Source: Subtercola boreus (GTDB lineage: Bacteria > Actinomycetota > Actinomycetes > Actinomycetales > Microbacteriaceae). Taken from it: DNA of 64,000 bases. Shown piece by piece: positions 1-64,000 of the stretch. Location of the stretch: assembly GCF_006716115.1 (NCBI RefSeq), contig NZ_VFOO01000001.1, positions 806,001-870,000 of the forward strand, in the 5' to 3' direction. Within the stretch, counting starts at the first letter, position 1; every line of letters starts with the position of its first letter. Position numbers and translations under genes: made by a program. Under the pieces are notes generated by a model. The model saw only the letters and a list, made by a program, of their open reading frames with translations. It searched no databases and was not told the origin of the DNA.

Positions 1-412
1 GGCCGAAGCGATATGGGTCCCTTCGGTGGGGCTCGCGGACGGATCTGCGGGGCTGGGGTTCAGCCGCGACGCCCTCCAGCAGCTGATGTGGGATGCGGTG
101 GGGGTGCACCGCGACGGAGCGCGGCTCACCGCCGCCCTGGCACAGCTCGACGCCTGGGCGGCGGAGCAGGCATCCGGAGCCGCCTGGGCGGCGGAGCGGG
201 CATCCGGAGCCGATCGCCGGGAGCAGGCTGCCCCCTTCGGCGCCCTCGAAGACGACAACCTGCTGCTGCTCGCGCAGCTCATCACCCGCTCGGCCCTCGC
301 CCGGCGGGAGTCGCGTGGGGCGCACTTCCGCTCCGACGTGCCCGGCACCGACGAGGCCCAGCGCCACCACCTCGTGACCCGTTCCGAACCGAAAGTGCTC
401 GTCTCGCCATGA
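1..412 (+). CDS. nadB: L-aspartate oxidase, C-terminal part (5' end outside window)
   Basis: The reading frame is open from base 2 to the TGA at 410-412, so this is the 3' end of a gene that began upstream. The last residues carry the SRGAHFRSDVP motif typical of the C-terminal helical domain of L-aspartate oxidase, the FAD enzyme that oxidises aspartate to iminoaspartate for quinolinate synthesis. It overlaps nadC by four bases (ATGA), so the two are translationally coupled, and nadA is presumably upstream. A 30-base tandem duplication (151-210) adds an Ala-rich ten-residue repeat inside the helical domain; the frame is kept. The family call rests on the short conserved tail and the nadC neighbour. 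Confidence 0.88.
   Translation, partial: AEAIWVPSVGLADGSAGLGFSRDALQQLMWDAVGVHRDGARLTAALAQLDAWAAEQASGAAWAAERASGADRREQAAPFGALEDDNLLLLAQLITRSALARRESRGAHFRSDVPGTDEAQRHHLVTRSEPKVLVSP
151..210 (+). repeat. 30-bp in-frame tandem duplication in nadB
   Basis: Two adjacent 30-base copies (151-180 and 181-210) differ at one base. They encode AWAAEQASGA-like decapeptides in the helical C-terminal domain of NadB. The near identity suggests a recent slippage duplication. Confidence 0.9.
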
Positions 413-1317
413 CCTCGACCCCTGAACCTGTGACCGCCGCCGCCGCTCCGCTCCCGACCCTGTCGCGCCGGCAGATCGACCCCGTCGTGCTCCGGGCACT
501 CGACGAAGACGCGCCGTGGGGCGACCTCACCTCGCAGACCCTCCTTCCGGCGGACGCCCGCGCCACCGCGGCCCTCGCGGCCCGGGAGCCCGGAGTCTTC
601 AGCGGCGGAGACATCTTCGCTGCCGCCTTCCGGCTCATCGACGAAGCTGTCGTCGTGCAGCTGCTGGTCGCCGACGGGGCCGCCTTCGAAGCGGGGGAGA
701 CCCTGGCGACGGTGTCGGGTTCCGCGCGGTCGGTTCTGCAGTCCGAGCGGATCGCGCTGAACTTCGTGCAGCGGCTCTCGGGCGTCGCCACGCTGACCGC
801 CCAGTACGTGGCGCTCGCGGCCGGCACCCGGGCCCGGATCGTCGACACCCGGAAGACCACTCCGGGCCTCCGGGTCTTCGAACGGCATGCTGTGCGGTGC
901 GGCGGAGGCCACAATCACCGTTTCTCCCTCAGCGACGCCGTGATGGCGAAGGACAATCACCTCGCGGTGCTCACCCAGGGTGGCCGATCGGTGACGGATG
1001 CTCTTCTCGCCGTTCGCGCCCAGCTCTCCCACACCACCCACCTCGAGGCCGAGGTCGACAGGCTCGACCAGATCGAACCGGTGCTGGCCGGCGGGGTGGA
1101 CACCATCATGCTCGACAACTTCTCGCTGGACGAGCTCCGGGCGGGCGTGCGCCAGGTGGCGGGCCGGGCCCTCGTCGAGGCGAGCGGCTCGGTGAACCTG
1201 CAGACGGTGGCGGAGATCGCCGCCACCGGTGTCGACATCATCTCGGTCGGGGCGCTGACGCACAGCGTGCGGTCGCTCGACCTCGGGCTCGATGTCACTC
1301 TGACGGCGCAGCCGTGA
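409..1317 (+). CDS. nadC: Nicotinate-nucleotide pyrophosphorylase (quinolinate phosphoribosyltransferase)
   Basis: A 302-residue protein that converts quinolinate and PRPP to nicotinate mononucleotide, CO2 and pyrophosphate in de novo NAD synthesis. The family signatures are present: DTRKTTPGLR near residues 146-155, then CGGGHNHR and a KDNH motif, with an N-terminal APWGDLTS segment and a C-terminal EASGSVN/GVDIISVGALTHS phosphate-binding region. The ATG at 409 overlaps the nadB stop, and the nadC stop overlaps the GTG of the next gene, so nadB, nadC and the desulfurase form one coupled operon. A longer upstream frame exists but is only read-through over nadB. Confidence 0.97.
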   Translation: MTSTPEPVTAAAAPLPTLSRRQIDPVVLRALDEDAPWGDLTSQTLLPADARATAALAAREPGVFSGGDIFAAAFRLIDEAVVVQLLVADGAAFEAGETLATVSGSARSVLQSERIALNFVQRLSGVATLTAQYVALAAGTRARIVDTRKTTPGLRVFERHAVRCGGGHNHRFSLSDAVMAKDNHLAVLTQGGRSVTDALLAVRAQLSHTTHLEAEVDRLDQIEPVLAGGVDTIMLDNFSLDELRAGVRQVAGRALVEASGSVNLQTVAEIAATGVDIISVGALTHSVRSLDLGLDVTLTAQP

Positions 1318-2456
1318 TCTACCTCGACGCCGCGGCCACCACCCCGGTGCGCCGTGAGGTTCTCGAAGCGATGTGGCCCTACCTCACCGGCGACTTCGGC
1401 AACCCGTCGAGCACCCACTCCCTGGGCGAACGTGCGGCCACAACGCTGGCAGAGGCCCGGGCATCCGTCGCCCGCGTGCTCGGCGTGCGGTCCAGCGAGA
1501 TCGTCTTCACCTCGGGCGGCACGGAGGCCGACAACCTCGCGGTGAAGGGCATCGCTCTCGGCGCACCCCGGGGCCGCCAGCTGGTGATCACACCCATCGA
1601 ACACGAGGCGGTGCTCGAGTCGGCCGACTACCTCCGGCGCCACCACGGCTTCCGCGTCGACGTGCTGGGGGTCGACAGCACAGGGCTGGTCGACCCGCTC
1701 GAGTTCCAGGCGCTCGTCACGACCGAGACGACTCTCGCCTCCGTGATGTTCGCGAACAACGAGGTCGGCACCGTGCAGCCCCTTGCCGAGCTGGGCCGGA
1801 TCGCCCGGGCGGCCGCCGTGCCACTCCACACCGATGCGGTGCAGGCGGCCGGCTGGCTGCCGCTCGACGTGCGGGCGCTCGGTGTCGACGCTCTCAGCTT
1901 CTCCGGCCACAAGCTCGGTGCGCCGAAGGGCGTCGGGGTGCTCTTCGCACGGGGCCGCCTGCCGCTCGAACCGGTGCTGCACGGCGGAGGCCAGGAGCGC
2001 GGCCACCGCTCCGGCACCGAGAACGTGGCCGGGGCGGTCGGGCTCGCCACCGCCCTCACGCTCGCCGAGCAGACCCGCGAAGGCGATGCAGCCCGCATCA
2101 CCGTGCTGCGCGACGCGCTCATCGCCGGGGTGCAGAACGGTGTTCCGGATGCCCGGCTCACCGGTCATCCGACGGCCCGGTTGCCCGGCAATGCGTCATT
2201 CTGCTTCCCCGGAACCAGTGGGGAGGCGATCCTGCTCGAACTCGAACGGGACGGCATCGTCTGCTCGAGCGGTTCGGCGTGCGCAGCCGGCAGCGACGAG
2301 CCGTCGCACGTGCTGCTGGCGCTCGGTGTCGATCCAGCCGTCGCCCAGACCGCCGTGCGGTTCACGCTCAGTGCGGCAACCACAGCGGCCGAGATCGAGG
2401 AGACGATCGGGGCGGTGGCCCGGGCGTTCCGGACCGTGCGCGCCCTGGCCCGCTAG
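1314..2456 (+). CDS. Cysteine desulfurase (NifS/IscS family) of the NAD operon
   Basis: A PLP enzyme of 380 residues that moves sulfur from cysteine to acceptor proteins. The start YLDAAATTPVR, the PLP lysine in SFSGHKLGAPKG (about K200) and the catalytic cysteine in CSSGSACAAGS (about C323) are all visible. The GTG start overlaps the nadC stop by four bases. Its place directly behind nadB-nadC suggests it supplies or repairs the iron-sulfur cluster of quinolinate synthase NadA, as inferred for other bacteria with this order; that partner is inference, the fold and chemistry are clear. Confidence 0.93.
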   Translation: MIYLDAAATTPVRREVLEAMWPYLTGDFGNPSSTHSLGERAATTLAEARASVARVLGVRSSEIVFTSGGTEADNLAVKGIALGAPRGRQLVITPIEHEAVLESADYLRRHHGFRVDVLGVDSTGLVDPLEFQALVTTETTLASVMFANNEVGTVQPLAELGRIARAAAVPLHTDAVQAAGWLPLDVRALGVDALSFSGHKLGAPKGVGVLFARGRLPLEPVLHGGGQERGHRSGTENVAGAVGLATALTLAEQTREGDAARITVLRDALIAGVQNGVPDARLTGHPTARLPGNASFCFPGTSGEAILLELERDGIVCSSGSACAAGSDEPSHVLLALGVDPAVAQTAVRFTLSAATTAAEIEETIGAVARAFRTVRALAR

Positions 2457-2558
2457 CGCAGAATCGCCGAAGGCCGCAAGTCCCCGACGGGAGGGCAGGA
2501 GGTGGCTATCCTCGAAGAGTGGCCACTGTCACACACATCGCAGGAGGGGTTTCCACAC

Positions 2559-2720
2559 ATGAACATTCTCGTAGCAATCATCGCGATCGTCGCGATCGTT
2601 CTGCTCATCACCGGCGGCGTCACGCAGTCGCTCAGCTTCCTGATCTGGGTCGGTGTCGTGCTGCTCGTCATCGCACTCATCGTCTTCCTGCTCCGCTTCA
2701 TCACCGGCCGCAAGGTCTGA
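2559..2720 (+). CDS. Small hydrophobic membrane protein (53 aa), function unknown
   Basis: The ATG at 2559 follows a good ribosome site (aggagg at 2542-2547) with a suitable gap. The product is almost entirely hydrophobic, with two predicted membrane helices (about residues 3-19 and 26-45) joined by a TGGVTQS turn and ending in a basic GRKV tail that should sit in the cytoplasm. No enzyme motif is present. It is a lone gene, followed at once by a strong hairpin terminator. Similar tiny two-helix proteins are common in actinobacteria, but I cannot assign a function. Confidence 0.75.
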   Translation: MNILVAIIAIVAIVLLITGGVTQSLSFLIWVGVVLLVIALIVFLLRFITGRKV

Positions 2721-2737
2721 TCGAAGCAGCACGAGAG

Positions 2738-2771
2738 AAGCCCCCGTCCGCGTTCTGCGGGCGGGGGCTTT
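2738..2771. terminator. Hairpin terminator between convergent genes
   Basis: A 13-base-pair stem (agcccccg... paired with ...cgggggct, one G-U pair) with a short loop and flanking A and T bases lies between the small membrane gene and cysE. It can serve both converging transcripts. Confidence 0.8.
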
Positions 2772-2794
2772 CCCGTGGTCGCTGGGCCTGCGGC

Positions 2795-3331
2795 TCAGCG
2801 CTCCCGGGCGACCCGCGGCCGATGGGTCGCCGGCACACCGGTGACGAGCGAGTGAGGCGGAGCATCCTGCAGCACGACGGCGTTCGCGCCCACCGCGCTG
2901 CCCCGCCCGATGACGATGGGGCCGAGCAGCTTCGCCCCGGCCCCGAGCAGCACGTCGCTCTCCACGATCGGATGCCGGTTGCCGGCCACCGGGCCGACAC
3001 CACCCAGCGTGACACCGTGGTAGATCAACACGTCGTCGCCGACGCGCGCCGTCTCACCGATCACGACGCCCATCCCGTGGTCGATGAACACGCGGCGGCC
3101 GATCACGGCACCCGGATGGATCTCGACCCCTGTCAGGAACCGCGCGAACTGCGAGAGCAGCCGTGCCGGGAGCCTCAGCCCGGGGCGGAGCCAGAGCGCG
3201 TGAGTGAGGCGGTGCATCCAGAGCGCGTGCATACCGGAGTAGCCGAGCAGCACCTCGACCTTCGAGCGTGCTGCCGGGTCACGTCTCTTCGCCGTCGCGA
3301 GGTCTTCGCGCAGCCGGGCGAAGAAGCCCAC
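2795..3331 (-). CDS. cysE: Serine O-acetyltransferase (short form)
   Basis: This 178-residue enzyme acetylates serine with acetyl-CoA, the first step of cysteine synthesis. It has the left-handed beta-helix hexapeptide repeats and the catalytic stretches [11 protein letters not shown] and YHGVTLGG, with the C-terminal [17 protein letters not shown] loop. It is the short actinobacterial and Gram-positive type, lacking the long N-terminal helical domain of enteric CysE. It starts eight bases after the cysK stop, so the two steps of cysteine synthesis are co-transcribed. Confidence 0.96.
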
Positions 3332-3339
3332 CGGGAGTG

Positions 3340-4275
3340 TCAGCCCCGAAGGTCGTCGTACAGCACTGACGACACGTAGCGCTCACCGAAGTCGCAGACG
3401 ATCGCCACAATGGTCTTGCCGGCGTTCTCGGGCCGCTTCGCGACCTCGAGGGCGGCCCAGAGGATCGCGCCCGACGAGATGCCGGACAGGATGCCCTCGT
3501 CGGTCGCCAGCTGGCGGGACAGGCGGATGGAGTCGTCGAGCGTCACATCGATGACCTCGTTGTAGATGCTGGTGTCGAGGATCGCAGGCACGAAGTTGGC
3601 GCCGATGCCCTGGATCTTGTGCGGGCCGGGAGCCCCGCCGTTCAGGATCGGACTGTCGAGCGGCTCCACACCGATGACCTGGATGTCGGGGTTCTTGCCC
3701 TTCAGGAACTGGCCGACGCCCGTGATGGTGCCGCCGGTGCCGATGCCCGCGATGAAGATGTCGACCTCGCCGTCGGTGTCCTCCCAGATCTCGGGACCCG
3801 TCGTCGCGCGGTGCACCGCAGGGTTCGCCTCGTTCTCGAACTGGCGGGCGAGGATGGCGCCCTCCGTCTCGGCCGCGATCCGCTCCGCCGTCTCGACCGC
3901 GCCGCGCATGCCGTCGGGGCCGGGGGTGAGCACGAGTTCGGCGCCGTAGGCGCGGAGCAGCACGCGGCGCTCCATGCTCATGGTCTCGGGCATCGCGAGG
4001 ATCACCTTGTAGCCGCGGGCGGCCCCGACCATCGCCAGGGCGATGCCGGTGTTGCCGCTGGTGCCCTCGACGATGGTTCCGCCGGGCTTCAGCGCGCCGG
4101 CCTTCTCGGCGGCCTCGATGATGGCCACACCGATGCGGTCCTTCACGCTGTTGGCCGGGTTGTAGAACTCCAGCTTTGCGAGGATCGTCGCGCCTGAGCC
4201 CTCGGTGACCCGGTTGAGGCGGACGAGCGGAGTGCGGCCGACGAGGTCGGTGATGTTGTCGTAGATGCGTGACAT
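3340..4275 (-). CDS. cysK: Cysteine synthase A (O-acetylserine sulfhydrylase)
   Basis: A 311-residue PLP enzyme joining sulfide to O-acetylserine to give cysteine. The PLP lysine lies in [11 protein letters not shown] (K45), and the GTSGNTG phosphate-binding loop and [10 protein letters not shown] motif are intact. It sits nine bases after hisN and eight before cysE, so the order hisN-cysK-cysE is one transcriptional unit. The ATG at 4275 is the only good start near the conserved N terminus. Confidence 0.97.
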
Positions 4276-4284
4276 GCACCCAGC

Positions 4285-5235
4285 CTAGCTTTCAGCCAGC
4301 ACCGTGAGCGTTTCGGTGTGCAACACTCCGTTTGTTGCCAGCGCGCTGCCAGACCAGAGGGCGTCCTCGCCCGCGAGCCCGGTGAACCGGCCGCCGGCCT
4401 CCTCGACGATCGGGATGAGCGCAGCGACGTCGTGGGGCTGCAGATCGTACTCACCCGAGACGTCGACGAGGCCCTCGGCCACCATCATGTACGCCCACAT
4501 CTCGCCGTAGGCACGCGTTCGCCAGACGGCGCGCGAGAGGCGCAGTAGGGCATCGAGCCGGCCGGCTTCGTCCCAGCCCTTCAGGGAGTTGTAGCTGATC
4601 GAGGCGTTGGCGAGCGTGGCCACCTTCGAGACCGCGAGGCGGCGCGGTTCGCCGCCGGCGTCGCTCAGCCAGGCGCCCCGGCCGGTGGAGGCCCACCAGC
4701 GCTTCGCGAAGGCGGGGGAGCTCACGACGCCGAGCACCGGGGTGCCGTCGATGACGAGGGCGATCAGCGTGGCCCATACCGGCACGCCGCGGAGGAAGTT
4801 CGCGGTGCCGTCGATCGGGTCGATGATCCACTGCCGGTGCGGGGTGTTGCGGGTAGCGCTGCCGGGTGGGGCGGTGGTGGCGCCGTCGCCGGTGCCGGGT
4901 GGGGCGGTGGTGGCGCCGTCGCCGGTGCCGGGTGGGGCGGTGGTGGCGCCGTCGCCGGTGCCGGGTGGGGCGGTGGTGGCGCCGTCGCCGGTGCCGGGAT
5001 CTTCGCCGAACTCCTCGCCGAGGATCGCGTCGCCGGGACGCTCCCGGGCGAGCCCGTCGCGGATGGCCCGCTCCACGGCCCGGTCGGCATCCGTGACCGG
5101 CGTGCGGTCGGGCTTCTGCTCGACCACGAGGTCGAGGGCGCGGAACCGGTCGGCCGAGATGGCGTCAGCCGCATCGGCCAGTTCGAGGGCGAGCCGCAGG
5201 TCGTCGGCCAGGCTGTGTTCGTTCGCTCGGTTCAC
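4285..5235 (-). CDS. hisN: Inositol monophosphatase-family histidinol-phosphatase (HisN type)
   Basis: A metal-dependent phosphatase of 316 residues. The metal-binding signatures are present: GEEFG (E74-E75), DPIDGTANF (from D139) and a C-terminal QPHDVAALIPIVEEAGG. The family includes the actinobacterial histidinol-phosphate phosphatase HisN as well as inositol phosphatases; gene order beside rsgA and aroA favours HisN, but the substrate is not proven. An unusual insert of four identical 11-residue repeats (residues about 81-124) splits the two metal motifs, in a surface loop that is short in relatives. The GTG start has a -10-like TAGGGT six bases upstream, so it is probably leaderless. Confidence 0.85.
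   Translation of the reverse strand: MNRANEHSLADDLRLALELADAADAISADRFRALDLVVEQKPDRTPVTDADRAVERAIRDGLARERPGDAILGEEFGEDPGTGDGATTAPPGTGDGATTAPPGTGDGATTAPPGTGDGATTAPPGSATRNTPHRQWIIDPIDGTANFLRGVPVWATLIALVIDGTPVLGVVSSPAFAKRWWASTGRGAWLSDAGGEPRRLAVSKVATLANASISYNSLKGWDEAGRLDALLRLSRAVWRTRAYGEMWAYMMVAEGLVDVSGEYDLQPHDVAALIPIVEEAGGRFTGLAGEDALWSGSALATNGVLHTETLTVLAES
4861..4992 (-). repeat. Four perfect 33-bp tandem repeats inside hisN
   Basis: Copies at 4861-4893, 4894-4926, 4927-4959 and 4960-4992 are identical. On the coding strand they give GTGDGATTAPP four times, in frame, between the two metal-binding motifs of the phosphatase. Identity at every base implies very recent or ongoing copy-number change. 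Confidence 0.95.
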
Positions 5236-5247
5236 CCGACCACCCTA
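5236..5247 (-). promoter_or_regulatory. -10 box of hisN, leaderless type
   Basis: On the minus strand TAGGGT (5247-5242) is followed by six bases and then the GTG start of hisN, so transcription would begin at or next to the start codon. Confidence 0.55.
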
Positions 5248-5359
5248 CCGACGTCCCCCCGCCCCCGCCCCCGCCCCACAGACGTTCCGCTGCGGTTTGT
5301 CGCTTCCGCGCCTGCGCGCGCACCCGCGGAAGAGACAAATGGGCGCGCCTGCGAGGAAC

Positions 5360-5480
5360 GAGTGGCCGCGGGGACGGGTAGCCGCGGAACGAGTGGCCGC
5401 GGGGACGGGTAGCCGCGGGGACGGGTAGCCGCGGGGACGGGTAGCCGCCGGGCAGGCAGCCGCCGGGGCGGGCGGCCGCG
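5360..5480. repeat. Degenerate 16-bp tandem repeats between rsgA and hisN
   Basis: The 262-bp gap 5236-5497 holds no convincing gene. Its centre is about six to seven copies of a unit like gacgggtagccgcggg, perfect near 5404-5445 and degenerate at both ends, followed by a GC-rich tail. The rest of the gap is GC-rich with no recognised signal. Confidence 0.85.
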
Positions 5481-5497
5481 GGAGGGGAGGGCGGGGG

Positions 5498-6556
5498 CTA
5501 CTTCTCGAGGGTGGCGATGATCTTCTGCAGCGACTCGAGGCGCGCCTTGCCGCTCTCGCCGAGCTCCCCGGCCGAGACACGGTCGACGATCTCCCAGTCG
5601 TGGGCCTGGCTGAGCTCGATGCCGCCCGCCGACTTCGGGAGCGTCGCAGCCGGGATCGCGTAGTTGGCGAACGACTTCAGGATGTTCGCGGGCTCGACGT
5701 GCCCCAGGCCGAAGGAGCGCACGCCGGGCGTGTCGATGATCCAGCCCGGGTTGCCGCTCGAGTCGCGCACGCGGAGGCACACGGTCGACGACGAGGTGTG
5801 CCGGCCGCGCCCCGTGACGTCGTTCACCCGGCCCACGGCCCGATCCGTTCCGGGTACGAGAGCGTTCACGAGCGTCGACTTGCCGACGCCGGAGTGCCCG
5901 ACGGTCACCGTGGTGTGCCCGACGAGCAGCTCCTTCAGGGCATCCAGCGGGAAGTCGTCCTTCGCGCCCATGATGATCTCGAGGTCGAAGCAGTCGAACT
6001 GCTCCAGGAACGAGGTCGGGTCGGCGACATCGGTCTTCGTGATGCAGAGGATCGGGGCGAGACCCGCGTCGAAGGCCGCGATCAGGTACCGGTCGATGAG
6101 GTTCGCACGGGGTTCCGGGTTGGCGGCGGCGACCACGATCAGCATCTGGTCGGCGTTCGCCACGATCACGCGTTCGACGGCGTCGGAGTCGTCGGCGCTC
6201 CGGCGCAGCAGGGTCTTCCGGTCATCCACCCGCACGATGCGGGCGAGCGAACCCTCCGCCCCGCTCGTGTCGCCCACGAGGTGCACCGTGTCGCCGGTCA
6301 CGATGCCGAGCCGCCCGAGCTCGCGCGCACGGGAGGCCGTGATCACAGCCTCCTCGGCGGAGTTCTCGCGCACCAGCACCCCGAACCGGCCGCGGTCGAC
6401 GCTCAGCACCCGGCCATGCTCGGCCCCCTTGTGCTCGGGGCGCTGCTTGGTACGGGGCCGGTTGCCCTTGGGGTTCGGCCTGCTCCGGATGCTCGACTCA
6501 TCGAATTCGTCGAACTCGTCGGGCTCGTCGTCGGCCCCGTCGCTCCACCAGGTCAC
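5498..6556 (-). CDS. rsgA: Ribosome small-subunit-dependent GTPase A
   Basis: A circularly permuted GTPase of 352 residues that helps mature the 30S ribosomal subunit. An OB-fold region (about residues 45-110) precedes the GTPase motifs in the order G4 (TKTD), G1 ([10 protein letters not shown]) and G3 (DTPG), which is diagnostic of RsgA. The GTG start overlaps the aroA stop by four bases, so translation is coupled to aroA. Oddly, the C-terminal region has no cysteines where RsgA normally has a Cys/His zinc knuckle; the helices after it are kept. The acidic N-terminal tail ([10 protein letters not shown]) is typical of actinobacterial forms. Confidence 0.95.
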
Positions 6557-8052
6557 CGAGGCGGCTCCGTGCTCGGGTCGGCGTCGGCCGGGGCGGGAGC
6601 GCCCGGGGCGGGAGCGCCCGCGACATCCACGCCCGCGACGTCCGCACCCGCGACATCCACACTCGTGACCGCCCGCTGGCCGGGCTCGCCGAACACCAGC
6701 GCCTCCCAGAGCGCGGCGAACTCGGGCAGGGTCTTCGCTGTCGTCGCGATGTCCTCGACGACCACGCCGTCGACCGCGAGGCCGATGATCGCCCCGGCGT
6801 GCGCCATGCGGTGGTCGTGGTAGGTGTGCCAGAGGCCGCCGCTGAGCGGGCGCGGCTCGATCCGCAGGCCGTCGTCGAGCTCGGTGACGTTGCCGCCCAG
6901 CCCGTTGATCTCGGCCGCGAGGGCCGCCAGACGGTCGGTTTCGTGGTGCCGGATGTGACCGATCCCGGTGATGGTGCTGGGGGAGTCGGCGAGGGCCGCG
7001 ATGGCGACGATCGCCGGGGCCAGTTCGCCGCCCGCCGAGAGGTCGAGGTCGACGCCGTGGATTCCCGAACCCCCCGTCACGGTCAGCCGGTCGCCCTCAC
7101 GGGAGACGGCCGCGCCGAACAGCGGCAGCAGCGCGGCGAGGTGGGCACCCACCTGCGTGGTGTGGGCGGGCCAGCCGACGAAGGTGACGGATCCGCCGGT
7201 CACCAGGGCCGCGGCGAGGAACGGTGCCGCATTGGAGAGGTCGGGTTCGATGGCGACGTCGAGCGCGGCGAGGGGGCCGGGCTCCACGGCCCACACGCCG
7301 GGCTCGGGGGAGGTGACCGTGACACCCCGGGCAGAAAGCGCGGCGATCGTCATCTCTATGTGCGGCAAGCTCGGCAGCCGCTCGCCCTCGTGACGGAGAG
7401 TCAGCCCCCTGTCGAACCGGGAGGCGGCGAGCAGCAAGCCGGAGACGAACTGCGACGACGAGGAGGCGTCGATCGTGATCTCGCCGCCCTCGACGCTGCC
7501 CGAACCGTAGACGGTGAACGGCAGGTTCTGGCGGCCGTCGGCGTTGATGTCGACGCCGAGGGCGCGGAGCGAGGAGATCGTGGTGGCCATCGGGCGGCGG
7601 CGCGCCCCCTCGTCACCGTCGAACACCACGGGGCCGAGGGCGAGGGCGGCGACCGGAGGCAGGAAGCGCATGACCGTCCCGGCGAGCCCGCAGTCGACGG
7701 TGGTGCTGCCGATCAGCTCGTCGGCGGGCGTGACGAGCCAGTCCGGGCCGAACCGGCCGGCCGCAGGGCCGGGTGCGGGAGGAACGTCCTCGATCGTCAC
7801 ACCGAGCGAGCGGAGGGCGTCGGCCATCAGGGTGGTGTCGCGCGAGCGGAGCGGCGCAGCCAGGCGCGAGGGCCCGTCGGCGAGGGCGGCGAGCACGAGT
7901 TCGCGGTTGGTGAGGCTCTTCGACCCCGGCAGGGCGACGGTCGCGACGAGGGGGCCGCGGGCGCGGGGTGCGGCCCAGTCGGGATCCGGTCCGACGGGAG
8001 CGGAGTCGCCGTACGGGTTGAAGTCGGGGGCGGAATATCTCGAGATCAGCAT
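6553..8052 (-). CDS. aroA: 3-phosphoshikimate 1-carboxyvinyltransferase (EPSP synthase)
   Basis: Transfers enolpyruvyl from PEP to shikimate-3-phosphate in aromatic amino acid synthesis. The [16 protein letters not shown] motif, the GLAGTVMRF loop, [11 protein letters not shown] and the C-terminal [10 protein letters not shown] are all present. At 499 residues it is longer than usual (about 430); the extra length is a C-terminal tail of five-residue repeats (GAPAP, VDVAG types) encoded at 6590-6663. The ATG at 8052 gives the family N terminus; a longer open frame continues upstream but runs antisense through sigH and is not coding. It is the first gene of the aroA-rsgA unit and divergent from sigH. 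Confidence 0.95.
6590..6663 (-). repeat. 15-bp repeats encoding the AroA C-terminal tail
   Basis: Two identical 15-base units (6590-6604, 6605-6619) adjoin three related ones (6619-6633, 6634-6648, 6649-6663). They encode GAPAP and V/ADVAG pentads beyond the conserved enzyme core. Confidence 0.85.
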
Positions 8053-8057
8053 CAGTT
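8032..8057 (+). promoter_or_regulatory. SigR/SigH-type promoter of sigH (GGAAT-N18-GTT)
   Basis: GGAAT at 8032-8036 is separated by exactly 18 bases from GTT at 8055-8057, matching the established consensus for SigR of Streptomyces and SigH of mycobacteria. Transcription would begin near 8064, upstream of the strong ribosome site at 8089-8095. It overlaps the aroA start on the other strand. This implies positive autoregulation. Confidence 0.75.
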
Positions 8058-8103
8058 GTCCAGAGTATCGGCGTTCCGCACAATCGAGAAGGAGGGTGGC
8101 ACC

Positions 8104-8880
8104 GTGGCAGTCGCAGCCAGCACCCTCGAACGCCCCGGGCGTCGGTCCGTGCGCGCGCCCCGCATCGTAGACTTGCCGGTGATGACAACTGTGAACACTG
8201 ACCCCCGTGCGCTCTTCGAGGAGCAGGCGATTCCCTTCCTCGACCAGCTCTACGGTGCTGCGCTCCGCATGACCCGGAACCCCGCCGACGCCCAGGACCT
8301 CGTGCAGGAGACCTTCGTCAAGGCCTACGCCGCGTTCGCCCAGTTCGAGCAGGGCACGAACCTGAAGGCCTGGCTCTACCGCATCCTCACGAACACGTTC
8401 ATCAACGTGTACCGCAAGAAGCAGCGCGACCCCTACCAGGGCACGACGAGCGACCTCGAGGACTGGCAGCTCGGCAACGCCGAATCCGCCACCGCGACCG
8501 GCACCTCGTCGCGGTCGGCCGAGGCGGAGGCCATCGACCACCTGCCGGACAGTGCGGTGAAGGATGCCCTGCAGTCCATCCCCGAAGACTTTCGTCTGGC
8601 CGTGTACCTGGCCGACGTTGAGGGCTTCTCCTACCAGGAGATCGCCGACATCATGAAGACTCCGGTCGGAACCGTGATGAGTCGCCTGCACCGTGGCCGG
8701 CGACTGCTCCGCGGGTTGCTGACCGAGTATGCGGAGGGCCGGGGCATCCCGGTCGCTGCCGCGGAGACAAAGACGGCTTCGTCAGCGAAGACGGCCGCCA
8801 AGGCTCCAGCCCGAGCACGAACGAAGAAGACCACTCCGGCGGCCTCGCCCGCTGCCGGTTCGAAGGGAAGCACGACATGA
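8104..8880 (+). CDS. sigH: Thiol-stress ECF sigma factor, SigH/SigR type
   Basis: A group IV sigma factor that directs RNA polymerase to disulfide- and heat-stress genes. Region 2 ([29 protein letters not shown]) and region 4 ([26 protein letters not shown]) are clear, followed by an Ala/Lys/Thr-rich tail of about 45 residues. Two starts are plausible in the same frame. GTG 8104 has a perfect aaggagg eight bases upstream and gives 258 residues. ATG 8182 (232 residues) has no ribosome site but a TAGACT box eight bases before it. I annotate the longer form. The stop overlaps rsrA by four bases, the usual sigma/anti-sigma coupling. Confidence 0.93.
8168..8173 (+). promoter_or_regulatory. Internal -10 box before the downstream sigH start
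   Basis: TAGACT lies eight bases before ATG 8182, the same hexamer and spacing as seen before the argS GTG at 46048. It would give a leaderless mRNA for a shorter sigma factor. No clear -35 box is visible. Confidence 0.4.
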
Positions 8881-9119
8881 CCGACTGCGGCTGCACCAAA
8901 GCCAAGGCTGAACTCGAAGAGTTCCTCCACAACGAACTCGAGAGCCACGACGCTGCCGACATCCGGGAGCACATCGCCGGATGCTCGGACTGCTCCTCGG
9001 AGCTGCACATCGGGGTCGTGCTGACCGAAGCCGTCCAGCGCGCCTGCAAGGAGGTCGCTCCCGAGGAGCTCCGCGACCAGGTGTTGTTCAGCATCCGCCA
9101 GATCCAGAGCACCCACTAG
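8877..9119 (+). CDS. rsrA: Zinc-binding anti-sigma factor (RsrA/RshA type)
   Basis: An 80-residue redox switch that holds the SigH-type sigma factor inactive until disulfides form. The zinc motif H-x3-C-x2-C is intact (H32, C36, C39) with further cysteines at C4 and C6, as in mycothiol-system anti-sigma proteins. It overlaps sigH by ATGA and is followed by a strong terminator. No membrane helix is present, so it acts in the cytoplasm. Confidence 0.95.
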
Positions 9120-9129
9120 CAGGTATACG

Positions 9130-9166
9130 AAAGGCCCCGCACACCGAAAGGTGGGCGGGGCCTTTT
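9130..9166. terminator. Bidirectional terminator between rsrA and kgd
   Basis: An 11-base-pair outer stem (aaaggccccgc with gcggggccttt) encloses an inner acc-gaaa-ggt hairpin and is followed by T bases on the plus strand. It suits both converging transcripts. Confidence 0.85.
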
Positions 9167-9185
9167 CGCGGCCTGCGTGACCCTG

Positions 9186-12100
9186 CTACAGGGTCAGCGC
9201 GCGCTGGAGCAGGTCGGCCTGTTCGCGGGCGTGACGCTTGGCGGAACCTGCGGCCGGCGATGCCGCCGCTGCGCGGGAGGTGACGCGCACCGTGCGGCCG
9301 GCGGGCAGGCGCGAGGCCAGCTCGAGGCACACGAACGGCCAGGCACCCTGGTTCTGCGGCTCATCCTGCACCCACACCAGTTCGGCGTTCGGGTACGACG
9401 CGATGATCTCGTTGAGCTCGGCGGCGGGCAGCGGGTAGTACTGCTCGAGCCGAACCAGCGCGACTTCGTCGTTCGGCGTCTTCTGCAGCTCGTTGAGCAG
9501 GTCGTAGTAGACCTTGCCCGCCATCAGCAGAACGCGCTTCACGCCCGACCTGTCGATACCGGCCGAGGTGCGGGGATCATCCAGAACCGGCTCGAACTTG
9601 CCCTGCGTGAGGTCTTCGACAGAACTCGTGGCGCCACGCAGTCGCAGCATCGCCTTCGGGGTGAAGACGATCAGCGGGCGGCGGGGCCGGGCGTAGGCCT
9701 GGCGGCGCAGCAGGTGGAAGTACGACGCGGGCGTCGACGGGCGAGCCACGGTCATGTTGTTCTCCGCGCACAGCTGCAGGTAGCGCTCGATGCGGGCCGA
9801 CGAGTGGTCGGGGCCCTGGCCTTCGTAGCCGTGCGGCAGCAGCAGCACGAGCGATGAACGCTGGCCCCACTTCTGCTCGGCCGACGAGATGAACTCGTCG
9901 ATGATGATCTGGGCGCCGTTGGCGAAGTCGCCGAACTGGGCCTCCCAGAGCACGAGGGCGTCGGGGCGCTCGACCGAGTAGCCGTATTCGAAGCCCATGG
10001 CCGCGTATTCGCTGAGCAGCGAGTCGTAGATCCAGAACCGGGCCTGGTTGTCGCTGAGGTTCACGAGCGGCAGCCACTCCTGGCCGTTGTCACGGTCGTG
10101 GAGCACAGCGTGGCGCTGCACGAACGTGCCGCGCCTGGTGTCCTGGCCCGAGAAGCGCACCGGGGTGCCTTCCAGCAGCAGGGAGCCGAGCGCGAGCAGC
10201 TCGCCGAACGCCCAGTCGATGCCGCCGTTGCGGCTCATGTCGACGCGCTTCTGCAGCAGCTGCTGCAGCTTCGGGTGCACGGTGAAACCGGCGGGCGGGT
10301 TGTTGAACGCATCACCGATCAGGGCGACGGTGGATGCCGCGACCCCGGTCGTCTCCGGTTCGCCGGCTCCGCTGTCGTCGGCCTGCTGCGCTTCTGGGCG
10401 CTCGAGGTCGCTGACGGCGTTCATGTCGTCGGTGATGATCGGGATGGAGGAGGTCTGCGCGGCGTGCGTCTCGGCGAAGGCCCGCTCGAGGCGGTCCTGG
10501 AAGTCGCGGTGAGCGGCCTCGTACTCCTCCTGGCTGATGTCGCCGCGGCCGATGAGCGACTCGGTGTAGAGCTTTCGCACCGACCGCTTGGCCTCGATCA
10601 GGTTGTACATCAGCGGCTGGGTCATCGAGGGGTCGTCTCCCTCGTTGTGCCCGCGGCGGCGGTAGCAGATCAGGTCGATCACGACGTCGGCGTGGAAGCG
10701 CTGGCGGTATTCGAAGGCGAGCTGCGCCACGCGCACGACCGACTCGGGGTCGTCGCCGTTCACGTGGAAGATCGGTGCCTGGATCGACTTCGCCACGTCG
10801 GTTGAGTACACGGAGGAGCGTGAATCGCTCGGGCGCGTCGTGAACCCGACCTGGTTGTTGATGTTGACGTGGATCGTGCCGCCGATCTTGTACCCGCGGA
10901 GCTTCTCCATCTGCAGGGTCTCGTAGACGATGCCCTGCCCGGCCATCGCCGCGTCGCCGTGCACGAGGATCGGGAGCGTCGAGAAGGTGCCTTTCGGCTT
11001 CCGGTCCTGCTTGGCACGCACGATGCCTTCGAGCACACCGTCGACAGCCTCGAGGTGCGAGGGGTTCGCCGCGATGTACACCGGGATCTCCTTGCCCTCG
11101 GTGCCCGTGAAGGTGCCCTCAGTGCCGAGGTGGTACTTCACGTCTCCCGAGCCCTGCACAGTGCGGGGATCCTGCGTTCCCTCGAACTCGCGGAAGATCT
11201 GGCCGTAGGTCTTTCCGGCGATGTTCGTGAGCACGTTCAGGCGGCCACGGTGGGCCATGCCGATCGCGACCTCGTCGAGACCTTCGTCTGCCGCGGCCTG
11301 CAGCACGGCATCCAGCAGGGCGATCGTCGACTCGCCGCCCTCGAGGCTGAAACGCTTCTGGCCGACGTACTTCGTCTGGAGGAAGGTCTCGAAGGCTTCG
11401 GACTCGTTGAGCTTCGACAGGATGCGCATCTGCTCGTCATGGCCGGGCTTCGCGTAGGGGCGCTCGATCTTGCCCTGGATCCACTTGCGCTGCTCCGGAT
11501 CCTGGATGTGCATGTACTCGATGCCGGTCTTCCGGCAGTAGGCGTCACGGAGGATGCCGAGGATGTCGCGGAGCAGCAGCGACGGCTTGCCGAGGCCGCC
11601 CGTGACGAACTCGCGGTCGAGGTCCCACAGGGTGAGCCCGTGGCTCTCGATGTCGAGGTCGGGGTGGGTGCGCTGCTTGTACTCCAGCGGATCGATGTCG
11701 GCCATCAGGTGGCCGCGCACGCGGAACGAGTTGATCAGTTCCTGCACGCGCGCCGTCTTGTTGACGGTGTCGCTGACGTCGACCGAGATGTCGGAGTTCC
11801 AGTGGATCGGCACGTAGGGGATCCGGAGCTCGGCGAAGATGTTCTCGTAGAAGCCGCGCTCGCCGATCAGCAGCTCGTGCACCTTCTTCAGGAACTCACC
11901 CGATCCGGCGCCCTGGATGACCCGGTGGTCATAGGTGCTCGTGAGGGTGATGACCTTGCCGATGCCGAGGTCGGTGAGCGTCTTCGTCGAGGCGCCCTGG
12001 AACTCGGCCGGGTACTCGAGGGCGCCGGCGCCGATGATGGCGCCCGAGCCCTTCATGAGCCGGGGGATCGAGTGGACCGTGCCGATCCCACCCGGGTTGG

Positions 12101-13022
12101 TGAGCGAGATCGTCGCCCCCTGGAAGTCGCCGGCCGTCAGCTTGCTGCCGCGGGCCTTCGCGACGAGTTCGTCGTAGGCGGCGAGGAACTCGCCGAAGTG
12201 CATGGTGTCCGCACGCTTGATCGCGGGCACGACGAGCGAGCGGGTGCCGTCGGGCTTCGGCATGTCGATCGCGATCCCGAGGCCGACGTGGGCGGGGGAG
12301 ACGACGACGGGCTTCTCGTTCTGCACGTCGTAGTAGACGTTCTGGCTCGGGAAGTCCTTCAGCACCTGCACGAGCGCCCAGCCGATGAGGTGGGTGAAGC
12401 TGACCTTGCCGCCTCGAGCCCGCTTCAGGTTGGAGTTGATGACGATGCGGTTGTCGATGAGGAGCTTCGCGGGGATGCTCCGGACACTCGTCGCCGTCGG
12501 GACGGTGAGGCTCGCGTCCATGTTGGTCGCGAGGGACTTGGCGGGGCCGCGGAGCGGAGTCACCTTGTCCTGCTCGGCCGCCTCGTCGGACTGCGCCCGG
12601 ACGGTCGCCTCGGCCGGGATCGGCTGGGGGCTCGGCTCGCGGGAGGTGGTGCGGGCCACGGGCTGCGTGGCGGGTGCCGCGTCAGCGGCAGGGGCGGCCG
12701 GTGCTGCCGTGGGCTGTGCAGCGGGAGCCGGTGCGGCGGGGGTCGCGACATCCTGCGTCGGGATCTCGTCGGGGATCTGCGCCTCGCCGGTGGACGCGTC
12801 CCCGGCACTCGGGGCTTCGGCAGCGGCCGCAGTATCGGCTCCAGCGCCGCCCGCCTCACCGCCGCTCGGCCTGTAGTTCTCGAGGATCGCCCACCAGGAC
12901 TGGTCCACCGAGTTCTTGTCGACGAGGTACTGCTCGTACAGCTCGTCGACCAACCACTCGTTGGCTCCGAATTCGCCCGACGAACCGTCGTCAGTTCCCG
13001 TTCCGGTCAACTGGCTTGACAC
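9186..13022 (-). CDS. kgd: Multifunctional 2-oxoglutarate metabolism enzyme (E1/E2-fused 2-oxoglutarate dehydrogenase)
   Basis: A 1278-residue TCA-cycle enzyme. It starts with the short Kgd N-terminal helix ([13 protein letters not shown]), then an Ala/Pro-rich linker (about 50-130), an E2-like acyltransferase domain ending in [16 protein letters not shown], and the thiamine-diphosphate E1 domain with [23 protein letters not shown] and the PLMYNLI region, closing with a transketolase C-terminal part ([14 protein letters not shown]). This fused architecture is specific to actinobacteria, where the acyltransferase works with a separate E2 and E3. GHA/FHA-type GarA regulation is known in relatives but is not visible here. 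The GTG start is preceded by two direct repeats at 13044-13069. Confidence 0.97.
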
Positions 13023-13043
13023 AGCCGATCGCCCACTCTCCGT

Positions 13044-13069
13044 TTGTCACGTATGCGTTGTCACGTATG
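13044..13069 (-). promoter_or_regulatory. Two 12-bp direct repeats upstream of kgd, candidate operator
   Basis: TTGTCACGTATG occurs at 13044-13055 and again at 13058-13069, a 14-base period, in the 157-base gap between kgd and guaB1. It begins 22 bases from the kgd start. Tandem direct repeats of this kind usually bind a regulator, but none can be named. Confidence 0.45.
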
Positions 13070-13166
13070 AATGCCGTGCCTGAGCGCCGCAGAGCGAAAT
13101 CCACGCGCCGACACGTGCTTGTCCAGCTTAAACCCTTCCGCCGAGTGTTCGGTCACCCAACGGGTC

Positions 13167-13172
13167 TAGCGT
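13167..13172 (+). promoter_or_regulatory. -10 box of guaB1
   Basis: TAGCGT ends seven bases before the ATG at 13180, consistent with a leaderless transcript and supporting that start over the GTG at 13171. Confidence 0.4.
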
Positions 13173-13179
13173 GAGCCGC

Positions 13180-14619
13180 ATGGAGTTCCTCACCGCACAC
13201 TCGCAGACAGATCTGACCTATTCCGATGTGTTCCTGGTGCCCTCGCGCTCGAACGTCGGCAGCCGGCTCGACGTGTCGCTGGCACCCGACGACGGCACCG
13301 GTGCGACGATTCCGCTGGTGGCGGCGAACATGAACTCGGTCACCGGTCCGCGTCTCGCGGCGACCCTCGCCCGGCGCGGCGGCCTCGGTGTGCTGCCGCA
13401 GGACATGCACCTCCAGGACCTCGACGCGGCCATCCGTTGGGTGAAGGAGCAGTCGCCCCTGTTCGACACTCCCTTCGACTTCGCTCCGTCGGCGACCGTC
13501 GAGGAGGCCCTCACCGTGCTGCCGGCCGTCGCCGGGCAGGGCATCGTGGTGCACGACACCGACGGCACGTTCCTCGGCTGCATCCCCGCCCTCCGGCTCT
13601 CCTCCGCGCTCCCCGACGCCCGGCTCGGCGATCTGCTGCACGGCCCGCTCACCTCGCTGGCGGCCGACGACTTCGACACCCCGCGCCAGGCATTCGACGC
13701 CATGGTCGCCGCCGACCTCGACTTCGCCCCGGTGATGCGCCACGGCAGGGTGATCGGCACGCTCAGCCGCATCGGTGCACTCCGTTCGACGATCTACGAG
13801 CCGGCGGTGGATGCCCAGGGGCGCCTCCGCGTGGCAGCAGCTGTCGGCATCACCGGTGATGTCGCAGCGAAGGCCCGCGCCTTGGCGGCTGCCGGCGTCG
13901 ACGTTCTCGTGCTCGACACGGCCCACGGCCACCAGGACGGGATGATCTCCGCCATCAGGGCCGTGCGCGCTGCCGGACTCGCGCTGCCCATCGTTGCCGG
14001 GAACGTGGTGACGGTCGAGGGGGTGCGGGACCTCGCGCAGGCGGGCGCCGACATCCTGAAGGTGGGCGTCGGACCCGGGGCGATGTGCACGACGCGCATG
14101 ATGACGGCCGTCGGGCGGCCCCAGTTCTCCGCGGTGCTAGAGACCGCCGCCGCGGCGACCCTCTACGGCGCGCACGTCTGGGCGGACGGGGGAGTACGCT
14201 ACCCGCGCGACGTGGCGCTCGCGCTGGCGGCCGGCGCGGCATCCGTGATGATCGGCTCGTGGTTCGCGGGCACCATCGAGGCGCCCGGGGTCCTCCGGCA
14301 GGATGCTTCGGGCCGGCTCTACAAGGAGAACTACGGGATGGCCTCGGCGAAGGCCGTCACCGACCGGTTCGGGCGCCTCGGCGCGTACGAGCTGGCCCGC
14401 AAGCAGCTCTTCGCCGAGGGGATCTCGTCGAGCATGATCTACCTCGACCCTCTTCGGCCGTCGGTCGAGGACCTGCTCGACATGATCACGTCGGGGGTGC
14501 GCAGTTCGTTCACCTACGCGGGGGCGCGCTCGGTGGAGGAGTTCCACGACCGGGCCCGGGTCGGAGTGCAGTCGGCGGCGGGGTACGAGGAGGGCAAGGC
14601 GCTGCCGGTCTCCTGGTAG
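13180..14619 (+). CDS. guaB1: GuaB1-family IMP dehydrogenase-related protein (GMP reductase-type)
   Basis: A TIM-barrel purine enzyme of 479 residues with two CBS domains inserted near residues 95-200. The catalytic cysteine loop GPGAMCTTRMMTAVG (C303) and the ENYGMAS flap region are present. GuaB1 is the actinobacterial paralogue of IMP dehydrogenase; the mycobacterial member was shown to act as a GMP reductase, so that role is inferred here. ATG 13180 is chosen because homologues begin MEFL and a -10 box lies just before it; GTG 13171 in the same frame is the alternative. The two CorC-like genes follow. Confidence 0.9.
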   Translation: MEFLTAHSQTDLTYSDVFLVPSRSNVGSRLDVSLAPDDGTGATIPLVAANMNSVTGPRLAATLARRGGLGVLPQDMHLQDLDAAIRWVKEQSPLFDTPFDFAPSATVEEALTVLPAVAGQGIVVHDTDGTFLGCIPALRLSSALPDARLGDLLHGPLTSLAADDFDTPRQAFDAMVAADLDFAPVMRHGRVIGTLSRIGALRSTIYEPAVDAQGRLRVAAAVGITGDVAAKARALAAAGVDVLVLDTAHGHQDGMISAIRAVRAAGLALPIVAGNVVTVEGVRDLAQAGADILKVGVGPGAMCTTRMMTAVGRPQFSAVLETAAAATLYGAHVWADGGVRYPRDVALALAAGAASVMIGSWFAGTIEAPGVLRQDASGRLYKENYGMASAKAVTDRFGRLGAYELARKQLFAEGISSSMIYLDPLRPSVEDLLDMITSGVRSSFTYAGARSVEEFHDRARVGVQSAAGYEEGKALPVSW

Positions 14620-14708
14620 ACGGGCGGGCGCGGCAGCCGCCTTGAACAGGCGCCTGCTCCGAGCGCAGCGCACCGCGGGTTTTCTCAGCTTGGCGACCCG
14701 GGGGCCCG

Positions 14709-14714
14709 TATGAT
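14709..14714 (+). promoter_or_regulatory. -10 box upstream of the CNNM/CorC gene pair
   Basis: TATGAT is the best -10 match in the gap 14620-14789. Transcription would start near 14721, about 70 bases before the first membrane-protein gene and a few bases before a short open frame at 14726-14809. Confidence 0.45.
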
Positions 14715-14789
14715 TGTGGGTACTCATGGATGACCCTCCCTCACCCGATCCACTTTCCTCCGCCACGACACCGGCACTGACCTCGCGGG

Positions 14790-16280
14790 GTGATGCCCGT
14801 GGGCTCTGACCTCATCCTGCTGCTCGTCGGCCTCGCGCTGACCGTCGGAACCGGCCTCTTCGTCGCCAGCGAGTTCTCGCTCGTGAACCTCGACCGGAGT
14901 GACCTCGAAGGTCGCCAGGAACGAGGCGAGAAGGGCCTCGGCCAGACGATCTCCGCGCTGAAGATCACGTCGACCCATCTCTCCAGCGCTCAGCTCGGCA
15001 TCACGCTCACCACGCTGCTCACCGGGTACACGATGGAGCCGGCCTTCGCGGGTCTCCTCCGGCCACTGTTCGACGCCGTGGGAATCGATGACACCATCGC
15101 GACCGTCATCTCCTCGATCGTCGCCGTCGTCATCGCCACCCTCCTGTCGATGATCGTCGGCGAGCTGGTTCCCAAGAACTTCGCGCTCGCCCTGCCGATC
15201 CAGACGGCGAAGCTCGTCATCCCGTTCCAGCGGGTCTTCACCGCGGTGTTCCGCCCCGCGGTGCTGCTGCTGAACAACAGCGCCAATGCGATCATCCGGA
15301 GCTTCGGGATCGAGCCGAAAGAGGAGCTCTCCGGCGCGCGAACGGCCGAGGAGCTCTCGTCGCTGGTGCGCCGCTCGGCGCTCGAGGGCAGTCTCGACGT
15401 CGACACCGCCACCCTGCTGAACCGCACGCTGCTCTTCTCCGGCCACGACGCCTCCGACGTCATGACGCCCCGGCCCCGGATCGCCGCCCTGAAGCGCACC
15501 GAGACGGCGAGCGACGTCATCCGGCTCGCCAACTCGACCGGCTACAGCCGCTTCCCGATCGTCGACGAGTCGATCGACGACGTGGTCGGCGTCGCCCACG
15601 TCAAGCAGGCCGTCTCCGTGCCGCGGAGCAAACGCGCCGAGGTCCCGGTCGTCGCGCTGCTGAGCGAGCCGCTCCGGGTGCCCGAGACGATGAAGCTCGA
15701 CGTTCTGCTCGGTGAGCTCCGCGGCAAGGGGTACCAGATGGCGATCGTGATGGACGAATACGGCGGAACGGCCGGCGTCGTCACGCTCGAAGACCTGGTC
15801 GAGGAGCTCGTCGGCGAACTCGACGACGAGCACGACCGCACTCGTGCGGGCGTCATCCGGAGCCGGAACACGATCTCGTTCCCCGGGCAGCTCCGACCGG
15901 ACGAACTGCAGGAACGGGCGGGCGTGCACGTGCCCGAAGACGGACCCTACGAGACCGTCGCCGGCTTCGTGATGAGCGAACTCGGCCGGCTGCCCGTGAT
16001 CGACGACACCGTGGCGCTGCCCGACGGGGAGCTCCGCGTGGAACGAATGGATGGCCGCCGCATCGACCGCATCAGGTTCACCCCCACTCCCACCGAACCG
16101 CTCGCGGGCTCGGCAGGCGGCGCGGAGACGCTGACCGCCGAGCTGCTCCGCACGGAATCGGTCGACCGGCTCGCCGGAACCGGCCGCGGGTCGGTCGCCG
16201 ACGAGGCCGCGGAAGCGCTCGACGCGCCGTCGTCCTCCCGCGAGAGGCCGTCGTCCTCCCGCGAGAGGGGGGAGCGCTGA
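14790..16280 (+). CDS. CNNM/CorC-type hemolysin-family membrane protein (first of pair)
   Basis: This 496-residue protein has an N-terminal DUF21 (CNNM) membrane domain with about four helices and the SSAQLGITLTTLLTG motif, a CBS-domain pair (about 200-330, with MTPRPRIAAL and DEYGGTAGVVTLEDLVEELVG), and a C-terminal CorC_HlyC domain. Family members are linked to magnesium and cobalt efflux or homeostasis; true hemolytic activity is unlikely. The start is uncertain among GTG 14790, ATG 14793 and GTG 14799; none has a strong ribosome site. The tail has a duplicated PSSSRER heptad. It overlaps the next gene by one base (TGATG). Confidence 0.9.
   Translation: MMPVGSDLILLLVGLALTVGTGLFVASEFSLVNLDRSDLEGRQERGEKGLGQTISALKITSTHLSSAQLGITLTTLLTGYTMEPAFAGLLRPLFDAVGIDDTIATVISSIVAVVIATLLSMIVGELVPKNFALALPIQTAKLVIPFQRVFTAVFRPAVLLLNNSANAIIRSFGIEPKEELSGARTAEELSSLVRRSALEGSLDVDTATLLNRTLLFSGHDASDVMTPRPRIAALKRTETASDVIRLANSTGYSRFPIVDESIDDVVGVAHVKQAVSVPRSKRAEVPVVALLSEPLRVPETMKLDVLLGELRGKGYQMAIVMDEYGGTAGVVTLEDLVEELVGELDDEHDRTRAGVIRSRNTISFPGQLRPDELQERAGVHVPEDGPYETVAGFVMSELGRLPVIDDTVALPDGELRVERMDGRRIDRIRFTPTPTEPLAGSAGGAETLTAELLRTESVDRLAGTGRGSVADEAAEALDAPSSSRERPSSSRERGER
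16227..16268 (+). repeat. 21-bp perfect tandem duplication at the 3' end of the first CorC-type gene
   Basis: Identical units at 16227-16247 and 16248-16268 encode PSSSRER twice just before the stop codon. Confidence 0.9.
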
Positions 16281-17317
16281 TGGCCGACTGGATCGGGATC
16301 GTCTGGCTCTTCGTGCTCCTGCTCGTCAACGCGTTCTTCGTCGCGGCCGAGTTCGCCGTCATCTCCGCACGCCGCTCGCAGATCGAACCCCTCGCCGAGG
16401 CGGGGATGCAGCGAGCGAAGACCGCGCTCTGGGCGATGGAGCACGCGACGCTCATGCTGGCGACGAGCCAGCTCGGCATCACCGTCGCATCACTTCTCAT
16501 CCTGAATGTGTCGGAGCCGGCCATCCATCACCTGCTCGAGGTGCCGCTCGGGCTCACCGGCTGGTCGGAAGACCTGATCACGGGCGTGGCGTTCGTCATC
16601 ACGCTGGTGCTGGTGTCGTTCCTGCACGTCGTGATCGGCGAGATGGTGCCGAAGAACCTGTCGTTCTCGGTGCCCGACCGTGCCGTGCTGCTGCTCGCGC
16701 CGCCGCTTGTCATGGTGGCGCGCATCTTCCGTTTCGTGATCGTCTCGCTGAACGCCACGGCGAATGGCGTGGTCCGACTGTTCGGGGTGGAGCCCAAGAA
16801 TGAGGCGGCCAGCTCGTTCACGCTCGAAGAGGTGTCGAACATCGTGGCGCAGTCGACCCGCGAGGGTGTGCTCGACGACAACTCGGGTGCCCTGCACGCG
16901 GCGTTCGAGTTCACCGAGAAGACGGTCGCGTCGGTGGCGCTGCCGGTCTCGCGCCTGATCACGCTCGACCGCACGGCGACCCCCGCCGACATCGAACGCG
17001 CTGTCGCGAAGTACGGTTTCTCGCGCTACGTGATGGTGGATGCCACGGGCAACCCGATCGGTTACCTGCACCTCAAAGACGTGATCGACCTCGACGATGA
17101 CGAGTTCGAGCAGCCCGTTCCCGCGAAGCGGATCCGCTTGCTCGCGTCGATCTGGGACGGCACCGAGCTCGAGGACGCCCTCGCGACCATGCGCCGCACA
17201 GGCGCGCACGTCGCCCGCGCGTTCAGCGCGACAGGCGACACCACCGGCGTGCTCTTCCTCGAAGACGTCATCGAGGAGCTCGTCGGCGAGGTCCAGGACG
17301 CCACCCGCCGCATCTGA
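16280..17317 (+). CDS. CNNM/CorC-type hemolysin-family membrane protein (second of pair)
   Basis: A 345-residue paralogue of the preceding gene. The DUF21 membrane domain with LATSQLGITVASLLI and HVVIGEMVPKNLSFS is followed by a CBS pair (VMVDATGNPIGYLHLKDVI, TGVLFLEDVIEELVG) and it ends there, without the CorC_HlyC domain of its partner. Paired long and short members of this family are common in actinobacteria and may form a heteromer; that is inference. Its ATG overlaps the stop of the first gene, so the two are made together. Confidence 0.92.
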   Translation: MADWIGIVWLFVLLLVNAFFVAAEFAVISARRSQIEPLAEAGMQRAKTALWAMEHATLMLATSQLGITVASLLILNVSEPAIHHLLEVPLGLTGWSEDLITGVAFVITLVLVSFLHVVIGEMVPKNLSFSVPDRAVLLLAPPLVMVARIFRFVIVSLNATANGVVRLFGVEPKNEAASSFTLEEVSNIVAQSTREGVLDDNSGALHAAFEFTEKTVASVALPVSRLITLDRTATPADIERAVAKYGFSRYVMVDATGNPIGYLHLKDVIDLDDDEFEQPVPAKRIRLLASIWDGTELEDALATMRRTGAHVARAFSATGDTTGVLFLEDVIEELVGEVQDATRRI

Positions 17318-17384
17318 CCCGCGTCCCCCGCCTGCCCCGGCCCCGCGCGTCCACTCCCGCCCCCCGCTCCGCTCGTCGATCCAG

Positions 17385-17440
17385 ACCCCGAAAGTTGCCG
17401 GTAAGCGGCAACCACTCCGGCAACTTTCGAGGTTTCGATC
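17385..17440. repeat. Long inverted repeat (hairpin A), upstream of the DUF559 gene
   Basis: The arms cgaaagttgccgg (17389-17401) and ccggcaactttcg (17417-17429) pair perfectly over 13 bases, with weaker pairing outside towards GATC on both sides. A related hairpin lies at 18452-18514. The rest of the gap 17318-17515 shows only a GC-rich stretch and the promoter of the next gene. Confidence 0.85.
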
Positions 17441-17503
17441 AACTCTGTCGAGGGACTGAGTGGCTGGGCTGTGGATAACTGCCAAGGGCGGTGGCGCTGA
17501 CGC

Positions 17504-17509
17504 GAGTAT
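17504..17509 (+). promoter_or_regulatory. -10-like box of the DUF559 gene
   Basis: GAGTAT ends six bases before the GTG at 17516. It keeps the A at position 2 and T at position 6 of actinobacterial -10 boxes and fits a leaderless transcript. Confidence 0.35.
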
Positions 17510-17515
17510 GGGGGC

Positions 17516-18448
17516 GTGAGACATCCCGTTCCCCTCCCTGGCACGCTGGGCGATGCTGCGTTCAGCCGGTCGGCGGCGCGCCGGGCGGGGGTCGGCGATG
17601 GCCGGCTGCGAAGGACGGACCTCCGTGCGCCGTTCCATGGCGTGCGGGTCAGCGACGGAATCGCTCCGCCGGGCATCCTGGGTCGATGCCTCGAATACGC
17701 CCCGCGGTTGCGGCCCGGCCAGTACTTCAGCCACGAGACTGCTGCGCTGCTCTGGAACCTCCCGCTGCCGGGAGCCGGGCGTTCGCAGGCGACTCTGGAC
17801 GTCTCAGCCGACGCCGACCGCACCAAGCCGCCGACCGCCCGAGGTGTGCGCGGGCACGCCATCCGCGACGATCGGGTGCGCGTGCTCGCGCTGGGCGGGC
17901 TCCCCGTCGAGGACCCCGTCTCGGCTTGGCTGCACCTCGCCCGGATGCTTTCGCGCAACGACCTCGTTGTCGTCGGAGACGCGCTCGTGTTCAGGCCGCG
18001 TTTCCCTCGCTCGTCTGACGCTCGGCCATACTCCGATCTCGGAGATCTTGCTGCACGCGTGGGGAGTTACCGGGGCAGGGGCAAGCTCACTCTGGCGTCT
18101 GCGCTCCGTCTCGTTCGTGAGGGGGTGGAGTCTCCCATGGAGACACGGCTCCGACTGTTGCTGCTCATGCACGGCCTGCCGGAGCCGCAGGTCAACGTGG
18201 ATCTTTTCGACGAGACGGGCCGGTTTGCAGGCCGGGCCGACCTCTACTACCCGCGCCAGCGCGTGGTGGTCGAATATGACGGTGAGCAGCACCGCCTGAG
18301 CAGGGCCACCTACCTGGCCGACCAGAAGCGTCTTGCGCGTCTCCGCAGAATCTGCAGCGACGTCATCCGGGTGACCGTCGACGGCCTCCGATCCGAAGCG
18401 CACCTCACTGTCGCCGACGTACGCGCCGCGCTCGCGGTCGGCCCGTGA
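17516..18448 (+). CDS. DUF559 endonuclease-fold protein with AbiEi-like N terminus
   Basis: A 310-residue protein of a family widespread in actinobacteria. The N-terminal part (about 15-75) resembles the winged-helix region of AbiEi-type antitoxins, and the C-terminal part is a DUF559 domain with the PD-(D/E)xK-like elements ESPMETRLR, GRADLYYP and VVVEYDGEQH (about residues 200-265). Biochemical function is unknown; DNA repair or a toxin-antitoxin role are only suggestions, and no partner gene is adjacent. It is a lone gene enclosed by two related hairpins. The GTG start was chosen from the nearby -10 box. Confidence 0.8.
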   Translation: MRHPVPLPGTLGDAAFSRSAARRAGVGDGRLRRTDLRAPFHGVRVSDGIAPPGILGRCLEYAPRLRPGQYFSHETAALLWNLPLPGAGRSQATLDVSADADRTKPPTARGVRGHAIRDDRVRVLALGGLPVEDPVSAWLHLARMLSRNDLVVVGDALVFRPRFPRSSDARPYSDLGDLAARVGSYRGRGKLTLASALRLVREGVESPMETRLRLLLLMHGLPEPQVNVDLFDETGRFAGRADLYYPRQRVVVEYDGEQHRLSRATYLADQKRLARLRRICSDVIRVTVDGLRSEAHLTVADVRAALAVGP

Positions 18449-18451
18449 TGC

Positions 18452-18514
18452 GATCGAAACCCCGGAAGTTGCCGGTCTGGGCCGCGGATACCGGCAACTT
18501 TCGGGGTGTCGATT
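18452..18514. repeat. Long inverted repeat (hairpin B), just after the DUF559 gene
   Basis: A 25-base left arm (18452-18476) and right arm (18490-18514) pair with only two non-Watson-Crick positions around a 13-base loop. It starts three bases after the stop codon and could end transcription. Its core gaagttgccgg matches hairpin A upstream of the same gene. Confidence 0.9.
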
Positions 18515-18563
18515 CGGCGGGCAGGGCGGGGCGGGGCGGAAGGGGTGGGCGGGGAGGAAGGGG

Positions 18564-19652
18564 TCAGGGGCGGAAGGCGGCGCGGGTGTACTGCGGTGGC
18601 CAGTAGTCGAGGGTGACGCCGAGTTCGTGGGCGGCGCGGAGCGCGAAGTGCGGGTCCCGCAGGAACTGACGCGCCATCATGACGGCGTCGGCGCGGCCGG
18701 ATGCCACCACCTCAGCAGCTTCGGCCGCCGTCGTGATCAGGCCGACCGCGCTGACGGGCACGTGCGCTTCCGAACGCAGCGTCGACGCGAGCTCGACCTG
18801 GTAGAGCGGTGCGACCGGGATCGTCACACCGGTCACGTTGCCGCCGCTCGAGACGTCGAAGAAGTCCGCGCCGGCATCCTTCGCCCAGCCGGCGACGGTG
18901 ATGGTCTGCTGGATGTCCCAGCCACCGCTCGCCGCCCAGTCCGTGCCCGAGAAACGCACGAACAGCGGAATCAGGTCGCCGATCTCGGCGCGCACAGCGG
19001 TCACGACCTCGAGCACGAAGCGCGCCCGGTTCTCGAGGCTGCCGCCGTAGGCATCGGTCCGCTCGTTGCTGAGCGGGGACAGGAACTGGTGCATGAGGTA
19101 GCCGTGGGCGGCGTGCAGTTCGATGACGTCGAAACCGGCGTCGACGGCGCGGCGGGCGGAGGCGCGGAAGTCCTCGACGATCTGCGCGATGCCCTCGACG
19201 CTGAGGTCGGCGGGAACGTCGTAGCCCGGGAACGCGATCGCCGACGGACCGACTGTGGTCCAGCCACCGGACTCGGCCGGCACCGTGCCCTTCTCGTCGG
19301 CCCAGGGCCGGTAGACCGAGGCCTTGCGGCCGGCATGCGCGAGTTGGATGCCCGTGGCCGTGCCCTGCGCGTGGAGCAGAGCGTTGATGCGCACGAACGC
19401 CTGCTGCTGTTCATCGGTGTAGAGGCCGAGATCCTGGGGGGAGATGCGGCCCTCGGGGTTCACGGCCGTCGCCTCGGTGATGATCAGGCCGACCCCGCCG
19501 CTCGCGAAGGAACCGAGGTGCGCGAGGTGCCAGTCGGTGGGCACGCCATCCTGCTTCTCGACCGAATACTGGCACATCGGTGCCACCCACAGTCTGTTGC
19601 GGAACTCTGTCGCACGGATGGTCAGCGGGCTGAAGAGGGTCGCGGTACTCAT
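18564..19652 (-). CDS. NADH:flavin oxidoreductase of the Old Yellow Enzyme family (YqjM-like)
   Basis: A 362-residue FMN TIM-barrel enzyme that reduces activated double bonds with NAD(P)H. The motif APMCQYS carries the cysteine that marks the thermophilic-like/YqjM class, and HAAHGYLMHQFLSP with NERTDAYGGS are the substrate and FMN signatures. Relatives respond to oxidative and electrophile stress. ATG 19652 is preferred to the upstream TTG. A GGAAT-N18-CTT element right before the start resembles the SigH promoter class, so it may belong to the regulon of the sigma factor at 8104. Divergent from nnrD. Confidence 0.92.
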   Translation of the reverse strand: MSTATLFSPLTIRATEFRNRLWVAPMCQYSVEKQDGVPTDWHLAHLGSFASGGVGLIITEATAVNPEGRISPQDLGLYTDEQQQAFVRINALLHAQGTATGIQLAHAGRKASVYRPWADEKGTVPAESGGWTTVGPSAIAFPGYDVPADLSVEGIAQIVEDFRASARRAVDAGFDVIELHAAHGYLMHQFLSPLSNERTDAYGGSLENRARFVLEVVTAVRAEIGDLIPLFVRFSGTDWAASGGWDIQQTITVAGWAKDAGADFFDVSSGGNVTGVTIPVAPLYQVELASTLRSEAHVPVSAVGLITTAAEAAEVVASGRADAVMMARQFLRDPHFALRAAHELGVTLDYWPPQYTRAAFRP

Positions 19653-19662
19653 GTGAGAGTGC

Positions 19663-19688
19663 AAGCGGGCTGGCGGGCGAGATATTCC
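19663..19688 (-). promoter_or_regulatory. Candidate SigH-type promoter of the Old Yellow Enzyme gene
   Basis: On the minus strand GGAAT (19688-19684) is followed by 18 bases and CTT (19665-19663). It matches the SigR/SigH spacing exactly but has one mismatch in the -10 GTT. Confidence 0.4.
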
Positions 19689-19722
19689 GTGGGCGGCATG
19701 TGCCGTGCATCCGCCGACGACC

Positions 19723-19728
19723 TATCGT
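19723..19728 (+). promoter_or_regulatory. -10 box of nnrD, leaderless type
   Basis: TATCGT is followed by exactly six bases and the ATG at 19735. Confidence 0.5.
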
Positions 19729-19734
19729 GGACGC

Positions 19735-20604
19735 ATGAGCGCATCGACCTTCACCGACTTCACCGCAGCGGATGCCCGGGCCTTCGTCGAACCTCCCGGC
19801 GAGAACGACGACAAGTACTCCCGCGGCGTGCTCGGCGTGATGACCGGTTCGGCGGGCTTTCCCGGTGCGGCGGTGCTCGGCGTGGAGGGCGCGGCCCGCA
19901 CGGGGGTCGGCATGGTGCGCTATCTCGGACCGGGGCGTGCGACGCGGCTCGTGCTCCAGCGTCGCCCCGAGGTTGTCACCGCCGGCGGCAGGGTGCAGGG
20001 CTGGCTGATCGGCTCGGGAATGGATGCCGCGTTGCGCGGCGACGACGTGACCGCGGCGATCGTCGAGGCGCTCGGCGGCGGCGACCCCGCGGTGCTCGAC
20101 GCCGGCGCCCTCGACATAGTCGGCCGTGCGACGGGGCCCGTCGTCATCACCCCGCATGCCGGGGAGCTCGTGACCCTGCTGGCCGCCCACGGCACCGAAG
20201 TGAGCCGCGGGCAGGTGACGGGCGACCCTGAGCGGTGGGCCGTCGAGGCCGCGCGGCTCCTCGGCGTGACGGTGCTGCTGAAGGGACACGTCACGCACGT
20301 GGTGGGCGCGAGCCGCGCGCCGGGCGGCGACGTCGTGCTCGGCGCCTGCCTCCGGGTCACTGCGCCGACCACCGAGCTCGCCACGGCGGGATCCGGGGAT
20401 GTGCTGGCGGGCATCCTCGGCGCCCTCGTGGCGACGCACCGCGAGCGACTGGATGCCGCACCCAGCGCCCTCGCCGAGTTGGCAGCCGCGGCGGCGGTGC
20501 TGCACGGTCTCGCAGGGGAGCGCGCCTCGGCCGGAGGCCCGATCGTCGCCCTCGACATCGCGGAAGCCGTGCCGGCGGCCATCGCGGCCCTCCGCCGCGG
20601 CTGA
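19735..20604 (+). CDS. nnrD: ADP-dependent NAD(P)H-hydrate dehydratase
   Basis: This 289-residue ribokinase-like enzyme repairs damaged NADH and NADPH hydrates. The motifs GVLGVMTGSAGFPGAAVLG, GSGMD, ITPHAGE and the anion-hole TTELATAGSGDVLAGILGAL are conserved. Only the dehydratase domain is present; the epimerase domain (NnrE) that is fused in many bacteria is absent here. ATG 19735 has a -10 box six bases upstream, so it is probably leaderless. It stands alone, divergent from the Old Yellow Enzyme gene; both deal with nicotinamide redox chemistry. Confidence 0.93.
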   Translation: MSASTFTDFTAADARAFVEPPGENDDKYSRGVLGVMTGSAGFPGAAVLGVEGAARTGVGMVRYLGPGRATRLVLQRRPEVVTAGGRVQGWLIGSGMDAALRGDDVTAAIVEALGGGDPAVLDAGALDIVGRATGPVVITPHAGELVTLLAAHGTEVSRGQVTGDPERWAVEAARLLGVTVLLKGHVTHVVGASRAPGGDVVLGACLRVTAPTTELATAGSGDVLAGILGALVATHRERLDAAPSALAELAAAAAVLHGLAGERASAGGPIVALDIAEAVPAAIAALRRG

Positions 20605-20688
20605 CGTGCGTCACGGCTGGCGCCCAGCCCGCCGGAGCCCCCGCCGCGGCTGACGCCCTGCCCGCCGGAGCTCCGCGCCGCGGACGCA

Positions 20689-20694
20689 TAAGAT
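20689..20694 (+). promoter_or_regulatory. -10 box of the GT87-like gene, leaderless type
   Basis: TAAGAT is followed by six bases and the GTG at 20701. Confidence 0.55.
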
Positions 20695-20700
20695 GGCTGG

Positions 20701-22020
20701 GTGCGTCGACTGGTTACGAACCCCCTGCTGATCTGGCTTGCGTTCGCCGCCATCCACCTGTGGCTGGGCTACGTCGGGCTGACCGCGCCGACCCTTCCCT
20801 GGGGTGACGTCACGGTGGTCTACAACACGTGGATCCACAACGGCCTCGCCGGCTACTGGGTCGGCATCGACGGCCCGTGGGTCTATCCGCTCCTCGCCCT
20901 GGCCCCGATGATCGCGGCGATGGCGCTCGGCGGGTCGCTCTACGGCACAACCTGGTTTCTGCTCGTCGTCATCGCGAACGGGGCCGTGCTGGCGTTCATC
21001 CTGAACTCGCGGGCGACGAAGGTCGCCCCAGAAGCCGAGCCCGCACAGACGGCACTCCCGAACGGCACTCCGGCACCGGATGCACGCCCCACCGGCTTCT
21101 CCCCGAACATCCGCTTCGTGGCGGCCTGGTGGTGGCTCGCGGCGCTCCTCCTCCTCGGCCCCGTCGCCCTCGGCCGCATCGACACCTTCGAGGTCGCGCT
21201 TGTGATCGTCGGGCTGCTGCTGGCCATCCGTCGCCCAGCCGTCGCCGGGGTGCTGCTCGCCGCCGCGACCTGGGTGAAGGTCTGGCCGATCGCCATGGTC
21301 GTCGCGGTGATGATCGCCACGAAGAGGCGATGGACCGTCGCCATCGCCGCCGCAGCGACCGCCGCCGTCATCGCCGGAGTCGGCCTCGCCCTCGGTGCCG
21401 GCGCGAACCTGTTCAGCTTCGTCACGCAGCAGACCGGTCGCGGCCTCCAGATCGAAGCACCGATCAGCACGCCGTTCATGTGGGGTGCGTACCTCCGGCT
21501 TCCCGGCTCGGTCGTCTACTACGACCAGGACATCCTCACCTTCCAGGTGAAGGGTGCGGGCGGGCCGATCGCCGACGTACTGACCACGCCGCTACTCGCG
21601 CTCGCTGTGCTGGCGATCCTGTTGATCGGCGTCTGGGTGGTTCGATCCGGCGCCTCGGTGACCGAGGTGCTGCCGCCCCTCGCCCTCGCCCTGGTGTCCG
21701 CGCTGATCGTGTTCAACAAGGTCGGTTCGCCCCAGTTCATGCTCTGGCTCACCGCCCCGGTCATCCTGGGCATCATCTGGCAGGGAAAGCGGTTCCGCAC
21801 CTTTGCGATCATCGCCGCCGTGCTCGCCCTGCTCACGCAGATCATCTACCCGTACTACTACGACTGGCTGATCTCCCTGAACACGTTCATGCTCGTGACG
21901 CTGAGCCTCCGCAACCTGCTGGTCTGCGTGCTGTTCGTGCTGGCCCTCCGTGCCCTCGTCAAGACCCGGGTGAAGCCCGCCCGGGTCTCCGTTCCCCGTG
22001 CTGTGAAGGTGGTCACCTGA
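20701..22020 (+). CDS. GT87/DUF2029-type polyprenol-phosphate mannosyltransferase-like membrane protein
   Basis: A 439-residue integral membrane protein with about ten to twelve hydrophobic helices. The first extracytoplasmic loop holds WGDVTVVYNTW and the VYPLLALAP segment, placing it among GT-C glycosyltransferases of the GT87 (PimE-like) type that use polyprenyl-phosphate mannose. The actual sugar and acceptor cannot be told from sequence. The GTG start has a -10 box six bases before it. It overlaps the next gene by one base (TGATG), an odd pairing with a thiamine-binding protein that is nevertheless clearly one operon. Confidence 0.8.
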   Translation: MRRLVTNPLLIWLAFAAIHLWLGYVGLTAPTLPWGDVTVVYNTWIHNGLAGYWVGIDGPWVYPLLALAPMIAAMALGGSLYGTTWFLLVVIANGAVLAFILNSRATKVAPEAEPAQTALPNGTPAPDARPTGFSPNIRFVAAWWWLAALLLLGPVALGRIDTFEVALVIVGLLLAIRRPAVAGVLLAAATWVKVWPIAMVVAVMIATKRRWTVAIAAAATAAVIAGVGLALGAGANLFSFVTQQTGRGLQIEAPISTPFMWGAYLRLPGSVVYYDQDILTFQVKGAGGPIADVLTTPLLALAVLAILLIGVWVVRSGASVTEVLPPLALALVSALIVFNKVGSPQFMLWLTAPVILGIIWQGKRFRTFAIIAAVLALLTQIIYPYYYDWLISLNTFMLVTLSLRNLLVCVLFVLALRALVKTRVKPARVSVPRAVKVVT

Positions 22021-22322
22021 TGCTCGTCGCATTCTCCGTAGCGCCCTCGGGCGGTGAGGGGGCCGACGCCTCCGTCCACGATGCCGTCGCCGCCGCCGTG
22101 CGCGTGGTGCGGGAATCGGGCCTGCCGAACCACACCGACTCGATGTTCACCACCATCGAGGGCGAGTGGGACGAGGTCTTCGACGTCGTGAAGCGCGCGA
22201 CCGAAGCGGTCGGCGCATTCGGCTCCCGGGTGTCGCTGGTGCTGAAGGCCGACATCCGGCCCGGGTACTCCGGCGAGCTCACGGCGAAAGTCGACCGGCT
22301 CGAGCAGGCGCTCGGCGAATAG
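22020..22322 (+). CDS. MTH1187/YkoF-family thiamine-binding protein
   Basis: A 100-residue ferredoxin-like protein with LVAFSVAPSG at the start and the VVRESGLPNHTDSMFTTIEGEWDEVF core that marks the thiamine-binding MTH1187 family. It probably binds thiamine or a precursor in the cytoplasm. The ATG overlaps the stop of the GT87-like gene. No riboswitch is visible. Confidence 0.85.
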   Translation: MLVAFSVAPSGGEGADASVHDAVAAAVRVVRESGLPNHTDSMFTTIEGEWDEVFDVVKRATEAVGAFGSRVSLVLKADIRPGYSGELTAKVDRLEQALGE

Positions 22323-22404
22323 CGTGGCCCGCGGGGTTCCCCTGCGATCCGAGGACGGAAGCGCGGGGTCCGGGCACCCGCCGCCGACCTGTTACACAGT
22401 GTTA

Positions 22405-22420
22405 ATCGAATCGATTCGAT
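22405..22420. promoter_or_regulatory. 16-bp perfect palindrome, candidate operator of the MFS gene
   Basis: ATCGAATCGATTCGAT is a perfect dyad located 20 to 35 bases before the -10 box of the exporter gene, over its -35 region. A weaker dyad (gttacacagtgttaa, 22391-22405) abuts it. Binding here would block RNA polymerase. Confidence 0.6.
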
Positions 22421-22439
22421 AGACCGAACGGCGCGGCAT

Positions 22440-22445
22440 TACAGT
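22440..22445 (+). promoter_or_regulatory. -10 box of the MFS gene, leaderless type
   Basis: TACAGT is followed by six bases and the GTG at 22452. Confidence 0.5.
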
Positions 22446-22451
22446 GGAAGC

Positions 22452-23756
22452 GTGACCCTCACTTCGCCAGGGCCGACGCAGCTGTCGCCGGCCCGTATTC
22501 GTCTTGCCCTGCTGGCCCTGACCCTCGGCGGCTTCGGCATCGGCTGTACCGAGTTCGTGGCGATGGGCCTGCTGCCGAACCTGGCGAGCGACCTGCTGCC
22601 CGACCTGTTCCGGGTCTCGTCCGAGCAGGCCAACGGCCAGGCCGGCCTGCTGATCACCGCGTATGCCGCGGGCGTGGTCGTGGGCGCCCCGACCATCGCC
22701 GCCGTGGCCGCGCGTTGGCCGCGGAAGGTGGTGCTGATGGTGCTGCTCGTGACGATCATCGTCGGCACCGTCGCCTCGGCACTCCTCCCCACCTTCGGGC
22801 TCGTTCTGGTGGCCCGGTTCGTCTCGGCTCTTCCGCACGGAGCCTATTTCGGCATCGCCTCGCTGGTCGCCGCGTCGCTCCTCGGGCCGAACAAGCGCGG
22901 GCAGGGCGTCGCGCTCGTGCTGGGCGGTCTCACCGTGGCGAACGTGGTCGGCGTGCCGTTCGTCACGTGGATCGGCCAGTCGTCGAGTTGGCGCGTGTCG
23001 TACCTGGTGGTCGCCGCGATCTTCCTGCTGGCGTTCGTCGCCGTGACGCTCACGGTGCCGAACCTGCCGGGCGACCACACCGCGACGATGCGCAAGGAGC
23101 TGAAGGCGTTCGGCCGGCCACAGGTCTGGTTCGCCATCGCGATCGGCGCGATCGGTTTCGGCGGCTTCTTCTGCGTCTACACCTACGTCTCGCCGATCCT
23201 CACGACCATCACCGGGCTGCCCGAGGGCGTCGTGCCGTGGGCGCTCGTTGTGGTGGGGCTCGGGATGACCGTGGGCAACCTCACCGGCGGCTGGGCCGCA
23301 GACCACAACCTGAAACGCTCCCTGCTGCTCTTCTTCGGGCTGCTGCTGGTGGCGCTGGTCGAACTCGTGCTCTTCGTCTCGAACCCGGTGGGGCTCTTCG
23401 TCGGCCTGTTCTTCGTCGGAGCGGCCGCGGCGACGATCTCCCCGCTCATCCAGACCCGGCTGATGGATGTCGCGGGTGACAGCCAGTCGATCGCCGCCGC
23501 CCTCAACCACTCGTCGCTGAACTTCGGCAACGCGCTGGGGCCGATCGTCGGGGGTGTGGCGCTGTCGCTCGGGCTCGGCTATGTGGCACCGATCGGCGCG
23601 GGCATCCTGCTCACGGTGCTCGGCATCCTCATCGCGCTCACGTCGTTCGCGGTCGAGCGTCGCACCCGCCGGCGCATCGCCGTGGCGGCGGCCGACGCCG
23701 CGTTCCGTACCGAACTCGACGGAACACAGCCGATCGCCCTGCCCAGCCGGCGCTGA
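22452..23756 (+). CDS. MFS transporter of the drug:H+ antiporter type
   Basis: A 434-residue protein with twelve predicted membrane helices. TEFVAMGLLPNLA in helix 1, the loop 2-3 ARWPRKVVL and LVARFVSALPHGAYFG are characteristic of the AraJ/Cmx-like DHA branch, which exports drugs or sugars. The substrate is unknown. Its promoter region carries a perfect palindrome but no regulator gene is adjacent. The gene converges with the response regulator across a hairpin. Confidence 0.9.
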   Translation: MTLTSPGPTQLSPARIRLALLALTLGGFGIGCTEFVAMGLLPNLASDLLPDLFRVSSEQANGQAGLLITAYAAGVVVGAPTIAAVAARWPRKVVLMVLLVTIIVGTVASALLPTFGLVLVARFVSALPHGAYFGIASLVAASLLGPNKRGQGVALVLGGLTVANVVGVPFVTWIGQSSSWRVSYLVVAAIFLLAFVAVTLTVPNLPGDHTATMRKELKAFGRPQVWFAIAIGAIGFGGFFCVYTYVSPILTTITGLPEGVVPWALVVVGLGMTVGNLTGGWAADHNLKRSLLLFFGLLLVALVELVLFVSNPVGLFVGLFFVGAAAATISPLIQTRLMDVAGDSQSIAAALNHSSLNFGNALGPIVGGVALSLGLGYVAPIGAGILLTVLGILIALTSFAVERRTRRRIAVAAADAAFRTELDGTQPIALPSRR

Positions 23757-23801
23757 CTCCGGCTGCGACCTCCGGCCCTGGCGCGCCAGCTGCCAGTTGC
23801 C

Positions 23802-23833
23802 AGCTAGCAGCTGCAAGCAGCCAGCTGCTAGCT
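23802..23833. terminator. Perfect 12-bp hairpin overlapping the end of the response regulator gene
   Basis: agctagcagctg (23802-23813) pairs with cagctgctagct (23822-23833) around an eight-base loop, in a run of degenerate cagctgcca-like repeats from 23787. The minus-strand stop codon (23828-23830) is inside the right arm. It lies between converging genes. Confidence 0.75.
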
Positions 23834-24523
23834 GTGCGGCTCCGCCGACACGTCGGAGTTCGTGAGGTAGTCGTCCTGGATGAGCAGCCCGTCCTGGATG
23901 GCGCGCTTCCGGAGGGCGACCTTCGTGCCGACATCGATGCCGAGCACGCGGTACTTCTCCCTGATGCGCTTCAGGTAGCTCTTCGCGGTCTCCTCGGAGA
24001 TGCTGAGCTGCTCGGCGACCTGCTTGACCGGCTCGCCCCCACCGTAGAGAGCCATCACGCGCCGCTCCTGGGCGCTCAGCTTGGGGGAGCCGTTGACCTC
24101 CTGTGCGCTGAGCGCCAGGTCGAGTTCGCTCGAGATGAACGGTTCGCCCTTCGCGGCCGAGCGGATCGCCTCGACGATCATGTCGGCCTCCTCGCTCTTC
24201 ACGAGGTAGCCGAGGGCTCCGGCCGCGAGGGCCTCACGCACTACGACGGGCTCCGAGTAGGTGCTCATCAGCACCGTCTTCACTCCGGCGGACTTGAGGG
24301 CCCGCAGCTTGACCGAGATCGGCAGGTTGTCCTTCAGGTCGAGGTCGAGCAGCACGACGTCGACGGGGAACTCGGGGTTCGTCAGCAGGTCGGGCCACGT
24401 GGTGACGGCGGCGACCATGTTGATGTCGCTCGCGGCACCGCGGATCCACTCTGTGAGAGCTCCGAGGAGCATGCGGTGGTCATCGACAATCGCCAATCGG
24501 ATGTTCTCATGCGTCGTCGTCAT
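23828..24523 (-). CDS. NarL/LuxR-family response regulator
   Basis: A 231-residue two-component regulator. The receiver domain has the acidic pair D14-D15, the phospho-acceptor D60 in LLDLDL, the conserved Ser in MSTYSEP and the Lys in YLVKSEE. The C-terminal LuxR-type helix-turn-helix (LSAQERRVMALYGGGEPVKQVAEQLSIS...) binds DNA. ATG 24523 has a GGAAGG ribosome site seven bases upstream; an ATG seven codons earlier does not. It lies 34 bases after the membrane protein and two genes after its probable kinase, so the three act together. Confidence 0.93.
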   Translation of the reverse strand: MTTTHENIRLAIVDDHRMLLGALTEWIRGAASDINMVAAVTTWPDLLTNPEFPVDVVLLDLDLKDNLPISVKLRALKSAGVKTVLMSTYSEPVVVREALAAGALGYLVKSEEADMIVEAIRSAAKGEPFISSELDLALSAQEVNGSPKLSAQERRVMALYGGGEPVKQVAEQLSISEETAKSYLKRIREKYRVLGIDVGTKVALRKRAIQDGLLIQDDYLTNSDVSAEPHS

Positions 24524-24557
24524 GGTCGGGCCTTCCCACTGCATCGCTCGGAGGGTT

Positions 24558-25835
24558 CTACGATTCGGGGGAATGCACCTCGGCGGTGATCCGGATGTCG
24601 GTCACGCCGTTCCTGCTGCTCTCCGAGTGCTGCCCCACCCGATCCAGCGCCCCCCAGATCGTCACATCGAAGCGTCGGCGGGGAATGCCGGCGATCGAAA
24701 TGTTCATCGGAATCCCCATCATATCGCTAGGGACCCCCCGGTCGGGGTCCAGTACAGGGCCGATCGTCACGGTGATGGCGGGTTGCTGGCGGGTGGGCGC
24801 TGCGGCGATGAGCCAGACGGCCGAGAGGAAGCCCTCGCGCTGGTCGGCTTCGAGGTAGCCGGCCAGTCCGTCGGGGTCGACCAGGGTCACGGTGGGGCGG
24901 AGCACATCCGAACCGTCGACGGCGTGCTGCAGCCACGTCTGCAGGCGGTCCTCGATGAGCCGGCGGCGCAGCTCGTTCGCCAGTGACGATGCGGCGGAGG
25001 CCTGTCCGGCATCCAGCGGCAGCGGGATGCGCCCCGACGCGACATCCGAGAGCAACTCTTCAGCACTCCTGTCGAGGCGCACCAGCTCGTCGGAGCCGAG
25101 GATGCCCACAGCGTACCGCGGCGAGGACAGGGTGCTCTCGACCAGCGTCCGGTCGAGCTCCCTGTCGATGAAGCGGGTGAACGACTTGACGATGAGGATC
25201 GCGATCAGCGTGGGTGCGATGGCCGCGACGATCACTTCGATCTGGGGCCGGCTGGCCACGGGGTCTTCACCCACACCGACGATGGTCACGGAGAGCAGGA
25301 AGACGACCAGTACCACGGTGGCCAGGATGAGTTGGTTCAGCGGCCGGTAGGCCACCAGCGCGAGCAGGGTCGCGCCCGCGCCCACGATGACCGTCACCTC
25401 CGGAGTGGACTCCGTGAAGCCGTGCGTCGACACCAGATCGAGAACCACCGCCGCGGCCACGAGCAGCAGCACTCCGATGAAGGCCGGTGTCGGCAGCCGG
25501 CCGCCCTTGCTGTTGGCGATGATGCAGCCCAGGGCCATCGCGGCGGCGACCAGGGCCCAGGCCCCCGCCGTCAGCCACGGATTCGTGTAGGAGCCCCAGT
25601 TCAGGGCGAAGACGGCGATTCCCCGGATGCTCAGCAGGATGCCTGCGACGATGGCGCCGATCCCGAGGTACCCGATGCCGATGCGGGAGTCGGTCGCCAT
25701 GTCGCGCCGCAGCGATTCGATCGCTTCGGGGCCGAGCGTGCGGGCGCGCACCAGCCGGGTGAGCAGGCCCATCCCCTGGTCGTCGGCCTCGAGCCCCGGG
25801 CCTGCGCCCTGTGCCGGGCGGGTGGGATCGCTCAT
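24558..25835 (-). CDS. Multi-pass membrane protein of a two-component operon, function unknown
   Basis: A 425-residue protein not matched to a family I know. It has a short N-terminal cytoplasmic part, about seven hydrophobic helices between residues 55 and 225, and a cytoplasmic C-terminal region of roughly 190 residues that has a helical LANELRRRLIEDRLQTWLQHAVD segment and then a beta-rich part (PTVTLVDPDG, AITVTIGP, FDVTIWGAL). No kinase, HAMP or cyclase motif is visible. Its ATG overlaps the histidine kinase stop by four bases and the response regulator follows, so it is likely a third component, perhaps a sensor or accessory of the kinase. Confidence 0.8.
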   Translation of the reverse strand: MSDPTRPAQGAGPGLEADDQGMGLLTRLVRARTLGPEAIESLRRDMATDSRIGIGYLGIGAIVAGILLSIRGIAVFALNWGSYTNPWLTAGAWALVAAAMALGCIIANSKGGRLPTPAFIGVLLLVAAAVVLDLVSTHGFTESTPEVTVIVGAGATLLALVAYRPLNQLILATVVLVVFLLSVTIVGVGEDPVASRPQIEVIVAAIAPTLIAILIVKSFTRFIDRELDRTLVESTLSSPRYAVGILGSDELVRLDRSAEELLSDVASGRIPLPLDAGQASAASSLANELRRRLIEDRLQTWLQHAVDGSDVLRPTVTLVDPDGLAGYLEADQREGFLSAVWLIAAAPTRQQPAITVTIGPVLDPDRGVPSDMMGIPMNISIAGIPRRRFDVTIWGALDRVGQHSESSRNGVTDIRITAEVHSPES

Positions 25836-26977
25836 CGGGGAACCTCGAGCACGACGGTCGTCCCGGCACCGGGCGCAGAGAAGATGCGGGTGGTGCCCCC
25901 GACGTCCCTGATGCGCGCGACGACCGACTCGGCCAGGCCGAGCCGAGCCGGGTCGACCCCGTCCGTCTCGAATCCGACGCCCGAGTCCGTGACCATTGCG
26001 CGCACTCCACCCGCGTCCTGGGTGATCGTCACGTCTGCTTCGTCCACCTGGGCGTGCCTCCTGACGTTCTCGAGGCACTCGCCGAGGGAGAGCAGGAAGG
26101 CGCTCCGCACGTGCGGGGGCAGTGTGACATCGCCATCGCCGTGCCAGTGCACCTGGAGTCCGCGCCGTTTGAAGCGCTGCTGCAGCGCCTTGATGCTCTG
26201 CGTGACCGGTGGGGCCTGGTCGGTGCGGAGGTTGTAGGTTCCGGATGACCGGGGTATCGGTGTCTCGCCGTGGCGGAGCTGGCGCAGCAGAACGGCGTCG
26301 TCGCTGGCCTGCACGCGGAGGGCGTCGGGATCCACTCCCCGGCCGGAGTGCGCGAGCAGGGTCAGGGTCGCGAGCACGGTGTCGTGCAGGAGCCGGGCGC
26401 TCCGCCGGCGTTGCGCTTCGAGTTCGCTCGCCCACCGCTCAGCACGGTGCACGGCGCCGAGCCGGGCGATCCGGTCACGGGCGCGTCGCACACTGTCGGT
26501 GATCCAGATTCCGACGATGACGTTCACCGTCCAGCTGACGAGGAAGATCGCGAGGGCCTGCACGGCCTCATCGGAGGTCATCGACGACAGCGCGATCGTC
26601 AGGTTGACGAGGAACGCGGCGGCCAGGTAGAACCGTCCGGAGAGCGACCCCTGCAGAACGATCGCCAGCGCCCCGATCCCGCCACCGGAGACGAGCAGGA
26701 GCGCGCTCAGAACGGCGGCATGATCGACCACAACACTGCCGAGGAGAGCGCCGACCGCCAGGCCGGCCACCGTGACCACCACGATCCAGAGGGTGGCCGA
26801 CGAGCGCCCGATCATCACGTACCCGGCGAGCATCACCGCATAGAGCGGGAGTCCGAGAGCGAGGACGTGTCCAGGGATCCCCCCGGCGATCAGCAGGCAG
26901 ACCAGCGAGGAGAGGGTGAAGACCCAGCCCTCCACCCACGCAGCGGTTCGCAACAGTGGTTCCTGGCGCCTGATCAC
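25832..26977 (-). CDS. Membrane histidine kinase of the NarL-partner (HisKA_3-like) type
   Basis: A 381-residue kinase with about six membrane helices (residues 12-165), an amphipathic linker, a histidine box LLHDTVLATLTLLAHSG, and an HATPase domain with the N box GECLENVRRHA, G1 VTDSGVGF and a final GTTVVLEVP. The extracytoplasmic loops are short, so it probably senses a membrane signal. The GTG start follows TAGGAT by seven bases. The gene begins 28 bases after metX; it may be read from that transcript as well as from its own promoter. The membrane protein gene overlaps its stop. Confidence 0.9.
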   Translation of the reverse strand: MIRRQEPLLRTAAWVEGWVFTLSSLVCLLIAGGIPGHVLALGLPLYAVMLAGYVMIGRSSATLWIVVVTVAGLAVGALLGSVVVDHAAVLSALLLVSGGGIGALAIVLQGSLSGRFYLAAAFLVNLTIALSSMTSDEAVQALAIFLVSWTVNVIVGIWITDSVRRARDRIARLGAVHRAERWASELEAQRRRSARLLHDTVLATLTLLAHSGRGVDPDALRVQASDDAVLLRQLRHGETPIPRSSGTYNLRTDQAPPVTQSIKALQQRFKRRGLQVHWHGDGDVTLPPHVRSAFLLSLGECLENVRRHAQVDEADVTITQDAGGVRAMVTDSGVGFETDGVDPARLGLAESVVARIRDVGGTTRIFSAPGAGTTVVLEVPR

Positions 26978-26984
26978 ACTCGTG

Positions 26985-26990
26985 ATCCTA
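26985..26990 (-). promoter_or_regulatory. -10 box of the histidine kinase gene
   Basis: On the minus strand TAGGAT (26990-26985) is followed by seven bases and the GTG start, in the 28-base gap after metX. Confidence 0.45.
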
Positions 26991-27005
26991 TCTTCGCCGG
27001 CAGCG

Positions 27006-28211
27006 TCAGAGCGCGAGGAGCCGGCGCAGTTCCCGGCTCACCAGCTCGTCTTCGATGAGGAACCCGTCGTGTCCGAACCGTGAGGAGATCACCGTCGCGT
27101 CGTCCCCGTCGATGTTGCCGGGGATGTGCCGGGCGATGACCTGCTGGTCCTCCACCGGGAAGAGTCGGTCGCTGTCGATGCCTATCACGAGCGAGACGGC
27201 GCTGACCGTCCGGAGCGCCTCGACGACTCCGCCCCGTCCGCGCCCGACGTCGTGCGAACTCATCGCCTCGACCAGCGTGATGTAGGCATTCGCGTCGAAC
27301 CGGCGGGTGAACTTGTTGCCGTGGAAGTCGAGGTACGACTCCACCGCGAACCGTCCGCCCCGCCCGAGCGGGCTGATGCCGCTCTGCCAGCTGCGTTCGA
27401 ACCGGTCGTTCAGCTCGGTGGGGCTCCGGTAGTTCAGCAGGGCCATCCGCCGGGCGAGGGCCAGGCCGGAGTGCGGTCCCTCCCCGTCTGTGGCGTTGTA
27501 GTAGCTGCCGTCGTGGAAGAGCGGATCCGCCCGGATCGCTTCGATCTGCACCGAGTTGAGCGCGATCTGGTCAGCGCTCGAGATCGGCGGGGCAGCGATC
27601 ATGGCGAGCTTCTCGGAGAGAGCCGGGAACATGGCGCCCCACTCCAGCACCTGCATTCCGCCCATCGATCCGCCGACGATCGCGGCCCAGCGCCGGATGC
27701 CGAGCTGGCGCATCACCCGCTCCTGCGCCGTGACCTGGTCGCGGATGCTGGTGAACGGGAACCGGCTGCCCCATTCCTCCCCGTCAGGCGCGATCGAGGC
27801 GGGACCTGTCGAGCCCTGGCAGCTGCCCAGCATGTTGGGTGCGACCACGAAGAACCGGTCGGTGTCGATCGCGAGTCCGGGCCCCACGATCCCGCCCCAC
27901 CAGCCGGCTGTCGGATGCCCGGGCTCGGCCGGTCCCGCCAGGTGGCTGTCTCCCGTGAGGGCGTGCGCCACGAGCACCGCATTGTCGGCGGCCCCGTTCA
28001 GCGTTCCGAACGTCTCGAAGGCGATCCGGGCATCCGGAACCGTGCCGCCGGCCTCGAACGTGATGTCGCCGATGTGCGCGAACTGCCGGCGCCCCACCGG
28101 GTCGCCGTCCCGCCAGGCCCCGGTCGCCGGCGGCTTGCCGAGGATCGACCGGATCTGCGCGTCGGTGATGAAATCGCTCGGAACGGTGTCTTCGGGTATC
28201 TGCCAGTCCAT
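27006..28211 (-). CDS. metX: Homoserine O-acetyltransferase
   Basis: An alpha/beta-hydrolase of 401 residues that acetylates homoserine for methionine synthesis. The nucleophile elbow GGSMGGMQVLEW, NMLGSCQGSTGP, the acid in IGIDSDRLFP and the catalytic histidine in SRFGHDGFL are all there. It lies downstream of metY on the same strand, separated by a hairpin. The product O-acetylhomoserine is the MetY substrate. Homoserine comes from the Hom enzyme encoded at 50716. Confidence 0.96.
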   Translation of the reverse strand: MDWQIPEDTVPSDFITDAQIRSILGKPPATGAWRDGDPVGRRQFAHIGDITFEAGGTVPDARIAFETFGTLNGAADNAVLVAHALTGDSHLAGPAEPGHPTAGWWGGIVGPGLAIDTDRFFVVAPNMLGSCQGSTGPASIAPDGEEWGSRFPFTSIRDQVTAQERVMRQLGIRRWAAIVGGSMGGMQVLEWGAMFPALSEKLAMIAAPPISSADQIALNSVQIEAIRADPLFHDGSYYNATDGEGPHSGLALARRMALLNYRSPTELNDRFERSWQSGISPLGRGGRFAVESYLDFHGNKFTRRFDANAYITLVEAMSSHDVGRGRGGVVEALRTVSAVSLVIGIDSDRLFPVEDQQVIARHIPGNIDGDDATVISSRFGHDGFLIEDELVSRELRRLLAL

Positions 28212-28234
28212 GGTGATTCCATTCTGGCCAACGA

Positions 28235-28273
28235 AAGGAGGGCCCCGGCGTTTGTTACGCCGAGGCCCTCCTT
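28235..28273 (-). terminator. Hairpin terminator after metY
   Basis: An outer stem aaggagggcc/ggccctcctt (28235-28244 with 28264-28273) plus an inner cggcg/cgccg stem encloses a short loop, followed on the minus strand by a T-rich run. It separates metY from metX. Confidence 0.8.
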
Positions 28274-28284
28274 GTACAGGGAAC

Positions 28285-29607
28285 TTACAGCGCGTTTGCG
28301 CGCGCGACCTCGCGGGCCGCAGCGAGGCCCGCGGCCAGGTCGGCCTTGATGTCCTCGATGTTCTCGAGCCCGACCGAGAGGCGCACGAGTCCCGGGGTTA
28401 CGCCCGAGGTCAGCTGCTGCTCAGGCGTGAGCTGCGAGTGCGTCGTCGACGCCGGGTGGATGACCAGCGAACGCACATCGCCGATGTTGGCCAGGTGCGA
28501 GAAGAGCGTCAGCGAGTTGACCAGCGCACGGCCCGCGTCCACACCGCCCTTCAGCTCGAACGAGAGAACGGCGCCGACACCCTTGGGGGCGTACCGGTTG
28601 GCGGCCTCGTACCAGGGGCTGGACGGCAGCCCCGCGTAGTACACCGTGGCGACGTCGTCGTGGTTGTCGAGCCACTCGGCGACCTCCTGGGCGTTCTGCA
28701 CGTGGCGCTCGATGCGGAGCGACAGCGTCTCGATGCCCTGGATGAGCTGCCATGCGCTCGCCGGGGCGATCGAGGACCCGAGGTCGCGGAGCAGCTGCAC
28801 GCGCGCCTTGATGATGTAGGCGATGCCGTCGCCGAGCGCCTCGGTGTACGTGACGCCGTGGTATGACTCGTCGGGCGTGGTGAGCCCGGGGAACTTCGCC
28901 GCGTTCTCCGACCATTTGAACGTCCCGCCGTCGACGAGCACGCCGCCGATGACGGTGCCGTGGCCGCCGAGGAACTTCGTCGCCGAGTGCACGATGATGT
29001 CGGCTCCGTGCTCGAACGGGCGGATCAGGTACGGCGTCGCGATCGTGTTGTCGACGATCAGCGGCACCCCGTTGTCGTGCGCCACGTCGGCCACGAGCCG
29101 GATGTCGAGGATGTTGATCTTCGGGTTGCCGATGGTCTCGGCGAAGAACAGCTTCGTGTTCGGGCGCACCGCGCGCTGCCACTCCTCGGAGTCGTCCTGG
29201 TTCTCGACGAAGGTCACGTCGATGCCGAGCTTCTTGAGGGTGTACTTGAAGAGGTTGTAGGTGCCGCCGTAGATCGAAGCGCTCGACACGATGTGGTCGC
29301 CGGCCTGGGCGATGTTCAGCACAGCGAAGGTCTCGGCGGCCTGGCCGGAGGCGACCAGCAGCGCTGCTGTTCCGCCCTCCAGAGCCGCGACGCGCTCCTC
29401 GACGACGTTCTGGGTCGGGTTCTGGATGCGCGTGTAGATGTTGCCGAACTCGGCCAGCGCGAAGAGGTTCTTGGCGTGGTCGGCGTTGTTGAACACGTAC
29501 GACGTCGTCTGGTAGATCGGCGTGGCGCGGGCATTGGTCACGGGGTCGGGCGCGGCGCCCGAATGGATCTGCTTGGTCTCGAACTGCCAGTCGGCGTTGT
29601 CTGTCAT
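28285..29607 (-). CDS. metY: O-acetylhomoserine sulfhydrylase (aminocarboxypropyltransferase)
   Basis: A 440-residue PLP enzyme of the Cys/Met metabolism class that makes homocysteine directly from O-acetylhomoserine and sulfide. The PLP lysine lies in VHSATKFLGGHGTVIGG; TRIQNPTQNVVEERVAALEGG and the SLTLFSHLANIGDVRSL region are typical of MetY rather than MetB. ATG 29607 has an aaggac ribosome site and a matching promoter further upstream. The sulfide used is shared with cysteine synthase at 3340. Confidence 0.96.
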   Translation of the reverse strand: MTDNADWQFETKQIHSGAAPDPVTNARATPIYQTTSYVFNNADHAKNLFALAEFGNIYTRIQNPTQNVVEERVAALEGGTAALLVASGQAAETFAVLNIAQAGDHIVSSASIYGGTYNLFKYTLKKLGIDVTFVENQDDSEEWQRAVRPNTKLFFAETIGNPKINILDIRLVADVAHDNGVPLIVDNTIATPYLIRPFEHGADIIVHSATKFLGGHGTVIGGVLVDGGTFKWSENAAKFPGLTTPDESYHGVTYTEALGDGIAYIIKARVQLLRDLGSSIAPASAWQLIQGIETLSLRIERHVQNAQEVAEWLDNHDDVATVYYAGLPSSPWYEAANRYAPKGVGAVLSFELKGGVDAGRALVNSLTLFSHLANIGDVRSLVIHPASTTHSQLTPEQQLTSGVTPGLVRLSVGLENIEDIKADLAAGLAAAREVARANAL

Positions 29608-29635
29608 CGGAATCGTCCTTTGGGTCGGTACGGCA

Positions 29636-29664
29636 AGACTAGGGAGGGGTGCCCGGCCGGTCAA
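29636..29664 (-). promoter_or_regulatory. Vegetative promoter of metY
   Basis: On the minus strand TTGACC (29664-29659), a 17-base spacer and TAGTCT (29641-29636) form a good housekeeping-sigma promoter. The leader before the ATG is about 22 bases. Confidence 0.7.
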
Positions 29665-29720
29665 CGCCCGGGGAAACACGGGGTAACGTGATGCGCAAAC
29701 CTCTCTCGAAAGGCTCCGCA

Positions 29721-30515
29721 ATGGGCATCCAGAATCGTCGCGCCGTCGTCACCGGAGCAAGCTCGGGGATCGGGGCCGCGACCGTGCGGCTGCTCCGCGC
29801 CCACGGCTGGGACGTGGTGGGGGTCGCCCGCCGCGAAGACCGGCTGAAGGCGCTCGCCGAGGAGACGGGCGCGACCTACTTCGTGGCCGACCTGCTGAAG
29901 CAGGACGACGTGGATGCCCTGGCCGCCCACCTCGCCGAAACCGGCGGAGTGAGCACCCTCATCAACAACGCCGGCGGCGCGGTCGGCATGGATTCTGTCG
30001 AAGCGAGCCCGATCGCCGACTGGGAGTGGATGTTCGAGGTCAACGTCATCGCGGTCAAACGGGTGATCACGGCACTGCTGCCTCTTCTCCGTGCCTCGGT
30101 CGCGGGTGCCCCGACGGGCACGGCGGTGGCCGACATCCTCACCGTCTCCTCGACCGCGGGACACTTCGCCTACGCGGGCGGAGGCGGGTACAACGCCGCG
30201 AAGTTCGCTGTCACCTCCCTCTCCGAAGTGCTGCGGCTGGAGCTCAGCGGTGAGCCGATCCGGGTGCTCGAGATCGCGCCCGGGATGGTGAAGACCGAGG
30301 AGTTCTCGCTCAACCGGTTCGGCGGCGACACGGCCAAGGCGGAGGCCGTGTACGCGAATGTGCCCGACCCGCTGACCGCAGGCGACGTGGCGACCACGAT
30401 CGTCACCATGGTCGAGATGGCCCCGCACATCAGCCTGGACCTGGTCATCATCAAGCCGGTGGCGCAGTCGGCCGTCTACAAGGTGCACCGGGGCCCCCTC
30501 GAAGTGAAGCAGTAG
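29721..30515 (+). CDS. Short-chain dehydrogenase/reductase
   Basis: A 264-residue Rossmann-fold oxidoreductase. The cofactor motif TGASSGIG, the NNAGG loop, the catalytic serine in SSTAGHF and YNAAK are conserved. The arginine residues after the first strand (VARREDR) suggest NADPH. It resembles serine/3-hydroxy acid dehydrogenases (YdfG-like), but the substrate is unknown. ATG 29721 has a gaaagg ribosome site; ATG 29691 in frame is possible. A TAACGT box at 29684-29689 may be its -10. Divergent from metY. Confidence 0.88.
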   Translation: MGIQNRRAVVTGASSGIGAATVRLLRAHGWDVVGVARREDRLKALAEETGATYFVADLLKQDDVDALAAHLAETGGVSTLINNAGGAVGMDSVEASPIADWEWMFEVNVIAVKRVITALLPLLRASVAGAPTGTAVADILTVSSTAGHFAYAGGGGYNAAKFAVTSLSEVLRLELSGEPIRVLEIAPGMVKTEEFSLNRFGGDTAKAEAVYANVPDPLTAGDVATTIVTMVEMAPHISLDLVIIKPVAQSAVYKVHRGPLEVKQ

Positions 30516-30529
30516 CGGGCGATTGCCGG

Positions 30530-30535
30530 TACCGT
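30530..30535 (+). promoter_or_regulatory. -10 box of the phosphoribosyltransferase gene, leaderless type
   Basis: TACCGT is followed by six bases and the ATG at 30542. Confidence 0.5.
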
Positions 30536-30541
30536 TGTCGG

Positions 30542-31069
30542 ATGGCCGAGAGCGAACACACGACAGTGACCGGGACCCCCGTCGACGGGGCAGAGACGAC
30601 ACCGGAACGAGAGGTGCTCGGCTGGCTCGAGTTCGGTGAGGCCTCCCGGGTGCTGGCGACGAGCGTGCTCGAGAGCGGGTTCGTTCCCGACTTCGTCGTG
30701 GCGATCGCGCGCGGCGGCCTGCTGCCGGCCGGCGCGCTGGCCTACGCCACCGGCACCAAGAGCTGCGGCAGCCTGAACGTGGAGTTCTACACCGACGTCG
30801 AGACGACGCTGCCCGAGCCGATCATCCTGCCGCCGATGATGGACAACACCGCCCTGATCGGCAAGAACATCCTGCTGGTCGACGACGTCGCCGACTCCGG
30901 CCGTACCCTCGCTCTCGTGGTCGGCCTGCTGGAGCGCGTCGGTGTCATCGTGAAGACGGCCACGCTCTACTCGAAGCCGCGCTCGGTGATCGAGCCCGAC
31001 TTCTACTGGAAGAAGACCGACCGGTGGATCGTCTTCCCGTGGTCGGCGCACCCGCCGGTGACTGTATGA
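30542..31069 (+). CDS. Purine-type phosphoribosyltransferase
   Basis: A 175-residue type I phosphoribosyltransferase. The PRPP-binding loop ILLVDDVADSGRTL and the ARGGLLPAG loop are clear. It looks most like the hypoxanthine/xanthine phosphoribosyltransferases of archaea and actinobacteria, with a C-terminal WIVFPWSAH segment typical of that group. The base it salvages is not certain. A -10 box lies six bases before the ATG. The next gene follows after 13 bases. Confidence 0.85.
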   Translation: MAESEHTTVTGTPVDGAETTPEREVLGWLEFGEASRVLATSVLESGFVPDFVVAIARGGLLPAGALAYATGTKSCGSLNVEFYTDVETTLPEPIILPPMMDNTALIGKNILLVDDVADSGRTLALVVGLLERVGVIVKTATLYSKPRSVIEPDFYWKKTDRWIVFPWSAHPPVTV

Positions 31070-31082
31070 TCGGCGGCGCACT

Positions 31083-31808
31083 GTGAGTATCCATCTCGTC
31101 GGCGGTGGCTGGCCGATGGTCGACGACGGTGCCGTGTACCGGGAGTTCCTCTCCGAAGCCGCGGAGCGGGCGCTGCAGGCGGGCCGACTCGACGGGCCCC
31201 GGATCGCCTTCATCCTGGTGCGGGACGGTGACGGCCTCGAGAAGTATGCGGAACTGATCGCGGCCCTCGCCACCGTCACCGAACTCCAGCCCGTTCCGAT
31301 TCTCGCGCCGGAGGGTGTCGCCATCGACGCAGCCGGCCTGGCCGACGTCGACGGAATCCTGGTCTGGGGCGGTCTCACCCCCGCCTACCGTGACAGCATC
31401 GCGCCGGCCTTCGGCGAGATCCGGCGCCAGGTCGCGGCAGGCGTTCCCTACCTCGGCTTCTCGGCCGGAGCTGCGATCGCCGCCGACCGCGCGATCCTCG
31501 GCGGCTGGACGATCGGTGACGTGCCGGTCTGCCCAGAAGAAGCGTCCGAGGAGCTCGACGAGGTGACGGTCGGGGAGGGCCTCGGCCTGATCGACCTCGC
31601 CGTCGACGTGCACGCTGCGCAGTGGGGAACGCTCGCCCGGCTCATCGCGGCGACCGAGGCCGGGCTCACCGACGGCGGTATCGCCATCGACGAGCACACC
31701 GTGCTGATCGTCGGCGACGGCCCGCTCCGCGTGGTCGGCCGGGGGAGCATCTGGACGGTCACAGACGACGACGGCAGCGTGCGGGTCGCGACGATGGGGG
31801 AGAGCTGA
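31083..31808 (+). CDS. Type 1 glutamine amidotransferase-like/peptidase S51-like protein
   Basis: A 241-residue protein with the class I amidotransferase-like fold. The start IHLVGGGW and the nucleophile elbow [12 protein letters not shown], with serine at the active site, match the peptidase E/cyanophycinase (S51) group rather than cysteine amidotransferases. The substrate is unknown. It follows the phosphoribosyltransferase by 13 bases and precedes ung by five, so the three are probably co-transcribed. Confidence 0.75.
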
Positions 31809-31813
31809 CCGGG

Positions 31814-32560
31814 GTGCCTCCGGCATCGGCCGGCGCAGGCCCTGACGCCGCTTTGGACTTCTCCCTCGATGCGCTCGTCGCCTCGGGCCGGATGGATGCG
31901 GGCTGGGCCGAGGCGCTCGCACCGGCGGCCGACACCCTCGCCGAACTGGCCGAGTTCCTCGACGAGGAGGTCGTTGCAGGCCGGGGGTTCCTCCCCGCCG
32001 GCGCCCTCGTGCTGCGCGCGTTCGGCCAGCCGCTCAGAGACGTGCGGGTGCTGATCGTCGGCCAGGACCCGTACCCCACCCCCGGGCATCCGATCGGCCT
32101 CTCGTTCGCGACCTCGCGAGCCGTGCGGCCGCTGCCCCGGAGCCTGTCGAACATCTACCGCGAGCTGACCGACGACCTCGGAGTGGCCGCTCCTGAGCAC
32201 GGCGACCTGACCGGCTGGAGCGAGAGCGGCGTCATGCTGCTGAACAGGGTGCTCACGGTGCAGCCCGGCTTGGCGGGATCGCACCGCGGCCGTGGCTGGG
32301 AGGCCGTCACCGAGCTCGCGATCCGGGCGCTGGTCGCCCGCGGCACCCCGTTGGTCGCGATTCTCTGGGGGAAGGATGCCGCCAGGCTCCGCCCGCTTCT
32401 CGGTTCGGCGACGGTCATCGAATCTGCGCATCCGAGTCCGCTCTCGGCCCGGCGGGGCTTCTTCGGGTCGCGCCCGTTCAGCCGGGCGAATGCGGCCCTG
32501 GTCGAGCGTGGCGTCAAGCCGGTCGACTGGGCCCTGACCGGGCACGCGCCCACCCTCTAG
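31814..32560 (+). CDS. ung: Uracil-DNA glycosylase
   Basis: A family 1 uracil-DNA glycosylase of 248 residues that removes uracil from DNA. The catalytic motif [16 protein letters not shown] and the base-binding loop SAHPSPLSA are intact. The GTG at 31814 follows the preceding stop by five bases. Its TAG stop is the first half of the -10 box of the next gene. Confidence 0.96.
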
Positions 32561-32563
32561 GCT
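32558..32563 (+). promoter_or_regulatory. -10 box of the GNAT gene, overlapping the ung stop codon
   Basis: TAGGCT begins with the ung TAG stop and is followed by six bases and the ATG at 32570. Confidence 0.5.
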
Positions 32564-32569
32564 TCAGGC

Positions 32570-33148
32570 ATGCTCGAAGAGGAATACCAGCCGCGGAGGA
32601 AGCTCCCGGCGAATCTGCGCCCGCCGGTCCCGCCGGAGCCGGTCTTCGAATACACGATCCGCCCTGCGGTCGCAGCGGACATGCCCTACGTGCGGGAGAT
32701 CTACAACCACTACGTCGCCAACACCGTCGTCACGCTCGATGAAGACGCGATGACGCTGAAGGAGTGGAAGACGAAGTTCGCCTGGCTCTCGAAGCTCGAC
32801 ATGCCGTTCCTGGTGGCGATCTCGGGCAGCGACCAGGTCATCGGCTTCGCCTACGTGTCGCCGTGGAAGCAGAAGGCCGCCTACCGCCGTACCGTCGAGG
32901 ACAGCATCTACCTCGGGCCCGCAGCAACCGGCAAGGGGCTCGGAAAGGCGCTGCTCAAACAGCTCCTGGCCGACTCGAAGGCAGCGAAGATCAAGGAAGT
33001 GCTCGCCGTCGTGGTGGACAAGGGCGCCGAGGGGTCGATCCGCCTGCACGAGAGCTTCGGTTTCAAGGAGGTCGGCCGGCTCGGCAAGGTGGGGTTCAAG
33101 TTCAACCGCTGGCTCGGAACGGTGCTGCTGCAGAAGCACCTCAAGTGA
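32570..33148 (+). CDS. GNAT-family N-acetyltransferase, phosphinothricin-acetyltransferase-like
   Basis: A 192-residue acetyltransferase. The IRPAVAADMPYVREIYNHYV start of the domain (from about residue 30) and the acetyl-CoA loop YLGPAATGKGLGKALL are characteristic of the PAT/YncA-like subgroup, which acetylates amino acid-like amines. The first 28 residues are a basic, proline-rich extension. The substrate is unknown. It converges with the DinB gene, with only ten bases between their stops. Confidence 0.88.
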   Translation: MLEEEYQPRRKLPANLRPPVPPEPVFEYTIRPAVAADMPYVREIYNHYVANTVVTLDEDAMTLKEWKTKFAWLSKLDMPFLVAISGSDQVIGFAYVSPWKQKAAYRRTVEDSIYLGPAATGKGLGKALLKQLLADSKAAKIKEVLAVVVDKGAEGSIRLHESFGFKEVGRLGKVGFKFNRWLGTVLLQKHLK

Positions 33149-33158
33149 CGTGCGCGCG

Positions 33159-33788
33159 CTATTCGCCGACAGCCCCGTCGAGCAGTTCGCGCAGCACATC
33201 GATGTGACCGAGGTGCCGCGCCGTCTCCTCGATGAGGTGGATCAGGATCCAGCGCAGGCTGAACCTGTGGTCGCGACCGGCCGAGAGGTCGTCGAGCGCG
33301 AACCGCGCCGCCACCGCGCGGGACTCGGCGCAGGCGAGCTCGTAGTCGGCGATGATCTCCGCGAGCGAATCGGCGGCTGTCACCCGGAACTCGCCGTCGG
33401 GATCGTCGTCGGTCCACCGCGCCGGCACGTCCTTCTCGCCGGCCAGAACGTCACGGAACCAGCTGCGTTCGACATCGGCGAGGTGTCGGATCAGCCCCGA
33501 GACCGTCGTGATCGACGGCAGGAGCTGCCTCGCGGCATCGGCATCGCTCAGCCCCGTCGCCTTCCAGACGACGGAGGCCCGCTGCCAGTCGAGGAAACCG
33601 TCGAGGCTCTCGCGTTCGGGGCCGTGCTCCGGCGCTTCGGGGCGCACGATCTCGGGGAGGGTGCCGGTGCGGGGCGCGCTGGTGCCCGTGCTGTGAACCG
33701 CGCCGGGGTGGGGCTCGTCGCTCTGCACCTCTCCGTTCGGCACCTCCCCGTTCGGTACCTCGCTGTTCGGCAACTCCGTGTTCGTCAT
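33159..33788 (-). CDS. DinB/DUF664-family protein
   Basis: A 209-residue four-helix metal-binding protein. LIRHLADVERSWF and the C-terminal HLIEETARHLGHIDVLRELLDG supply the three histidines of the DinB fold, and the SLRWILIHLIEETARH pattern is the DUF664 type. Some relatives use mycothiol or bacillithiol as cofactor, which is only a suggestion. The first 20 residues are four degenerate five-residue repeats (PNGEV type). A -10 box lies six bases before the ATG, back to back with that of the amidase gene. Confidence 0.88.
   Translation of the reverse strand: MTNTELPNSEVPNGEVPNGEVQSDEPHPGAVHSTGTSAPRTGTLPEIVRPEAPEHGPERESLDGFLDWQRASVVWKATGLSDADAARQLLPSITTVSGLIRHLADVERSWFRDVLAGEKDVPARWTDDDPDGEFRVTAADSLAEIIADYELACAESRAVAARFALDDLSAGRDHRFSLRWILIHLIEETARHLGHIDVLRELLDGAVGE
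33726..33785 (-). repeat. 15-bp repeats at the 5' end of the DinB gene
   Basis: Four 15-base units (33726-33740, 33741-33755, 33756-33770, 33771-33785) differ at one to four bases and encode PNGEV-like pentads at the protein N terminus. Confidence 0.8.
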
Positions 33789-33794
33789 CCCCCC

Positions 33795-33800
33795 AGCGTA
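33795..33800 (-). promoter_or_regulatory. -10 box of the DinB gene, leaderless type
   Basis: On the minus strand TACGCT (33800-33795) is followed by six G bases and the ATG at 33788. Confidence 0.45.
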
Positions 33801-33807
33801 GGGTCGC

Positions 33808-33813
33808 TAGGCT
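33808..33813 (+). promoter_or_regulatory. -10 box of the amidase gene, leaderless type
   Basis: TAGGCT is followed by six bases and the ATG at 33820. The identical hexamer and spacing precede the GNAT gene. Confidence 0.55.
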
Positions 33814-33819
33814 CGGAAC

Positions 33820-35247
33820 ATGGCAGAGCTGCATGATCTCAGCGCCCTCGAACAGTGGCGTCTGCTCCAGCGGGGCGACATCGGGGTGGTCGAGCTCACC
33901 GACCACTATCTCGCCCGCATCGAGCGGCTGAATCCGATTATCGGAGCCTTCCATGAGGTGACAGCAGAGCGGGCCAGGGAGCGCGCCCGCCACGTGGAGG
34001 AGCACGTCCCGCGCACGACCACGCTCTGGGGGCTGCCTTTCGGCGACAAGGACCTGGTGCGGCGGGCGGGCGTGCGCACCACCTTCGGCAGCCTACTGTT
34101 CGAGAACTTCGAGCCCGACGTCTCCGACGAGGCCGCTCTCGACCTCGACGCTGCCGGGGGAGTGAGCCTCGGCAAGACCGCGACGCCCGAATACGGCCTG
34201 TCGGGCTACACCGAGAACCGGGTCTTCCCGCCCGCCCGCAATCCCTATGACCTGGCGCTCGGCCCCGGGGGGTCCAGCGGCGGTGCCGCCGTGGCGGTGG
34301 CAGCGGGCCTGCTGCCGTTCGCGCCCGGCTCCGACGGGGGTGGCTCGATCCGCATCCCCGCTGGGGCGACCGGGCTCGTCGGGCTGAAGCCGTCGCGCGG
34401 TCGGGTTCCGTCCGGCTCCGGGATCGGCTCTCTCGCGGGTCTTCCGGTCGGCGGTCCGCTGGCGCGGTCGGTGGCGGATGCCGCACTGCTCTTCGATGGA
34501 CTGATCAGCCCGAACGGCGCTCCCCAGCGCCAGCCCTACGCGCTCCGGGCGCCGGAGAACACCGACGGTCCGTTCCTCGGGGCGGCGATCCGTGGAGAGG
34601 GACGTTTCCAGCTCGGGGTGATGCTCGACTCGCCCTGGGACGAGGCCTACGAGATCCGCCTCGACCCAGAGGTCCGGGAGACGTTCGACCAGACCGTCGA
34701 CCTGCTGCAGACGCTCGGCCACGGCACCGAGACGCTGCGATTCGAGCCGTCCCCCGAGTACCCTCCGGCGTTCCGCACGATCTGGCAGGCGGGAGCTGCG
34801 TCGATCCCGGCCGACGCGTCGACCGAGCACCTCCTCGAGCCTCTCACGCGCTGGCTGATGCACCGCGGTCGGTCGCTCGGCGCAGGAGACCTCGCCTCCG
34901 CGCTGGCCACTCTGTCGGCGTTCGAGAAGTCGGTCATCCGACAGTTCGCCGGGTTCGACGCCATCGTGACCCCCACCCTCGCGCTACCACCGCGGCCGGT
35001 GGGCTGGTTCGACCCCGATGATGCCGAACGGAACTTCGAACAGCAGGTGCAGTACGCCCCGTTCAGTTCGTTCGTGAATGTCAGCGGTCTGCCGGCGATC
35101 ACCCTGCCGGTGGGGGAGACGGCGTCGCATCTCCCGCTCGGCGTGCAGCTCATCGGGCGCCCGGGCGGGGAGGCGACGCTCCTCTCGATCGCCAGGCAAC
35201 TCGAACGGAGACTTCGCTGGGAACTCGTCCACCCACCTGTCTGGTAG
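33820..35247 (+). CDS. Amidase signature family protein
   Basis: A 475-residue serine amidase. The Ser-cisSer-Lys triad is visible: K77 in PFGDKDLV, the serines in GPGGSSGG (S152-S153) and the nucleophile S176 in GSDGGGSIRIPA. Members hydrolyse many amides; GatA is unlikely because no gatB or gatC is adjacent. The C-terminal part (NVSGLPAITLPVG, LPLGVQLIGRPGGE) is standard. The gene has a leaderless-type promoter and is divergent from the DinB gene. Confidence 0.93.
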   Translation: MAELHDLSALEQWRLLQRGDIGVVELTDHYLARIERLNPIIGAFHEVTAERARERARHVEEHVPRTTTLWGLPFGDKDLVRRAGVRTTFGSLLFENFEPDVSDEAALDLDAAGGVSLGKTATPEYGLSGYTENRVFPPARNPYDLALGPGGSSGGAAVAVAAGLLPFAPGSDGGGSIRIPAGATGLVGLKPSRGRVPSGSGIGSLAGLPVGGPLARSVADAALLFDGLISPNGAPQRQPYALRAPENTDGPFLGAAIRGEGRFQLGVMLDSPWDEAYEIRLDPEVRETFDQTVDLLQTLGHGTETLRFEPSPEYPPAFRTIWQAGAASIPADASTEHLLEPLTRWLMHRGRSLGAGDLASALATLSAFEKSVIRQFAGFDAIVTPTLALPPRPVGWFDPDDAERNFEQQVQYAPFSSFVNVSGLPAITLPVGETASHLPLGVQLIGRPGGEATLLSIARQLERRLRWELVHPPVW

Positions 35248-35260
35248 CTTGCAGACGGGG

Positions 35261-35279
35261 TTAGGTAAGCCTATGCTTA
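35261..35279 (+). promoter_or_regulatory. Iron box (IdeR/DtxR-type operator) of the SIP gene
   Basis: TTAGGTAAGCCTATGCTTA agrees with the DtxR/IdeR consensus at 15 of 19 positions by my alignment, including the full TTAGGT half and the GCCTA centre. A -10 candidate TATGCT (35272-35277) lies inside it, so iron-loaded repressor would cover the promoter. Confidence 0.7.
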
Positions 35280-35285
35280 TGACAA

Positions 35286-35783
35286 ATGAGCGTACTGACG
35301 AATGGCCCCGAAGCACTGGCTGCCGTGGCGGCACTGTCCGCCCCGAAGACCGTCTCGGTGCGGAGCGGTCGCCCGGCGGCCGGCGGGCGCATCCTGCTGG
35401 CGGCCGACGAGACATCCCTCGACGCCCTGGTCGTCATGATCGGCACACTCTCCGACTCGGCTCGCGGCCAGGTGTTCGTCGAGGTCGCCTCGGCAGACGA
35501 GATAACCCTGCTGCAGACGCCCGACCTGGTCACCGTCGCCTGGCTCACCCGCGAGAGCCGCAGCGGCAACCCGGGTACGTCGAGGCGCTGCGCCCACGGC
35601 CAGGCCCTCGAGCGTGCAGTCACGGCGTGGGTCAGCGAGATGTGCACCGGCGACGCCGAGCGTGACGGCGGCGAACTGACGGCATGGGTCGAAGGCTCCG
35701 GAACCCGCATCTACGAACTCCGCCAGACCCTCATCGAGACGCTCGGCGCGAGCGCTCCGTCTGAGTCTTCTCACGCAGCCTGA
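35286..35783 (+). CDS. Stand-alone SIP domain protein (siderophore-interacting, C-terminal domain only)
   Basis: A 165-residue protein equal to the NAD-binding half of siderophore-interacting ferric reductases; the N-terminal FAD domain is missing. RILLAADETSLDALVVMI is the entry strand-helix of the SIP fold, and the region ending in RIYELRQTLIETLG is its C terminus. It may work with another reductase or serve as an accessory in siderophore iron release. The iron box just upstream supports iron regulation. The last residues fall in the 19-bp tandem repeat. Confidence 0.82.
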   Translation: MSVLTNGPEALAAVAALSAPKTVSVRSGRPAAGGRILLAADETSLDALVVMIGTLSDSARGQVFVEVASADEITLLQTPDLVTVAWLTRESRSGNPGTSRRCAHGQALERAVTAWVSEMCTGDAERDGGELTAWVEGSGTRIYELRQTLIETLGASAPSESSHAA

Positions 35784-35837
35784 GTTGTCTCACGCAGCCT
35801 GAGTCTTCTGACGCAGCCTGAGTTGTCTCACGCCGTC
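35762..35837. repeat. Four 19-bp tandem repeats across two converging gene ends
   Basis: Units at 35762-35780, 35781-35799, 35800-35818 and 35819-35837 resemble tgagtcttctcacgcagcc and alternate between cttct and tgtct forms. They contain the SIP stop codon (35781-35783) and the stop codon of the minus-strand SDR gene (35828-35830). Confidence 0.93.
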
Positions 35838-36712
35838 GCAGCCTCCGACACGCTCCACAGCCGCGCCGCCAGTGCCGTGTCCCTGGCGCCTGCCGAAGTG
35901 CGGCCGTTGGGCCTGAACCCGTCGAAGTAGGTTCCACTCGGGGAGCCGGTCTGCTCGACCGACGCGAGGTGGATGAGTCCTGCAGCACCCTCCTCGGGAC
36001 TCGACCCCAGGTTGCCGTTGCCCGCGAGGTGCGCCACCTTCATCAGCCCGGTGTCGGCCGCGAACGAGCTCGCGACGAAACCGGGATGGAAGGCGTACGA
36101 CTCGATCCCGGTGCCCGCCGTTCGCCGGGCGAGCTCGACCGTGAACAGGATGTTCGCGAGTTTCGCCGCGCAGTAGGCCGGCCAGCCACCGAGCCACAGG
36201 CGGTTCCGGAAATCGAGGTCGCCCGGTCGTACCCGCCCGAAAACGTTGGCCGCCGAGGCCGTCTGGATGATGCGCACCGGCGACGACGCCGCATTCTCGA
36301 CGAGTCGCGGCAGGAGCAGGCCCGTCAGGAGGAACGGTGACAGGTGGTTCGACTGGATCGTGCGTTCGTGACCGTCCGCGGTCAGGGCTCGTCTCTTCAC
36401 CAGGCCGCCGGCGTTGTTAGCCAGCACGTCGATCCGTTCGTAGCGGCTGAGCAGGGCATCCGCCAGCTCCCGGATGTCGGCGAACCGGTCGAAGTCGGCG
36501 AGGAACGCGGTGCCGCCGATCTGGTCGGCGACCTTCCGGGTGCGCTCGGGGTTCCGCCCGACGACGGCGACCTCGGCCCCCCGCGCGGCCAACGCGGTGG
36601 CGGCCGCTCGACCGATGCCCGAGCTTCCACCTGTGACCACGACGGTCTTGCCGGTCAGGTCACGCGCCGAGGATGTCTCCTCCGGACCATCGCCGATCGC
36701 TGGCCCGGCCAT
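35828..36712 (-). CDS. Short-chain dehydrogenase/reductase (retinol dehydrogenase-like)
   Basis: A 294-residue SDR with TGGSSGIG, NNAGG, TASAANVFG and YCAAKLAN motifs. The long C-terminal part and the NHLSPFLLTGLLL segment resemble the retinol dehydrogenase/WW-domain oxidoreductase type. The substrate is unknown. ATG 36712 is chosen because it overlaps the stop of the upstream gene by one base; a longer frame exists but would run through that gene. The stop codon lies in the 19-bp repeat array. Confidence 0.87.
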   Translation of the reverse strand: MAGPAIGDGPEETSSARDLTGKTVVVTGGSSGIGRAAATALAARGAEVAVVGRNPERTRKVADQIGGTAFLADFDRFADIRELADALLSRYERIDVLANNAGGLVKRRALTADGHERTIQSNHLSPFLLTGLLLPRLVENAASSPVRIIQTASAANVFGRVRPGDLDFRNRLWLGGWPAYCAAKLANILFTVELARRTAGTGIESYAFHPGFVASSFAADTGLMKVAHLAGNGNLGSSPEEGAAGLIHLASVEQTGSPSGTYFDGFRPNGRTSAGARDTALAARLWSVSEAATA

Positions 36713-37095
36713 CAGCGGTACCCGCCCGCTTCGAGCCCGGCTTCGACCTCGAAGCGGTTCTTCAGAGGATCGGTTCCCGCCAGGAAGTAGACGAGCGGAA
36801 AGGTGAGTCCGTACTTCTTCCACTGCTGGCGGTGCAACTGCTCGTGTTCGAGCACCCGTGCCCCCGCATTCTCGTCGGTGAGGTAGACCCCGCCGATGCA
36901 GCTGCCACCGCGGGAGAACGCCCAGGTGGGTACCCCGGTGAACACGAAGAGCCCCTCGATGCGGCGGATCCGGCCGGTGCTGAGCACCGCCCCCCAGACG
37001 ACACCGACGAGGGTCGCATAGAGGTAGCCGGCCCGCGCCAGCGGAGGGGAGAGCAGAACCGGCCGGAGCACGGCCGCCAGGATACGGAGCAGCAC
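36712..37095 (-). CDS. Small membrane-associated protein with an HExxH motif, function unknown
   Basis: A 127-residue protein with a hydrophobic N terminus (about residues 5-40, one or two membrane segments) and a conserved-looking centre EHEQLHRQQWKKYG. H84-E85-x-x-H88 is an exact HExxH zinc-peptidase motif, with a glutamate downstream (FEVEAGLEAGGY) that could be the third ligand. It is much smaller than known metalloproteases, so enzymatic activity is a hypothesis. It sits three bases after the redox enzyme gene and overlaps the SDR by one base, giving a three-gene unit. Confidence 0.7.
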   Translation of the reverse strand: MLLRILAAVLRPVLLSPPLARAGYLYATLVGVVWGAVLSTGRIRRIEGLFVFTGVPTWAFSRGGSCIGGVYLTDENAGARVLEHEQLHRQQWKKYGLTFPLVYFLAGTDPLKNRFEVEAGLEAGGYR

Positions 37096-37098
37096 GGG

Positions 37099-38619
37099 TC
37101 AGTGGCTCGACGCGTCGCGGCCGTAGGTCTCGAGCAGTCGCAGCCAGACCTCGCTGAGGGTGGGGTACGAGGGGACCGCGTGCCAGAGCCGGTTCAGTGG
37201 CACCTCACCGACAACCGCCACGGTCGCGGAGTGCAGGAGGTCCGCGACATCCTGACCGACGAACGTGACGCCCAGCACGACCTGGCGCTTCTCGTCGACC
37301 ACCATCTTCGCCCGGCCGGAATAACCGTCTGCCGTCACGCTGGCGCCGGCAACCCAGCTGATGTCGTACTCGACGCACTTCACCGTGTAGCCGGCCTTCT
37401 TCGCTGCGGCCTCGGTCAGGCCCACGGAGGCGACCTCCGGGTCGGTGAACGTGACCTGCGGAACCGCCTCGTGGTCGGCCGTGGCGACGTGCGCACCCCA
37501 CGGGCCGGTCGAGAGCGGCTTGCCGAGCGCACGGGCCACGATGACGTCGCCGGCCGCGCGGGCCTGGTACTTGCCCTGGTGCGTGAGGAGCGCCCGGTGG
37601 TTGACGTCGCCGGTCGCGTACAGCCAGTCGCCGTCGAGTGCACCGTTGTCACCGGGGGTGACGAGCAGGGTGTCGTCGACCTCGAGCCAGCTGTGCGCCT
37701 CGAGGCCGATCGTCTCGAGCCCGAGGTCGCCGGTGTTGGGCACGCGCCCGGTGGCGACCAGCAGTTCGTCGACCACGAGCTCGCTGCCGTCGTCGAGGGT
37801 CAGGGTGACCGCCCCGCCGCTGCCGTCGCGGCTCACCGTGGTCGCGGAGACGCCGATCTTCACGTCGGCACCGAGCTCGACGAGCGCATCCCTCACCATC
37901 TCACCGGCGAACGGCTCCTGGTTGCTGAGCAGTCCGCTCCGCGAGAGCACCGTGACCTTCGAACCGAGGGTCGCGTAGGCGGTCGCCATCTCGGCCCCCA
38001 CGACACCGCCGCCCATGATGGCGAGCCGGGCCGGGATCGACTGCGAGGAGGTGGCCTCGCGGCTGGTCCACGGAGCGGAGTCCGCGAGCCCCGGGATGTC
38101 GGGCAGCAGTGCGGCGGAGCCCGTCGAGACCACGATGGCGTGGCGGGCGGTGAGCTGCGAGACGTTCCCCTGGGCATCCGTCACAGACAGGGTCTTCACG
38201 CCGGTGAACCGGGCATGCCCGCGCACCAGGGTGATGCCGGCACCCGCGACCCACTCGGCCTGGCTGTCATCCTGGTAGTCGTTGACCGTCTTGTTGCGGC
38301 GGGCCAGCACAGCCTGCACGTCGATCTCGCCGGTGATGGCCTCGCGGGCCCCGGGAACCTTCTTCGCCGCCCTCAGCACCGCACCGCTCCGGAGCAGCGC
38401 CTTCGAGGGCATGCAGGCCCAGTAGGAGCACTCGCCGCCCACGAGTTCGGCCTCGACCAGAGCGGTGCTGAGCCCGCCCTGCGCTGCGCGATCCGCCACG
38501 TTCTCGCCGACGGCACCGGCACCGATCACAATCACGTCGAAAGTGGTCCCGGGCGACGTGGTCTCGGGCGACGTGGACTCGGAGGAGGTGCTTTCCGAGG
38601 AGGAGGCCGATGATGACAT
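37099..38619 (-). CDS. FAD-dependent pyridine nucleotide-disulfide oxidoreductase
   Basis: A 506-residue flavoenzyme of the dihydrolipoamide dehydrogenase/mercuric reductase class. The FAD motif VIGAGAVGENVA, the redox pair C64-x4-C69 in GGECSYWACMPSK, the NAD motif IMGGGVVGAEMA, YATGDVN and a dimerisation C terminus are present. The C-terminal HAVPSYPTLSE replaces the usual HAHPTLSE. The first 25 residues are a Ser/Thr/Glu low-complexity tail. The substrate is uncertain; it is not the pyruvate dehydrogenase E3 by context. An AAAGGA ribosome site supports the ATG at 38619. Confidence 0.88.
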   Translation of the reverse strand: MSSSASSSESTSSESTSPETTSPGTTFDVIVIGAGAVGENVADRAAQGGLSTALVEAELVGGECSYWACMPSKALLRSGAVLRAAKKVPGAREAITGEIDVQAVLARRNKTVNDYQDDSQAEWVAGAGITLVRGHARFTGVKTLSVTDAQGNVSQLTARHAIVVSTGSAALLPDIPGLADSAPWTSREATSSQSIPARLAIMGGGVVGAEMATAYATLGSKVTVLSRSGLLSNQEPFAGEMVRDALVELGADVKIGVSATTVSRDGSGGAVTLTLDDGSELVVDELLVATGRVPNTGDLGLETIGLEAHSWLEVDDTLLVTPGDNGALDGDWLYATGDVNHRALLTHQGKYQARAAGDVIVARALGKPLSTGPWGAHVATADHEAVPQVTFTDPEVASVGLTEAAAKKAGYTVKCVEYDISWVAGASVTADGYSGRAKMVVDEKRQVVLGVTFVGQDVADLLHSATVAVVGEVPLNRLWHAVPSYPTLSEVWLRLLETYGRDASSH

Positions 38620-38697
38620 GGGGGGATCCTTTCAGCGTGCCGACACAGTGCCAGGGCGTCGTGCGGGTTGTTGCTTCAGACTAGCCGCGCCGTCTGG

Positions 38698-39561
38698 TCA
38701 ACGTCCCACGAACACCGGGGGCTTGCGTGTGAGGAAGGCCTCCATGCCGATCCGGGAGTCCTCGCTGCCCGCCAGCGCGACCAGGGCAGGCTGGAGCGCG
38801 GCCTCGGCGGCCGCGTCACCGTCGCGCACCGCCGTGCGCGCGTTCCCGAGGGTCGCCTGCACCGCGAGCGGGGCTTGCGCGGCCACCCGCTCGGCGAGGG
38901 CGAGGGCGCGGTCGAACTGCTGCCCGTCGGGTACGACCTCCTGCACCAACCCGATCCGGTGCGCCTCCCGGGCATCGAACACGTCGCCGGTGAGCATCCA
39001 GCGCATCGCGTTCCCCCAGCCGGCCGCCCGCGGGAAGCGCAGGGTCGCCCCGCCGAACGGCAGGATGCCCCGGGTGACCTCGAGCTGCCCGAACTGCGTC
39101 GACTCGGCCGCCACCGAGATGTCGGCTGCGAGCATGAGTTCGATCCCGAGGGTGAAACAGGTGCCCTGCACGGCGACCACGACCGGTTTCGTGAGCTGCT
39201 GGCCGTCCACCTGCCAGGGGTGGATGCCGCCCTCGGACACGAAGTCGAGGCCGCCGCCTGCGGTGTCGCCGCCAGTGTCGGTGGCGCTGCCCGCTGTGTC
39301 GGTGCCCGTGCCGCTGCCCGCGCCGCGCGGTGCGCCGCCGCCGATCCGCGGGCCGATGTCGGCCAGGTCGAGCCCCGCCGTGAAGTGGTCGCCGACCGCA
39401 TACACCAGCCCGACCCGCAGCTCCGCATCACGCTCCAGCTCGCCGTAGGCGGCCGCCAGCTCCTGCAGCATCAGAAAATCGGCGGCATTCCGCTTCTCGG
39501 GGCGGTTCAGGCCCATCAGCAGCACGTGGCCCCGGCGTTCGACGATGATGCGCGTATCCAT
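38698..39561 (-). CDS. Enoyl-CoA hydratase/isomerase (crotonase) family protein
   Basis: A 287-residue crotonase-fold enzyme. NRPEKRNA, AGLDLADIG and the oxyanion-hole segment AVQGTCFTLGIELMLAADI are conserved, and the C-terminal part has RKPPVFVGR. A Gly/Thr/Asp-rich stretch of about 30 residues (75-104) is inserted where the active-site loop normally is shorter. Only one of the two catalytic glutamates of true hydratases can be placed with confidence (QLEVTRGILPFGG), so the reaction is not assigned. Confidence 0.88.
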   Translation of the reverse strand: MDTRIIVERRGHVLLMGLNRPEKRNAADFLMLQELAAAYGELERDAELRVGLVYAVGDHFTAGLDLADIGPRIGGGAPRGAGSGTGTDTAGSATDTGGDTAGGGLDFVSEGGIHPWQVDGQQLTKPVVVAVQGTCFTLGIELMLAADISVAAESTQFGQLEVTRGILPFGGATLRFPRAAGWGNAMRWMLTGDVFDAREAHRIGLVQEVVPDGQQFDRALALAERVAAQAPLAVQATLGNARTAVRDGDAAAEAALQPALVALAGSEDSRIGMEAFLTRKPPVFVGR

Positions 39562-39616
39562 CCTGCGATGCTAGCCGCCCTCCCGGCCCCCCTCCCTGCG
39601 ATCCCGTCCCCACCTA

Positions 39617-39678
39617 CATCGAGTGGGCAGTTTGGGCCCCAACCGCGGCATTTTGGGGCCCAAACTGCCCACTCGATG
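39617..39678. repeat. Long perfect hairpin (26-bp stem) between crotonase and arginase-family genes
   Basis: The arms 39617-39642 and 39653-39678 are perfectly complementary over 26 bases around a ten-base loop. It lies in the 140-base gap 39562-39701, which otherwise holds nothing recognisable. It could end the arginase-family transcript on the minus strand. Confidence 0.93.
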
Positions 39679-39701
39679 GAGGTCCGGGGGAGCGGCGGGG
39701 G

Positions 39702-40583
39702 CTAGAGGGTGCGGGTTAGGGCGGAGATGACGCGCAGCACGGCAGACAGGTCGTCGGATGCCGCGTCGGGGCTCGAGGGCGCGAATTGGGTGATGCCCGC
39801 CCCCGACAGCGGGAAGCGCTGCCGTACCGCCACGATGTTCGCCACGAGGGTCGCCATGCTGGCCCCGAACGGCTCCGGATAACTGAGCGCGGCGATCTCC
39901 GCCGGATCGAGCACATCGAGGTCGACATGCAGGTACACCTCGGTCGCGCCGGTGCCTTCGAGGGCGGCCACGAGTGCCGTGCCGTCGCCCAGCTCGTCGA
40001 CCGGCACCCACGGGATGCCCATCCGGGTGATGAACTCCTCTTCGTCGTCGTCGACCGAGCGCACGCCCGCGAGCACCACCCGCGTGGCATCGAGCGTCTC
40101 GTCGATGACCGGCACGAGCAGTTCGGGGCCGTCGCCGAGCAGCGTGCGGAGCACCATCCCCGAGAAGGCGCCGGGCACGGGGGATCCGGGTGTCATCAGG
40201 TCGGCGTGGGCATCCAGCCACACCACCGCCAGGGTGCCGCCGTTCCGGGCCGCTCGACCCATCGCCGCTCCGATCGGTGCGAGCTCGACGCCGCAGTCAC
40301 CACCGATCGTCACGACGATCCCAGGTGCTTCGTCGCCCTGCCGGGCATCCGGAGCCGTGACAGCCGCCAGGGCAATCTCGACGGAGTCCCTAACGCTCAT
40401 GATCGCGCTCACCCGGGCGACCCCGCTGTCGAGGCTCTCGCCGGCGCCGAGCGGCACCTCCACGCGCCTCGTGACCGCCTGCGGCAGGTCGCCGTGGATG
40501 GCGTCGGCACCATCGATCAACTGCATGGCACGGGATGAACCCGAGCCCTGCCATTCGGGAACGATCAGAAACGTTGCGGGCAC
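39702..40583 (-). CDS. Arginase/agmatinase-family protein
   Basis: A 293-residue ureohydrolase fold. The metal-site motifs are VTIGGDCGVE, WLDAHADL (D124, H126, D128) and HVDLDVLDP. In classic arginases the first motif is GGDH, with the His as manganese ligand; here C97 replaces it, so metal binding or the substrate may differ. No arginine catabolism genes are adjacent. The start at ATG 40583 fits the family N terminus. Confidence 0.87.
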   Translation of the reverse strand: MPATFLIVPEWQGSGSSRAMQLIDGADAIHGDLPQAVTRRVEVPLGAGESLDSGVARVSAIMSVRDSVEIALAAVTAPDARQGDEAPGIVVTIGGDCGVELAPIGAAMGRAARNGGTLAVVWLDAHADLMTPGSPVPGAFSGMVLRTLLGDGPELLVPVIDETLDATRVVLAGVRSVDDDEEEFITRMGIPWVPVDELGDGTALVAALEGTGATEVYLHVDLDVLDPAEIAALSYPEPFGASMATLVANIVAVRQRFPLSGAGITQFAPSSPDAASDDLSAVLRVISALTRTL

Positions 40584-40725
40584 GAAACCAGTGTGGCACG
40601 GCCGTACTGTTTCGCTTCGTTACAGTTCGGTTGCCGCATCCCGGTCGTCTGGGTTTGACTGGTGCCAGACAGCACGGCTGGGGCGCATCGCGCAGCCGCA
40701 CGACAGCATGGCAGGAGGCGGACGG

Positions 40726-41541
40726 ATGACCGGCAGGAGCCCGCGCACCGACCAGCGTCGTGACAACCGCACCGACAACCGCCCCGACCAGCGCCCCCAC
40801 CTCGCCGTCGTCGAGGTGACGCGCTTCCGTCCGCGCGAGGCCGCCTACCACGCCTACGTCGACACCCTCAACTCGCGGGTGGTCGCCGAAGCGGAGGCGC
40901 TCGGCTTCCGGGTCACCCGCACCGGGGCCGCGGATGTCGGCACCGCCCAGCTGCTCGCGATCACCGACTCGGCCGATGCCGTCGTCATTATGGGTGGCGA
41001 GGACATCGCCCCCCGCTTCTACGCCGGCGCGGAGCGGTACCCCGGCCAGGGCCAGCACTTCGAGACGGCCGATGAAGGCCAGCTCGCGCTCGTGCGCCGG
41101 GCCTACACCCGTGGCACGCCCCTCCTCGGGATCTGCCGCGGCCACCAGATCATCAACGTCGCCTTCGGCGGCACCCTGCAGCAGGACATCGGCGACTATA
41201 CGATCCACAAGAACCTCGGTGCGCCGATCCCGCAGCTGATGGCCGGGCATCCGGTGCACCTCGACGCCGACAGTGTGCTGGCGCGCACTCTAGGATCTCA
41301 GCAGATCGTCGTGCAGAGCGCCCACCACCAGGCGATCGACAGAGTGGGCGGTGGACTTGCAGCCGTCGGCACGGCGCCCGATGGTTCTGTCGAGGCGGTC
41401 GAGCACGTGTCTGCGCCGATCACCGGCGTGCAGTTCCACCCTGAGGATCCGGGTGCGCCCGAGGGCCAGCTCGCTGCGTTGGTCGCCGGTCTCGCCGAGG
41501 TCGTGCGCGAGCGAACGGGATCCGTGCGCCTCAGCGCGTGA
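40726..41541 (+). CDS. Gamma-glutamyl-gamma-aminobutyrate hydrolase family protein (class I glutamine amidotransferase)
   Basis: A 271-residue peptidase C26 protein. The nucleophile C137 lies in GICRGHQIINVAFGG and the catalytic His in GVQFHPED; HHQAIDRVG is the PuuD-type marker. It may hydrolyse gamma-glutamyl amides such as those of putrescine breakdown. The first 25 residues are Arg/Asp/Asn-rich and poorly conserved. ATG 40726 has an aggagg ribosome site at 40713-40718. It is divergent from the arginase-family gene, which would fit polyamine metabolism, but that is inference. Confidence 0.9.
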   Translation: MTGRSPRTDQRRDNRTDNRPDQRPHLAVVEVTRFRPREAAYHAYVDTLNSRVVAEAEALGFRVTRTGAADVGTAQLLAITDSADAVVIMGGEDIAPRFYAGAERYPGQGQHFETADEGQLALVRRAYTRGTPLLGICRGHQIINVAFGGTLQQDIGDYTIHKNLGAPIPQLMAGHPVHLDADSVLARTLGSQQIVVQSAHHQAIDRVGGGLAAVGTAPDGSVEAVEHVSAPITGVQFHPEDPGAPEGQLAALVAGLAEVVRERTGSVRLSA

Positions 41542-41582
41542 CTCTCGCGGCGTCGAACCCGCGGCTGCGCCTCAGCGCGTGA
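41525..41582. repeat. 17-bp direct repeat spanning two converging stop codons
   Basis: TGCGCCTCAGCGCGTGA is found at 41525-41541 and 41566-41582. The first copy ends the amidotransferase gene; the second contains the minus-strand stop of the small membrane protein. Confidence 0.85.
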
Positions 41583-41748
41583 TCGAGCCGATCTGTCCGG
41601 TACCGGCCAGGAAGGCCGAGACGGGCGTACGGTTCGCCTTGTCGTGGTCGGCCTCGCGGGAGATGCGCCCGACCATGAGGGCGACGGGCAGCGAGACGAC
41701 CAGCCAGGCGATGAGCACGACGGCTGTGACGATGATGACGGAAACCAT
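41572..41748 (-). CDS. Small single-pass membrane protein (58 aa), function unknown
   Basis: ATG 41748 has an AAGGAG ribosome site eight bases upstream. One membrane helix (about residues 3-24) is followed by a basic, polar tail (READHDKANRTPV...). No motif is recognised. A longer frame starting at 41823 has no ribosome site and an Arg-rich non-conserved beginning. The gap 41749-41953 upstream shows no other gene. Confidence 0.65.
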   Translation of the reverse strand: MVSVIIVTAVVLIAWLVVSLPVALMVGRISREADHDKANRTPVSAFLAGTGQIGSITR

Positions 41749-41953
41749 TTCGTACTCCTTACAGGTCGATCTATGGATGAGATCCCTGCGGCGAACGAAC
41801 AGTCTGACCCGACGCTGGGACATGTGGTACGTCTCTCAATCTAGGGCCTCGGATCCGCGTGTTGCCGCGACCTCCACCATTTCGCCCGGCGTGTCGCGGA
41901 ATCGTCGGGCAGGATTGTCAGATCGCGTTCCGATGACCCCAAACGGGGGGCAA

Positions 41954-43048
41954 TCAGGCGCAGTCCCCGACCTGAAGCTCCGTCGACGGGCGGTCCGCTT
42001 CATCCGGAGACACGGCGCGGTAGTTGCCCAGGACGACGATCTCCCACCGCCCGGGGGCGATGTCGGCTGACGTCGAAACAGGGTAGAAGGCGGTGTTGCC
42101 GTGCATCACGATGTGCGCAGTGCCCGATTCGTCGGCTCGTCCGTAGCCGGCGAACCCGTAGCTCTGGACACCGTCCGTCTGCCGGGACTTCACGACGACG
42201 TACTCGCCGGAAACAAGTCCCGTCAGCTCCACCGGCAGCCCGACCGCTTCACCGACGAGATCAACCGACGTTATGCACGCCGGGGCGGTGACTGTTACGA
42301 GGTTCTCCGGCAGATAGACGATCGGGAGCGGTTCGCTCAGGGCAATGGCCTCCGCGAACCCCGCTGTCGACGAATCAGACTCGGGCCCGCCGGCAGGGTC
42401 GACGCGAACATACGTGCCGAGAACGAAGCCGCTCTCGAGGCTGTCGGTGAAGTTCTCGGGAAAGGCGTCCGGAATCCAGCTGACCGTCGCACCGCCCTCG
42501 GCGTCAGTCGTGAACGCGATCGGTGAGCTGAAGGCAGAGAAGTAGCCGTCGGGGGTCTTCGACTCCCCCCGGTAGCGCGCATCGGTGCTCACCGAATAGT
42601 CGGTGTTCGGTGTGAGCCCCGAGACATCCGCTGTCAGTCCGTCACCCCAGCTCGGCGCCGTGAAGGTCGTGGTCGTCGCCACGGACACGGTCGGGACGGC
42701 AGGCTCGGGCGCCACAGGCGGAACAGATGCGGTCGCCGTCGGCATGGCCGTGACGGTGGGCGTCGGTGTCGTTGTAGCGGTGGGAGTCGGAGTGGCGACG
42801 GGAAAGACCTGCGGACCGAAACCCAGGGCCAGTGCACCGCCGGCAGCGCCGATTCCGAGGACGAGCAGCCCTGCCACGATCACCGCGCCCAACCGGAAGC
42901 GCCTCCGCGGTACCGGTGTCGCCTCGGGCAACACTCCTGGCAGCTCTGCAGACTGTTCGGCGCGGGGCCCTGCTGCCGCAAGCACATTCGCGGTCATCCT
43001 GGCGACCAGATCGTCCAGTTCATCACCGCCCGGAGGCTCATTCCTCAT
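41954..43048 (-). CDS. Membrane protein with secreted C-terminal domain, probable ECF sigma partner
   Basis: A 364-residue protein with a cytoplasmic N terminus of about 50 residues, one membrane helix (about 53-75), a Thr/Pro/Ala-rich wall linker (85-120) and an extracytoplasmic beta-rich domain of about 240 residues with LTPNTDYSVSTDARY, resembling a fibronectin/Ig-like fold. It overlaps the sigma factor gene by 11 bases, so it is probably the anti-sigma or sensory partner, although no zinc anti-sigma motif is present in its N terminus. The family is not recognised. Confidence 0.72.
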   Translation of the reverse strand: MRNEPPGGDELDDLVARMTANVLAAAGPRAEQSAELPGVLPEATPVPRRRFRLGAVIVAGLLVLGIGAAGGALALGFGPQVFPVATPTPTATTTPTPTVTAMPTATASVPPVAPEPAVPTVSVATTTTFTAPSWGDGLTADVSGLTPNTDYSVSTDARYRGESKTPDGYFSAFSSPIAFTTDAEGGATVSWIPDAFPENFTDSLESGFVLGTYVRVDPAGGPESDSSTAGFAEAIALSEPLPIVYLPENLVTVTAPACITSVDLVGEAVGLPVELTGLVSGEYVVVKSRQTDGVQSYGFAGYGRADESGTAHIVMHGNTAFYPVSTSADIAPGRWEIVVLGNYRAVSPDEADRPSTELQVGDCA

Positions 43049-43577
43049 TGTCGGTCACCGCCTTCCGAAGTCTGCCCCGAGATCGCGACACTCGCTGTCG
43101 AACGGCGCCCACACTCAGACCGAGTTCCTCGGCGGCCTCGGCGTAGCTCCGGCCCTCCAGGAGGCAGAGTTCGGTCACGCGTCGGTCGAGGGGGGTCAGC
43201 TGTGCGATCTCCTCCCGCACCCAGCGCAGTCGTTCGCGAGCCGCCCCGTCGTGGTCGGTGACCAAGAGGTCGTCCGGCAGTTCCTCGGTCGAATGGCGGT
43301 AGCGGGACCGGTTCAGGTTCATCGAGAGGTACCGGCAGGTCGCAAGAAGCCACGGCAGCAGCGAGTCATCCACCAGGTCGATGGTCTCCGCCTTTCGCCA
43401 ACAGGTCAGGAACGTGTCCTGAACGACCTCTTCCGCGTCGGCAGCGCTCCCGACCAGCGCCCAGGCATACCGGGTCACCGGTCGTGCGTGGCGCGCGAGA
43501 ATGGCCGCCAGCGAGCCGCGGTCGCCTGCGACCGAACCCGCGAGCAGCTCGCGGTCCGAAACATCCACCCCGGTCAT
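43038..43577 (-). CDS. ECF-type RNA polymerase sigma factor
   Basis: A 179-residue sigma-70 group IV protein. Region 2 (YAWALVGSAADAEEVVQDTFLTCW) and region 4 (RSYAEAAEELGLSVGAVRQRVSRSRGRLR) are plain. It is distinct from the SigH-type factor at 8104. ATG 43577 has a G-rich ribosome site; an upstream frame extension has none. The next gene overlaps by 11 bases, giving a sigma/membrane-partner operon. The promoter must lie in the 244-base divergent gap 43578-43821. Confidence 0.93.
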   Translation of the reverse strand: MTGVDVSDRELLAGSVAGDRGSLAAILARHARPVTRYAWALVGSAADAEEVVQDTFLTCWRKAETIDLVDDSLLPWLLATCRYLSMNLNRSRYRHSTEELPDDLLVTDHDGAARERLRWVREEIAQLTPLDRRVTELCLLEGRSYAEAAEELGLSVGAVRQRVSRSRGRLRKAVTDNEE

Positions 43578-43770
43578 CCGTGCACCCCCCTCATACCAAG
43601 GATGTCCGAGCATCGCAGATAATCACATCTCTGCCGAAATGGATGTCGATTGCCGTCCCGTCCGTACCCGCGTCACGAGCCCTCTACGGGGATGCCGAGC
43701 GGATGGCTACGCTCGTCGCCCCGTGACCCTGTTGCTGAGGACTCTCTCGCGCTACGGTGGACACAGCCTC

Positions 43771-43787
43771 TTCTACGCCGCGTAGAA
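43771..43787. promoter_or_regulatory. 17-bp dyad, candidate operator before the secreted protein gene
   Basis: TTCTACG-CCG-CGTAGAA has two perfect seven-base half sites. It is 35 bases before the ATG at 43822. Nothing else is recognised in the 244-base gap 43578-43821. Confidence 0.5.
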
Positions 43788-43821
43788 ACAGTCTGGTGAG
43801 GCCGACGGAAGAGAAGTCGAC

Positions 43822-44385
43822 ATGCGCTACGGACGCAGACAGGCGCTCGTCCTCGGAGCGGGCATCCTCCTCGCCGCGGGCGCGCTGAGTGTGGTCGGCT
43901 CGGCTGCACAGCCGGGCGCTGGCGCGCGCGCCGTGGATGATTCGACCCCCGCGTCTCTGGCCTCGACCTCCACGGCCGCCGTCACGGCCGCCGTCTCAAC
44001 CGGTGCCGCCTCAACAGCCGCCGCCTCCGATCCCGCCGACTGCGCCATCGTGCCGCCCTACGACGGGCCCGACGCGGCCACACGGACCTCTGGCCCGCTG
44101 ATCCCGGAATGCCAGGTGCTCGGCGACGCGCCGGCTGCCGAGACCACCGCACCGTCGCGAGCCCGGCTGATGACGCTCGGTGAGGCCGACGAACTCCTCA
44201 GCACGGGCGTGATCGGCATCGTGCCCAGCTCCACGCCCGTCTGGGTGCTCACCGTCCACGCGCCGATGGCGACCTTCGGCTCTCCACTGACTGCCCCGGT
44301 CACCTTCCCGGTCTACAGCTACGTCTTCAACGCCCACACCGGCTGGACCTACACGTTCGGCATCGGCTCGAACGCCCTCGGTTAG
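43822..44385 (+). CDS. Exported protein of unknown function
   Basis: A 187-residue protein with a Sec-type signal peptide (MRYGRRQALVLGAGILLAAGA, cleavage near residues 25-35). An Ala/Thr/Ser-rich linker leads to a small C-terminal region with two cysteines (DCAIVPP, PECQVLG) that may form a disulfide. No family is recognised. A [18 protein letters not shown] site precedes the ATG. It faces the LysM lipoprotein gene, 18 bases apart. Confidence 0.7.
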   Translation: MRYGRRQALVLGAGILLAAGALSVVGSAAQPGAGARAVDDSTPASLASTSTAAVTAAVSTGAASTAAASDPADCAIVPPYDGPDAATRTSGPLIPECQVLGDAPAAETTAPSRARLMTLGEADELLSTGVIGIVPSSTPVWVLTVHAPMATFGSPLTAPVTFPVYSYVFNAHTGWTYTFGIGSNALG

Positions 44386-44403
44386 CACCCGCGACCGCCG
44401 CTC

Positions 44404-44907
44404 TCAGCATCCCTGCTGTTCGGTGTCGACAGGCCACCGGATGTCGAGCACATCGCCGGGCTGCACGTTCAGCGGATCCGAGCAGGGAAAGTTCACCCGC
44501 ACGACGTCCGCGACCTGCAGGTTGAATCGGGAAGCGATCGCAAGCACCTGGTCTTCCTTCACGACGGTGTACCGGTACTCGTAGTCGTTGAGCTTCTGCA
44601 CCTTCCCCACCGCGTAGGACTGCGGGCCCGTGTCCTCGACCTCCGGTGTGCTCGGGGTGTTCCCGCCGTCTGTCTGGCCTCCCATCGCGTTGGGCGGGGT
44701 CGGAGGCGGCGGCGGAGGAGGGGGTTCCGGGGCGAGGGTCGCCGTCGGTCTCGGGGTCGGCGTGGGCGTGGGAGTCGGAGTCGGAGTCACCGTGACGGTG
44801 ATGGTCTGCGTCGGAGCCGGACTCAACTTCATCTCTGTCGTGCATCCCGACAGCATCACCGCGACGGCGACGGCCGGAACGACGAGACGCCAAGGGGATC
44901 GGAGCAC
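44404..44907 (-). CDS. LysM-domain lipoprotein
   Basis: A 167-residue exported protein. The signal peptide ends in the lipobox LSGC, so it should be lipid-anchored outside the membrane. A Thr-Pro repeat linker (about 35-75) leads to a C-terminal LysM-like domain (YRYTVVKEDQVLAIASRFNLQVADVV ... LNVQPGDVLDI, described by its ends) that likely binds peptidoglycan. It is a lone gene next to tRNA-Arg. The gap 44908-45004 shows nothing recognisable. Confidence 0.85.
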   Translation of the reverse strand: MLRSPWRLVVPAVAVAVMLSGCTTEMKLSPAPTQTITVTVTPTPTPTPTPTPRPTATLAPEPPPPPPPPTPPNAMGGQTDGGNTPSTPEVEDTGPQSYAVGKVQKLNDYEYRYTVVKEDQVLAIASRFNLQVADVVRVNFPCSDPLNVQPGDVLDIRWPVDTEQQGC

Positions 44908-45004
44908 CCCTCCATACTCTCCCGGTCGCAGGTGTCACGCAGTCCTCATTTGCAAGGACAACAGCAGAAACGCTGCAGCGCGAGGGTCGCGACCCGGAAA
45001 CAGC

Positions 45005-45046
45005 GGAAGCCCAGAACCCGCGCGATGCGCGTCGTTCCGGGCTTCC
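45005..45046 (-). terminator. Hairpin terminator of tRNA-Arg
   Basis: Arms 45005-45017 and 45034-45046 pair over 13 bases with one G-U pair, starting six bases after the tRNA 3' end. On the minus strand it is followed by a short T-containing run. Confidence 0.6.
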
Positions 45047-45051
45047 AGCAG

Positions 45052-45126
45052 TGGTGGCCCCAGGCAGATTCGAACTGCCGCCCCTGCCTCCGGAGGGCAG
45101 TGCTCTATCCCCTGAGCTATGGGGCC
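45052..45126 (-). tRNA. tRNA-Arg, anticodon CCG
   Basis: The minus strand folds into a full cloverleaf of 75 bases. The acceptor GGCCCCA pairs with TGGGGCC, the D arm is GCTC/GAGC, the anticodon stem CTGCC/GGCAG has the loop CTCCGGA with anticodon CCG, and the T stem GGCAG/CTGCC has the loop TTCGAAT. The 3' CCA is encoded. It reads CGG arginine codons. Confidence 0.97.
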
Positions 45127-45141
45127 AGGAGTGCGGAGAAC

Positions 45142-45147
45142 AGACTA
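45142..45147 (-). promoter_or_regulatory. -10 box of tRNA-Arg
   Basis: On the minus strand TAGTCT (45147-45142) lies 15 bases before the tRNA 5' end. The -35 match is poor. Confidence 0.4.
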
Positions 45148-45205
45148 TCACCGGCCGGAGGGCGCTCGTGCAGGGCACCCTTCCGAACATGGCAGGATCG
45201 ACGGT

Positions 45206-46000
45206 ATGAAGCGAACGGTCAGCGCCCACATCGTCTGCGATCTCGACGCCCCCGCGAACCTCGTGTTCTCGATTGCCACGGCAGCGAACGTGAAGCTGGG
45301 ATCGGAGACGGTCGAGTATGTCTGGAACGGGCATCCGATCACCCCCGTCGACATCCTCGACGTGCACGGAACCCGGTTGCACGAGTTCGACGCCGAGGCC
45401 GGTCGGTTGACGCTCAACTACTGGGCCGTGGTCGAGGGCAGTTCGGCCCAGGCGCCGGTGACGAAGAACGACCTGATCACCTACCTCCGGCCGAGCCGGT
45501 ACTGCGAGTCCGACACGCTGCTGCCGACGGCGCGAAGCGAGTTCGCAGGGCTCCAGGGGCGGATGCTGCTCGACAGTGTGAGCTCGTGGGTGGGGGAGAA
45601 GCTCAGCTACGTTCCGGGTTCGAGCCTCCCGACCGACGGCGCGATTCAGACCCTGCTCAGCCGGCGTGGCGTCTGCCGCGACTACGCGCACCTCGTGATC
45701 ACGCTGCTGCGCGGCCTCGACATCCCCGCCCGGCTGGTGTCGGTGTACGCGCCGGGGCTCAGCCCGATGGACTTCCATGCCGTGGCCGAGGCGTTCGTCG
45801 ACGGCGAGTGGTTCATCGTCGACGCGACGGCTCTGGCCCCGCGGCAGAGCCTGGTGCGCATCGCGACGGGCCGGGATGCCGCCGACACGGCCTTCCTCAC
45901 CAACCACGGCGGCTGGCTGAGGCTGAACGAGCTCGAAGTGACGGCGACGGCGGATGCCCTGCCCACCGATGACACCCGGGAGCTCGTGCAGCTGCACTAG
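45206..46000 (+). CDS. Transglutaminase-like cysteine protease family protein
   Basis: A 264-residue protein. The transglutaminase core carries Cys157 in [10 protein letters not shown], the His in DFHAVAEAF and the Asp in WFIVDAT, the complete triad. The first 100 residues form the beta-rich N-terminal region typical of bacterial members. No signal peptide is present, so it acts in the cytoplasm, on unknown peptides. ATG 45206 is supported by a weak ribosome site. It lies between tRNA-Arg and argS. Confidence 0.88.
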
Positions 46001-46033
46001 CAGAGCCGCGATCCGGGTGTATGCACACCCGGA

Positions 46034-46039
46034 TAGACT
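46034..46039 (+). promoter_or_regulatory. -10 box of argS
   Basis: TAGACT lies eight bases before GTG 46048 and downstream of the alternative ATG 46021, supporting the later start. Confidence 0.45.
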
Positions 46040-46047
46040 TGGTGCCC

Positions 46048-47709
46048 GTGACTCCCGAAGACCTCTCCAGCGTTCTGTTCGACATCGTGACCGCCCGGCT
46101 CGCCGAGCGCGGCTCCGACGTGACGATCACGATGGGCGACGTTCTGCTGGAGCGCCCGCGCAACCGCGACCACGGCGACTGGACGTCGAACATCGCCATG
46201 AAGCTCGCCAAGCGCGTCGGCAGCAACCCCCGCGCCTTCGCCGAGGAACTCCGCCCTGCAATCGAGAGCATCGAAGGCATCAGAGCGGTGGATGTCGCGG
46301 GGCCGGGCTTCATCAACATCACGTTCGACACCGCCGCGGCCGGTGAGGTGGTGCGCAGCATCCTGAACCAGGGTGACGCCTACGGTCACACGAAGGTGCT
46401 CGAGGGGCTGAGAGTCAACATGGAGTTCGTCTCGGCGAACCCGACCGGGCCGCTGCACCTCGGCCACACGCGCTGGGCGGCGCTCGGCGACGCGATCGCA
46501 CGGGTGCTCACCGCCTCAGGCGCGAAGGTCACGACCGAGTACTACATCAACGATGCCGGCAACCAGATGGACAACTTCGGTGCCTCGATCCTCGCGGCCG
46601 CCAAGGGCGAGCCGACACCGGAGAACGGCTACCCGGGGGCGTACATCCAGTCGCTCGCGGCGCACGTGCTCGAGAAGGCCCCCGACCTGCTGTCCCTGCC
46701 GCACGATGATGCGGTCGCCGTCGCCCGCGACCTCGGCTACCTGCAGCAGCTCGAGGAGATCAAGACGTCGCTCGAGAACTTCAATGTGCACTTCGACGTC
46801 TACTTCTCCGAGCGCAGCCTGCACGCGCCTGATCCCCAGACCGGCAGGAGCCTGATCGACGACGCTGCCGTGCGCCTGGCCGAGCAGGGCCACGTCTACG
46901 AGAAGGACGACGCCGTCTGGGTGCGCACGACCGACTTCGGCGACGACAAAGACCGCGTGCTCACCCGCGGCAACGGCATCACGACCTACTTCGCGGCCGA
47001 CGCGGCTTACTACCTCAACAAGAAGGATCGCGGTTTCACCGAGAAGATCTACCTTCTGGGCGCCGACCACCACGGCTACGTGGGGCGCCTGAAGGCGCTC
47101 GCGGCTGCCGCGGGAGACGACCCCGACGTCAACATCACGGTGCTGATCGGCCAGCTCGTGAACCTGAACGGCGCGAAACTGTCGAAGCGCGCGGGCAACA
47201 TCGTCGAGCTCGACGACCTGCTCAACTGGGTGGGTGCGGATGCCCTGCGGTACTCGCTCGCCCGGTATCCGGCCGACTCACCGCTCTCCCTCGACGGTGA
47301 GAAGCTCCGTGAGCGCACGAACGACAACCCGGTGTTTTACGTGCAGTACGCGCACTCGCGCACCCGCTCGGTGGCGAAGAACGCGGAAGCGGCGGGTGTC
47401 GACCGCAGCGCGTTCGAACCGGGCCTGCTCACCCACGAGACCGAGACCGAGCTGCTCGGGTCGTTGCAGGAGCTGCCGCGCATCGTCGCGCAGTCGGCCG
47501 AACTCCGTGAGCCGCACCGTGTCGCCCGGTACCTCGAAGAGGTCGCGGGCCACTATCACCGCTGGTACGCGAGCTGTCGCGTGCTGCCGCTCGGCGACGA
47601 GCCGGTCACCGACCTGCACCGCACCCGGCTGTGGCTGAACGACGCCACCGGCCAGGTGATCCGCAACGGGCTCGCCCTGCTCGGCGTCTCGGCGCCCGAC
47701 CGGATGTAG
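46048..47709 (+). CDS. argS: Arginyl-tRNA synthetase
   Basis: A 553-residue class I aminoacyl-tRNA synthetase. The HIGH-type motif is in [15 protein letters not shown] and the KMSKS-type motif in [11 protein letters not shown]; the C-terminal anticodon-binding part contains [13 protein letters not shown] and HYHRWY. GTG 46048 matches the usual N terminus ([13 protein letters not shown]) and follows a -10 box; ATG 46021 would add nine residues. Its tRNA-Arg(CCG) partner is about 0.9 kb upstream. It begins the argS-to-thrB region typical of actinobacteria. Confidence 0.97.
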
Positions 47710-47718
47710 CGGCCCGCC

Positions 47719-48540
47719 GTGAGCGAGACACCCGTGAGTGGACCTTCTGTGAGTGGCTCGTCTGCGAGCGGGGCGCCTGCCGGAACGTCCCGGGCGCGCC
47801 CGTCCCTGGGGCGTCGTACGAAGGTCATCATCGGTGTCGCGGCAGCTGTCGTGCTGCTGGTGATCGCCGTGGTGGTGGCGGATGTCGCGCTGCGGTCGTA
47901 CGCCGAGGGAAAGGTGCGGGACACCATCCTGCAGAACCTGCCCGGAGACGTCACGGGCGATGTCTCGGTCACGATCGGCGGCACATCCTTCCTGCAGCAG
48001 TACCTCGCGGGACGTTTCGACGACGTCACCCTGTCCTCGACGAACCTGTCGGTGGGCGGAGTGCCGGTGGCTGCGGCAACGGTCGAGGCGCACGGCGTGC
48101 CGACGGACCAGACCAAGCCGGTCTCCCGGGCATCCGCCAGCCTGACGCTGTCGCAGGATGCCGTGAACTCGTTCCTCACGGTGCCCGGGTCGGACCAGAT
48201 CGTGCTGGGTGACGGCACGGTCGGCTACGCGGGTTCGTTCGAGGTGCTCGGACTGACCTTCGGCTACGACGCGACGGCGACGGCCGCTCCGAGCGGGCCG
48301 GATGTTCTGCTCACCCCGACCGGGGCGACCCTGTCTGCGGGGTCGGCGTCCATCGATGTCGGGGGTGCCCTCAAGTCGATCGTCTCGAAGCCCGTGCCGA
48401 TCTGTGTGGCGAAGTACCTTCCCGAGCGGGTGCAGCTCACGTCGATCACCCCGGCGTCCGGCGCGGTGACGGTGACCGCCGAGGCAACCGGCCTGCTGCT
48501 CTCGGCCGACGCCCTGAGGACCACCGGCGCCTGCGCCTAG
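47719..48540 (+). CDS. DUF2993 (LmeA-like) lipid-binding membrane-anchored protein
   Basis: A 273-residue protein. A Ser/Pro/Gly-rich N terminus with SGPSVSGSSASG repeats is followed by one membrane helix (about 36-58), then a DUF2993 domain outside (VRDTILQNLPGDVTGDVSV, GRFDDVTLSSTNLSVGGVP). The mycobacterial LmeA of this family binds phosphoinositides and helps lipomannan growth, so a cell-envelope lipid role is likely. It begins nine bases after argS. Confidence 0.85.
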   Translation: MSETPVSGPSVSGSSASGAPAGTSRARPSLGRRTKVIIGVAAAVVLLVIAVVVADVALRSYAEGKVRDTILQNLPGDVTGDVSVTIGGTSFLQQYLAGRFDDVTLSSTNLSVGGVPVAAATVEAHGVPTDQTKPVSRASASLTLSQDAVNSFLTVPGSDQIVLGDGTVGYAGSFEVLGLTFGYDATATAAPSGPDVLLTPTGATLSAGSASIDVGGALKSIVSKPVPICVAKYLPERVQLTSITPASGAVTVTAEATGLLLSADALRTTGACA

Positions 48541-48590
48541 CTTGTGGGCGGGGCGGGGCGGGGCGAGCCGGGGCGGGCCGGGCCCGCGGG

Positions 48591-48980
48591 TCAGCCGGCC
48601 TTGGGGGCGTCGTCGATCTTGGTGTCGATGTGGAAGTCGGTGCCGTGCACGTCGCTGATGGTGGTCTGCGAGTCATAGATGGCGGAGGGGTCGTCTTCGG
48701 CGCTGAAATCGCAGTGCACGACCTTGCCCTCGACGACGTCGATGGGATCGTCGCCGCAGTCGACGATCGGGCGGGGCACCTTCAACTGCTCGACGACGGC
48801 GTCGCCCACCTGTTTCGCGAAGTCGTCGGCGCTGATCGTGGGCGTGGAGTTCACCGCGAAGGAACACCCGGTGAGCGTCGCGGGGACGACGAACGCCCCG
48901 ATGACCAGGCCGAGCAGGAGGCGGGGGGCAGAGCGGGGTGCAGGACGTGATGCAGGGCGGGATGTTCGCAGGATCGACAT
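48591..48980 (-). CDS. DUF4333 lipoprotein
   Basis: A 129-residue exported protein. An Arg/Ser/Pro-rich start leads to a hydrophobic stretch and the lipobox LTGC near residue 34, so it is probably a lipoprotein. The mature part has the DUF4333 pattern with a cysteine pair (VDCGDDPIDVVEGKVVHC). The function is unknown. ATG 48980 lies six bases after a TATACT box, so it is leaderless. The 50-base gap to the DUF2993 gene is a G-rich run. Confidence 0.82.
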   Translation of the reverse strand: MSILRTSRPASRPAPRSAPRLLLGLVIGAFVVPATLTGCSFAVNSTPTISADDFAKQVGDAVVEQLKVPRPIVDCGDDPIDVVEGKVVHCDFSAEDDPSAIYDSQTTISDVHGTDFHIDTKIDDAPKAG

Positions 48981-48986
48981 ATCCTC

Positions 48987-48992
48987 AGTATA
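48987..48992 (-). promoter_or_regulatory. -10 box of the DUF4333 gene, leaderless type
   Basis: On the minus strand TATACT (48992-48987) is followed by six bases and the ATG at 48980. It is one of the best -10 matches in the window. Confidence 0.6.
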
Positions 48993-49138
48993 GAGGAATG
49001 CTCGGTTCGAGGGAAGTGTCGCCCGAAGCCTGGGAGCCGACGTCGTCCCGCCGCGTCCGATAGAATTTCGGCTGACCCTCCGCCTGTCCCGAGCATCCAG
49101 CGACGACGTGCGCTGCCCGAATCGCTGAAAGTGCCCCG

Positions 49139-50719
49139 ATGACTGCCAACCCGCTCGCGCCGTCGTGGCTGACGCAGCCGGAAGACGCCAACGATCTCCC
49201 CGCCTCGGTCTGGCCCGTGAACGCCGGCCGCGCCGAGGGTGGCGAACTGGTCCTGGGTGGAGTGCCGGCATCCACTCTCGTCGCTCGGTTCGGCACTCCT
49301 CTCTACGTGGTCGACGAGGCCGACGCCCGTGCCCGTGCCCGCGGCTTCCGGGAGGCGTTCGAACGCGAGTGCGCCCGGATCGGCACCGGCGTGACCGTCT
49401 ACTACGCCGCCAAGGCGTTCCTCACGGCGACGGTGGCCGAATGGATGACCGGCGAGGGCCTGAGCGTCGATGTCTGCAGTGCGGGGGAGTTCGCCGTCGC
49501 GCGGGCCGCGGGTGTGCCCGCCGTCCGGATGGGCTTCCACGGCAACAACAAGTCCGTCGCCGAGATCGACACCGCTGTCGAGGCGGGCATCGGGGCGATC
49601 GTCGTCGATTCACCGATCGAGGTGGAGCGGATCGCCGCGGCCGCCCTCGGCCACGGCCGCGTGCAGGCGGTGCGGCTCCGCGTGAACAGTGGGGTGCACG
49701 CGCACACCCACGACTTTCTCGCCACCGCCCACGAAGACCAGAAGTTCGGCATCAGCCTGGCCGAGGCCCCGGGCGTGGTGGCGAGCATCCGGAGCCACCC
49801 GAGCCTGAAGTTCCTCGGGTTGCACTGCCACATCGGCTCGCAGATCTTCGGTGCCGATGGCTTCGAGCAGTCGGCAGCCCGGCTGCTGGCGCTCCACGCG
49901 GAGCTGCTCGCGGGGGGCGAGATCCCCGAACTGAACCTCGGCGGAGGCTTCGGCATCGCCTACACGAGCGCCGACGACCCCACGCCGGTCGACGTGCTCG
50001 CGCGGCAGATCGCCGACATCGTCGGAGCGGAGTGCCTCGGGCTCGGCATCGCGGTGCCGCATCTCGCCTTCGAGCCCGGCCGGGTCATCATCGGCCCGTC
50101 GACCGTGACGCTCTACACCGTCGGCACGGTCAAGCCGGTGACGGTGAGCGTGAACGCGGGGGAGCCCGCGACGCCGACGCACACGGACATGCCGACCCAC
50201 ACAGACATGCCGACCCACACCGACACCACGGGCATCCACACCCCCACGGCCGTCCGCACCTACGTCAGCGTCGACGGAGGCATGAGCGACAACGCCCGGC
50301 CCGCCCTCTACGGCGCCGACTACACCGTGCGCCTCGCGAACCGCGTCTCGAACGACGACCCGGCCCTCGTGCGCATCGCGGGCAAGCACTGCGAGAGCGG
50401 TGACATCGTGGTGTACGCCGACTATCTCCCGGGTGACGTGCGGCCCGGCGACACTCTCGCCGTCGCGGCGACTGGGGCATACTGCTGGTCGCTGTCGAGC
50501 AACTACAACTACTTGGGTCGTCCAGCCGTCGTCGCGGTGGAAGGCGGGATGTCGCGGCTCATCATGCGCGGAGAGACGATCGACGATCTGCTCGCCCGCG
50601 ACCCGGCCATCGGAGCAGCAACCCGCAAGGCCACAACGGCAGAGGCCTCGCCAGCACCGGAACCGACAGCAGCAGAGGGCCCGACAGCCCAGGACCAGAC
50701 ATCACAGAGAGTCTCATGA
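49139..50719 (+). CDS. lysA: Diaminopimelate decarboxylase
   Basis: A PLP TIM-barrel enzyme of 526 residues that makes lysine from meso-diaminopimelate. The PLP lysine is K92 in YYAAKAFL; HCHIGSQIF, LNLGGGFGIAY, EPGR and the catalytic cysteine in KHCESGDIV follow in order. It is longer than most LysA (about 450) because of a PTHTDM-type repeat insert at about 346-363 and a charged C-terminal tail of about 35 residues. Its TGA overlaps the hom start by four bases (ATGA). It shares the aspartate pathway with hom, thrC and thrB. Confidence 0.95.
   Translation: MTANPLAPSWLTQPEDANDLPASVWPVNAGRAEGGELVLGGVPASTLVARFGTPLYVVDEADARARARGFREAFERECARIGTGVTVYYAAKAFLTATVAEWMTGEGLSVDVCSAGEFAVARAAGVPAVRMGFHGNNKSVAEIDTAVEAGIGAIVVDSPIEVERIAAAALGHGRVQAVRLRVNSGVHAHTHDFLATAHEDQKFGISLAEAPGVVASIRSHPSLKFLGLHCHIGSQIFGADGFEQSAARLLALHAELLAGGEIPELNLGGGFGIAYTSADDPTPVDVLARQIADIVGAECLGLGIAVPHLAFEPGRVIIGPSTVTLYTVGTVKPVTVSVNAGEPATPTHTDMPTHTDMPTHTDTTGIHTPTAVRTYVSVDGGMSDNARPALYGADYTVRLANRVSNDDPALVRIAGKHCESGDIVVYADYLPGDVRPGDTLAVAATGAYCWSLSSNYNYLGRPAVVAVEGGMSRLIMRGETIDDLLARDPAIGAATRKATTAEASPAPEPTAAEGPTAQDQTSQRVS
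50174..50227 (+). repeat. Three 18-bp tandem repeats inside lysA
   Basis: Units at 50174-50191, 50192-50209 and 50210-50227 differ at one to three bases and encode PTHTDM, PTHTDM, PTHTDT between the barrel and the C-terminal domain of LysA. Confidence 0.9.
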
Positions 50720-52062
50720 TCGAATACCGCAACCTCAAGATCGCCCTCCTCGGGGCGGGCAGCGTCGGCTCCCGGGTCGCCCAGCTGCTGCTCGAGCACG
50801 GCGACGAGCTCGCCTCGCGGGTCGGCGCGGGCCTTGAGCTGGTCGGCATCGCGGTGCGGGATGTGGATGCCGAGCGGGACGTCAGCCTGCCGAAGGAGCT
50901 GTTCACCACCGACGCCGAGTCGCTCATCCTCTCCGCCGACATCGTGATCGAGCTGATGGGCGGCATCGAGCCGGCGCGCAGCTACATCCTCGAGGCGCTG
51001 AACTCGGGTGCCGACGTCGTGACGGGCAACAAGGCCCTGCTCGCATTGCACGGCACCGAACTCTTCGAGGCGGCCGAGCAGGTCGGCGCACAGCTCTACT
51101 ACGAGGCGGCCGCCGGGGGAGCGATCCCGATCATCCGCCCGCTCCGCGACAGCCTGGCCGGTGACCGGGTCAAGCGCATCCTCGGCATCGTGAACGGTAC
51201 GACGAACTTCATTCTCGACCGGATGGATGTCGACGGCGACACCCTCGAACGGGCCCTCGCCACCGCGACCGCCCTGGGCTACGCCGAAGCCGACCCCACT
51301 GCGGACATCGAGGGCTTCGACGCGGCGCAGAAGGCGGCCATCCTCGCCCGCCTCGCCTTCCATTCCGCCGTGCCGGTCGAGGCCGTGCACCGCGAGGGCA
51401 TCACCTCGGTGACCGCCGCCCAGGTCGAGCGCGCGCGCCGGGCCGGCTACGTCGTCAAGCTGCTCGCGATCTGCGAACGGGTGGTGGATCCGGTCACCGG
51501 CGAGGAGGGCATCTCGGCCCGGGTGCACCCGGCACTGGTCTCGAGGCTCCACCCGCTCGCGGCGGTGCACGGTGCCAAGAACGCCGTCTTCGTCGAGGCT
51601 GAGGCGGCCGGGGACCTGATGTTCTACGGTGCGGGGGCGGGTGGGCTCGAGACGGCATCCGCGGTTCTCGGCGACCTCGTGTCGGCAGCCCGGCGGCATG
51701 TCGCGGGCGGGCCGGGTGTGGGCGAGTCGTTCACCGCCTACCTGCCGGTCGTCGACATCGGCAAGGTGCAGACGCGATACCAGATCACCCTCGAGGTCAT
51801 CGACCAGGCCGGTGTGCTCGCCACCATCGCCGGCATCTTCAGCGACCACGACGTCTCGGTCGAGACGCTCGAACAGTCGGCCGCACCGGTGCTTCCCGCG
51901 GCTGGCCCCGTCGCCTCGCCGACCAGCGATCCCCAGACCGCTACCCTAGTCATTGTCACGCACAGGGCGAGCGAGGAGGCCCTCGCGGCCACCGCCGCCT
52001 CCCTCGGCGGCAACACCGCCGTCGCGAGCGTCACGTCCGTCATGAGAGTTGAAGGAGCCTAG
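50716..52062 (+). CDS. hom: Homoserine dehydrogenase
   Basis: A 448-residue enzyme that reduces aspartate semialdehyde to homoserine. The NAD(P) motif LLGAGSVGSRV, VVTGNKALLA, the GIVNGTTNFIL catalytic region and a C-terminal ACT domain (YQITLEVIDQAGVLATIAGIF described by its ends, from about residue 352) are present, so threonine feedback is likely. It overlaps lysA by four bases and thrC by one, forming the lysA-hom-thrC-thrB operon. Confidence 0.97.
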   Translation: MIEYRNLKIALLGAGSVGSRVAQLLLEHGDELASRVGAGLELVGIAVRDVDAERDVSLPKELFTTDAESLILSADIVIELMGGIEPARSYILEALNSGADVVTGNKALLALHGTELFEAAEQVGAQLYYEAAAGGAIPIIRPLRDSLAGDRVKRILGIVNGTTNFILDRMDVDGDTLERALATATALGYAEADPTADIEGFDAAQKAAILARLAFHSAVPVEAVHREGITSVTAAQVERARRAGYVVKLLAICERVVDPVTGEEGISARVHPALVSRLHPLAAVHGAKNAVFVEAEAAGDLMFYGAGAGGLETASAVLGDLVSAARRHVAGGPGVGESFTAYLPVVDIGKVQTRYQITLEVIDQAGVLATIAGIFSDHDVSVETLEQSAAPVLPAAGPVASPTSDPQTATLVIVTHRASEEALAATAASLGGNTAVASVTSVMRVEGA

Positions 52063-53168
52063 TGTCCCCGAACAGTCCCCGCATCCCGTCCCGGCAGTGG
52101 AGAGGCGTGCTGCACGAGTACGCCGACCGGCTGAACATCACCGAGGCGACGCCGATCATCACGCTCGGTGAGGGTGGCACTCCGCTCATCCCCGCTCCCG
52201 CGCTGTCTGCTCGCACGGGAGCCAAGGTCTGGGTCAAGTTCGAGGGCATGAACCCGACCGGTTCCTTCAAAGACCGAGGCATGACGATGGCGATCTCGAA
52301 GGCCGTCGAGCACGGCGCGAAGGCCGTCATCTGCGCGTCGACCGGCAACACCTCCGCTTCGGCGGCCGCATACGCGACGCACGCCGGCATCAAGGCGGCC
52401 GTGCTCGTCCCCGAGGGCAAGATCGCGATGGGCAAGCTCAGCCAGGCGATCGCGCACGACGCCGAGCTCCTGCAGGTGCAGGGCAACTTCGACGACTGCC
52501 TCGACATCGCCCGCGAGCTCGCCGCGAACTACCCGGTGCACCTCGTCAACTCGGTGAACCCCGATCGCATCGAGGGCCAGAAGACGGCCGCGTTCGAGGT
52601 CGTCGAGGTGCTGCAGGATGCGCCCGACATCCACATCGTGCCGGTCGGCAATGCGGGTAACTACACGGCCTACTTCCGCGGCTACAGCGAAGAGCTCGAG
52701 CGTGGTGCCACGACGAAGCTGCCGCGTATGTTCGGGTTCCAGGCCGCCGGCAGTGCGCCGATCGTGGTCGGCCACGTCGTGAAGAACCCCGAGACCATTG
52801 CCAGCGCCATCCGCATCGGCAACCCCGCCTCGTGGGCGTTCGCCATCGAGGCGCGGGAGAAGAGCGACGGCTACTTCGGAGCGATCAGCGACAAGCTGAT
52901 CCTCGAAGCGCACCGCATCCTGTCGGCCGAGGTCGGCATCTTCGTCGAGCCTGCGTCGGCGATCAGCGTGGCCGGTCTCCTCGAGCGTGCCGACGCCGGG
53001 GCGATCCCGGCCGGTGCGACCGTTGTGCTCACCGTCACGGGCCACGGGCTCAAAGACCCCCAGTGGGCGCTCCGCACGGCCGACGGCAGCGACATCACGC
53101 CGACCGTCGTGCCGGTCGACGTTCCCGAGATCGCGGGAGTCCTCGGTCTCAGCAAGGCGACCGCATGA
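52062..53168 (+). CDS. thrC: Threonine synthase
   Basis: A 368-residue PLP enzyme converting phosphohomoserine to threonine. The PLP lysine is K70 in NPTGSFKDRGM; STGNTSASAAAYA and VPVGNAGNYTAY are the phosphate-binding loops. The GTG start overlaps the hom stop by one base and the stop overlaps thrB by four. It is the short bacterial form without the N-terminal extension of yeast-type ThrC. Confidence 0.97.
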   Translation: MSPNSPRIPSRQWRGVLHEYADRLNITEATPIITLGEGGTPLIPAPALSARTGAKVWVKFEGMNPTGSFKDRGMTMAISKAVEHGAKAVICASTGNTSASAAAYATHAGIKAAVLVPEGKIAMGKLSQAIAHDAELLQVQGNFDDCLDIARELAANYPVHLVNSVNPDRIEGQKTAAFEVVEVLQDAPDIHIVPVGNAGNYTAYFRGYSEELERGATTKLPRMFGFQAAGSAPIVVGHVVKNPETIASAIRIGNPASWAFAIEAREKSDGYFGAISDKLILEAHRILSAEVGIFVEPASAISVAGLLERADAGAIPAGATVVLTVTGHGLKDPQWALRTADGSDITPTVVPVDVPEIAGVLGLSKATA

Positions 53169-54142
53169 GCGAGCCGGGCGTGGTGCAGCCCGCGGGCAGC
53201 ACCTCCGGTACGATCCCGACCGGCACCAGCGTGTCGGTGCGGGTCCCGGCGACCTCGGCGAACCTCGGCCCGGGCTTCGACACCCTCGGACTCTCCCTCT
53301 CGCTCTACGACGAGCTCACGGTCACCGTGCGAGACGAGCCCGGTGCGACGGTGGATGTCCGGGGTGTCGGTGCCGGCGAGGTACCGACCGACGCGTCCAA
53401 CCTGGTGGTGCGCTCGATCGCGCACACCTTCGCCGCCTACGGCCAGCCCCTGCCGGGCCTCGACCTCATCGCGCGGAACTCCATCCCCCACGGGCGGGGG
53501 CTCGGATCATCCGGTGCCGCCATCGTGAGCGGCATCATGGCCGCGAAGGGGTTGCTCGCCGGCATCGTCGAGATCGACGCGCTCGGCCTCCTCGCCCGCG
53601 CGACCGAGCTGGAAGGGCATCCCGACAACGTCGCGCCCGCCCTGTTCGGCGGCCTGACCATCGCCTGGGTCACGCCGGAGGGCCCCCAGTTCAAGAAGCT
53701 GATCGTGCACCGCGGTGTGTCGCCCCTCGTGCTCGTGCCGCAGGCGACGATGTCGACCGCGCTCGCGCGGAGCCTCCAGCCGGCGACCGTGCCGCACGAA
53801 GACGCGATCTTCAACGTGTCGCGTTCGACGCTGCTGATCGCAGCCCTGATCCAGAGCCCCGAACTGCTGTTCGCAGCGACCGAGGACAAACTGCACCAGA
53901 GCTACCGTGCCGCCGCCATGCCCGAGACGGACCGGCTCATCCGGCTGCTCCGCGCCGAAGGGTTCCCGGCCGTCGTGTCGGGTGCCGGGCCCAGCATCCT
54001 CGTGCTCTGCAGCGACCCGGGCCAGCGCCTCGCGGCGGTCGACCTGGTGGCGAAAGCATCGACGACACCCTGGGATTCCCGGGTACTGGCCGTGGACTTC
54101 AAAGGTGCTACAGTGATAGCGCACCCGGTCGAAGCCGACTAG
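53165..54142 (+). CDS. thrB: Homoserine kinase
   Basis: A GHMP kinase of 325 residues that phosphorylates homoserine. VPATSANLGPGFDTLG, the ATP loop IPHGRGLGSSGAA and GAGPSILVL are conserved. It ends the threonine operon. The next gene, rho, is separated by 136 bases that may hold its own promoter (TACAGT at 54109-54114 is one candidate). Confidence 0.97.
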   Translation: MSEPGVVQPAGSTSGTIPTGTSVSVRVPATSANLGPGFDTLGLSLSLYDELTVTVRDEPGATVDVRGVGAGEVPTDASNLVVRSIAHTFAAYGQPLPGLDLIARNSIPHGRGLGSSGAAIVSGIMAAKGLLAGIVEIDALGLLARATELEGHPDNVAPALFGGLTIAWVTPEGPQFKKLIVHRGVSPLVLVPQATMSTALARSLQPATVPHEDAIFNVSRSTLLIAALIQSPELLFAATEDKLHQSYRAAAMPETDRLIRLLRAEGFPAVVSGAGPSILVLCSDPGQRLAAVDLVAKASTTPWDSRVLAVDFKGATVIAHPVEAD

Positions 54143-54278
54143 TTCTTCTTGCTCCGAGCCCCGGTCGCATCCTCCCCATTACCGCTGGCATTTGTAGAGC
54201 CGTCCGTTTTCACGGCATCCAAATGCTTTCAGCTCTTCTGCCACCGTTCTGAGTGGGCAGAGGAAGGAAATCACCTCA

Positions 54279-57104
54279 GTGACTGACACCAACCTCCAGG
54301 TTCCCAGCGTGGAAATCCCCGCAGACCTGGCCACCCTCCGCGTCGCAGACCTCCAGGCCCTCGCGGCCGGCCTCGGCATCCCCGGCGCATCGAAGCTCCG
54401 GAAGGGCGACCTCGTGGCCGCCATCGGTGCCGCCCAGGCCGGTGCTGCCCAGTCGGGTGCTGCCGAGTCCGGTGCCGCCGAGTCGGCCCCGAGCTTCGCC
54501 GACCAGATCGCCCCCGCTGCAGGCAACGCGGGCACCGGAGCCTCTGCTCCGGATGCGCACGTCACCGCGGCACCGGCCGTCTCCGAAGCGGCGCCCGCCG
54601 CCGAGGCTGCGCCGGTCGCTGAAACTCCGGTCGCTGACGGCCCGCAGACCAGCCCCCGCCGCCGTGCGTCGCGCCGCGTCACCTCGGCCGACCCGACCTC
54701 GGCTCCCGCCGAGCCGGTGGCCGCCGCTGCTGCGCCCCAGACCGCTGCCGCACCCCAGACCACATCAGGCCAGAACGCATCGGGCCAGGCCGCATCGGGT
54801 CGCCGCCCGGCGGTCGAGCACGTCAACGCCGGCGCCGAGGAGCACGCGCCCCTCGTTCCGCAGTCCGGAGCAGAAGACGCCACCGCAGACGACGCCAGCG
54901 CAGCGCAGGCTTCGGAGCCCCGCCGGGGCCGTGGCAGCCGCCGCAGTTCCAGCAGCCGCGCCGGTTCCGGAGGCGAGACCGTCGCTGCCGGGGCATCCGA
55001 CCCCAGCACCGACACGAGCAGCACCGGCCCGAGCAGTACCGACTCGACCGGCACCGACACACGTGGTACCGACACGAGCGGCACCGCTGCCGATGTCCCC
55101 GCGACATCCACCGCCTTCGACCCCTCCTCGGTCATCGACTCGGCGATCGACAACTTCGTCGCCGAGAACGCGGCCCAGGGTGGCGGAGAGTCCTCCCGCT
55201 CCGAGCGCCAGGTTCGCACCCCGCGTCTGACCCGCGCCCAGCGTGCAGCCCAGGCCGCCCGCGACGCCGCGAACGGTGACGCTCCGGCGATCGACCGTTC
55301 ACGCACCGACTCGATCCTGCCGAACCTGCCGATCGTGGGTGGCTCCGACGAGGACGACCGCGACTCCGACGAGGGCGACCGCGACCAGGGCGACCGCGAC
55401 GGTGACCGCTCGCAGAACGAGCCCCGCCAGGGCCGTGGCCGCAACCGCCGCGACCGCAACCAGCAGGGCGGCCAGAACGGCGACGCCGGCAACCAGGGCG
55501 ACCGTTCGCAGAACAGCCAGAACGCCCAGAGCGGCCAGAACGCCCAGGGCGGCCAGAACGCGCAGAACGGCGACCGCCAGAACGACCGCAGCAGTGCCGA
55601 CCGCACCAACAGCGACCGCCTCAATAACAACCAGAGGAACGCCAACGGTTCCCAGCGGAGCCCGCGCAACGACCGGAGCGACCGGAACGACCAGGGCCGG
55701 AACGACCGCAACGACCAGGACACCTACGACGAGCAGCAGCTCGACGAGCTGAACGGCAACGTCGGCGGCGACCGCCAGAACCCGAACGACCGCAACGACC
55801 GGAGCGCGCGCAACCGCTACCGCGACCGCAAGCGTCGCGGCCAGAACGGCAGCGACGACCTCGAGCCCGAGATCAGCGAAGACGACGTGCTCATCCCGGT
55901 GGCGGGCATCCTCGACATCCTCGACAACTACGCCTTCGTGCGCACGAGCGGTTACCTGCCGGGCAACAGCGACGTGTACGTCTCGCTCGGCCAGGTCAAG
56001 AAGTACAACCTGCGGAAGGGTGACGCGGTCGTCGGTTCGATCCGCCAGCCGCGGGACGGCGACAACAACGGTCGCCAGAAGTACAACGCCATCGTCAAGG
56101 TCGAGTCGATCAACGGCCTGCCCGTCGACGAGGCCGCGAACCGCGTCGAGTTCTCGAAGCTCACCCCGCTCTACCCGCAGGAGCGCCTGCGCCTCGAGAC
56201 CGAGCCCGGCAAGCTGACGCAGCGCATCATCGACCTCGTCGCCCCGATCGGCAAGGGCCAGCGGGGCCTGATCGTCGCCCCTCCGAAGGCCGGCAAGACC
56301 ATCGTCATGCAGCAGATCGCCAATGCGATCTCGACCAACAACCCCGAGGTCCACCTCATGGTGGTGCTGGTCGACGAGCGTCCCGAAGAGGTCACCGACA
56401 TGCAGCGCACGGTGAAGGGCGAGGTCATCGCTTCCACCTTCGACCGCCCGGCCGAAGACCACACCACGGTCGCTGAGCTCGCCATCGAGCGGGCCAAGCG
56501 CCTCGTGGAGCTCGGCCACGATGTCGTCGTGCTGCTCGACTCGATCACCCGCCTCGGCCGCGCCTACAACCTGGCCACGCCGCCCAGTGGGCGCATCCTC
56601 TCCGGCGGAGTGGATGCCGCGGCCCTGTACCCGCCGAAGAAGTTCTTCGGTGCGGCCCGCAACATCGAGAACGGTGGCTCGCTCACCATCATCGCTTCGG
56701 CGCTCGTCGAGACCGGCTCGAAGATGGACGAAGTGATCTTCGAGGAGTTCAAGGGCACCGGCAACATGGAGCTCCGCCTGTCGCGCCAGCTGGCCGACAA
56801 GCGCATCTTCCCCGCCGTCGACGTGAACGCCTCGGGCACCCGCCGCGAAGAACTGCTGATGGGCGTCGACGAGACGAAGATCACCTGGAAGCTGCGTCGA
56901 GCCCTCGCCGGTCTCGACCAGCAGCAGGCGCTCGAGATCGTGCTGGGCCGGCTGAAGGACACGACGTCGAACGTCGAGTTCCTCATGCAGGTGCAGAAGT
57001 CGATGCCGCAGACCACTCCGGCCGAGGGTCGCACCGGCAACGGGCACACCAACGGCCACACCAACGGCCACACCACCGGCCACAACGGCTCGCACGGAGA
57101 GTAG
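54279..57104 (+). CDS. rho: Transcription termination factor Rho with large disordered N-terminal region
   Basis: A 941-residue hexameric RNA helicase. A short N-terminal Rho domain (about 10-45) is followed by roughly 480 residues of low-complexity sequence, Ala/Ser/Thr-rich at first and then rich in Asn, Asp, Gln and Arg (about 390-520). The RNA-binding domain starts near residue 533 and the ATPase domain has PPKAGKTIV (near 667) and VVLLDSITRL. Such inserts are typical of actinobacterial Rho and bind RNA, but this one is long. The C terminus ends in NGHTNGHT repeats. GTG start; a ggaaggaa ribosome site lies slightly far upstream. Confidence 0.96.
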   Translation: MTDTNLQVPSVEIPADLATLRVADLQALAAGLGIPGASKLRKGDLVAAIGAAQAGAAQSGAAESGAAESAPSFADQIAPAAGNAGTGASAPDAHVTAAPAVSEAAPAAEAAPVAETPVADGPQTSPRRRASRRVTSADPTSAPAEPVAAAAAPQTAAAPQTTSGQNASGQAASGRRPAVEHVNAGAEEHAPLVPQSGAEDATADDASAAQASEPRRGRGSRRSSSSRAGSGGETVAAGASDPSTDTSSTGPSSTDSTGTDTRGTDTSGTAADVPATSTAFDPSSVIDSAIDNFVAENAAQGGGESSRSERQVRTPRLTRAQRAAQAARDAANGDAPAIDRSRTDSILPNLPIVGGSDEDDRDSDEGDRDQGDRDGDRSQNEPRQGRGRNRRDRNQQGGQNGDAGNQGDRSQNSQNAQSGQNAQGGQNAQNGDRQNDRSSADRTNSDRLNNNQRNANGSQRSPRNDRSDRNDQGRNDRNDQDTYDEQQLDELNGNVGGDRQNPNDRNDRSARNRYRDRKRRGQNGSDDLEPEISEDDVLIPVAGILDILDNYAFVRTSGYLPGNSDVYVSLGQVKKYNLRKGDAVVGSIRQPRDGDNNGRQKYNAIVKVESINGLPVDEAANRVEFSKLTPLYPQERLRLETEPGKLTQRIIDLVAPIGKGQRGLIVAPPKAGKTIVMQQIANAISTNNPEVHLMVVLVDERPEEVTDMQRTVKGEVIASTFDRPAEDHTTVAELAIERAKRLVELGHDVVVLLDSITRLGRAYNLATPPSGRILSGGVDAAALYPPKKFFGAARNIENGGSLTIIASALVETGSKMDEVIFEEFKGTGNMELRLSRQLADKRIFPAVDVNASGTRREELLMGVDETKITWKLRRALAGLDQQQALEIVLGRLKDTTSNVEFLMQVQKSMPQTTPAEGRTGNGHTNGHTNGHTTGHNGSHGE

Positions 57105-57110
57105 GCAGTT

Positions 57111-58193
57111 TTGTTCGAATCGGTAGAGACTCTGCTGATCGAGCACGACGAGCTGCAGGAACAGCTTGCCGATCCGGCGCTCCACTCGGATCCTGCTCGA
57201 TCCAAGAAGGTCAACCGGCGCTACGCCGAGCTCAGCCGCATCATCGCGGCCTGGCGCGAGTGGCAGCAGTTGACCGATGATGTCGCCGCGGCGACCGAGA
57301 TGGCTGCCGACGACGAATCTTTCGCCGCCGAGCTCCCCGGAATGACCGAGGAGCTCGAAGGCGCGACCGAGAAGCTCCGTCGTCTGTTGATCCCGCGGGA
57401 CCCCAACGACGGCCGTGACGTCATCATGGAGATCAAGATGGGGGAGGGCGGCGCCGAGAGCGCGCTGTTCGCCGCCGACCTGCTCCGGATGTACCTGCAC
57501 TATGCCGAGTCGAAGAAGTGGAAGACCGAGATCATCGAGCAGACCTCGAGCGACCTCGGCGGCATCAAGGATGTGCAGCTCGGTATCAAGGGCAAGTCGA
57601 CCGACCCCGCTGAGGGCGTCTGGGCGCACCTGAAGTACGAGGGCGGAGTTCACCGCGTGCAGCGTGTCCCGGCCACCGAGTCGCAGGGGCGCATCCACAC
57701 GTCCGCCGCGGGCGTGCTCGTCTACCCCGAGGTCGACGAGCCCGAAGAGGTCGAGATCAGCCCGAACGACCTCAAGATCGACGTCTACCGTTCGAGTGGC
57801 CCCGGTGGCCAGTCCGTCAACACGACCGACTCCGCCGTGCGGATCACGCACCTCCCGACCGGCATCGTCGTGGCGATGCAGAACGAGAAGAGCCAGCTGC
57901 AGAACCGTGAGGCCGGCATGCGCGTTCTGCGCGCCCGCGTTCTCGCGAAGCAGCAGGAGGAGATCGACGAGGCGGCGAGTGCTGTGCGCAAGAGCCAGAT
58001 CCGCACGATGGACCGCTCCGAGCGCATCAGGACCTACAACTTCCCCGAGAACCGCATCGCCGATCACCGCACGGGCTATAAGGCCTACAACCTCGACGCC
58101 GTCATGAACGGCGCGCTCGAACCCGTCGTCGAGTCGTGCATCACGGCTGACGAAGAGGCCCGCCTCGCGGAGCTGGGGGCCACGGCCGAGTGA
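57111..58193 (+). CDS. prfA: Peptide chain release factor 1
   Basis: A 360-residue release factor for UAA and UAG stops. The GGQ motif in [21 protein letters not shown] and the PCRF domain are present; the stop-codon recognition PxT-type region is in the middle domain ([16 protein letters not shown]). The TTG start is unusual but has a GGAG ribosome site (57098-57101) and lies six bases after rho. Its stop overlaps the GTG of prmC. Confidence 0.95.
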
Positions 58194-59089
58194 TCGGTCG
58201 ACCCATGAGCGTCATTCAGATCGACAGGCCCATCACGGTGCGCGTGCTGTTCGAGCACGCCGTCGAGGTACTGACCCGCGCCGGTGTTCCCGACCCCGAG
58301 GTGGATGCCCAACTGCTGCTCGGGCACGTTCTCGGCGCCACGCGTGGCCAGGTGCAGGCCCTCACCTACACCGACTCGCCGGTCGCCGTCGACGACGCCG
58401 TGGCCATCTCGGAGACCGTCGAACGCCGCGCCACACGCGAACCCCTCCAGCACATCACCGGCACGGCCGGCTTCCGGCTGCTCGAGCTCGCCGTCGGGCC
58501 CGGGGTCTTCGTGCCCCGTCCCGAAACCGAGTTCGTGGCGGGCCTCGCCATCGACAGCCTGCGCGTCGTCGCGGACGAGTCGCCGATCGCGGTCGACCTC
58601 GGTACGGGCAGCGGCGCGATCGCGCTGTCGCTCGCGACCGAGGTGCCGCACAGCAGGGTCTGGGCGGTCGAGAACTCCACGGCAGCCTTCGTCTGGGCGC
58701 GCCAGAACTTCCGTTCTGTGGATGCCCGGAACGCCACGCTCGTCTTCATCGACCTGGCCGATGCCCTCTCCGAACTCGACGGCCAGGTCTCTGTGGTCGT
58801 GTCGAACCCGCCCTACATTCCCGAGGGCGCCATCCCGCGCGACCCCGAGGTGCGGCTGTTCGATCCCGAGCACGCGCTCTACGGGGGAGTGGACGGCCTC
58901 GACGTGGTGCGGAGCGTCTCGCAGAGAGCACTTCGGCTCCTGCGACCGGGCGGCACGCTCGTACTCGAACACGGCGAGCTGCAGGGGGCGGACATCCGGA
59001 GCCTGCTGCAGGCCGACGGCTGGTCAGCGACGGCCACCCACCGCGACCTGACCGGCCGGGACCGCGCCACCACGGCGCTCCGCGCGTAG
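58190..59089 (+). CDS. prmC: Peptide chain release factor N5-glutamine methyltransferase
   Basis: A 299-residue SAM-dependent methyltransferase that methylates the GGQ glutamine of release factors. The signature [11 protein letters not shown] and the SAM motif [16 protein letters not shown] are present, with a helical N-terminal domain. GTG 58190 overlaps the prfA stop by four bases; ATG 58205 in the same frame is an alternative. Its target is the product of the gene before it. Confidence 0.95.
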
Positions 59090-59095
59090 CACGGG

Positions 59096-59722
59096 CTACC
59101 GGTTCGCGAAGGCGTCGATCGCCTCGCGCATCGCCACGCCATCGGGCACGTGGTCGACAGAGGGCACCCGGAACGCGCTGATCCCGGAGGCGCGCGCCGC
59201 CTCGACGTTCCGGGCGTTGTCGTCGAGGAACAGCGTGTCCGACGCCCGGGCGCCGTACCGTGATAGCGCCCGCTCGAAGATCTGCGGATGGGGCTTCATC
59301 ACCCCGAGCTCGCCGGAGACGAGGAGCCTGTCGTCACCGAGCACCTCGACCACGTCGGGTGCCAGCACGGGCAACGACCTGCGGAAGAGGATGTTGTTGT
59401 TCGACAGCAGCGAGGTGTCCCCGATCCGGGCGGCGTGCCGGAGCGCATCCACCGCCGTGACGCTCCGCGTCAACGCCGCCGCCCGCGACACCTGGTACTG
59501 CTCGAGTGTCAGGTCGACGCCGACCACCTCCCGCCACGCCGAGAGGTAGCTCTCGACCGTGTCGTAGCCGCCGCCGTCCGCCTTCGCTTCATGGCCGCCC
59601 GCCCACCAGGTCTTCGCGATGCGGTACTGCGTCGAGCCGGTGAGCCGGGCGAGGGCGGGGAGCCTCTTCGAGAAGTCGTAACCGTAGAGGGTCTGGTCGA
59701 AGTCGAAGAGGTAGAGATCCAC
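59096..59722 (-). CDS. HAD-family hydrolase
   Basis: A 208-residue haloacid dehalogenase-like phosphatase. The nucleophile is in FDFDQTLYG; SNNN supplies motif II, K in GVMKPHP motif III, and FLDDNARNVEAA motif IV. The helical cap suggests a small phosphorylated substrate, not identified. The GTG start follows GATACT by five bases. It lies on the opposite strand to its neighbours, converging on prmC. Confidence 0.88.
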   Translation of the reverse strand: MDLYLFDFDQTLYGYDFSKRLPALARLTGSTQYRIAKTWWAGGHEAKADGGGYDTVESYLSAWREVVGVDLTLEQYQVSRAAALTRSVTAVDALRHAARIGDTSLLSNNNILFRRSLPVLAPDVVEVLGDDRLLVSGELGVMKPHPQIFERALSRYGARASDTLFLDDNARNVEAARASGISAFRVPSVDHVPDGVAMREAIDAFANR

Positions 59723-59830
59723 ACCCCAGTATCGCAGCGCGCGGGTGCGCCGCCCCGCGTGCGCCGACCCGGGTGCCGACCCGGGTGCGCCGCCCCGGCC
59801 ACGCCGACCGGCCGGTCAGGGTCGGCCCGG

Positions 59831-59836
59831 TAACAT
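59831..59836 (+). promoter_or_regulatory. -10 box of the Sua5-like gene
   Basis: TAACAT lies ten bases before ATG 59847. It overlaps an alternative in-frame ATG at 59835. Confidence 0.4.
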
Positions 59837-59846
59837 GGTTGGCGTT

Positions 59847-60524
59847 ATGGCTGCCATCTACGACTGCACGGTTCCGAGTGAACTCCTCGCGGGAATGCGT
59901 CTCGCCCGCGCCGCGATCTCGCGCGGAGAACTCGTGGTGATCCCCACCGACACCGTCTACGGGCTCGCGGCTGACGCCTTCGACCCGAAGGCGGTGCAGC
60001 GACTGCTCGACGCGAAGGGCCGCACCCGCCAGTCGCCCCCGCCGGTGCTGATCGCCGATGTCCGCACCCTCGAAGCCCTGGCCGAGAACCTGAGCCAGGC
60101 CGCCCGGGACCTCACCGAGGCGTTCTGGCCGGGCGGGCTCACCATCGTCGTGCAGGCCCGCGCCTCGCTGATGTGGGACCTCGGTGAGACCCACGGAACG
60201 GTCGCCCTCCGGCAGCCGGACGATCCCCTGGCCCTCGAACTGCTCGCCGAGACCGGCCCGCTCGCGGTGTCGAGCGCGAACCTGACCGGGCAACCGGCCG
60301 CCGCCAGCGCCCGCGAGGCATTCGAGATGCTCGGGGAGAGCGTCTCCGTGTACCTCGACTCCGGGCATCCTGAGACCGAGGCGCTGGCCGCGGCACCGGC
60401 CCTGCCGTCCACCATCGTCGATGCGACGCATCCCGACCAGGTGCAAATCATCCGTGAGGGGGCCATTCGGGTCTCCGAGATCCGGCGCGTCGTCGGTTCG
60501 GCTCTGCTCGAGCCGGCTGGCTGA
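59847..60524 (+). CDS. tsaC: L-threonylcarbamoyladenylate synthase (Sua5/YrdC family)
   Basis: A 225-residue enzyme that makes threonylcarbamoyl-AMP from threonine, bicarbonate and ATP for the t6A base of tRNA. PTDTVYGLA, the KGR segment in LLDAKGRTRQSPPPV and SSANLTGQPAA are the family motifs. It lacks the extra Sua5 C-terminal domain, apart from a short tail. The wecA gene follows after four bases. Confidence 0.92.
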   Translation: MAAIYDCTVPSELLAGMRLARAAISRGELVVIPTDTVYGLAADAFDPKAVQRLLDAKGRTRQSPPPVLIADVRTLEALAENLSQAARDLTEAFWPGGLTIVVQARASLMWDLGETHGTVALRQPDDPLALELLAETGPLAVSSANLTGQPAAASAREAFEMLGESVSVYLDSGHPETEALAAAPALPSTIVDATHPDQVQIIREGAIRVSEIRRVVGSALLEPAG

Positions 60525-60528
60525 TCCC

Positions 60529-61722
60529 GTGCGTTTCTATCTCCTCATCGGCGCCGTCTCCGCAGTCGTCACCTTCGGGTTGGCGATCCTGGTCTACCGG
60601 CTGAGCACCAAGTACCGGCTCTACCCGAAGATCCGCGAACGTGACGTGCACACGCGGCCGACGCCCCGCCTCGGTGGGGTCGCGATGTTCGCCGGTGTGG
60701 TCATCGCGGTCGGCATCGCCTCGCAGATCAGCTGGTTCCACCTCGTCTTCATGAACCCGGGGCCGATCCTGGCCATCCTGGGGGCCGCCCTCATCGTGGT
60801 GCTGATCGGCGTCGCCGACGACATCTGGGATCTCGACTGGGTCGTCAAACTGGCCGGCCAGATCATCGCGGCGCTCCTGCTGGCCTGGCAGGGGGTGCAG
60901 ATCGTGTCGCTGCCGATCGGTGGCCTGACGATCGGCTCCAGCGGCGCGTCGCTCTTCATCACCGTGCTCGCCATCGTGCTCGTGATGAACGCGATCAACT
61001 TCATCGACGGGCTCGACGGGCTCGTCGCCGGGGTCGCGATCATCGCGAACGGCACCTTCTTCCTCTACAGCTACCTCCTCACGAAGTTCACCTCACCGAC
61101 CGACTACTTCAACATGGCGTCGCTCATCACGGCGGTGCTGATCGGGGCCTGCATCGGGTTCCTGCCACTCAACTGGCACCCCGCCCGGCTCTTCATGGGC
61201 GATGCCGGGTCGATGCTGGTGGGGCTCCTGATGGCAACCAGCGCGATCGCCGTCACCGGCCAGATCGACCCCGGCACCCTCGGCCGGTCGCAGCTGCTCC
61301 CGGCGTTCATGCCGATCCTGCTGCCGTTCGCGATCCTCATCCTGCCGTTGCTCGACTTCGGGCTGGCGATCATCCGGCGGTTGCGGGCAGGCAAGAGTCC
61401 CTTCAGTGCAGACCGCAAGCATCTCCACCACCGGCTGCTCGACATGGGGCACTCCCAATTGCATGCGGTCTTCATCTTCTACGGCTGGACGGCTGTGGCC
61501 AGCGTCGGCTGCCTGCTGTTCTTCGTGCTGCAGCCGTACTGGCTCGCCTTCGTCTTCCTGGGGGTCGGGATGCTCGTCTGCACCGTTCTCACCCTTGCCC
61601 CGCTGACGCGCCGCAAGGCCGTCGAGGCGACCGTGCAGCTCGCGCCGGCAGCCAGCCTCATCTCCACAGAAGGAGCCGTGCTCGATCCTCTGGATCAGGC
61701 CGGCGACCAACAGAAAGTCTGA
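60529..61722 (+). CDS. wecA: Undecaprenyl-phosphate sugar-1-phosphate transferase (WecA/MraY-like)
   Basis: A 397-residue polytopic enzyme with about eleven membrane helices that moves a sugar phosphate, probably N-acetylglucosamine-1-phosphate, to polyprenyl phosphate. The aspartate motifs VADDIWDLDW and NFIDGLDGL, LFMGDAGSMLVG and the HLHHRLLDMGH loop are complete. In mycobacteria the equivalent gene starts arabinogalactan linker synthesis; here it more likely feeds a wall polymer. It lies between sua5 and the atp genes as in other actinobacteria. Confidence 0.93.
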   Translation: MRFYLLIGAVSAVVTFGLAILVYRLSTKYRLYPKIRERDVHTRPTPRLGGVAMFAGVVIAVGIASQISWFHLVFMNPGPILAILGAALIVVLIGVADDIWDLDWVVKLAGQIIAALLLAWQGVQIVSLPIGGLTIGSSGASLFITVLAIVLVMNAINFIDGLDGLVAGVAIIANGTFFLYSYLLTKFTSPTDYFNMASLITAVLIGACIGFLPLNWHPARLFMGDAGSMLVGLLMATSAIAVTGQIDPGTLGRSQLLPAFMPILLPFAILILPLLDFGLAIIRRLRAGKSPFSADRKHLHHRLLDMGHSQLHAVFIFYGWTAVASVGCLLFFVLQPYWLAFVFLGVGMLVCTVLTLAPLTRRKAVEATVQLAPAASLISTEGAVLDPLDQAGDQQKV

Positions 61723-61726
61723 CACC

Positions 61727-62272
61727 GTGACCGTCTCCACGCCGACCCTCAGTTCGACGCCGATCCTCCGCCGCGCTCTCCGCGTCGGTGCCGTGTTCAC
61801 GGTGGCCCTCATCGTGATCGGGGGAGTGGCCGGCTACTTCGTCGACTCGTGGACGGGGGTGACGAGCGCGGTGATCGGTGCCGCCATGGCGTTCGTGTTC
61901 CTCGCGATCACGGCCGCGAGCATCCTGATCGCCAACCGCTACTACGCATCCCCGTTGTTCACGGCACTGTTCTTCGCCATCGTGCTCGGAGCGTGGCTGC
62001 TGAAGTTCGTCATCTTCCTCGTGGTGGCGCTTCTGCTCCGCGGGCAGCCCTGGGTGAACCCCGCAGTGCTCTTCCTCTGCCTGATCGTCGGGATCATCGT
62101 CACTCTCGTTGTCGACATGGTGGTGGTCGTGCGGAGCCGCCTCCCGTACGCCAGCGACGTCGCACTGCCGGGTCCGGCGCGAGTTCTACCGAATGTCGAA
62201 AAAGAGGGCTCAAACGGCCACATTGGCGCAGAATCAGGCGCTGAGGATTCGTCCCCCAGCCCCAAAGCTTGA
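61727..62272 (+). CDS. AtpI-like membrane protein
   Basis: A 181-residue protein with four predicted helices (about residues 18-37, 43-65, 75-100 and 110-133) and a polar C terminus. Its place just before atpB and its size fit the AtpI/Unc1-like proteins that assist c-ring assembly, although sequence similarity is weak in this family. The GTG start follows the wecA stop by four bases. Confidence 0.75.
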   Translation: MTVSTPTLSSTPILRRALRVGAVFTVALIVIGGVAGYFVDSWTGVTSAVIGAAMAFVFLAITAASILIANRYYASPLFTALFFAIVLGAWLLKFVIFLVVALLLRGQPWVNPAVLFLCLIVGIIVTLVVDMVVVVRSRLPYASDVALPGPARVLPNVEKEGSNGHIGAESGAEDSSPSPKA

Positions 62273-62390
62273 TAGAGTGGGCTCTGTTCGTTCCGCTACC
62301 GGGCGCTGATCTTCAAAGGCCCCATCCGTAGCAATCCCCCCATTCGTCGACGCGAGAGCCGAGCTCCACGCCCCGATTCAGGAGAAAGCG

Positions 62391-63200
62391 CTGCTATCTA
62401 ACGCTGTAAACCTGCTAGTCCCGACAGCAACCGATGAAGGTGGCTTTACGGGTCCCTCCATCAATGAATTTTTCCCTGATGTCCTCTTCTTCGCGAACAC
62501 GCCGTTCGAGATCAACCGGATCATGCTCATCAGGTTCATTGCGGTACTGGCCATTGTCCTGATCTTCTGGATCGGCACCCGGAAGATGAAGATCGTCCCG
62601 GGCCGATTCCAGTCCCTCGTTGAGATGGGCCTCGACCTCGTTCGAGTCTCCATCGCTGAAGACCTGCTCGGCAAGAAAGACGGTCGGCGCTTCCTGCCGA
62701 TCCTGACCACCATGTTCTTCATGGTGCTGTTCATGAACCTCACGGGTATCATCCCGTTCCTGAACATCGCCGGCACCTCGGTCATCGGTGTGCCGCTCGT
62801 GCTGGCTGTGGTGTCGTATGTGATGTTCATCTACGCCGGTGTACGGAAGCACCCGGGGGCCTTCTTCAAGAACGCGCTGTTCCCGCCAGGGGTGCCGAAG
62901 GTGCTCTACATCATCGTGGCCCCGATCGAGCTCGTGTCGACGTTCATCCTCCGTCCCATCACGCTGACACTCCGACTGCTGATGAACATGATCGTCGGGC
63001 ATCTCCTGCTCGTGCTGTTCTTCACGGCCACCTCGTTCTTCCTCCTGATCGGCAACGGTTTCGCGCTGTTCAGCATCGGAACACTGGCGTTCGGTTTCGC
63101 CTTCACCCTTTTCGAAATCCTGGTCGCAGTGCTGCAGGCATACGTCTTCACTCTGCTCACGACCGTCTACATCCAGCTCGCACTTGCAGACGAGCACTAG
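62391..63200 (+). CDS. atpB: ATP synthase F0 subunit a, probable CTG start
   Basis: Subunit a forms the proton half channels beside the c-ring. The essential arginine is in TLRLLMNMIVGHLL, and the C-terminal helices (LQAYVFTLLTTVYIQLAL) are conserved. The conserved N terminus NLLVPTATDEGGFTGPS...NEFFPDVLF continues upstream of the first ATG (62523) but that stretch has no ATG, GTG or TTG. CTG 62391 lies six bases after an aggaga site (62380-62385) and gives 269 residues, the expected length. From ATG 62523 the protein would be only 225 residues. Confidence 0.85.
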   Translation: MLSNAVNLLVPTATDEGGFTGPSINEFFPDVLFFANTPFEINRIMLIRFIAVLAIVLIFWIGTRKMKIVPGRFQSLVEMGLDLVRVSIAEDLLGKKDGRRFLPILTTMFFMVLFMNLTGIIPFLNIAGTSVIGVPLVLAVVSYVMFIYAGVRKHPGAFFKNALFPPGVPKVLYIIVAPIELVSTFILRPITLTLRLLMNMIVGHLLLVLFFTATSFFLLIGNGFALFSIGTLAFGFAFTLFEILVAVLQAYVFTLLTTVYIQLALADEH

Positions 63201-63213
63201 CACCCGCTGGTGA

Positions 63214-63540
<327 letters not shown>

Positions 63541-63577
63541 GCCGTCTTTCTCGTTCTACATCTAGAAAGGAGAGAGC

Positions 63578-64000
63578 ATGTCTTTTTCACTTGCAGCTTC
63601 AGCTGTCAGCGCCGTCGTGCGTGCAGCTGAAGAAGGTGGCGAGGCCCACAACCCGGTACTGCCCGAAACCCCTGACCTGATCTGGGGCGCGGTCTGTTTC
63701 GTCGTTCTTCTCGTGTTCTTCTGGCGTGGGGTCCTTCCCCGTGTGAAGAAGCTGCTCGACGAGCGCGGCGAGGCCATCGAGGGCAACATCGAGAAGGCCG
63801 ACGTCGCCCAGCGCGAAGCAGAAGCGGTTCTCGAGCAGTACACCGCCCAGCTCGCTGACGCGCGGGTCGAGGCGGGTACCATCCGTGAGCAGGCCCGTGT
63901 CGACGGCCAGCGCATCCTCGCCGAGCTCAAGGAGCAGGCGAACGCCGAGGCCGCGCGCATCGCCGCCAACGCCCAGTCGCAGATCGAAGCGGAGCGCCAG
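63578..64000 (+). CDS. atpF: ATP synthase F0 subunit b, N-terminal part (3' end outside window)
   Basis: The frame runs for 141 codons from ATG 63578 to the last base without a stop. One membrane helix (about residues 33-50, DLIWGAVCFVVLLVFFW) is followed by a charged coiled coil with RGEAIEGNIEKADVAQREAE, as expected for the b stator. An aaaggagag ribosome site precedes it. It continues into atpH and the rest of the operon beyond the window. Confidence 0.96.
   Translation, partial: MSFSLAASAVSAVVRAAEEGGEAHNPVLPETPDLIWGAVCFVVLLVFFWRGVLPRVKKLLDERGEAIEGNIEKADVAQREAEAVLEQYTAQLADARVEAGTIREQARVDGQRILAELKEQANAEAARIAANAQSQIEAERQ

Follow-up and report, generated by a model that had tools for sequence, protein, structure and literature searches.

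A DUF559-like nuclease gene bracketed by its own palindromes in Subtercola boreus looks like a counterpart of REP/RAYT systems

Introduction

Short palindromes served by a gene of their own are known from the REP/REPIN repeats and their RAYT (TnpAREP) partners. In this arrangement, the REPtron, the gene is flanked by cognate palindromes, the repeats are dispersed over the genome and each family has one gene (PMC3116915, PMC8266576, PMC6006769). According to a 2018 survey among these studies, Actinobacteridae carry TnpA-Y1 of subclass 1.1, the insertion-sequence subclass, only. Thus far, extragenic palindromes with a dedicated gene have been tied to a single enzyme family, the HUH/Y1 RAYTs.

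The locus described here, from Subtercola boreus, looks like an unrecognised counterpart of REP/RAYT, apparently run by an unrelated enzyme. As in REP/RAYT, each repeat family has essentially one chromosomal gene, with cognate palindromes on both sides of it and many further copies standing alone in intergenic regions. Several families coexist in a genome, each with its own gene, and gene and repeat co-vary. However, the enzyme is a predicted DUF559/Vsr-like protein of the PD-(D/E)xK type, whereas RAYT is an HUH/Y1 transposase. The palindromes are about 60 nt long, with 15-18 nt between conserved arms, while REPs span 20-40 nt; they lack the GTAG foot and occur in tens of copies rather than in hundreds. 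What IS200/IS605 elements share with this locus is a hairpin on either side of a gene. They differ from it in that there is here no Y1 transposase and no adjoining TnpB, and in that the gene unit is present once and the hairpin by itself in multiple copies.

Results

Two related palindromes enclose a single gene

The window analysed, a 64-kb stretch of DNA, had been annotated initially as carrying two paired hairpins, at 17389-17429 and 18452-18514. Both are real, with extents that we now place at 17378-17440 for the upstream copy, A1 (arms 24 nt, loop 15), and 18453-18513 for the downstream copy, A2 (arms 24 nt, loop 13), neither being assigned to a strand. They are 76% alike across 63 nt, in register. 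The core sequence that they were said to have in common holds, as AAGTTGCCGG occurs exactly at the four hairpin arms and nowhere else in the window. The GATC outer ends, also described as common, are shared only in part. Shuffled versions of the 64-kb window contain no palindrome as strong as A1 or A2. Folded as ssDNA, the upstream hairpin reaches -18.8 kcal/mol (z = -4.9) and the downstream one -26.3 kcal/mol (z = -6.1), with 0/200 shuffles as good in either case. As annotated, they enclose one gene (17516-18448).

We considered a terminator reading of the hairpins and rejected it for lack of any terminator-like site: there is no U-tract terminator at either of them. A known RNA family was rejected likewise, since the Rfam search gave nothing at threshold and only generic hairpin matches below it. 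Two other hairpins of the window, at 9130-9165 (AAAGGCCCCGCACACC..) and 28235-28273 (AAGGAGGGCCCC..), have the ordinary terminator-like form and are unrelated to the palindrome families A-D described below.

The enclosed gene encodes a DUF559-like protein

The gene (17516-18448, + strand; gene start sites are approximate) encodes a predicted 310-aa DUF559/Vsr-like PD-(D/E)xK protein, composed of an N-terminal region and a C-terminal nuclease domain. The initial assignment to DUF559 is weak for the window protein itself, whose match to Pfam PF04480 (E = 0.002, 18.4 bits) lies just below the gathering cut-off of 20.6. It is backed by the relatives, 26/27 of which match DUF559 at E <= 0.1 (best 7.5e-9) and 22/27 MTES_1575, the Vsr-type REase domain. 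In the alignment E209 and D242 are invariant and E253 is near-invariant, a PD-(D/E)xK-like pattern. A confident AlphaFold2 model (pLDDT 90.8) found nothing at E <= 0.001 in a Foldseek structure search; Vsr endonuclease appeared among the weak matches (prob 0.72), which is not significant because of its E-value of 0.47. A search of NCBIfam with the window protein gave no match, and the defence library gave a weak mREase_II match alone (E = 0.024). By the Pfam matches, clearest in the relatives, and by the PD-(D/E)xK-like residue pattern, the gene encodes a predicted DUF559/MTES_1575 nuclease and no HUH/Y1 tyrosine transposase. Since in addition the palindromes have neither a GTAG foot nor the length of REPs, 20-40 nt, the system is not a RAYT.

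The C-terminal nuclease domain belongs to the same profile families as Vsr/MTES_1575-type REases and DUF559 proteins (PMC3710099). The MTES_1575 prototype differs: it is a giant protein made up of many domains and has been discussed as a member of conflict systems (PMC3710099). In the literature searched (open-licence papers, no preprints) we found no link of DUF559/MTES_1575 to palindromic repeats. The N-terminal region shows very weak, borderline AbiEi-like matches, in single or few relatives. This likeness to AbiEi antitoxins of type IV toxin-antitoxin systems (PMC3985639) lies outside the nuclease domain; here the region is fused to a nuclease domain and no AbiEii toxin gene adjoins, the neighbours being a corC-like gene and an oxidoreductase gene. 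Distant relatives of the protein were found on three Arthrobacter megaplasmid records and one phage contig only, so carriage does not indicate a phage or plasmid gene.

Each paralogue in the genome has its own palindrome pair

The initial annotation proposed a genome-wide search for the core. The 13-nt half-site alone shows no excess over the reversed control (16+22 vs 22+23 matches), so that half-site counts are uninformative by themselves. In contrast, paired A arms at a fixed spacing of 28 nt are enriched, with 7 sites in the genome vs 1 in the control. Six of the seven are genuine: two flank the gene and the other four are found away from it. The seventh match looks like chance, because the control also yields one. 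There is a further degenerate copy at 1224731. A third match to the short exact pattern, at G000:C1:3315420 (G000 being the genome of the window) was excluded as an A copy, as it lacks the outer arms.

G000 contains three other full paralogues, 44-46% identical to the window protein, one of them recovered as a split match. Each of the four good paralogues (4/4) stands between two palindromes with a sequence specific to it: the long palindromes of the other three, B (CCATCGAGTGGGCAGTTTGGGCCC...), C (...CATATCGCGCCA...) and D (TCGAATCGATTCGAT...), are all different. The flanks of a more distant homologue at 3743164 have no such palindrome pair. The window also contains a stand-alone B palindrome, at 39612-39683 (no strand assigned), whose cognate gene is the paralogue at G000:C1:3634258. 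This palindrome is near-perfect over 72 nt (-39 kcal/mol); the preceding gene stops 18 nt before it and the next one starts 51 nt after it. Its neighbours are an arginase-like gene and an enoyl-CoA-hydratase-like gene.

The locus has empty sites in other species

The corC-like gene and the oxidoreductase gene that flank the window cassette adjoin each other in other species too, without a DUF559 gene between them. The hairpin-gene-hairpin unit occupies this position in G000, G002 and G003. The empty sites sought among relatives were found in five species (G001, G005, G006, G008 and G009), in which a short spacer only, without gene or hairpins, separates the two neighbours. In G004 and G010 the slot is taken by one palindrome only, which belongs to another family (GAGAGCGAC...GTCGCTCTC; L116 and L117, at ~1390-1500). 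The proteins encoded at the locus in G000, G002 and G003 are 52-57% identical; their palindromes differ from one genome to another, yet left matches right within each. Thus, the gene standing in the same place without hairpins, which would have spoken against the initial reading, is not what relatives show: their gene keeps hairpins, of different sequence.

Palindrome types follow the cognate gene across the genus

The DUF559 gene family is present in all twelve genomes of the genus set, G000 included. Flank-to-flank similarity averages 47.7 within a locus vs 24.2 between loci; no conclusion draws on the flanks of L058, a locus at a contig edge. B-type copies number 15, 6, 20 and 4 in G000, G002, G003 and G007 and 0 in the other eight genomes (control zero), and the B-clade protein (support 100/96) is present in exactly those four. 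In G006, the sister of the B-clade protein is paired with another palindrome. Of the AAAAGCACC type, the five genomes that have a matching gene contain 32, 16, 9, 8 and 8 copies, G008 a single orphan and the remaining six genomes 0; this type occurs on two separate protein branches. In G001, 32 palindromes of one family correspond to one matching gene. The A-type pattern is confined to G000 within the genus. The G002-type pattern has 8 copies each in G002 and G003 and none in any other genus genome; G003 keeps its 8 although the palindromes of its own gene have diverged. Hence the possibility raised initially, that the hairpins occur randomly at gene ends, fails, as copy presence tracks the cognate gene. 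In the genomes compared, the nuclease-like gene and the palindrome family travel, vary and disappear together, and the pairing of a gene lineage with its own repeat family holds, with some exceptions.

The pattern counts permitted arm gaps of 6-22 or 8-24 nt, and despite these wide gaps the inter-arm spacing takes nearly always one value. The arms are conserved in sequence and the loops drift. In the B family one arm pair covaries, partly along species lines. The hairpin tips show no covariation in the register tested, and a single-stranded, folded form of the palindromes is thus no more than plausible.

Dispersed copies lie at gene ends, with one in-frame insertion

Among 38 sampled dispersed copies 37 are intergenic, mostly where two genes converge and never where two diverge (placement relies on a simple codon-usage gene caller, and individual calls may be off). 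The suggestion of a REP-like element at gene ends thus generalises to palindromes of the same family elsewhere in the genome. The exception is an A copy (L045, G000:C1:3715413-3715447) located inside the coding sequence of a copper P-type ATPase and in its reading frame. Copper ATPases of solved structure, like two actinobacterial homologues (~60-62% identical), show a gap of ~23 residues at this position. The lack of those residues in homologues points to an insertion, and the simplest reading is that the palindrome was inserted alone, with nothing else attached.

Discussion

We propose that a REP-like family has its source in the unit formed by this gene and its two palindromes. We consider it probable, from sequence comparison, that the nuclease cuts its cognate palindrome and that repair then spreads the copies. 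It is strongly implied that the protein recognises this palindrome, and we infer that it binds it. The protein would most likely be a palindrome-specific PD-(D/E)xK endonuclease that recognises its own ~60-nt family by arm sequence. It could cut the palindromes perhaps when they are extruded as ssDNA hairpins at replication forks, and repair or template switching after cutting could leave extra copies elsewhere. PD-(D/E)xK nucleases can cut but are not known to join strands; for this reason the copying would have to fall to host repair or replication. Stand-alone palindromes could then be non-autonomous offspring that have survived mainly in gene ends, and each nuclease lineage would have its own palindrome, both evolving together.

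Other explanations could account for part of these observations. The palindromes could be sites for the N-terminal DNA-binding region of the protein, acting in autoregulation and perhaps in chromosome organisation or gene-end marking; the nuclease domain would then serve another purpose, such as defence, and the palindromes would have spread by another route. Conserved arms, drifting loops and a near-fixed spacing are what a two-fold protein site would look like, and the very weak AbiEi-like matches of a few relatives point to a transcriptional regulator. However, the sites are found at the 3' ends of genes, in no case between divergent promoters, the pair brackets the gene rather than standing on its promoter side only, the nuclease residues are conserved throughout and one copy was inserted within a coding sequence. 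Overall, we regard this explanation as unlikely. We give a much lower probability to homing, in which the nuclease would cut cassette-free alleles, gene and palindromes would spread as a unit and stand-alone palindromes would be relics. Vsr-like homing endonucleases exist, and clean empty and cassette-bearing sites are found in one intergenic slot. Against this, stand-alone palindromes outnumber genes many-fold, as the 32 of G001 illustrate, and the ATPase insertion consists of a palindrome only.

Just as improbable as homing is a MITE-like repeat moved by another transposase or by replication slippage, with the DUF559 gene as a passenger. Dispersed copies without the gene would fit it, and no nuclease of the PD-(D/E)xK/Vsr-like fold is known to mobilise short palindromes. 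However, one gene family is bracketed by unrelated palindromes at most tested loci, and copy presence follows the cognate gene, which a passenger gene would not show; these comparisons bring the explanation close to refutation. The least credit of all goes to ordinary bidirectional terminators or stabilisers of mRNA 3' ends, unrelated to the gene they flank. In favour of it, the hairpins stand near stop codons, mostly between convergent genes. Yet, besides the missing U-tract and Rfam match and the copy within a coding sequence, their sequence is specific to the gene family and absent from genomes without the gene. We thus favour the nuclease with its cognate palindromes as the source of the copies.

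The organisation extends well beyond the genus. Profile searches found the gene in 100/150 genomes of the family (Microbacteriaceae) and in 172/297 of the class. At 62% of 86 family loci the upstream flank resembles the downstream one, against 1.7% for distal flanks of the same locus and 0.08% for other loci, and strong hairpins are present in 60% and 53% of the two kinds of flank vs 0.6% in the control. At 56 loci from the other families of the class, the flanks match in 80% (controls 1.8% and 1.2%). About 20-40% of the surveyed loci have no clear palindrome pair. Palindromes match in 0-1% of protein pairs below 40% identity, in 29% at 50-60% and in 90-100% above 60%. Across loci the median palindrome measures 60 nt and its arms 23 nt, and the commonest outer 4-mer, CGAG, is only mildly enriched (42 loci vs 27 shuffled); a conserved GTAG foot on palindromes of 20-40 nt is not what these loci show. 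In one family of the class (L242-L249 and others), the palindromes have in common an outer TGATCATGG motif. It contrasts with the CGAG-type ends common in Microbacteriaceae, and a clade-wide foot sequence is possible.

If this proposal is true, the combination of a gene with its repeats has also formed around an unrelated nuclease and thus arose more than once. A widespread actinobacterial protein that is so far uncharacterised would also gain a likely function, and many of the hairpins between actinobacterial genes would be accounted for. The paralogue-specific palindromes are moreover a natural set of protein-DNA specificity pairs. It is tempting to go further and see here a new class of PD-(D/E)xK repeat-spreading systems across Actinomycetia, with ~60-nt palindromes, evolved independently of REP/RAYT, filling the niche of RAYTs where these are absent and tied to replication through a DnaA box, a proposal to which we give about even odds.

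The replication part of this wider proposal comes from the promoter region. At 17470-17478 (+ strand), 46 nt ahead of the start codon, lies TGTGGATAA, the reverse complement of the DnaA-box consensus TTATCCACA, as a single copy in the 64-kb window. This predicted DnaA box could possibly link the nuclease gene to replication control, which we take as a lead and not as a finding. The same sequence is found exactly, 42-49 nt upstream of the start, in 21/27 aligned DUF559 genes. With one position relaxed (TGTGGAHAA) it is present at 17/86 family loci and 10/56 class loci, the expectation measured in the family set being ~0.002 per locus.

Follow-up and report, generated by a model that had tools for sequence, protein, structure and literature searches.

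The window analysed here, a 64,000-nucleotide stretch of Subtercola boreus DNA, carries on its reverse strand a compact signalling locus, in which a sensor kinase gene is followed by the gene for a 425-residue membrane protein and then by the gene for a LuxR-type regulator (Table 1). The kinase and middle reading frames share four bases, the ATG of the regulator (24523) lies 34 bases beyond the stop of the middle gene, and the kinase starts 28 bases after the stop of a metX-like gene (27006). All these spacings, first reported in a preliminary description of this DNA, agree with the sequence.

Table 1. Features of the locus, in positions of the window.
Feature	Position	Strand	Basis
NarL/LuxR-type response regulator gene	23828..24523	-	Pfam Response_reg and GerE
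Middle membrane protein gene, 425 aa, predicted pseudo-histidine kinase	24558..25835	-	AF2 model; missing catalytic residues
Degenerate catalytic (GHKL) domain, middle protein, residues 312-421	24573..24902	-	structure matches; missing residues
DHp-like helical hairpin, middle protein, residues 248-297	24945..25094	-	AF2 model helices
Membrane region, middle protein, residues 52-219, six segments	25179..25682	-	hydropathy and model helices
Sensor histidine kinase gene (NarL/DesK type)	25832..26977	-	ORF; Pfam HATPase_c; conserved motifs
metX-like gene, same strand, directly upstream of the kinase	27006..28211	-	ORF; name from the preliminary description

Judged by its motifs, the product of the first gene is a catalytically complete sensor kinase of the NarL/DesK type. 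Its HATPase_c domain scores 33.7 bits in Pfam, above the cut-off of 26.4, and hydropathy gives six hydrophobic membrane segments. The HD box lies at H198 (26384-26386); H198 and D199 are conserved in 99 of 101 homologues (alignment A2 plus the kinases of the 80 loci described below, identical sequences removed), and both the N-box residue N304 and the G1 box D331xGxG, with D331, G333 and G335, are kept in all 101. The regulator matches two Pfam models, Response_reg with 41 bits and GerE with 38.7. It has what defines the NarL/FixJ family, a receiver with acidic pair, phospho-Asp and Lys joined to a LuxR helix-turn-helix: D14, D15, D60 and K109 are invariant in the 20 sequences aligned, D60 (24344-24346) being the putative phospho-acceptor.

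The trio is conserved in Microbacteriaceae. The middle gene occurs in 206 of 299 sampled genomes of the family, a kinase gene adjoins it in 30 of 30 loci collected around the middle gene, and all three genes are found together in 80 of 80 loci anchored on the regulator (best 80 of 419) and in 20 of 20 further genomes. Where the middle gene is absent, the orthologous kinase is absent too: in 20 of the 93 sampled genomes without the middle gene, all those tested, no kinase match rises above 98.4 bits, and six of six controls give 398-537 bits. This strict co-occurrence supports the dedicated three-gene signalling module put forward in the preliminary description; a middle protein occurring mostly without kinase and regulator, the test set for that idea, is not what the genomes show. 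The four-base overlap also recurs exactly, in 27 of the 30 loci and in 74 of the 80 (best 80 of 419) and, taken with the trio being together in 80 of 80, argues that the arrangement is more than chance.

The metX-like gene is another old neighbour. It precedes the kinase in 76 of the 80 loci (best 80 of 419), the remaining four being cut by contig ends, and in all 20 further genomes, with gaps that go down to 15 bases. The link to metX suggested at first is therefore old and kept, and it could mean that the module belongs to methionine control, sensing or regulating the supply and being co-transcribed with metY-metX. We consider this improbable. In fact, another response-regulator gene sits on the metX side in 26 of the 80 loci, and genes beyond the other side of the module are also kept in most of them (best 80 of 419 in both cases). 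Since such unrelated neighbours are kept too, the whole block appears simply to be stable, and the adjacency does not demonstrate a role in methionine supply.

The middle protein had been described as having about seven helices and a beta-rich cytoplasmic domain with no recognised motif. Hydropathy, however, gives six segments, in the same layout as in the kinase, and the AlphaFold model also has six helices in the membrane region, one of them short. The lack of a recognised motif holds at the level of sequence: the window's protein has no match in Pfam and NCBIfam up to E 1, and among the matches listed up to that value for 62 middle proteins there is neither a kinase model nor a LiaF-type profile. 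What is listed is scattered: MASE3 in 5 of the 62 (best E 0.00099), DUF2070 in 3, and Bax1-I in a single protein with the lowest E of all, 0.00019. Among PDB sequences, the profile of the middle protein found no meaningful match (best E 0.22).

The gene logic alone, a NarL-type kinase with a LuxR-type regulator and an extra membrane protein, would also suit an accessory protein like LiaF or VraT, unrelated to kinases and inhibiting the kinase. LiaFSR and VraTSR, in which VraT is the accessory protein, are NarL/LuxR-type systems that likewise combine kinase, regulator and membrane accessory protein. LiaF, though, is not known to be a kinase-fold protein. The lack of a LiaF-type profile among the matches listed up to E 1 for the 62 proteins, the GHKL fold predicted for the C-terminal half and the relatives fused to a kinase (both discussed below) make this origin very improbable here, even if an inhibitory accessory protein has a precedent in LiaF, which is described as a negative regulator of LiaRS (PMC3543457).

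The beta-rich domain does have a recognisable fold once structure is predicted, so that here the statement of no recognised motif gives way. The AF2 model (pLDDT 84.7) places after the six membrane helices a helical hairpin (helices at residues 248-266 and 276-297) and a GHKL fold. With the C-terminal model as query, all 50 matches listed by VIA-align 2 are histidine kinases or kinase-derived domains (Z 8.2-9.8), including HprS, PhoQ, DosS, VanS, VraS, DesK, ChpT and phytochromes, and the structure matches of the full-length model agree. Foldseek gives only two E-values below 0.001, both for plant phytochrome A, and its weaker rows include phage tail terminators. On the predicted structure, the protein would thus have the GHKL (CA-type) fold by which a pseudo-histidine kinase is recognised.

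The catalytic residues, in contrast, are gone. The HD box is present in 0 of 77 middle proteins versus 99 of 101 kinases, the D.G.G pattern is found anywhere in the C-terminal half of 2 of the 77, the window's protein not among them, versus 101 of 101 kinases, and the family has no regular N-box or G1 box. The 77 rows come from alignments A4 and A1, each sequence being counted once. Of the 80 loci (best 80 of 419), 64 remain after removal of near-duplicates at 88% identity; A4 has 62 rows including the window's protein and omits L037, L087 and L101 for their odd or late start (L077 is additionally omitted from alignment A5), and A1 has 24 rows, six of the 30 loci being omitted. An active histidine kinase as product of the second gene was considered and rejected, given the HD box count and the absence of the G1 box DxGxG from the window's protein. 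Rather, the middle protein appears to be a kinase-shaped protein stripped of its catalytic parts, a predicted pseudo-histidine kinase. It is not decaying, because D255, E259 and R333 are kept in 77 of 77 sequences. D255 (25071-25073) falls at the place of the kinase phospho-histidine under a chosen, unproven register, to which family B and the fused protein point (see below); an earlier register, with the first hairpin helix aligned to the second DHp helix of the kinase, was dropped in its favour.

H304 is also well conserved (72 of 77), and ChpT is among the structure matches (4fmt; Z 8.9, rmsd 2.7, 105 aligned residues). The middle protein could then be conceived as a ChpT-like phosphotransferase of kinase descent, which would pass phosphate on by way of H304, a histidine in an unusual place. 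We give this idea hardly any credence: H304 is replaced by I, N or L in the other five proteins, the HD box is missing throughout, an aspartate (D255) stands at the expected place in every sequence under the chosen register, and a NarL-type kinase and its regulator require no relay.

Sequence profiles argue strongly for a link between middle protein and kinase that would be indirect, running through a related family that we call B. Compared directly, the C-terminal profiles of the two score 18.1, which is not above chance (2 of 40 shuffles reach it and the reversed profile scores 19.6); we do not count this as support, since the score falls within its controls. The full-length middle and kinase profiles score 37.3, above both the reversal (25.2) and all 40 shuffles (at most 25.1). 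The middle family matches family B with a score of 74.7 (E 2.8e-9), compared with 37.0 for the reversal and at most 21.1 in 25 shuffles, and other alignments give E 1.3e-7; family B in turn matches the kinase family of the window with a score of 55.5 (E 1e-6), compared with 21.1 for the reversal and at most 21.0 in 25 shuffles. The middle profile against the family-B kinases scores 34.6, barely over its reversal (33.2). The family-B comparison set omits four loci (L162, L164, L172 and L173). Like the middle gene, family B has a kinase gene beside it in each of 30 loci, and the S. boreus genome even encodes an 812-residue ORF in which a kinase is joined to a B-like half (BLASTP E 3e-12).

We think it probable that the locus encodes a three-component system whose predicted pseudokinase binds and tunes the kinase, the complex being inferred, and a modulator of the kinase is our leading reading of the middle protein. 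The first gene would provide a catalytically complete six-segment kinase and the second a diverged sensor-kinase relative, whose six segments are followed by a DHp-like hairpin in shortened form and by a GHKL domain devoid of phospho-acceptor histidine, N-box and G1 box. The two would assemble in the membrane, where the middle protein may set the kinase/phosphatase balance of its partner, by activating or inhibiting it, and the kinase would then phosphorylate D60 of the LuxR-type regulator.

The middle protein might instead be a dedicated sensor, whose membrane half binds the signal and whose degenerate kinase half only docks, leaving the kinase to sense little. FasBC offers a precedent, a split of roles between two kinase-like proteins being reported for it (PMC12675982). 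As sensors often do, the middle protein evolves fast: in a comparison of five genes over 72 of the 80 loci (best 80 of 419) it ranks first, its mean distance of 0.824 exceeding those of the kinase (0.593) and the regulator (0.194). We see this as an unlikely but serious contender, because the membrane half of the middle protein shares the six-segment layout of the kinase; the kinase, however, has its full six segments. In favour of the partnership, kinase and middle distances correlate, with a partial r of 0.784 after removal of metX and metY (reached by 0 of 999 permutations), a value that cannot tell co-adaptation from shared rate effects, since middle and metX distances also correlate (0.622, metY removed).

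A partner that modulates the kinase, our preferred reading, has several partial counterparts. DivL-CckA and RetS-GacS are encoded by separate genes and differ in domain make-up from the trio, rocA sits outside the covRS operon, AbrC1/AbrC2/AbrC3 includes one response regulator, and the kinase and regulator families of FasBCA presumably differ from those described here. FasBCA of Streptococcus pyogenes has two six-segment sensor-kinase-like membrane proteins and one response regulator in one locus, as proposed here from genes and a predicted fold, and a heterodimer with dispensable domains in each partner is reported; FasC keeps H246, its likely phosphorylation site, whereas the middle proteins have no HD box (PMC12675982). 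The same text mentions the RetS-GacS heterodimer, and DivL is called a pseudo-histidine kinase (PMC9430884); in both pairs a kinase-like protein tunes another kinase. RocA, which goes with CovRS and also comes from S. pyogenes, is a pseudokinase of the membrane that has DHp and CA domains besides six putative TM domains and is reported to act through a separate kinase; its predicted H246 is dispensable, whereas the middle protein has no HD box (PMC7028121). In the trio, in contrast to rocA, kinase and middle genes overlap and strictly co-occur. AbrC1/AbrC2/AbrC3 of Streptomyces coelicolor is described as an atypical actinobacterial system with two histidine kinases, both so called, whereas here one partner is degenerate (PMC4428217). 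The literature covered, to which most subscription journals do not belong, contained nothing on this system, on Subtercola histidine kinases or on degenerate or pseudokinase sensor histidine kinases in Actinobacteria, and its two-component work on Microbacteriaceae was unrelated.

The middle protein, which no family model describes and which 206 of the 299 Microbacteriaceae genomes sampled encode, thus becomes a testable predicted pseudokinase. Tentatively, and at somewhat less than an even chance, we envision in Actinobacteria a class of obligate kinase:pseudokinase receptors that has escaped recognition, encoded by overlapping tandem genes or as a fused chain, each with its own LuxR-type regulator, in which the dead membrane partner is needed for the active kinase to signal. 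If that partner is indeed needed, the usual two-component annotation overlooks half of such receptors, and their fused form would be a simple object for studies of structure and mechanism. In one genome, the arrangement of a kinase with a predicted dead kinase is present at four places, one of them such a single fused chain.

The kinase, a membrane protein (the middle protein) and the LuxR-type regulator are encoded where the preliminary description had placed them: kinase and middle genes share four bases, the regulator gene begins 34 bases beyond the middle gene, and the kinase starts 28 bases after the metX stop. The regulator shares 96-98% identity with its counterparts in three Subtercola boreus records, so Subtercola is the probable genus of the window. 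The three-gene set is real, and its middle member, previously described as unknown, is best explained as a predicted pseudo-histidine kinase. As had been claimed for its cytoplasmic domain, it carries no recognised motif at sequence level, the Pfam and NCBIfam models giving zero matches up to E 1.

The trio, its relatives in the same genome and a fused form (C1, contig coordinates in that genome; L numbers, single loci)
Feature	Position	Strand	Remarks
Kinase gene	25832-26977	minus	HATPase_c domain above cut-off
Middle protein gene	24558-25835	minus	425-residue membrane protein
Response-regulator gene	23828-24523	minus	receiver + LuxR-type helix-turn-helix
Second copy of the set	L131:4840-8031, around C1:137887		kinase/middle four-base overlap, regulator divergent
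Family-B set	L126:3256-6198, around C1:2361258		overlapping genes for a regulator, a kinase and a family-B pseudokinase, in that order
812-residue open frame	L127:2628-5066 (C1:750130-752565)	minus	complete sensor kinase, second membrane region and B-like, degenerate kinase half

When loci were anchored on the middle gene, a kinase adjoined it in 30/30 and a regulator match lay within the short flanks in 28/30; the regulator is divergent in L002, and the two loci with no match, L029 and L030, are both second copies. Anchored on the regulator, the whole trio was present in 80/80 loci (the best 80 of 419), and it recurred in 20/20 further genomes picked across many genera. The four-base overlap is retained in 27 of the 30 middle-anchored and 74 of the 80 regulator-anchored loci. 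No kinase match exceeded 98.4 bits in 20 tested genomes lacking the middle gene; controls possessing it gave 398-537 bits (6/6). Co-occurrence of the three genes, proposed earlier as a check, thus holds. Of 60 near genomes, 27 have relatives of the middle protein; each belongs to the 37 listed for the same family, and the 23 from other families have none. Phylum-wide they appear in 3/396 genomes, every one same-family, and within the family in 206/299 genomes and 58/85 genera. Thus, at the sensitivity used, the protein is restricted to the family.

What fold does it adopt? An AlphaFold model built from 62 sequences (mean pLDDT 84.7) predicts six membrane-region helices, a hairpin of helices spanning residues 248-297 and an alpha/beta domain that extends to residue 421. 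The C-terminal half modelled alone (pLDDT 83.3) resembles kinase domains: each of the 50 matches listed by VIA-align 2 among solved structures is a histidine kinase or a domain derived from one, with Z 8.2-9.8 and alignments mostly of 104-121 residues at 2.7-4 Angstrom. With the full-length model, kinase-type structures are interspersed with matches to the membrane part, designed helical proteins among them. Foldseek lends weaker support: E falls below 0.001 only twice, each time for plant phytochrome A; DesK follows at 3e-3, and phage tail terminators appear among later matches. So the predicted fold assignment rests on the modelled structure and on the consistency of the match list.

Among 101 aligned kinases, the HD-box histidine is present in 99 and the N-box asparagine and DxGxG in all; among 77 aligned middle proteins, the HD box is found in none and a D.G.G pattern in two. 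D255, E259 and R333 are invariant in all 77, and W301, W341, W394 and G401 are identical in 75 or 76; therefore the protein looks to be under selection rather than decaying. Under the favoured register, D255 would stand where the phospho-acceptor histidine would be.

Set directly against the kinase's C-terminal profile, that of the middle protein did not score above chance (18.1, reached by 2/40 shuffles; reversed 19.6). Full-length profiles scored 37.3, with 0/40 shuffles higher and the reversal at 25.2. The middle-family profile also met a weak site in the same genome at C1:2361885 (E 1.3e-4), directly adjoining a kinase match, which led to a related family, B (P0004). Family B adjoins a kinase in 30/30 loci, lies next to kinases in other families of the order and class too, and occurs in 31/60 relatives, other families of the order included, and in 13/396 genomes phylum-wide, five of them in another family of the class. 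It matches the middle protein (E 2.8e-9, with a score of 74.7 against 37.0 for the reversal and at most 21.1 over 25 shuffles; E 1.3e-7 with a second pair of alignments), its own neighbouring kinases (E 4.8e-7) and the window's kinase family (E 1e-6). The C-terminal parts of middle protein and family B alone score 22.1 (0/25 shuffles, best 18.5; reversed 13.3), so the membrane part supplies much of the full-length score. Middle protein against family-B kinases scored 34.6, hardly more than the 33.2 of its reversal.

This genome holds four kinase, pseudokinase and regulator sets: the window's, L131, L126 and L127. In L127, a LuxR-type regulator gene adjoins a fused frame whose kinase part has an HD box and DxGxG motif and whose other half aligns with P0004 (E 3e-12). 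Such fusion is ordinary evidence for cooperation between separate relatives. Across 72 loci, the mean distance was largest for the middle protein (0.824), followed by the kinase (0.593), metX (0.357), the regulator (0.194) and metY (0.179). The correlation between kinase and middle distances is 0.857, and 0.784 with metX and metY removed (attained by 0/999 label permutations); this is supportive of the pairing, not decisive, because the middle-metX correlation also stays at 0.622 once metY is removed.

Most likely the kinase autophosphorylates at H198 and hands the phosphate to regulator D60, following the established chemistry of these kinase and regulator families. The middle protein probably assembles with the kinase and tunes its kinase or phosphatase activity, and may activate it, inhibit it or serve as a sensor. 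Pseudokinase partners are already known. RocA, with six putative membrane domains, is reported to be a pseudokinase that works through CovS (PMC7028121), and FasB and FasC, both kinase-like and each with six segments, are reported to form a heterodimer for one regulator (PMC12675982). The trio would work like the former in having a pseudokinase act through a separate kinase, and like the latter in joining two kinase-like proteins to one regulator, a likeness of working that does not by itself make it a member of either. What makes the system worth testing is its strict pairing, the absence of any family model and the existence of a fused relative.

The suggested link to metX holds as a matter of position, with metX upstream in 76/80 loci (the remaining four end at contig ends) and in 20/20 further genomes. 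Because genes on the other flank are likewise largely retained across the 80 loci, this shows an old, stable gene block and not a methionine function. In 26/80 loci, the window not among them, a second response-regulator gene lies between metX and the kinase (e.g. L047:4501-5176), so that in those genera two regulators may depend on a single kinase pair. At least two loci (L084:4395-5250 and L053) carry a possible secreted lipoprotein gene between this second regulator and the kinase.
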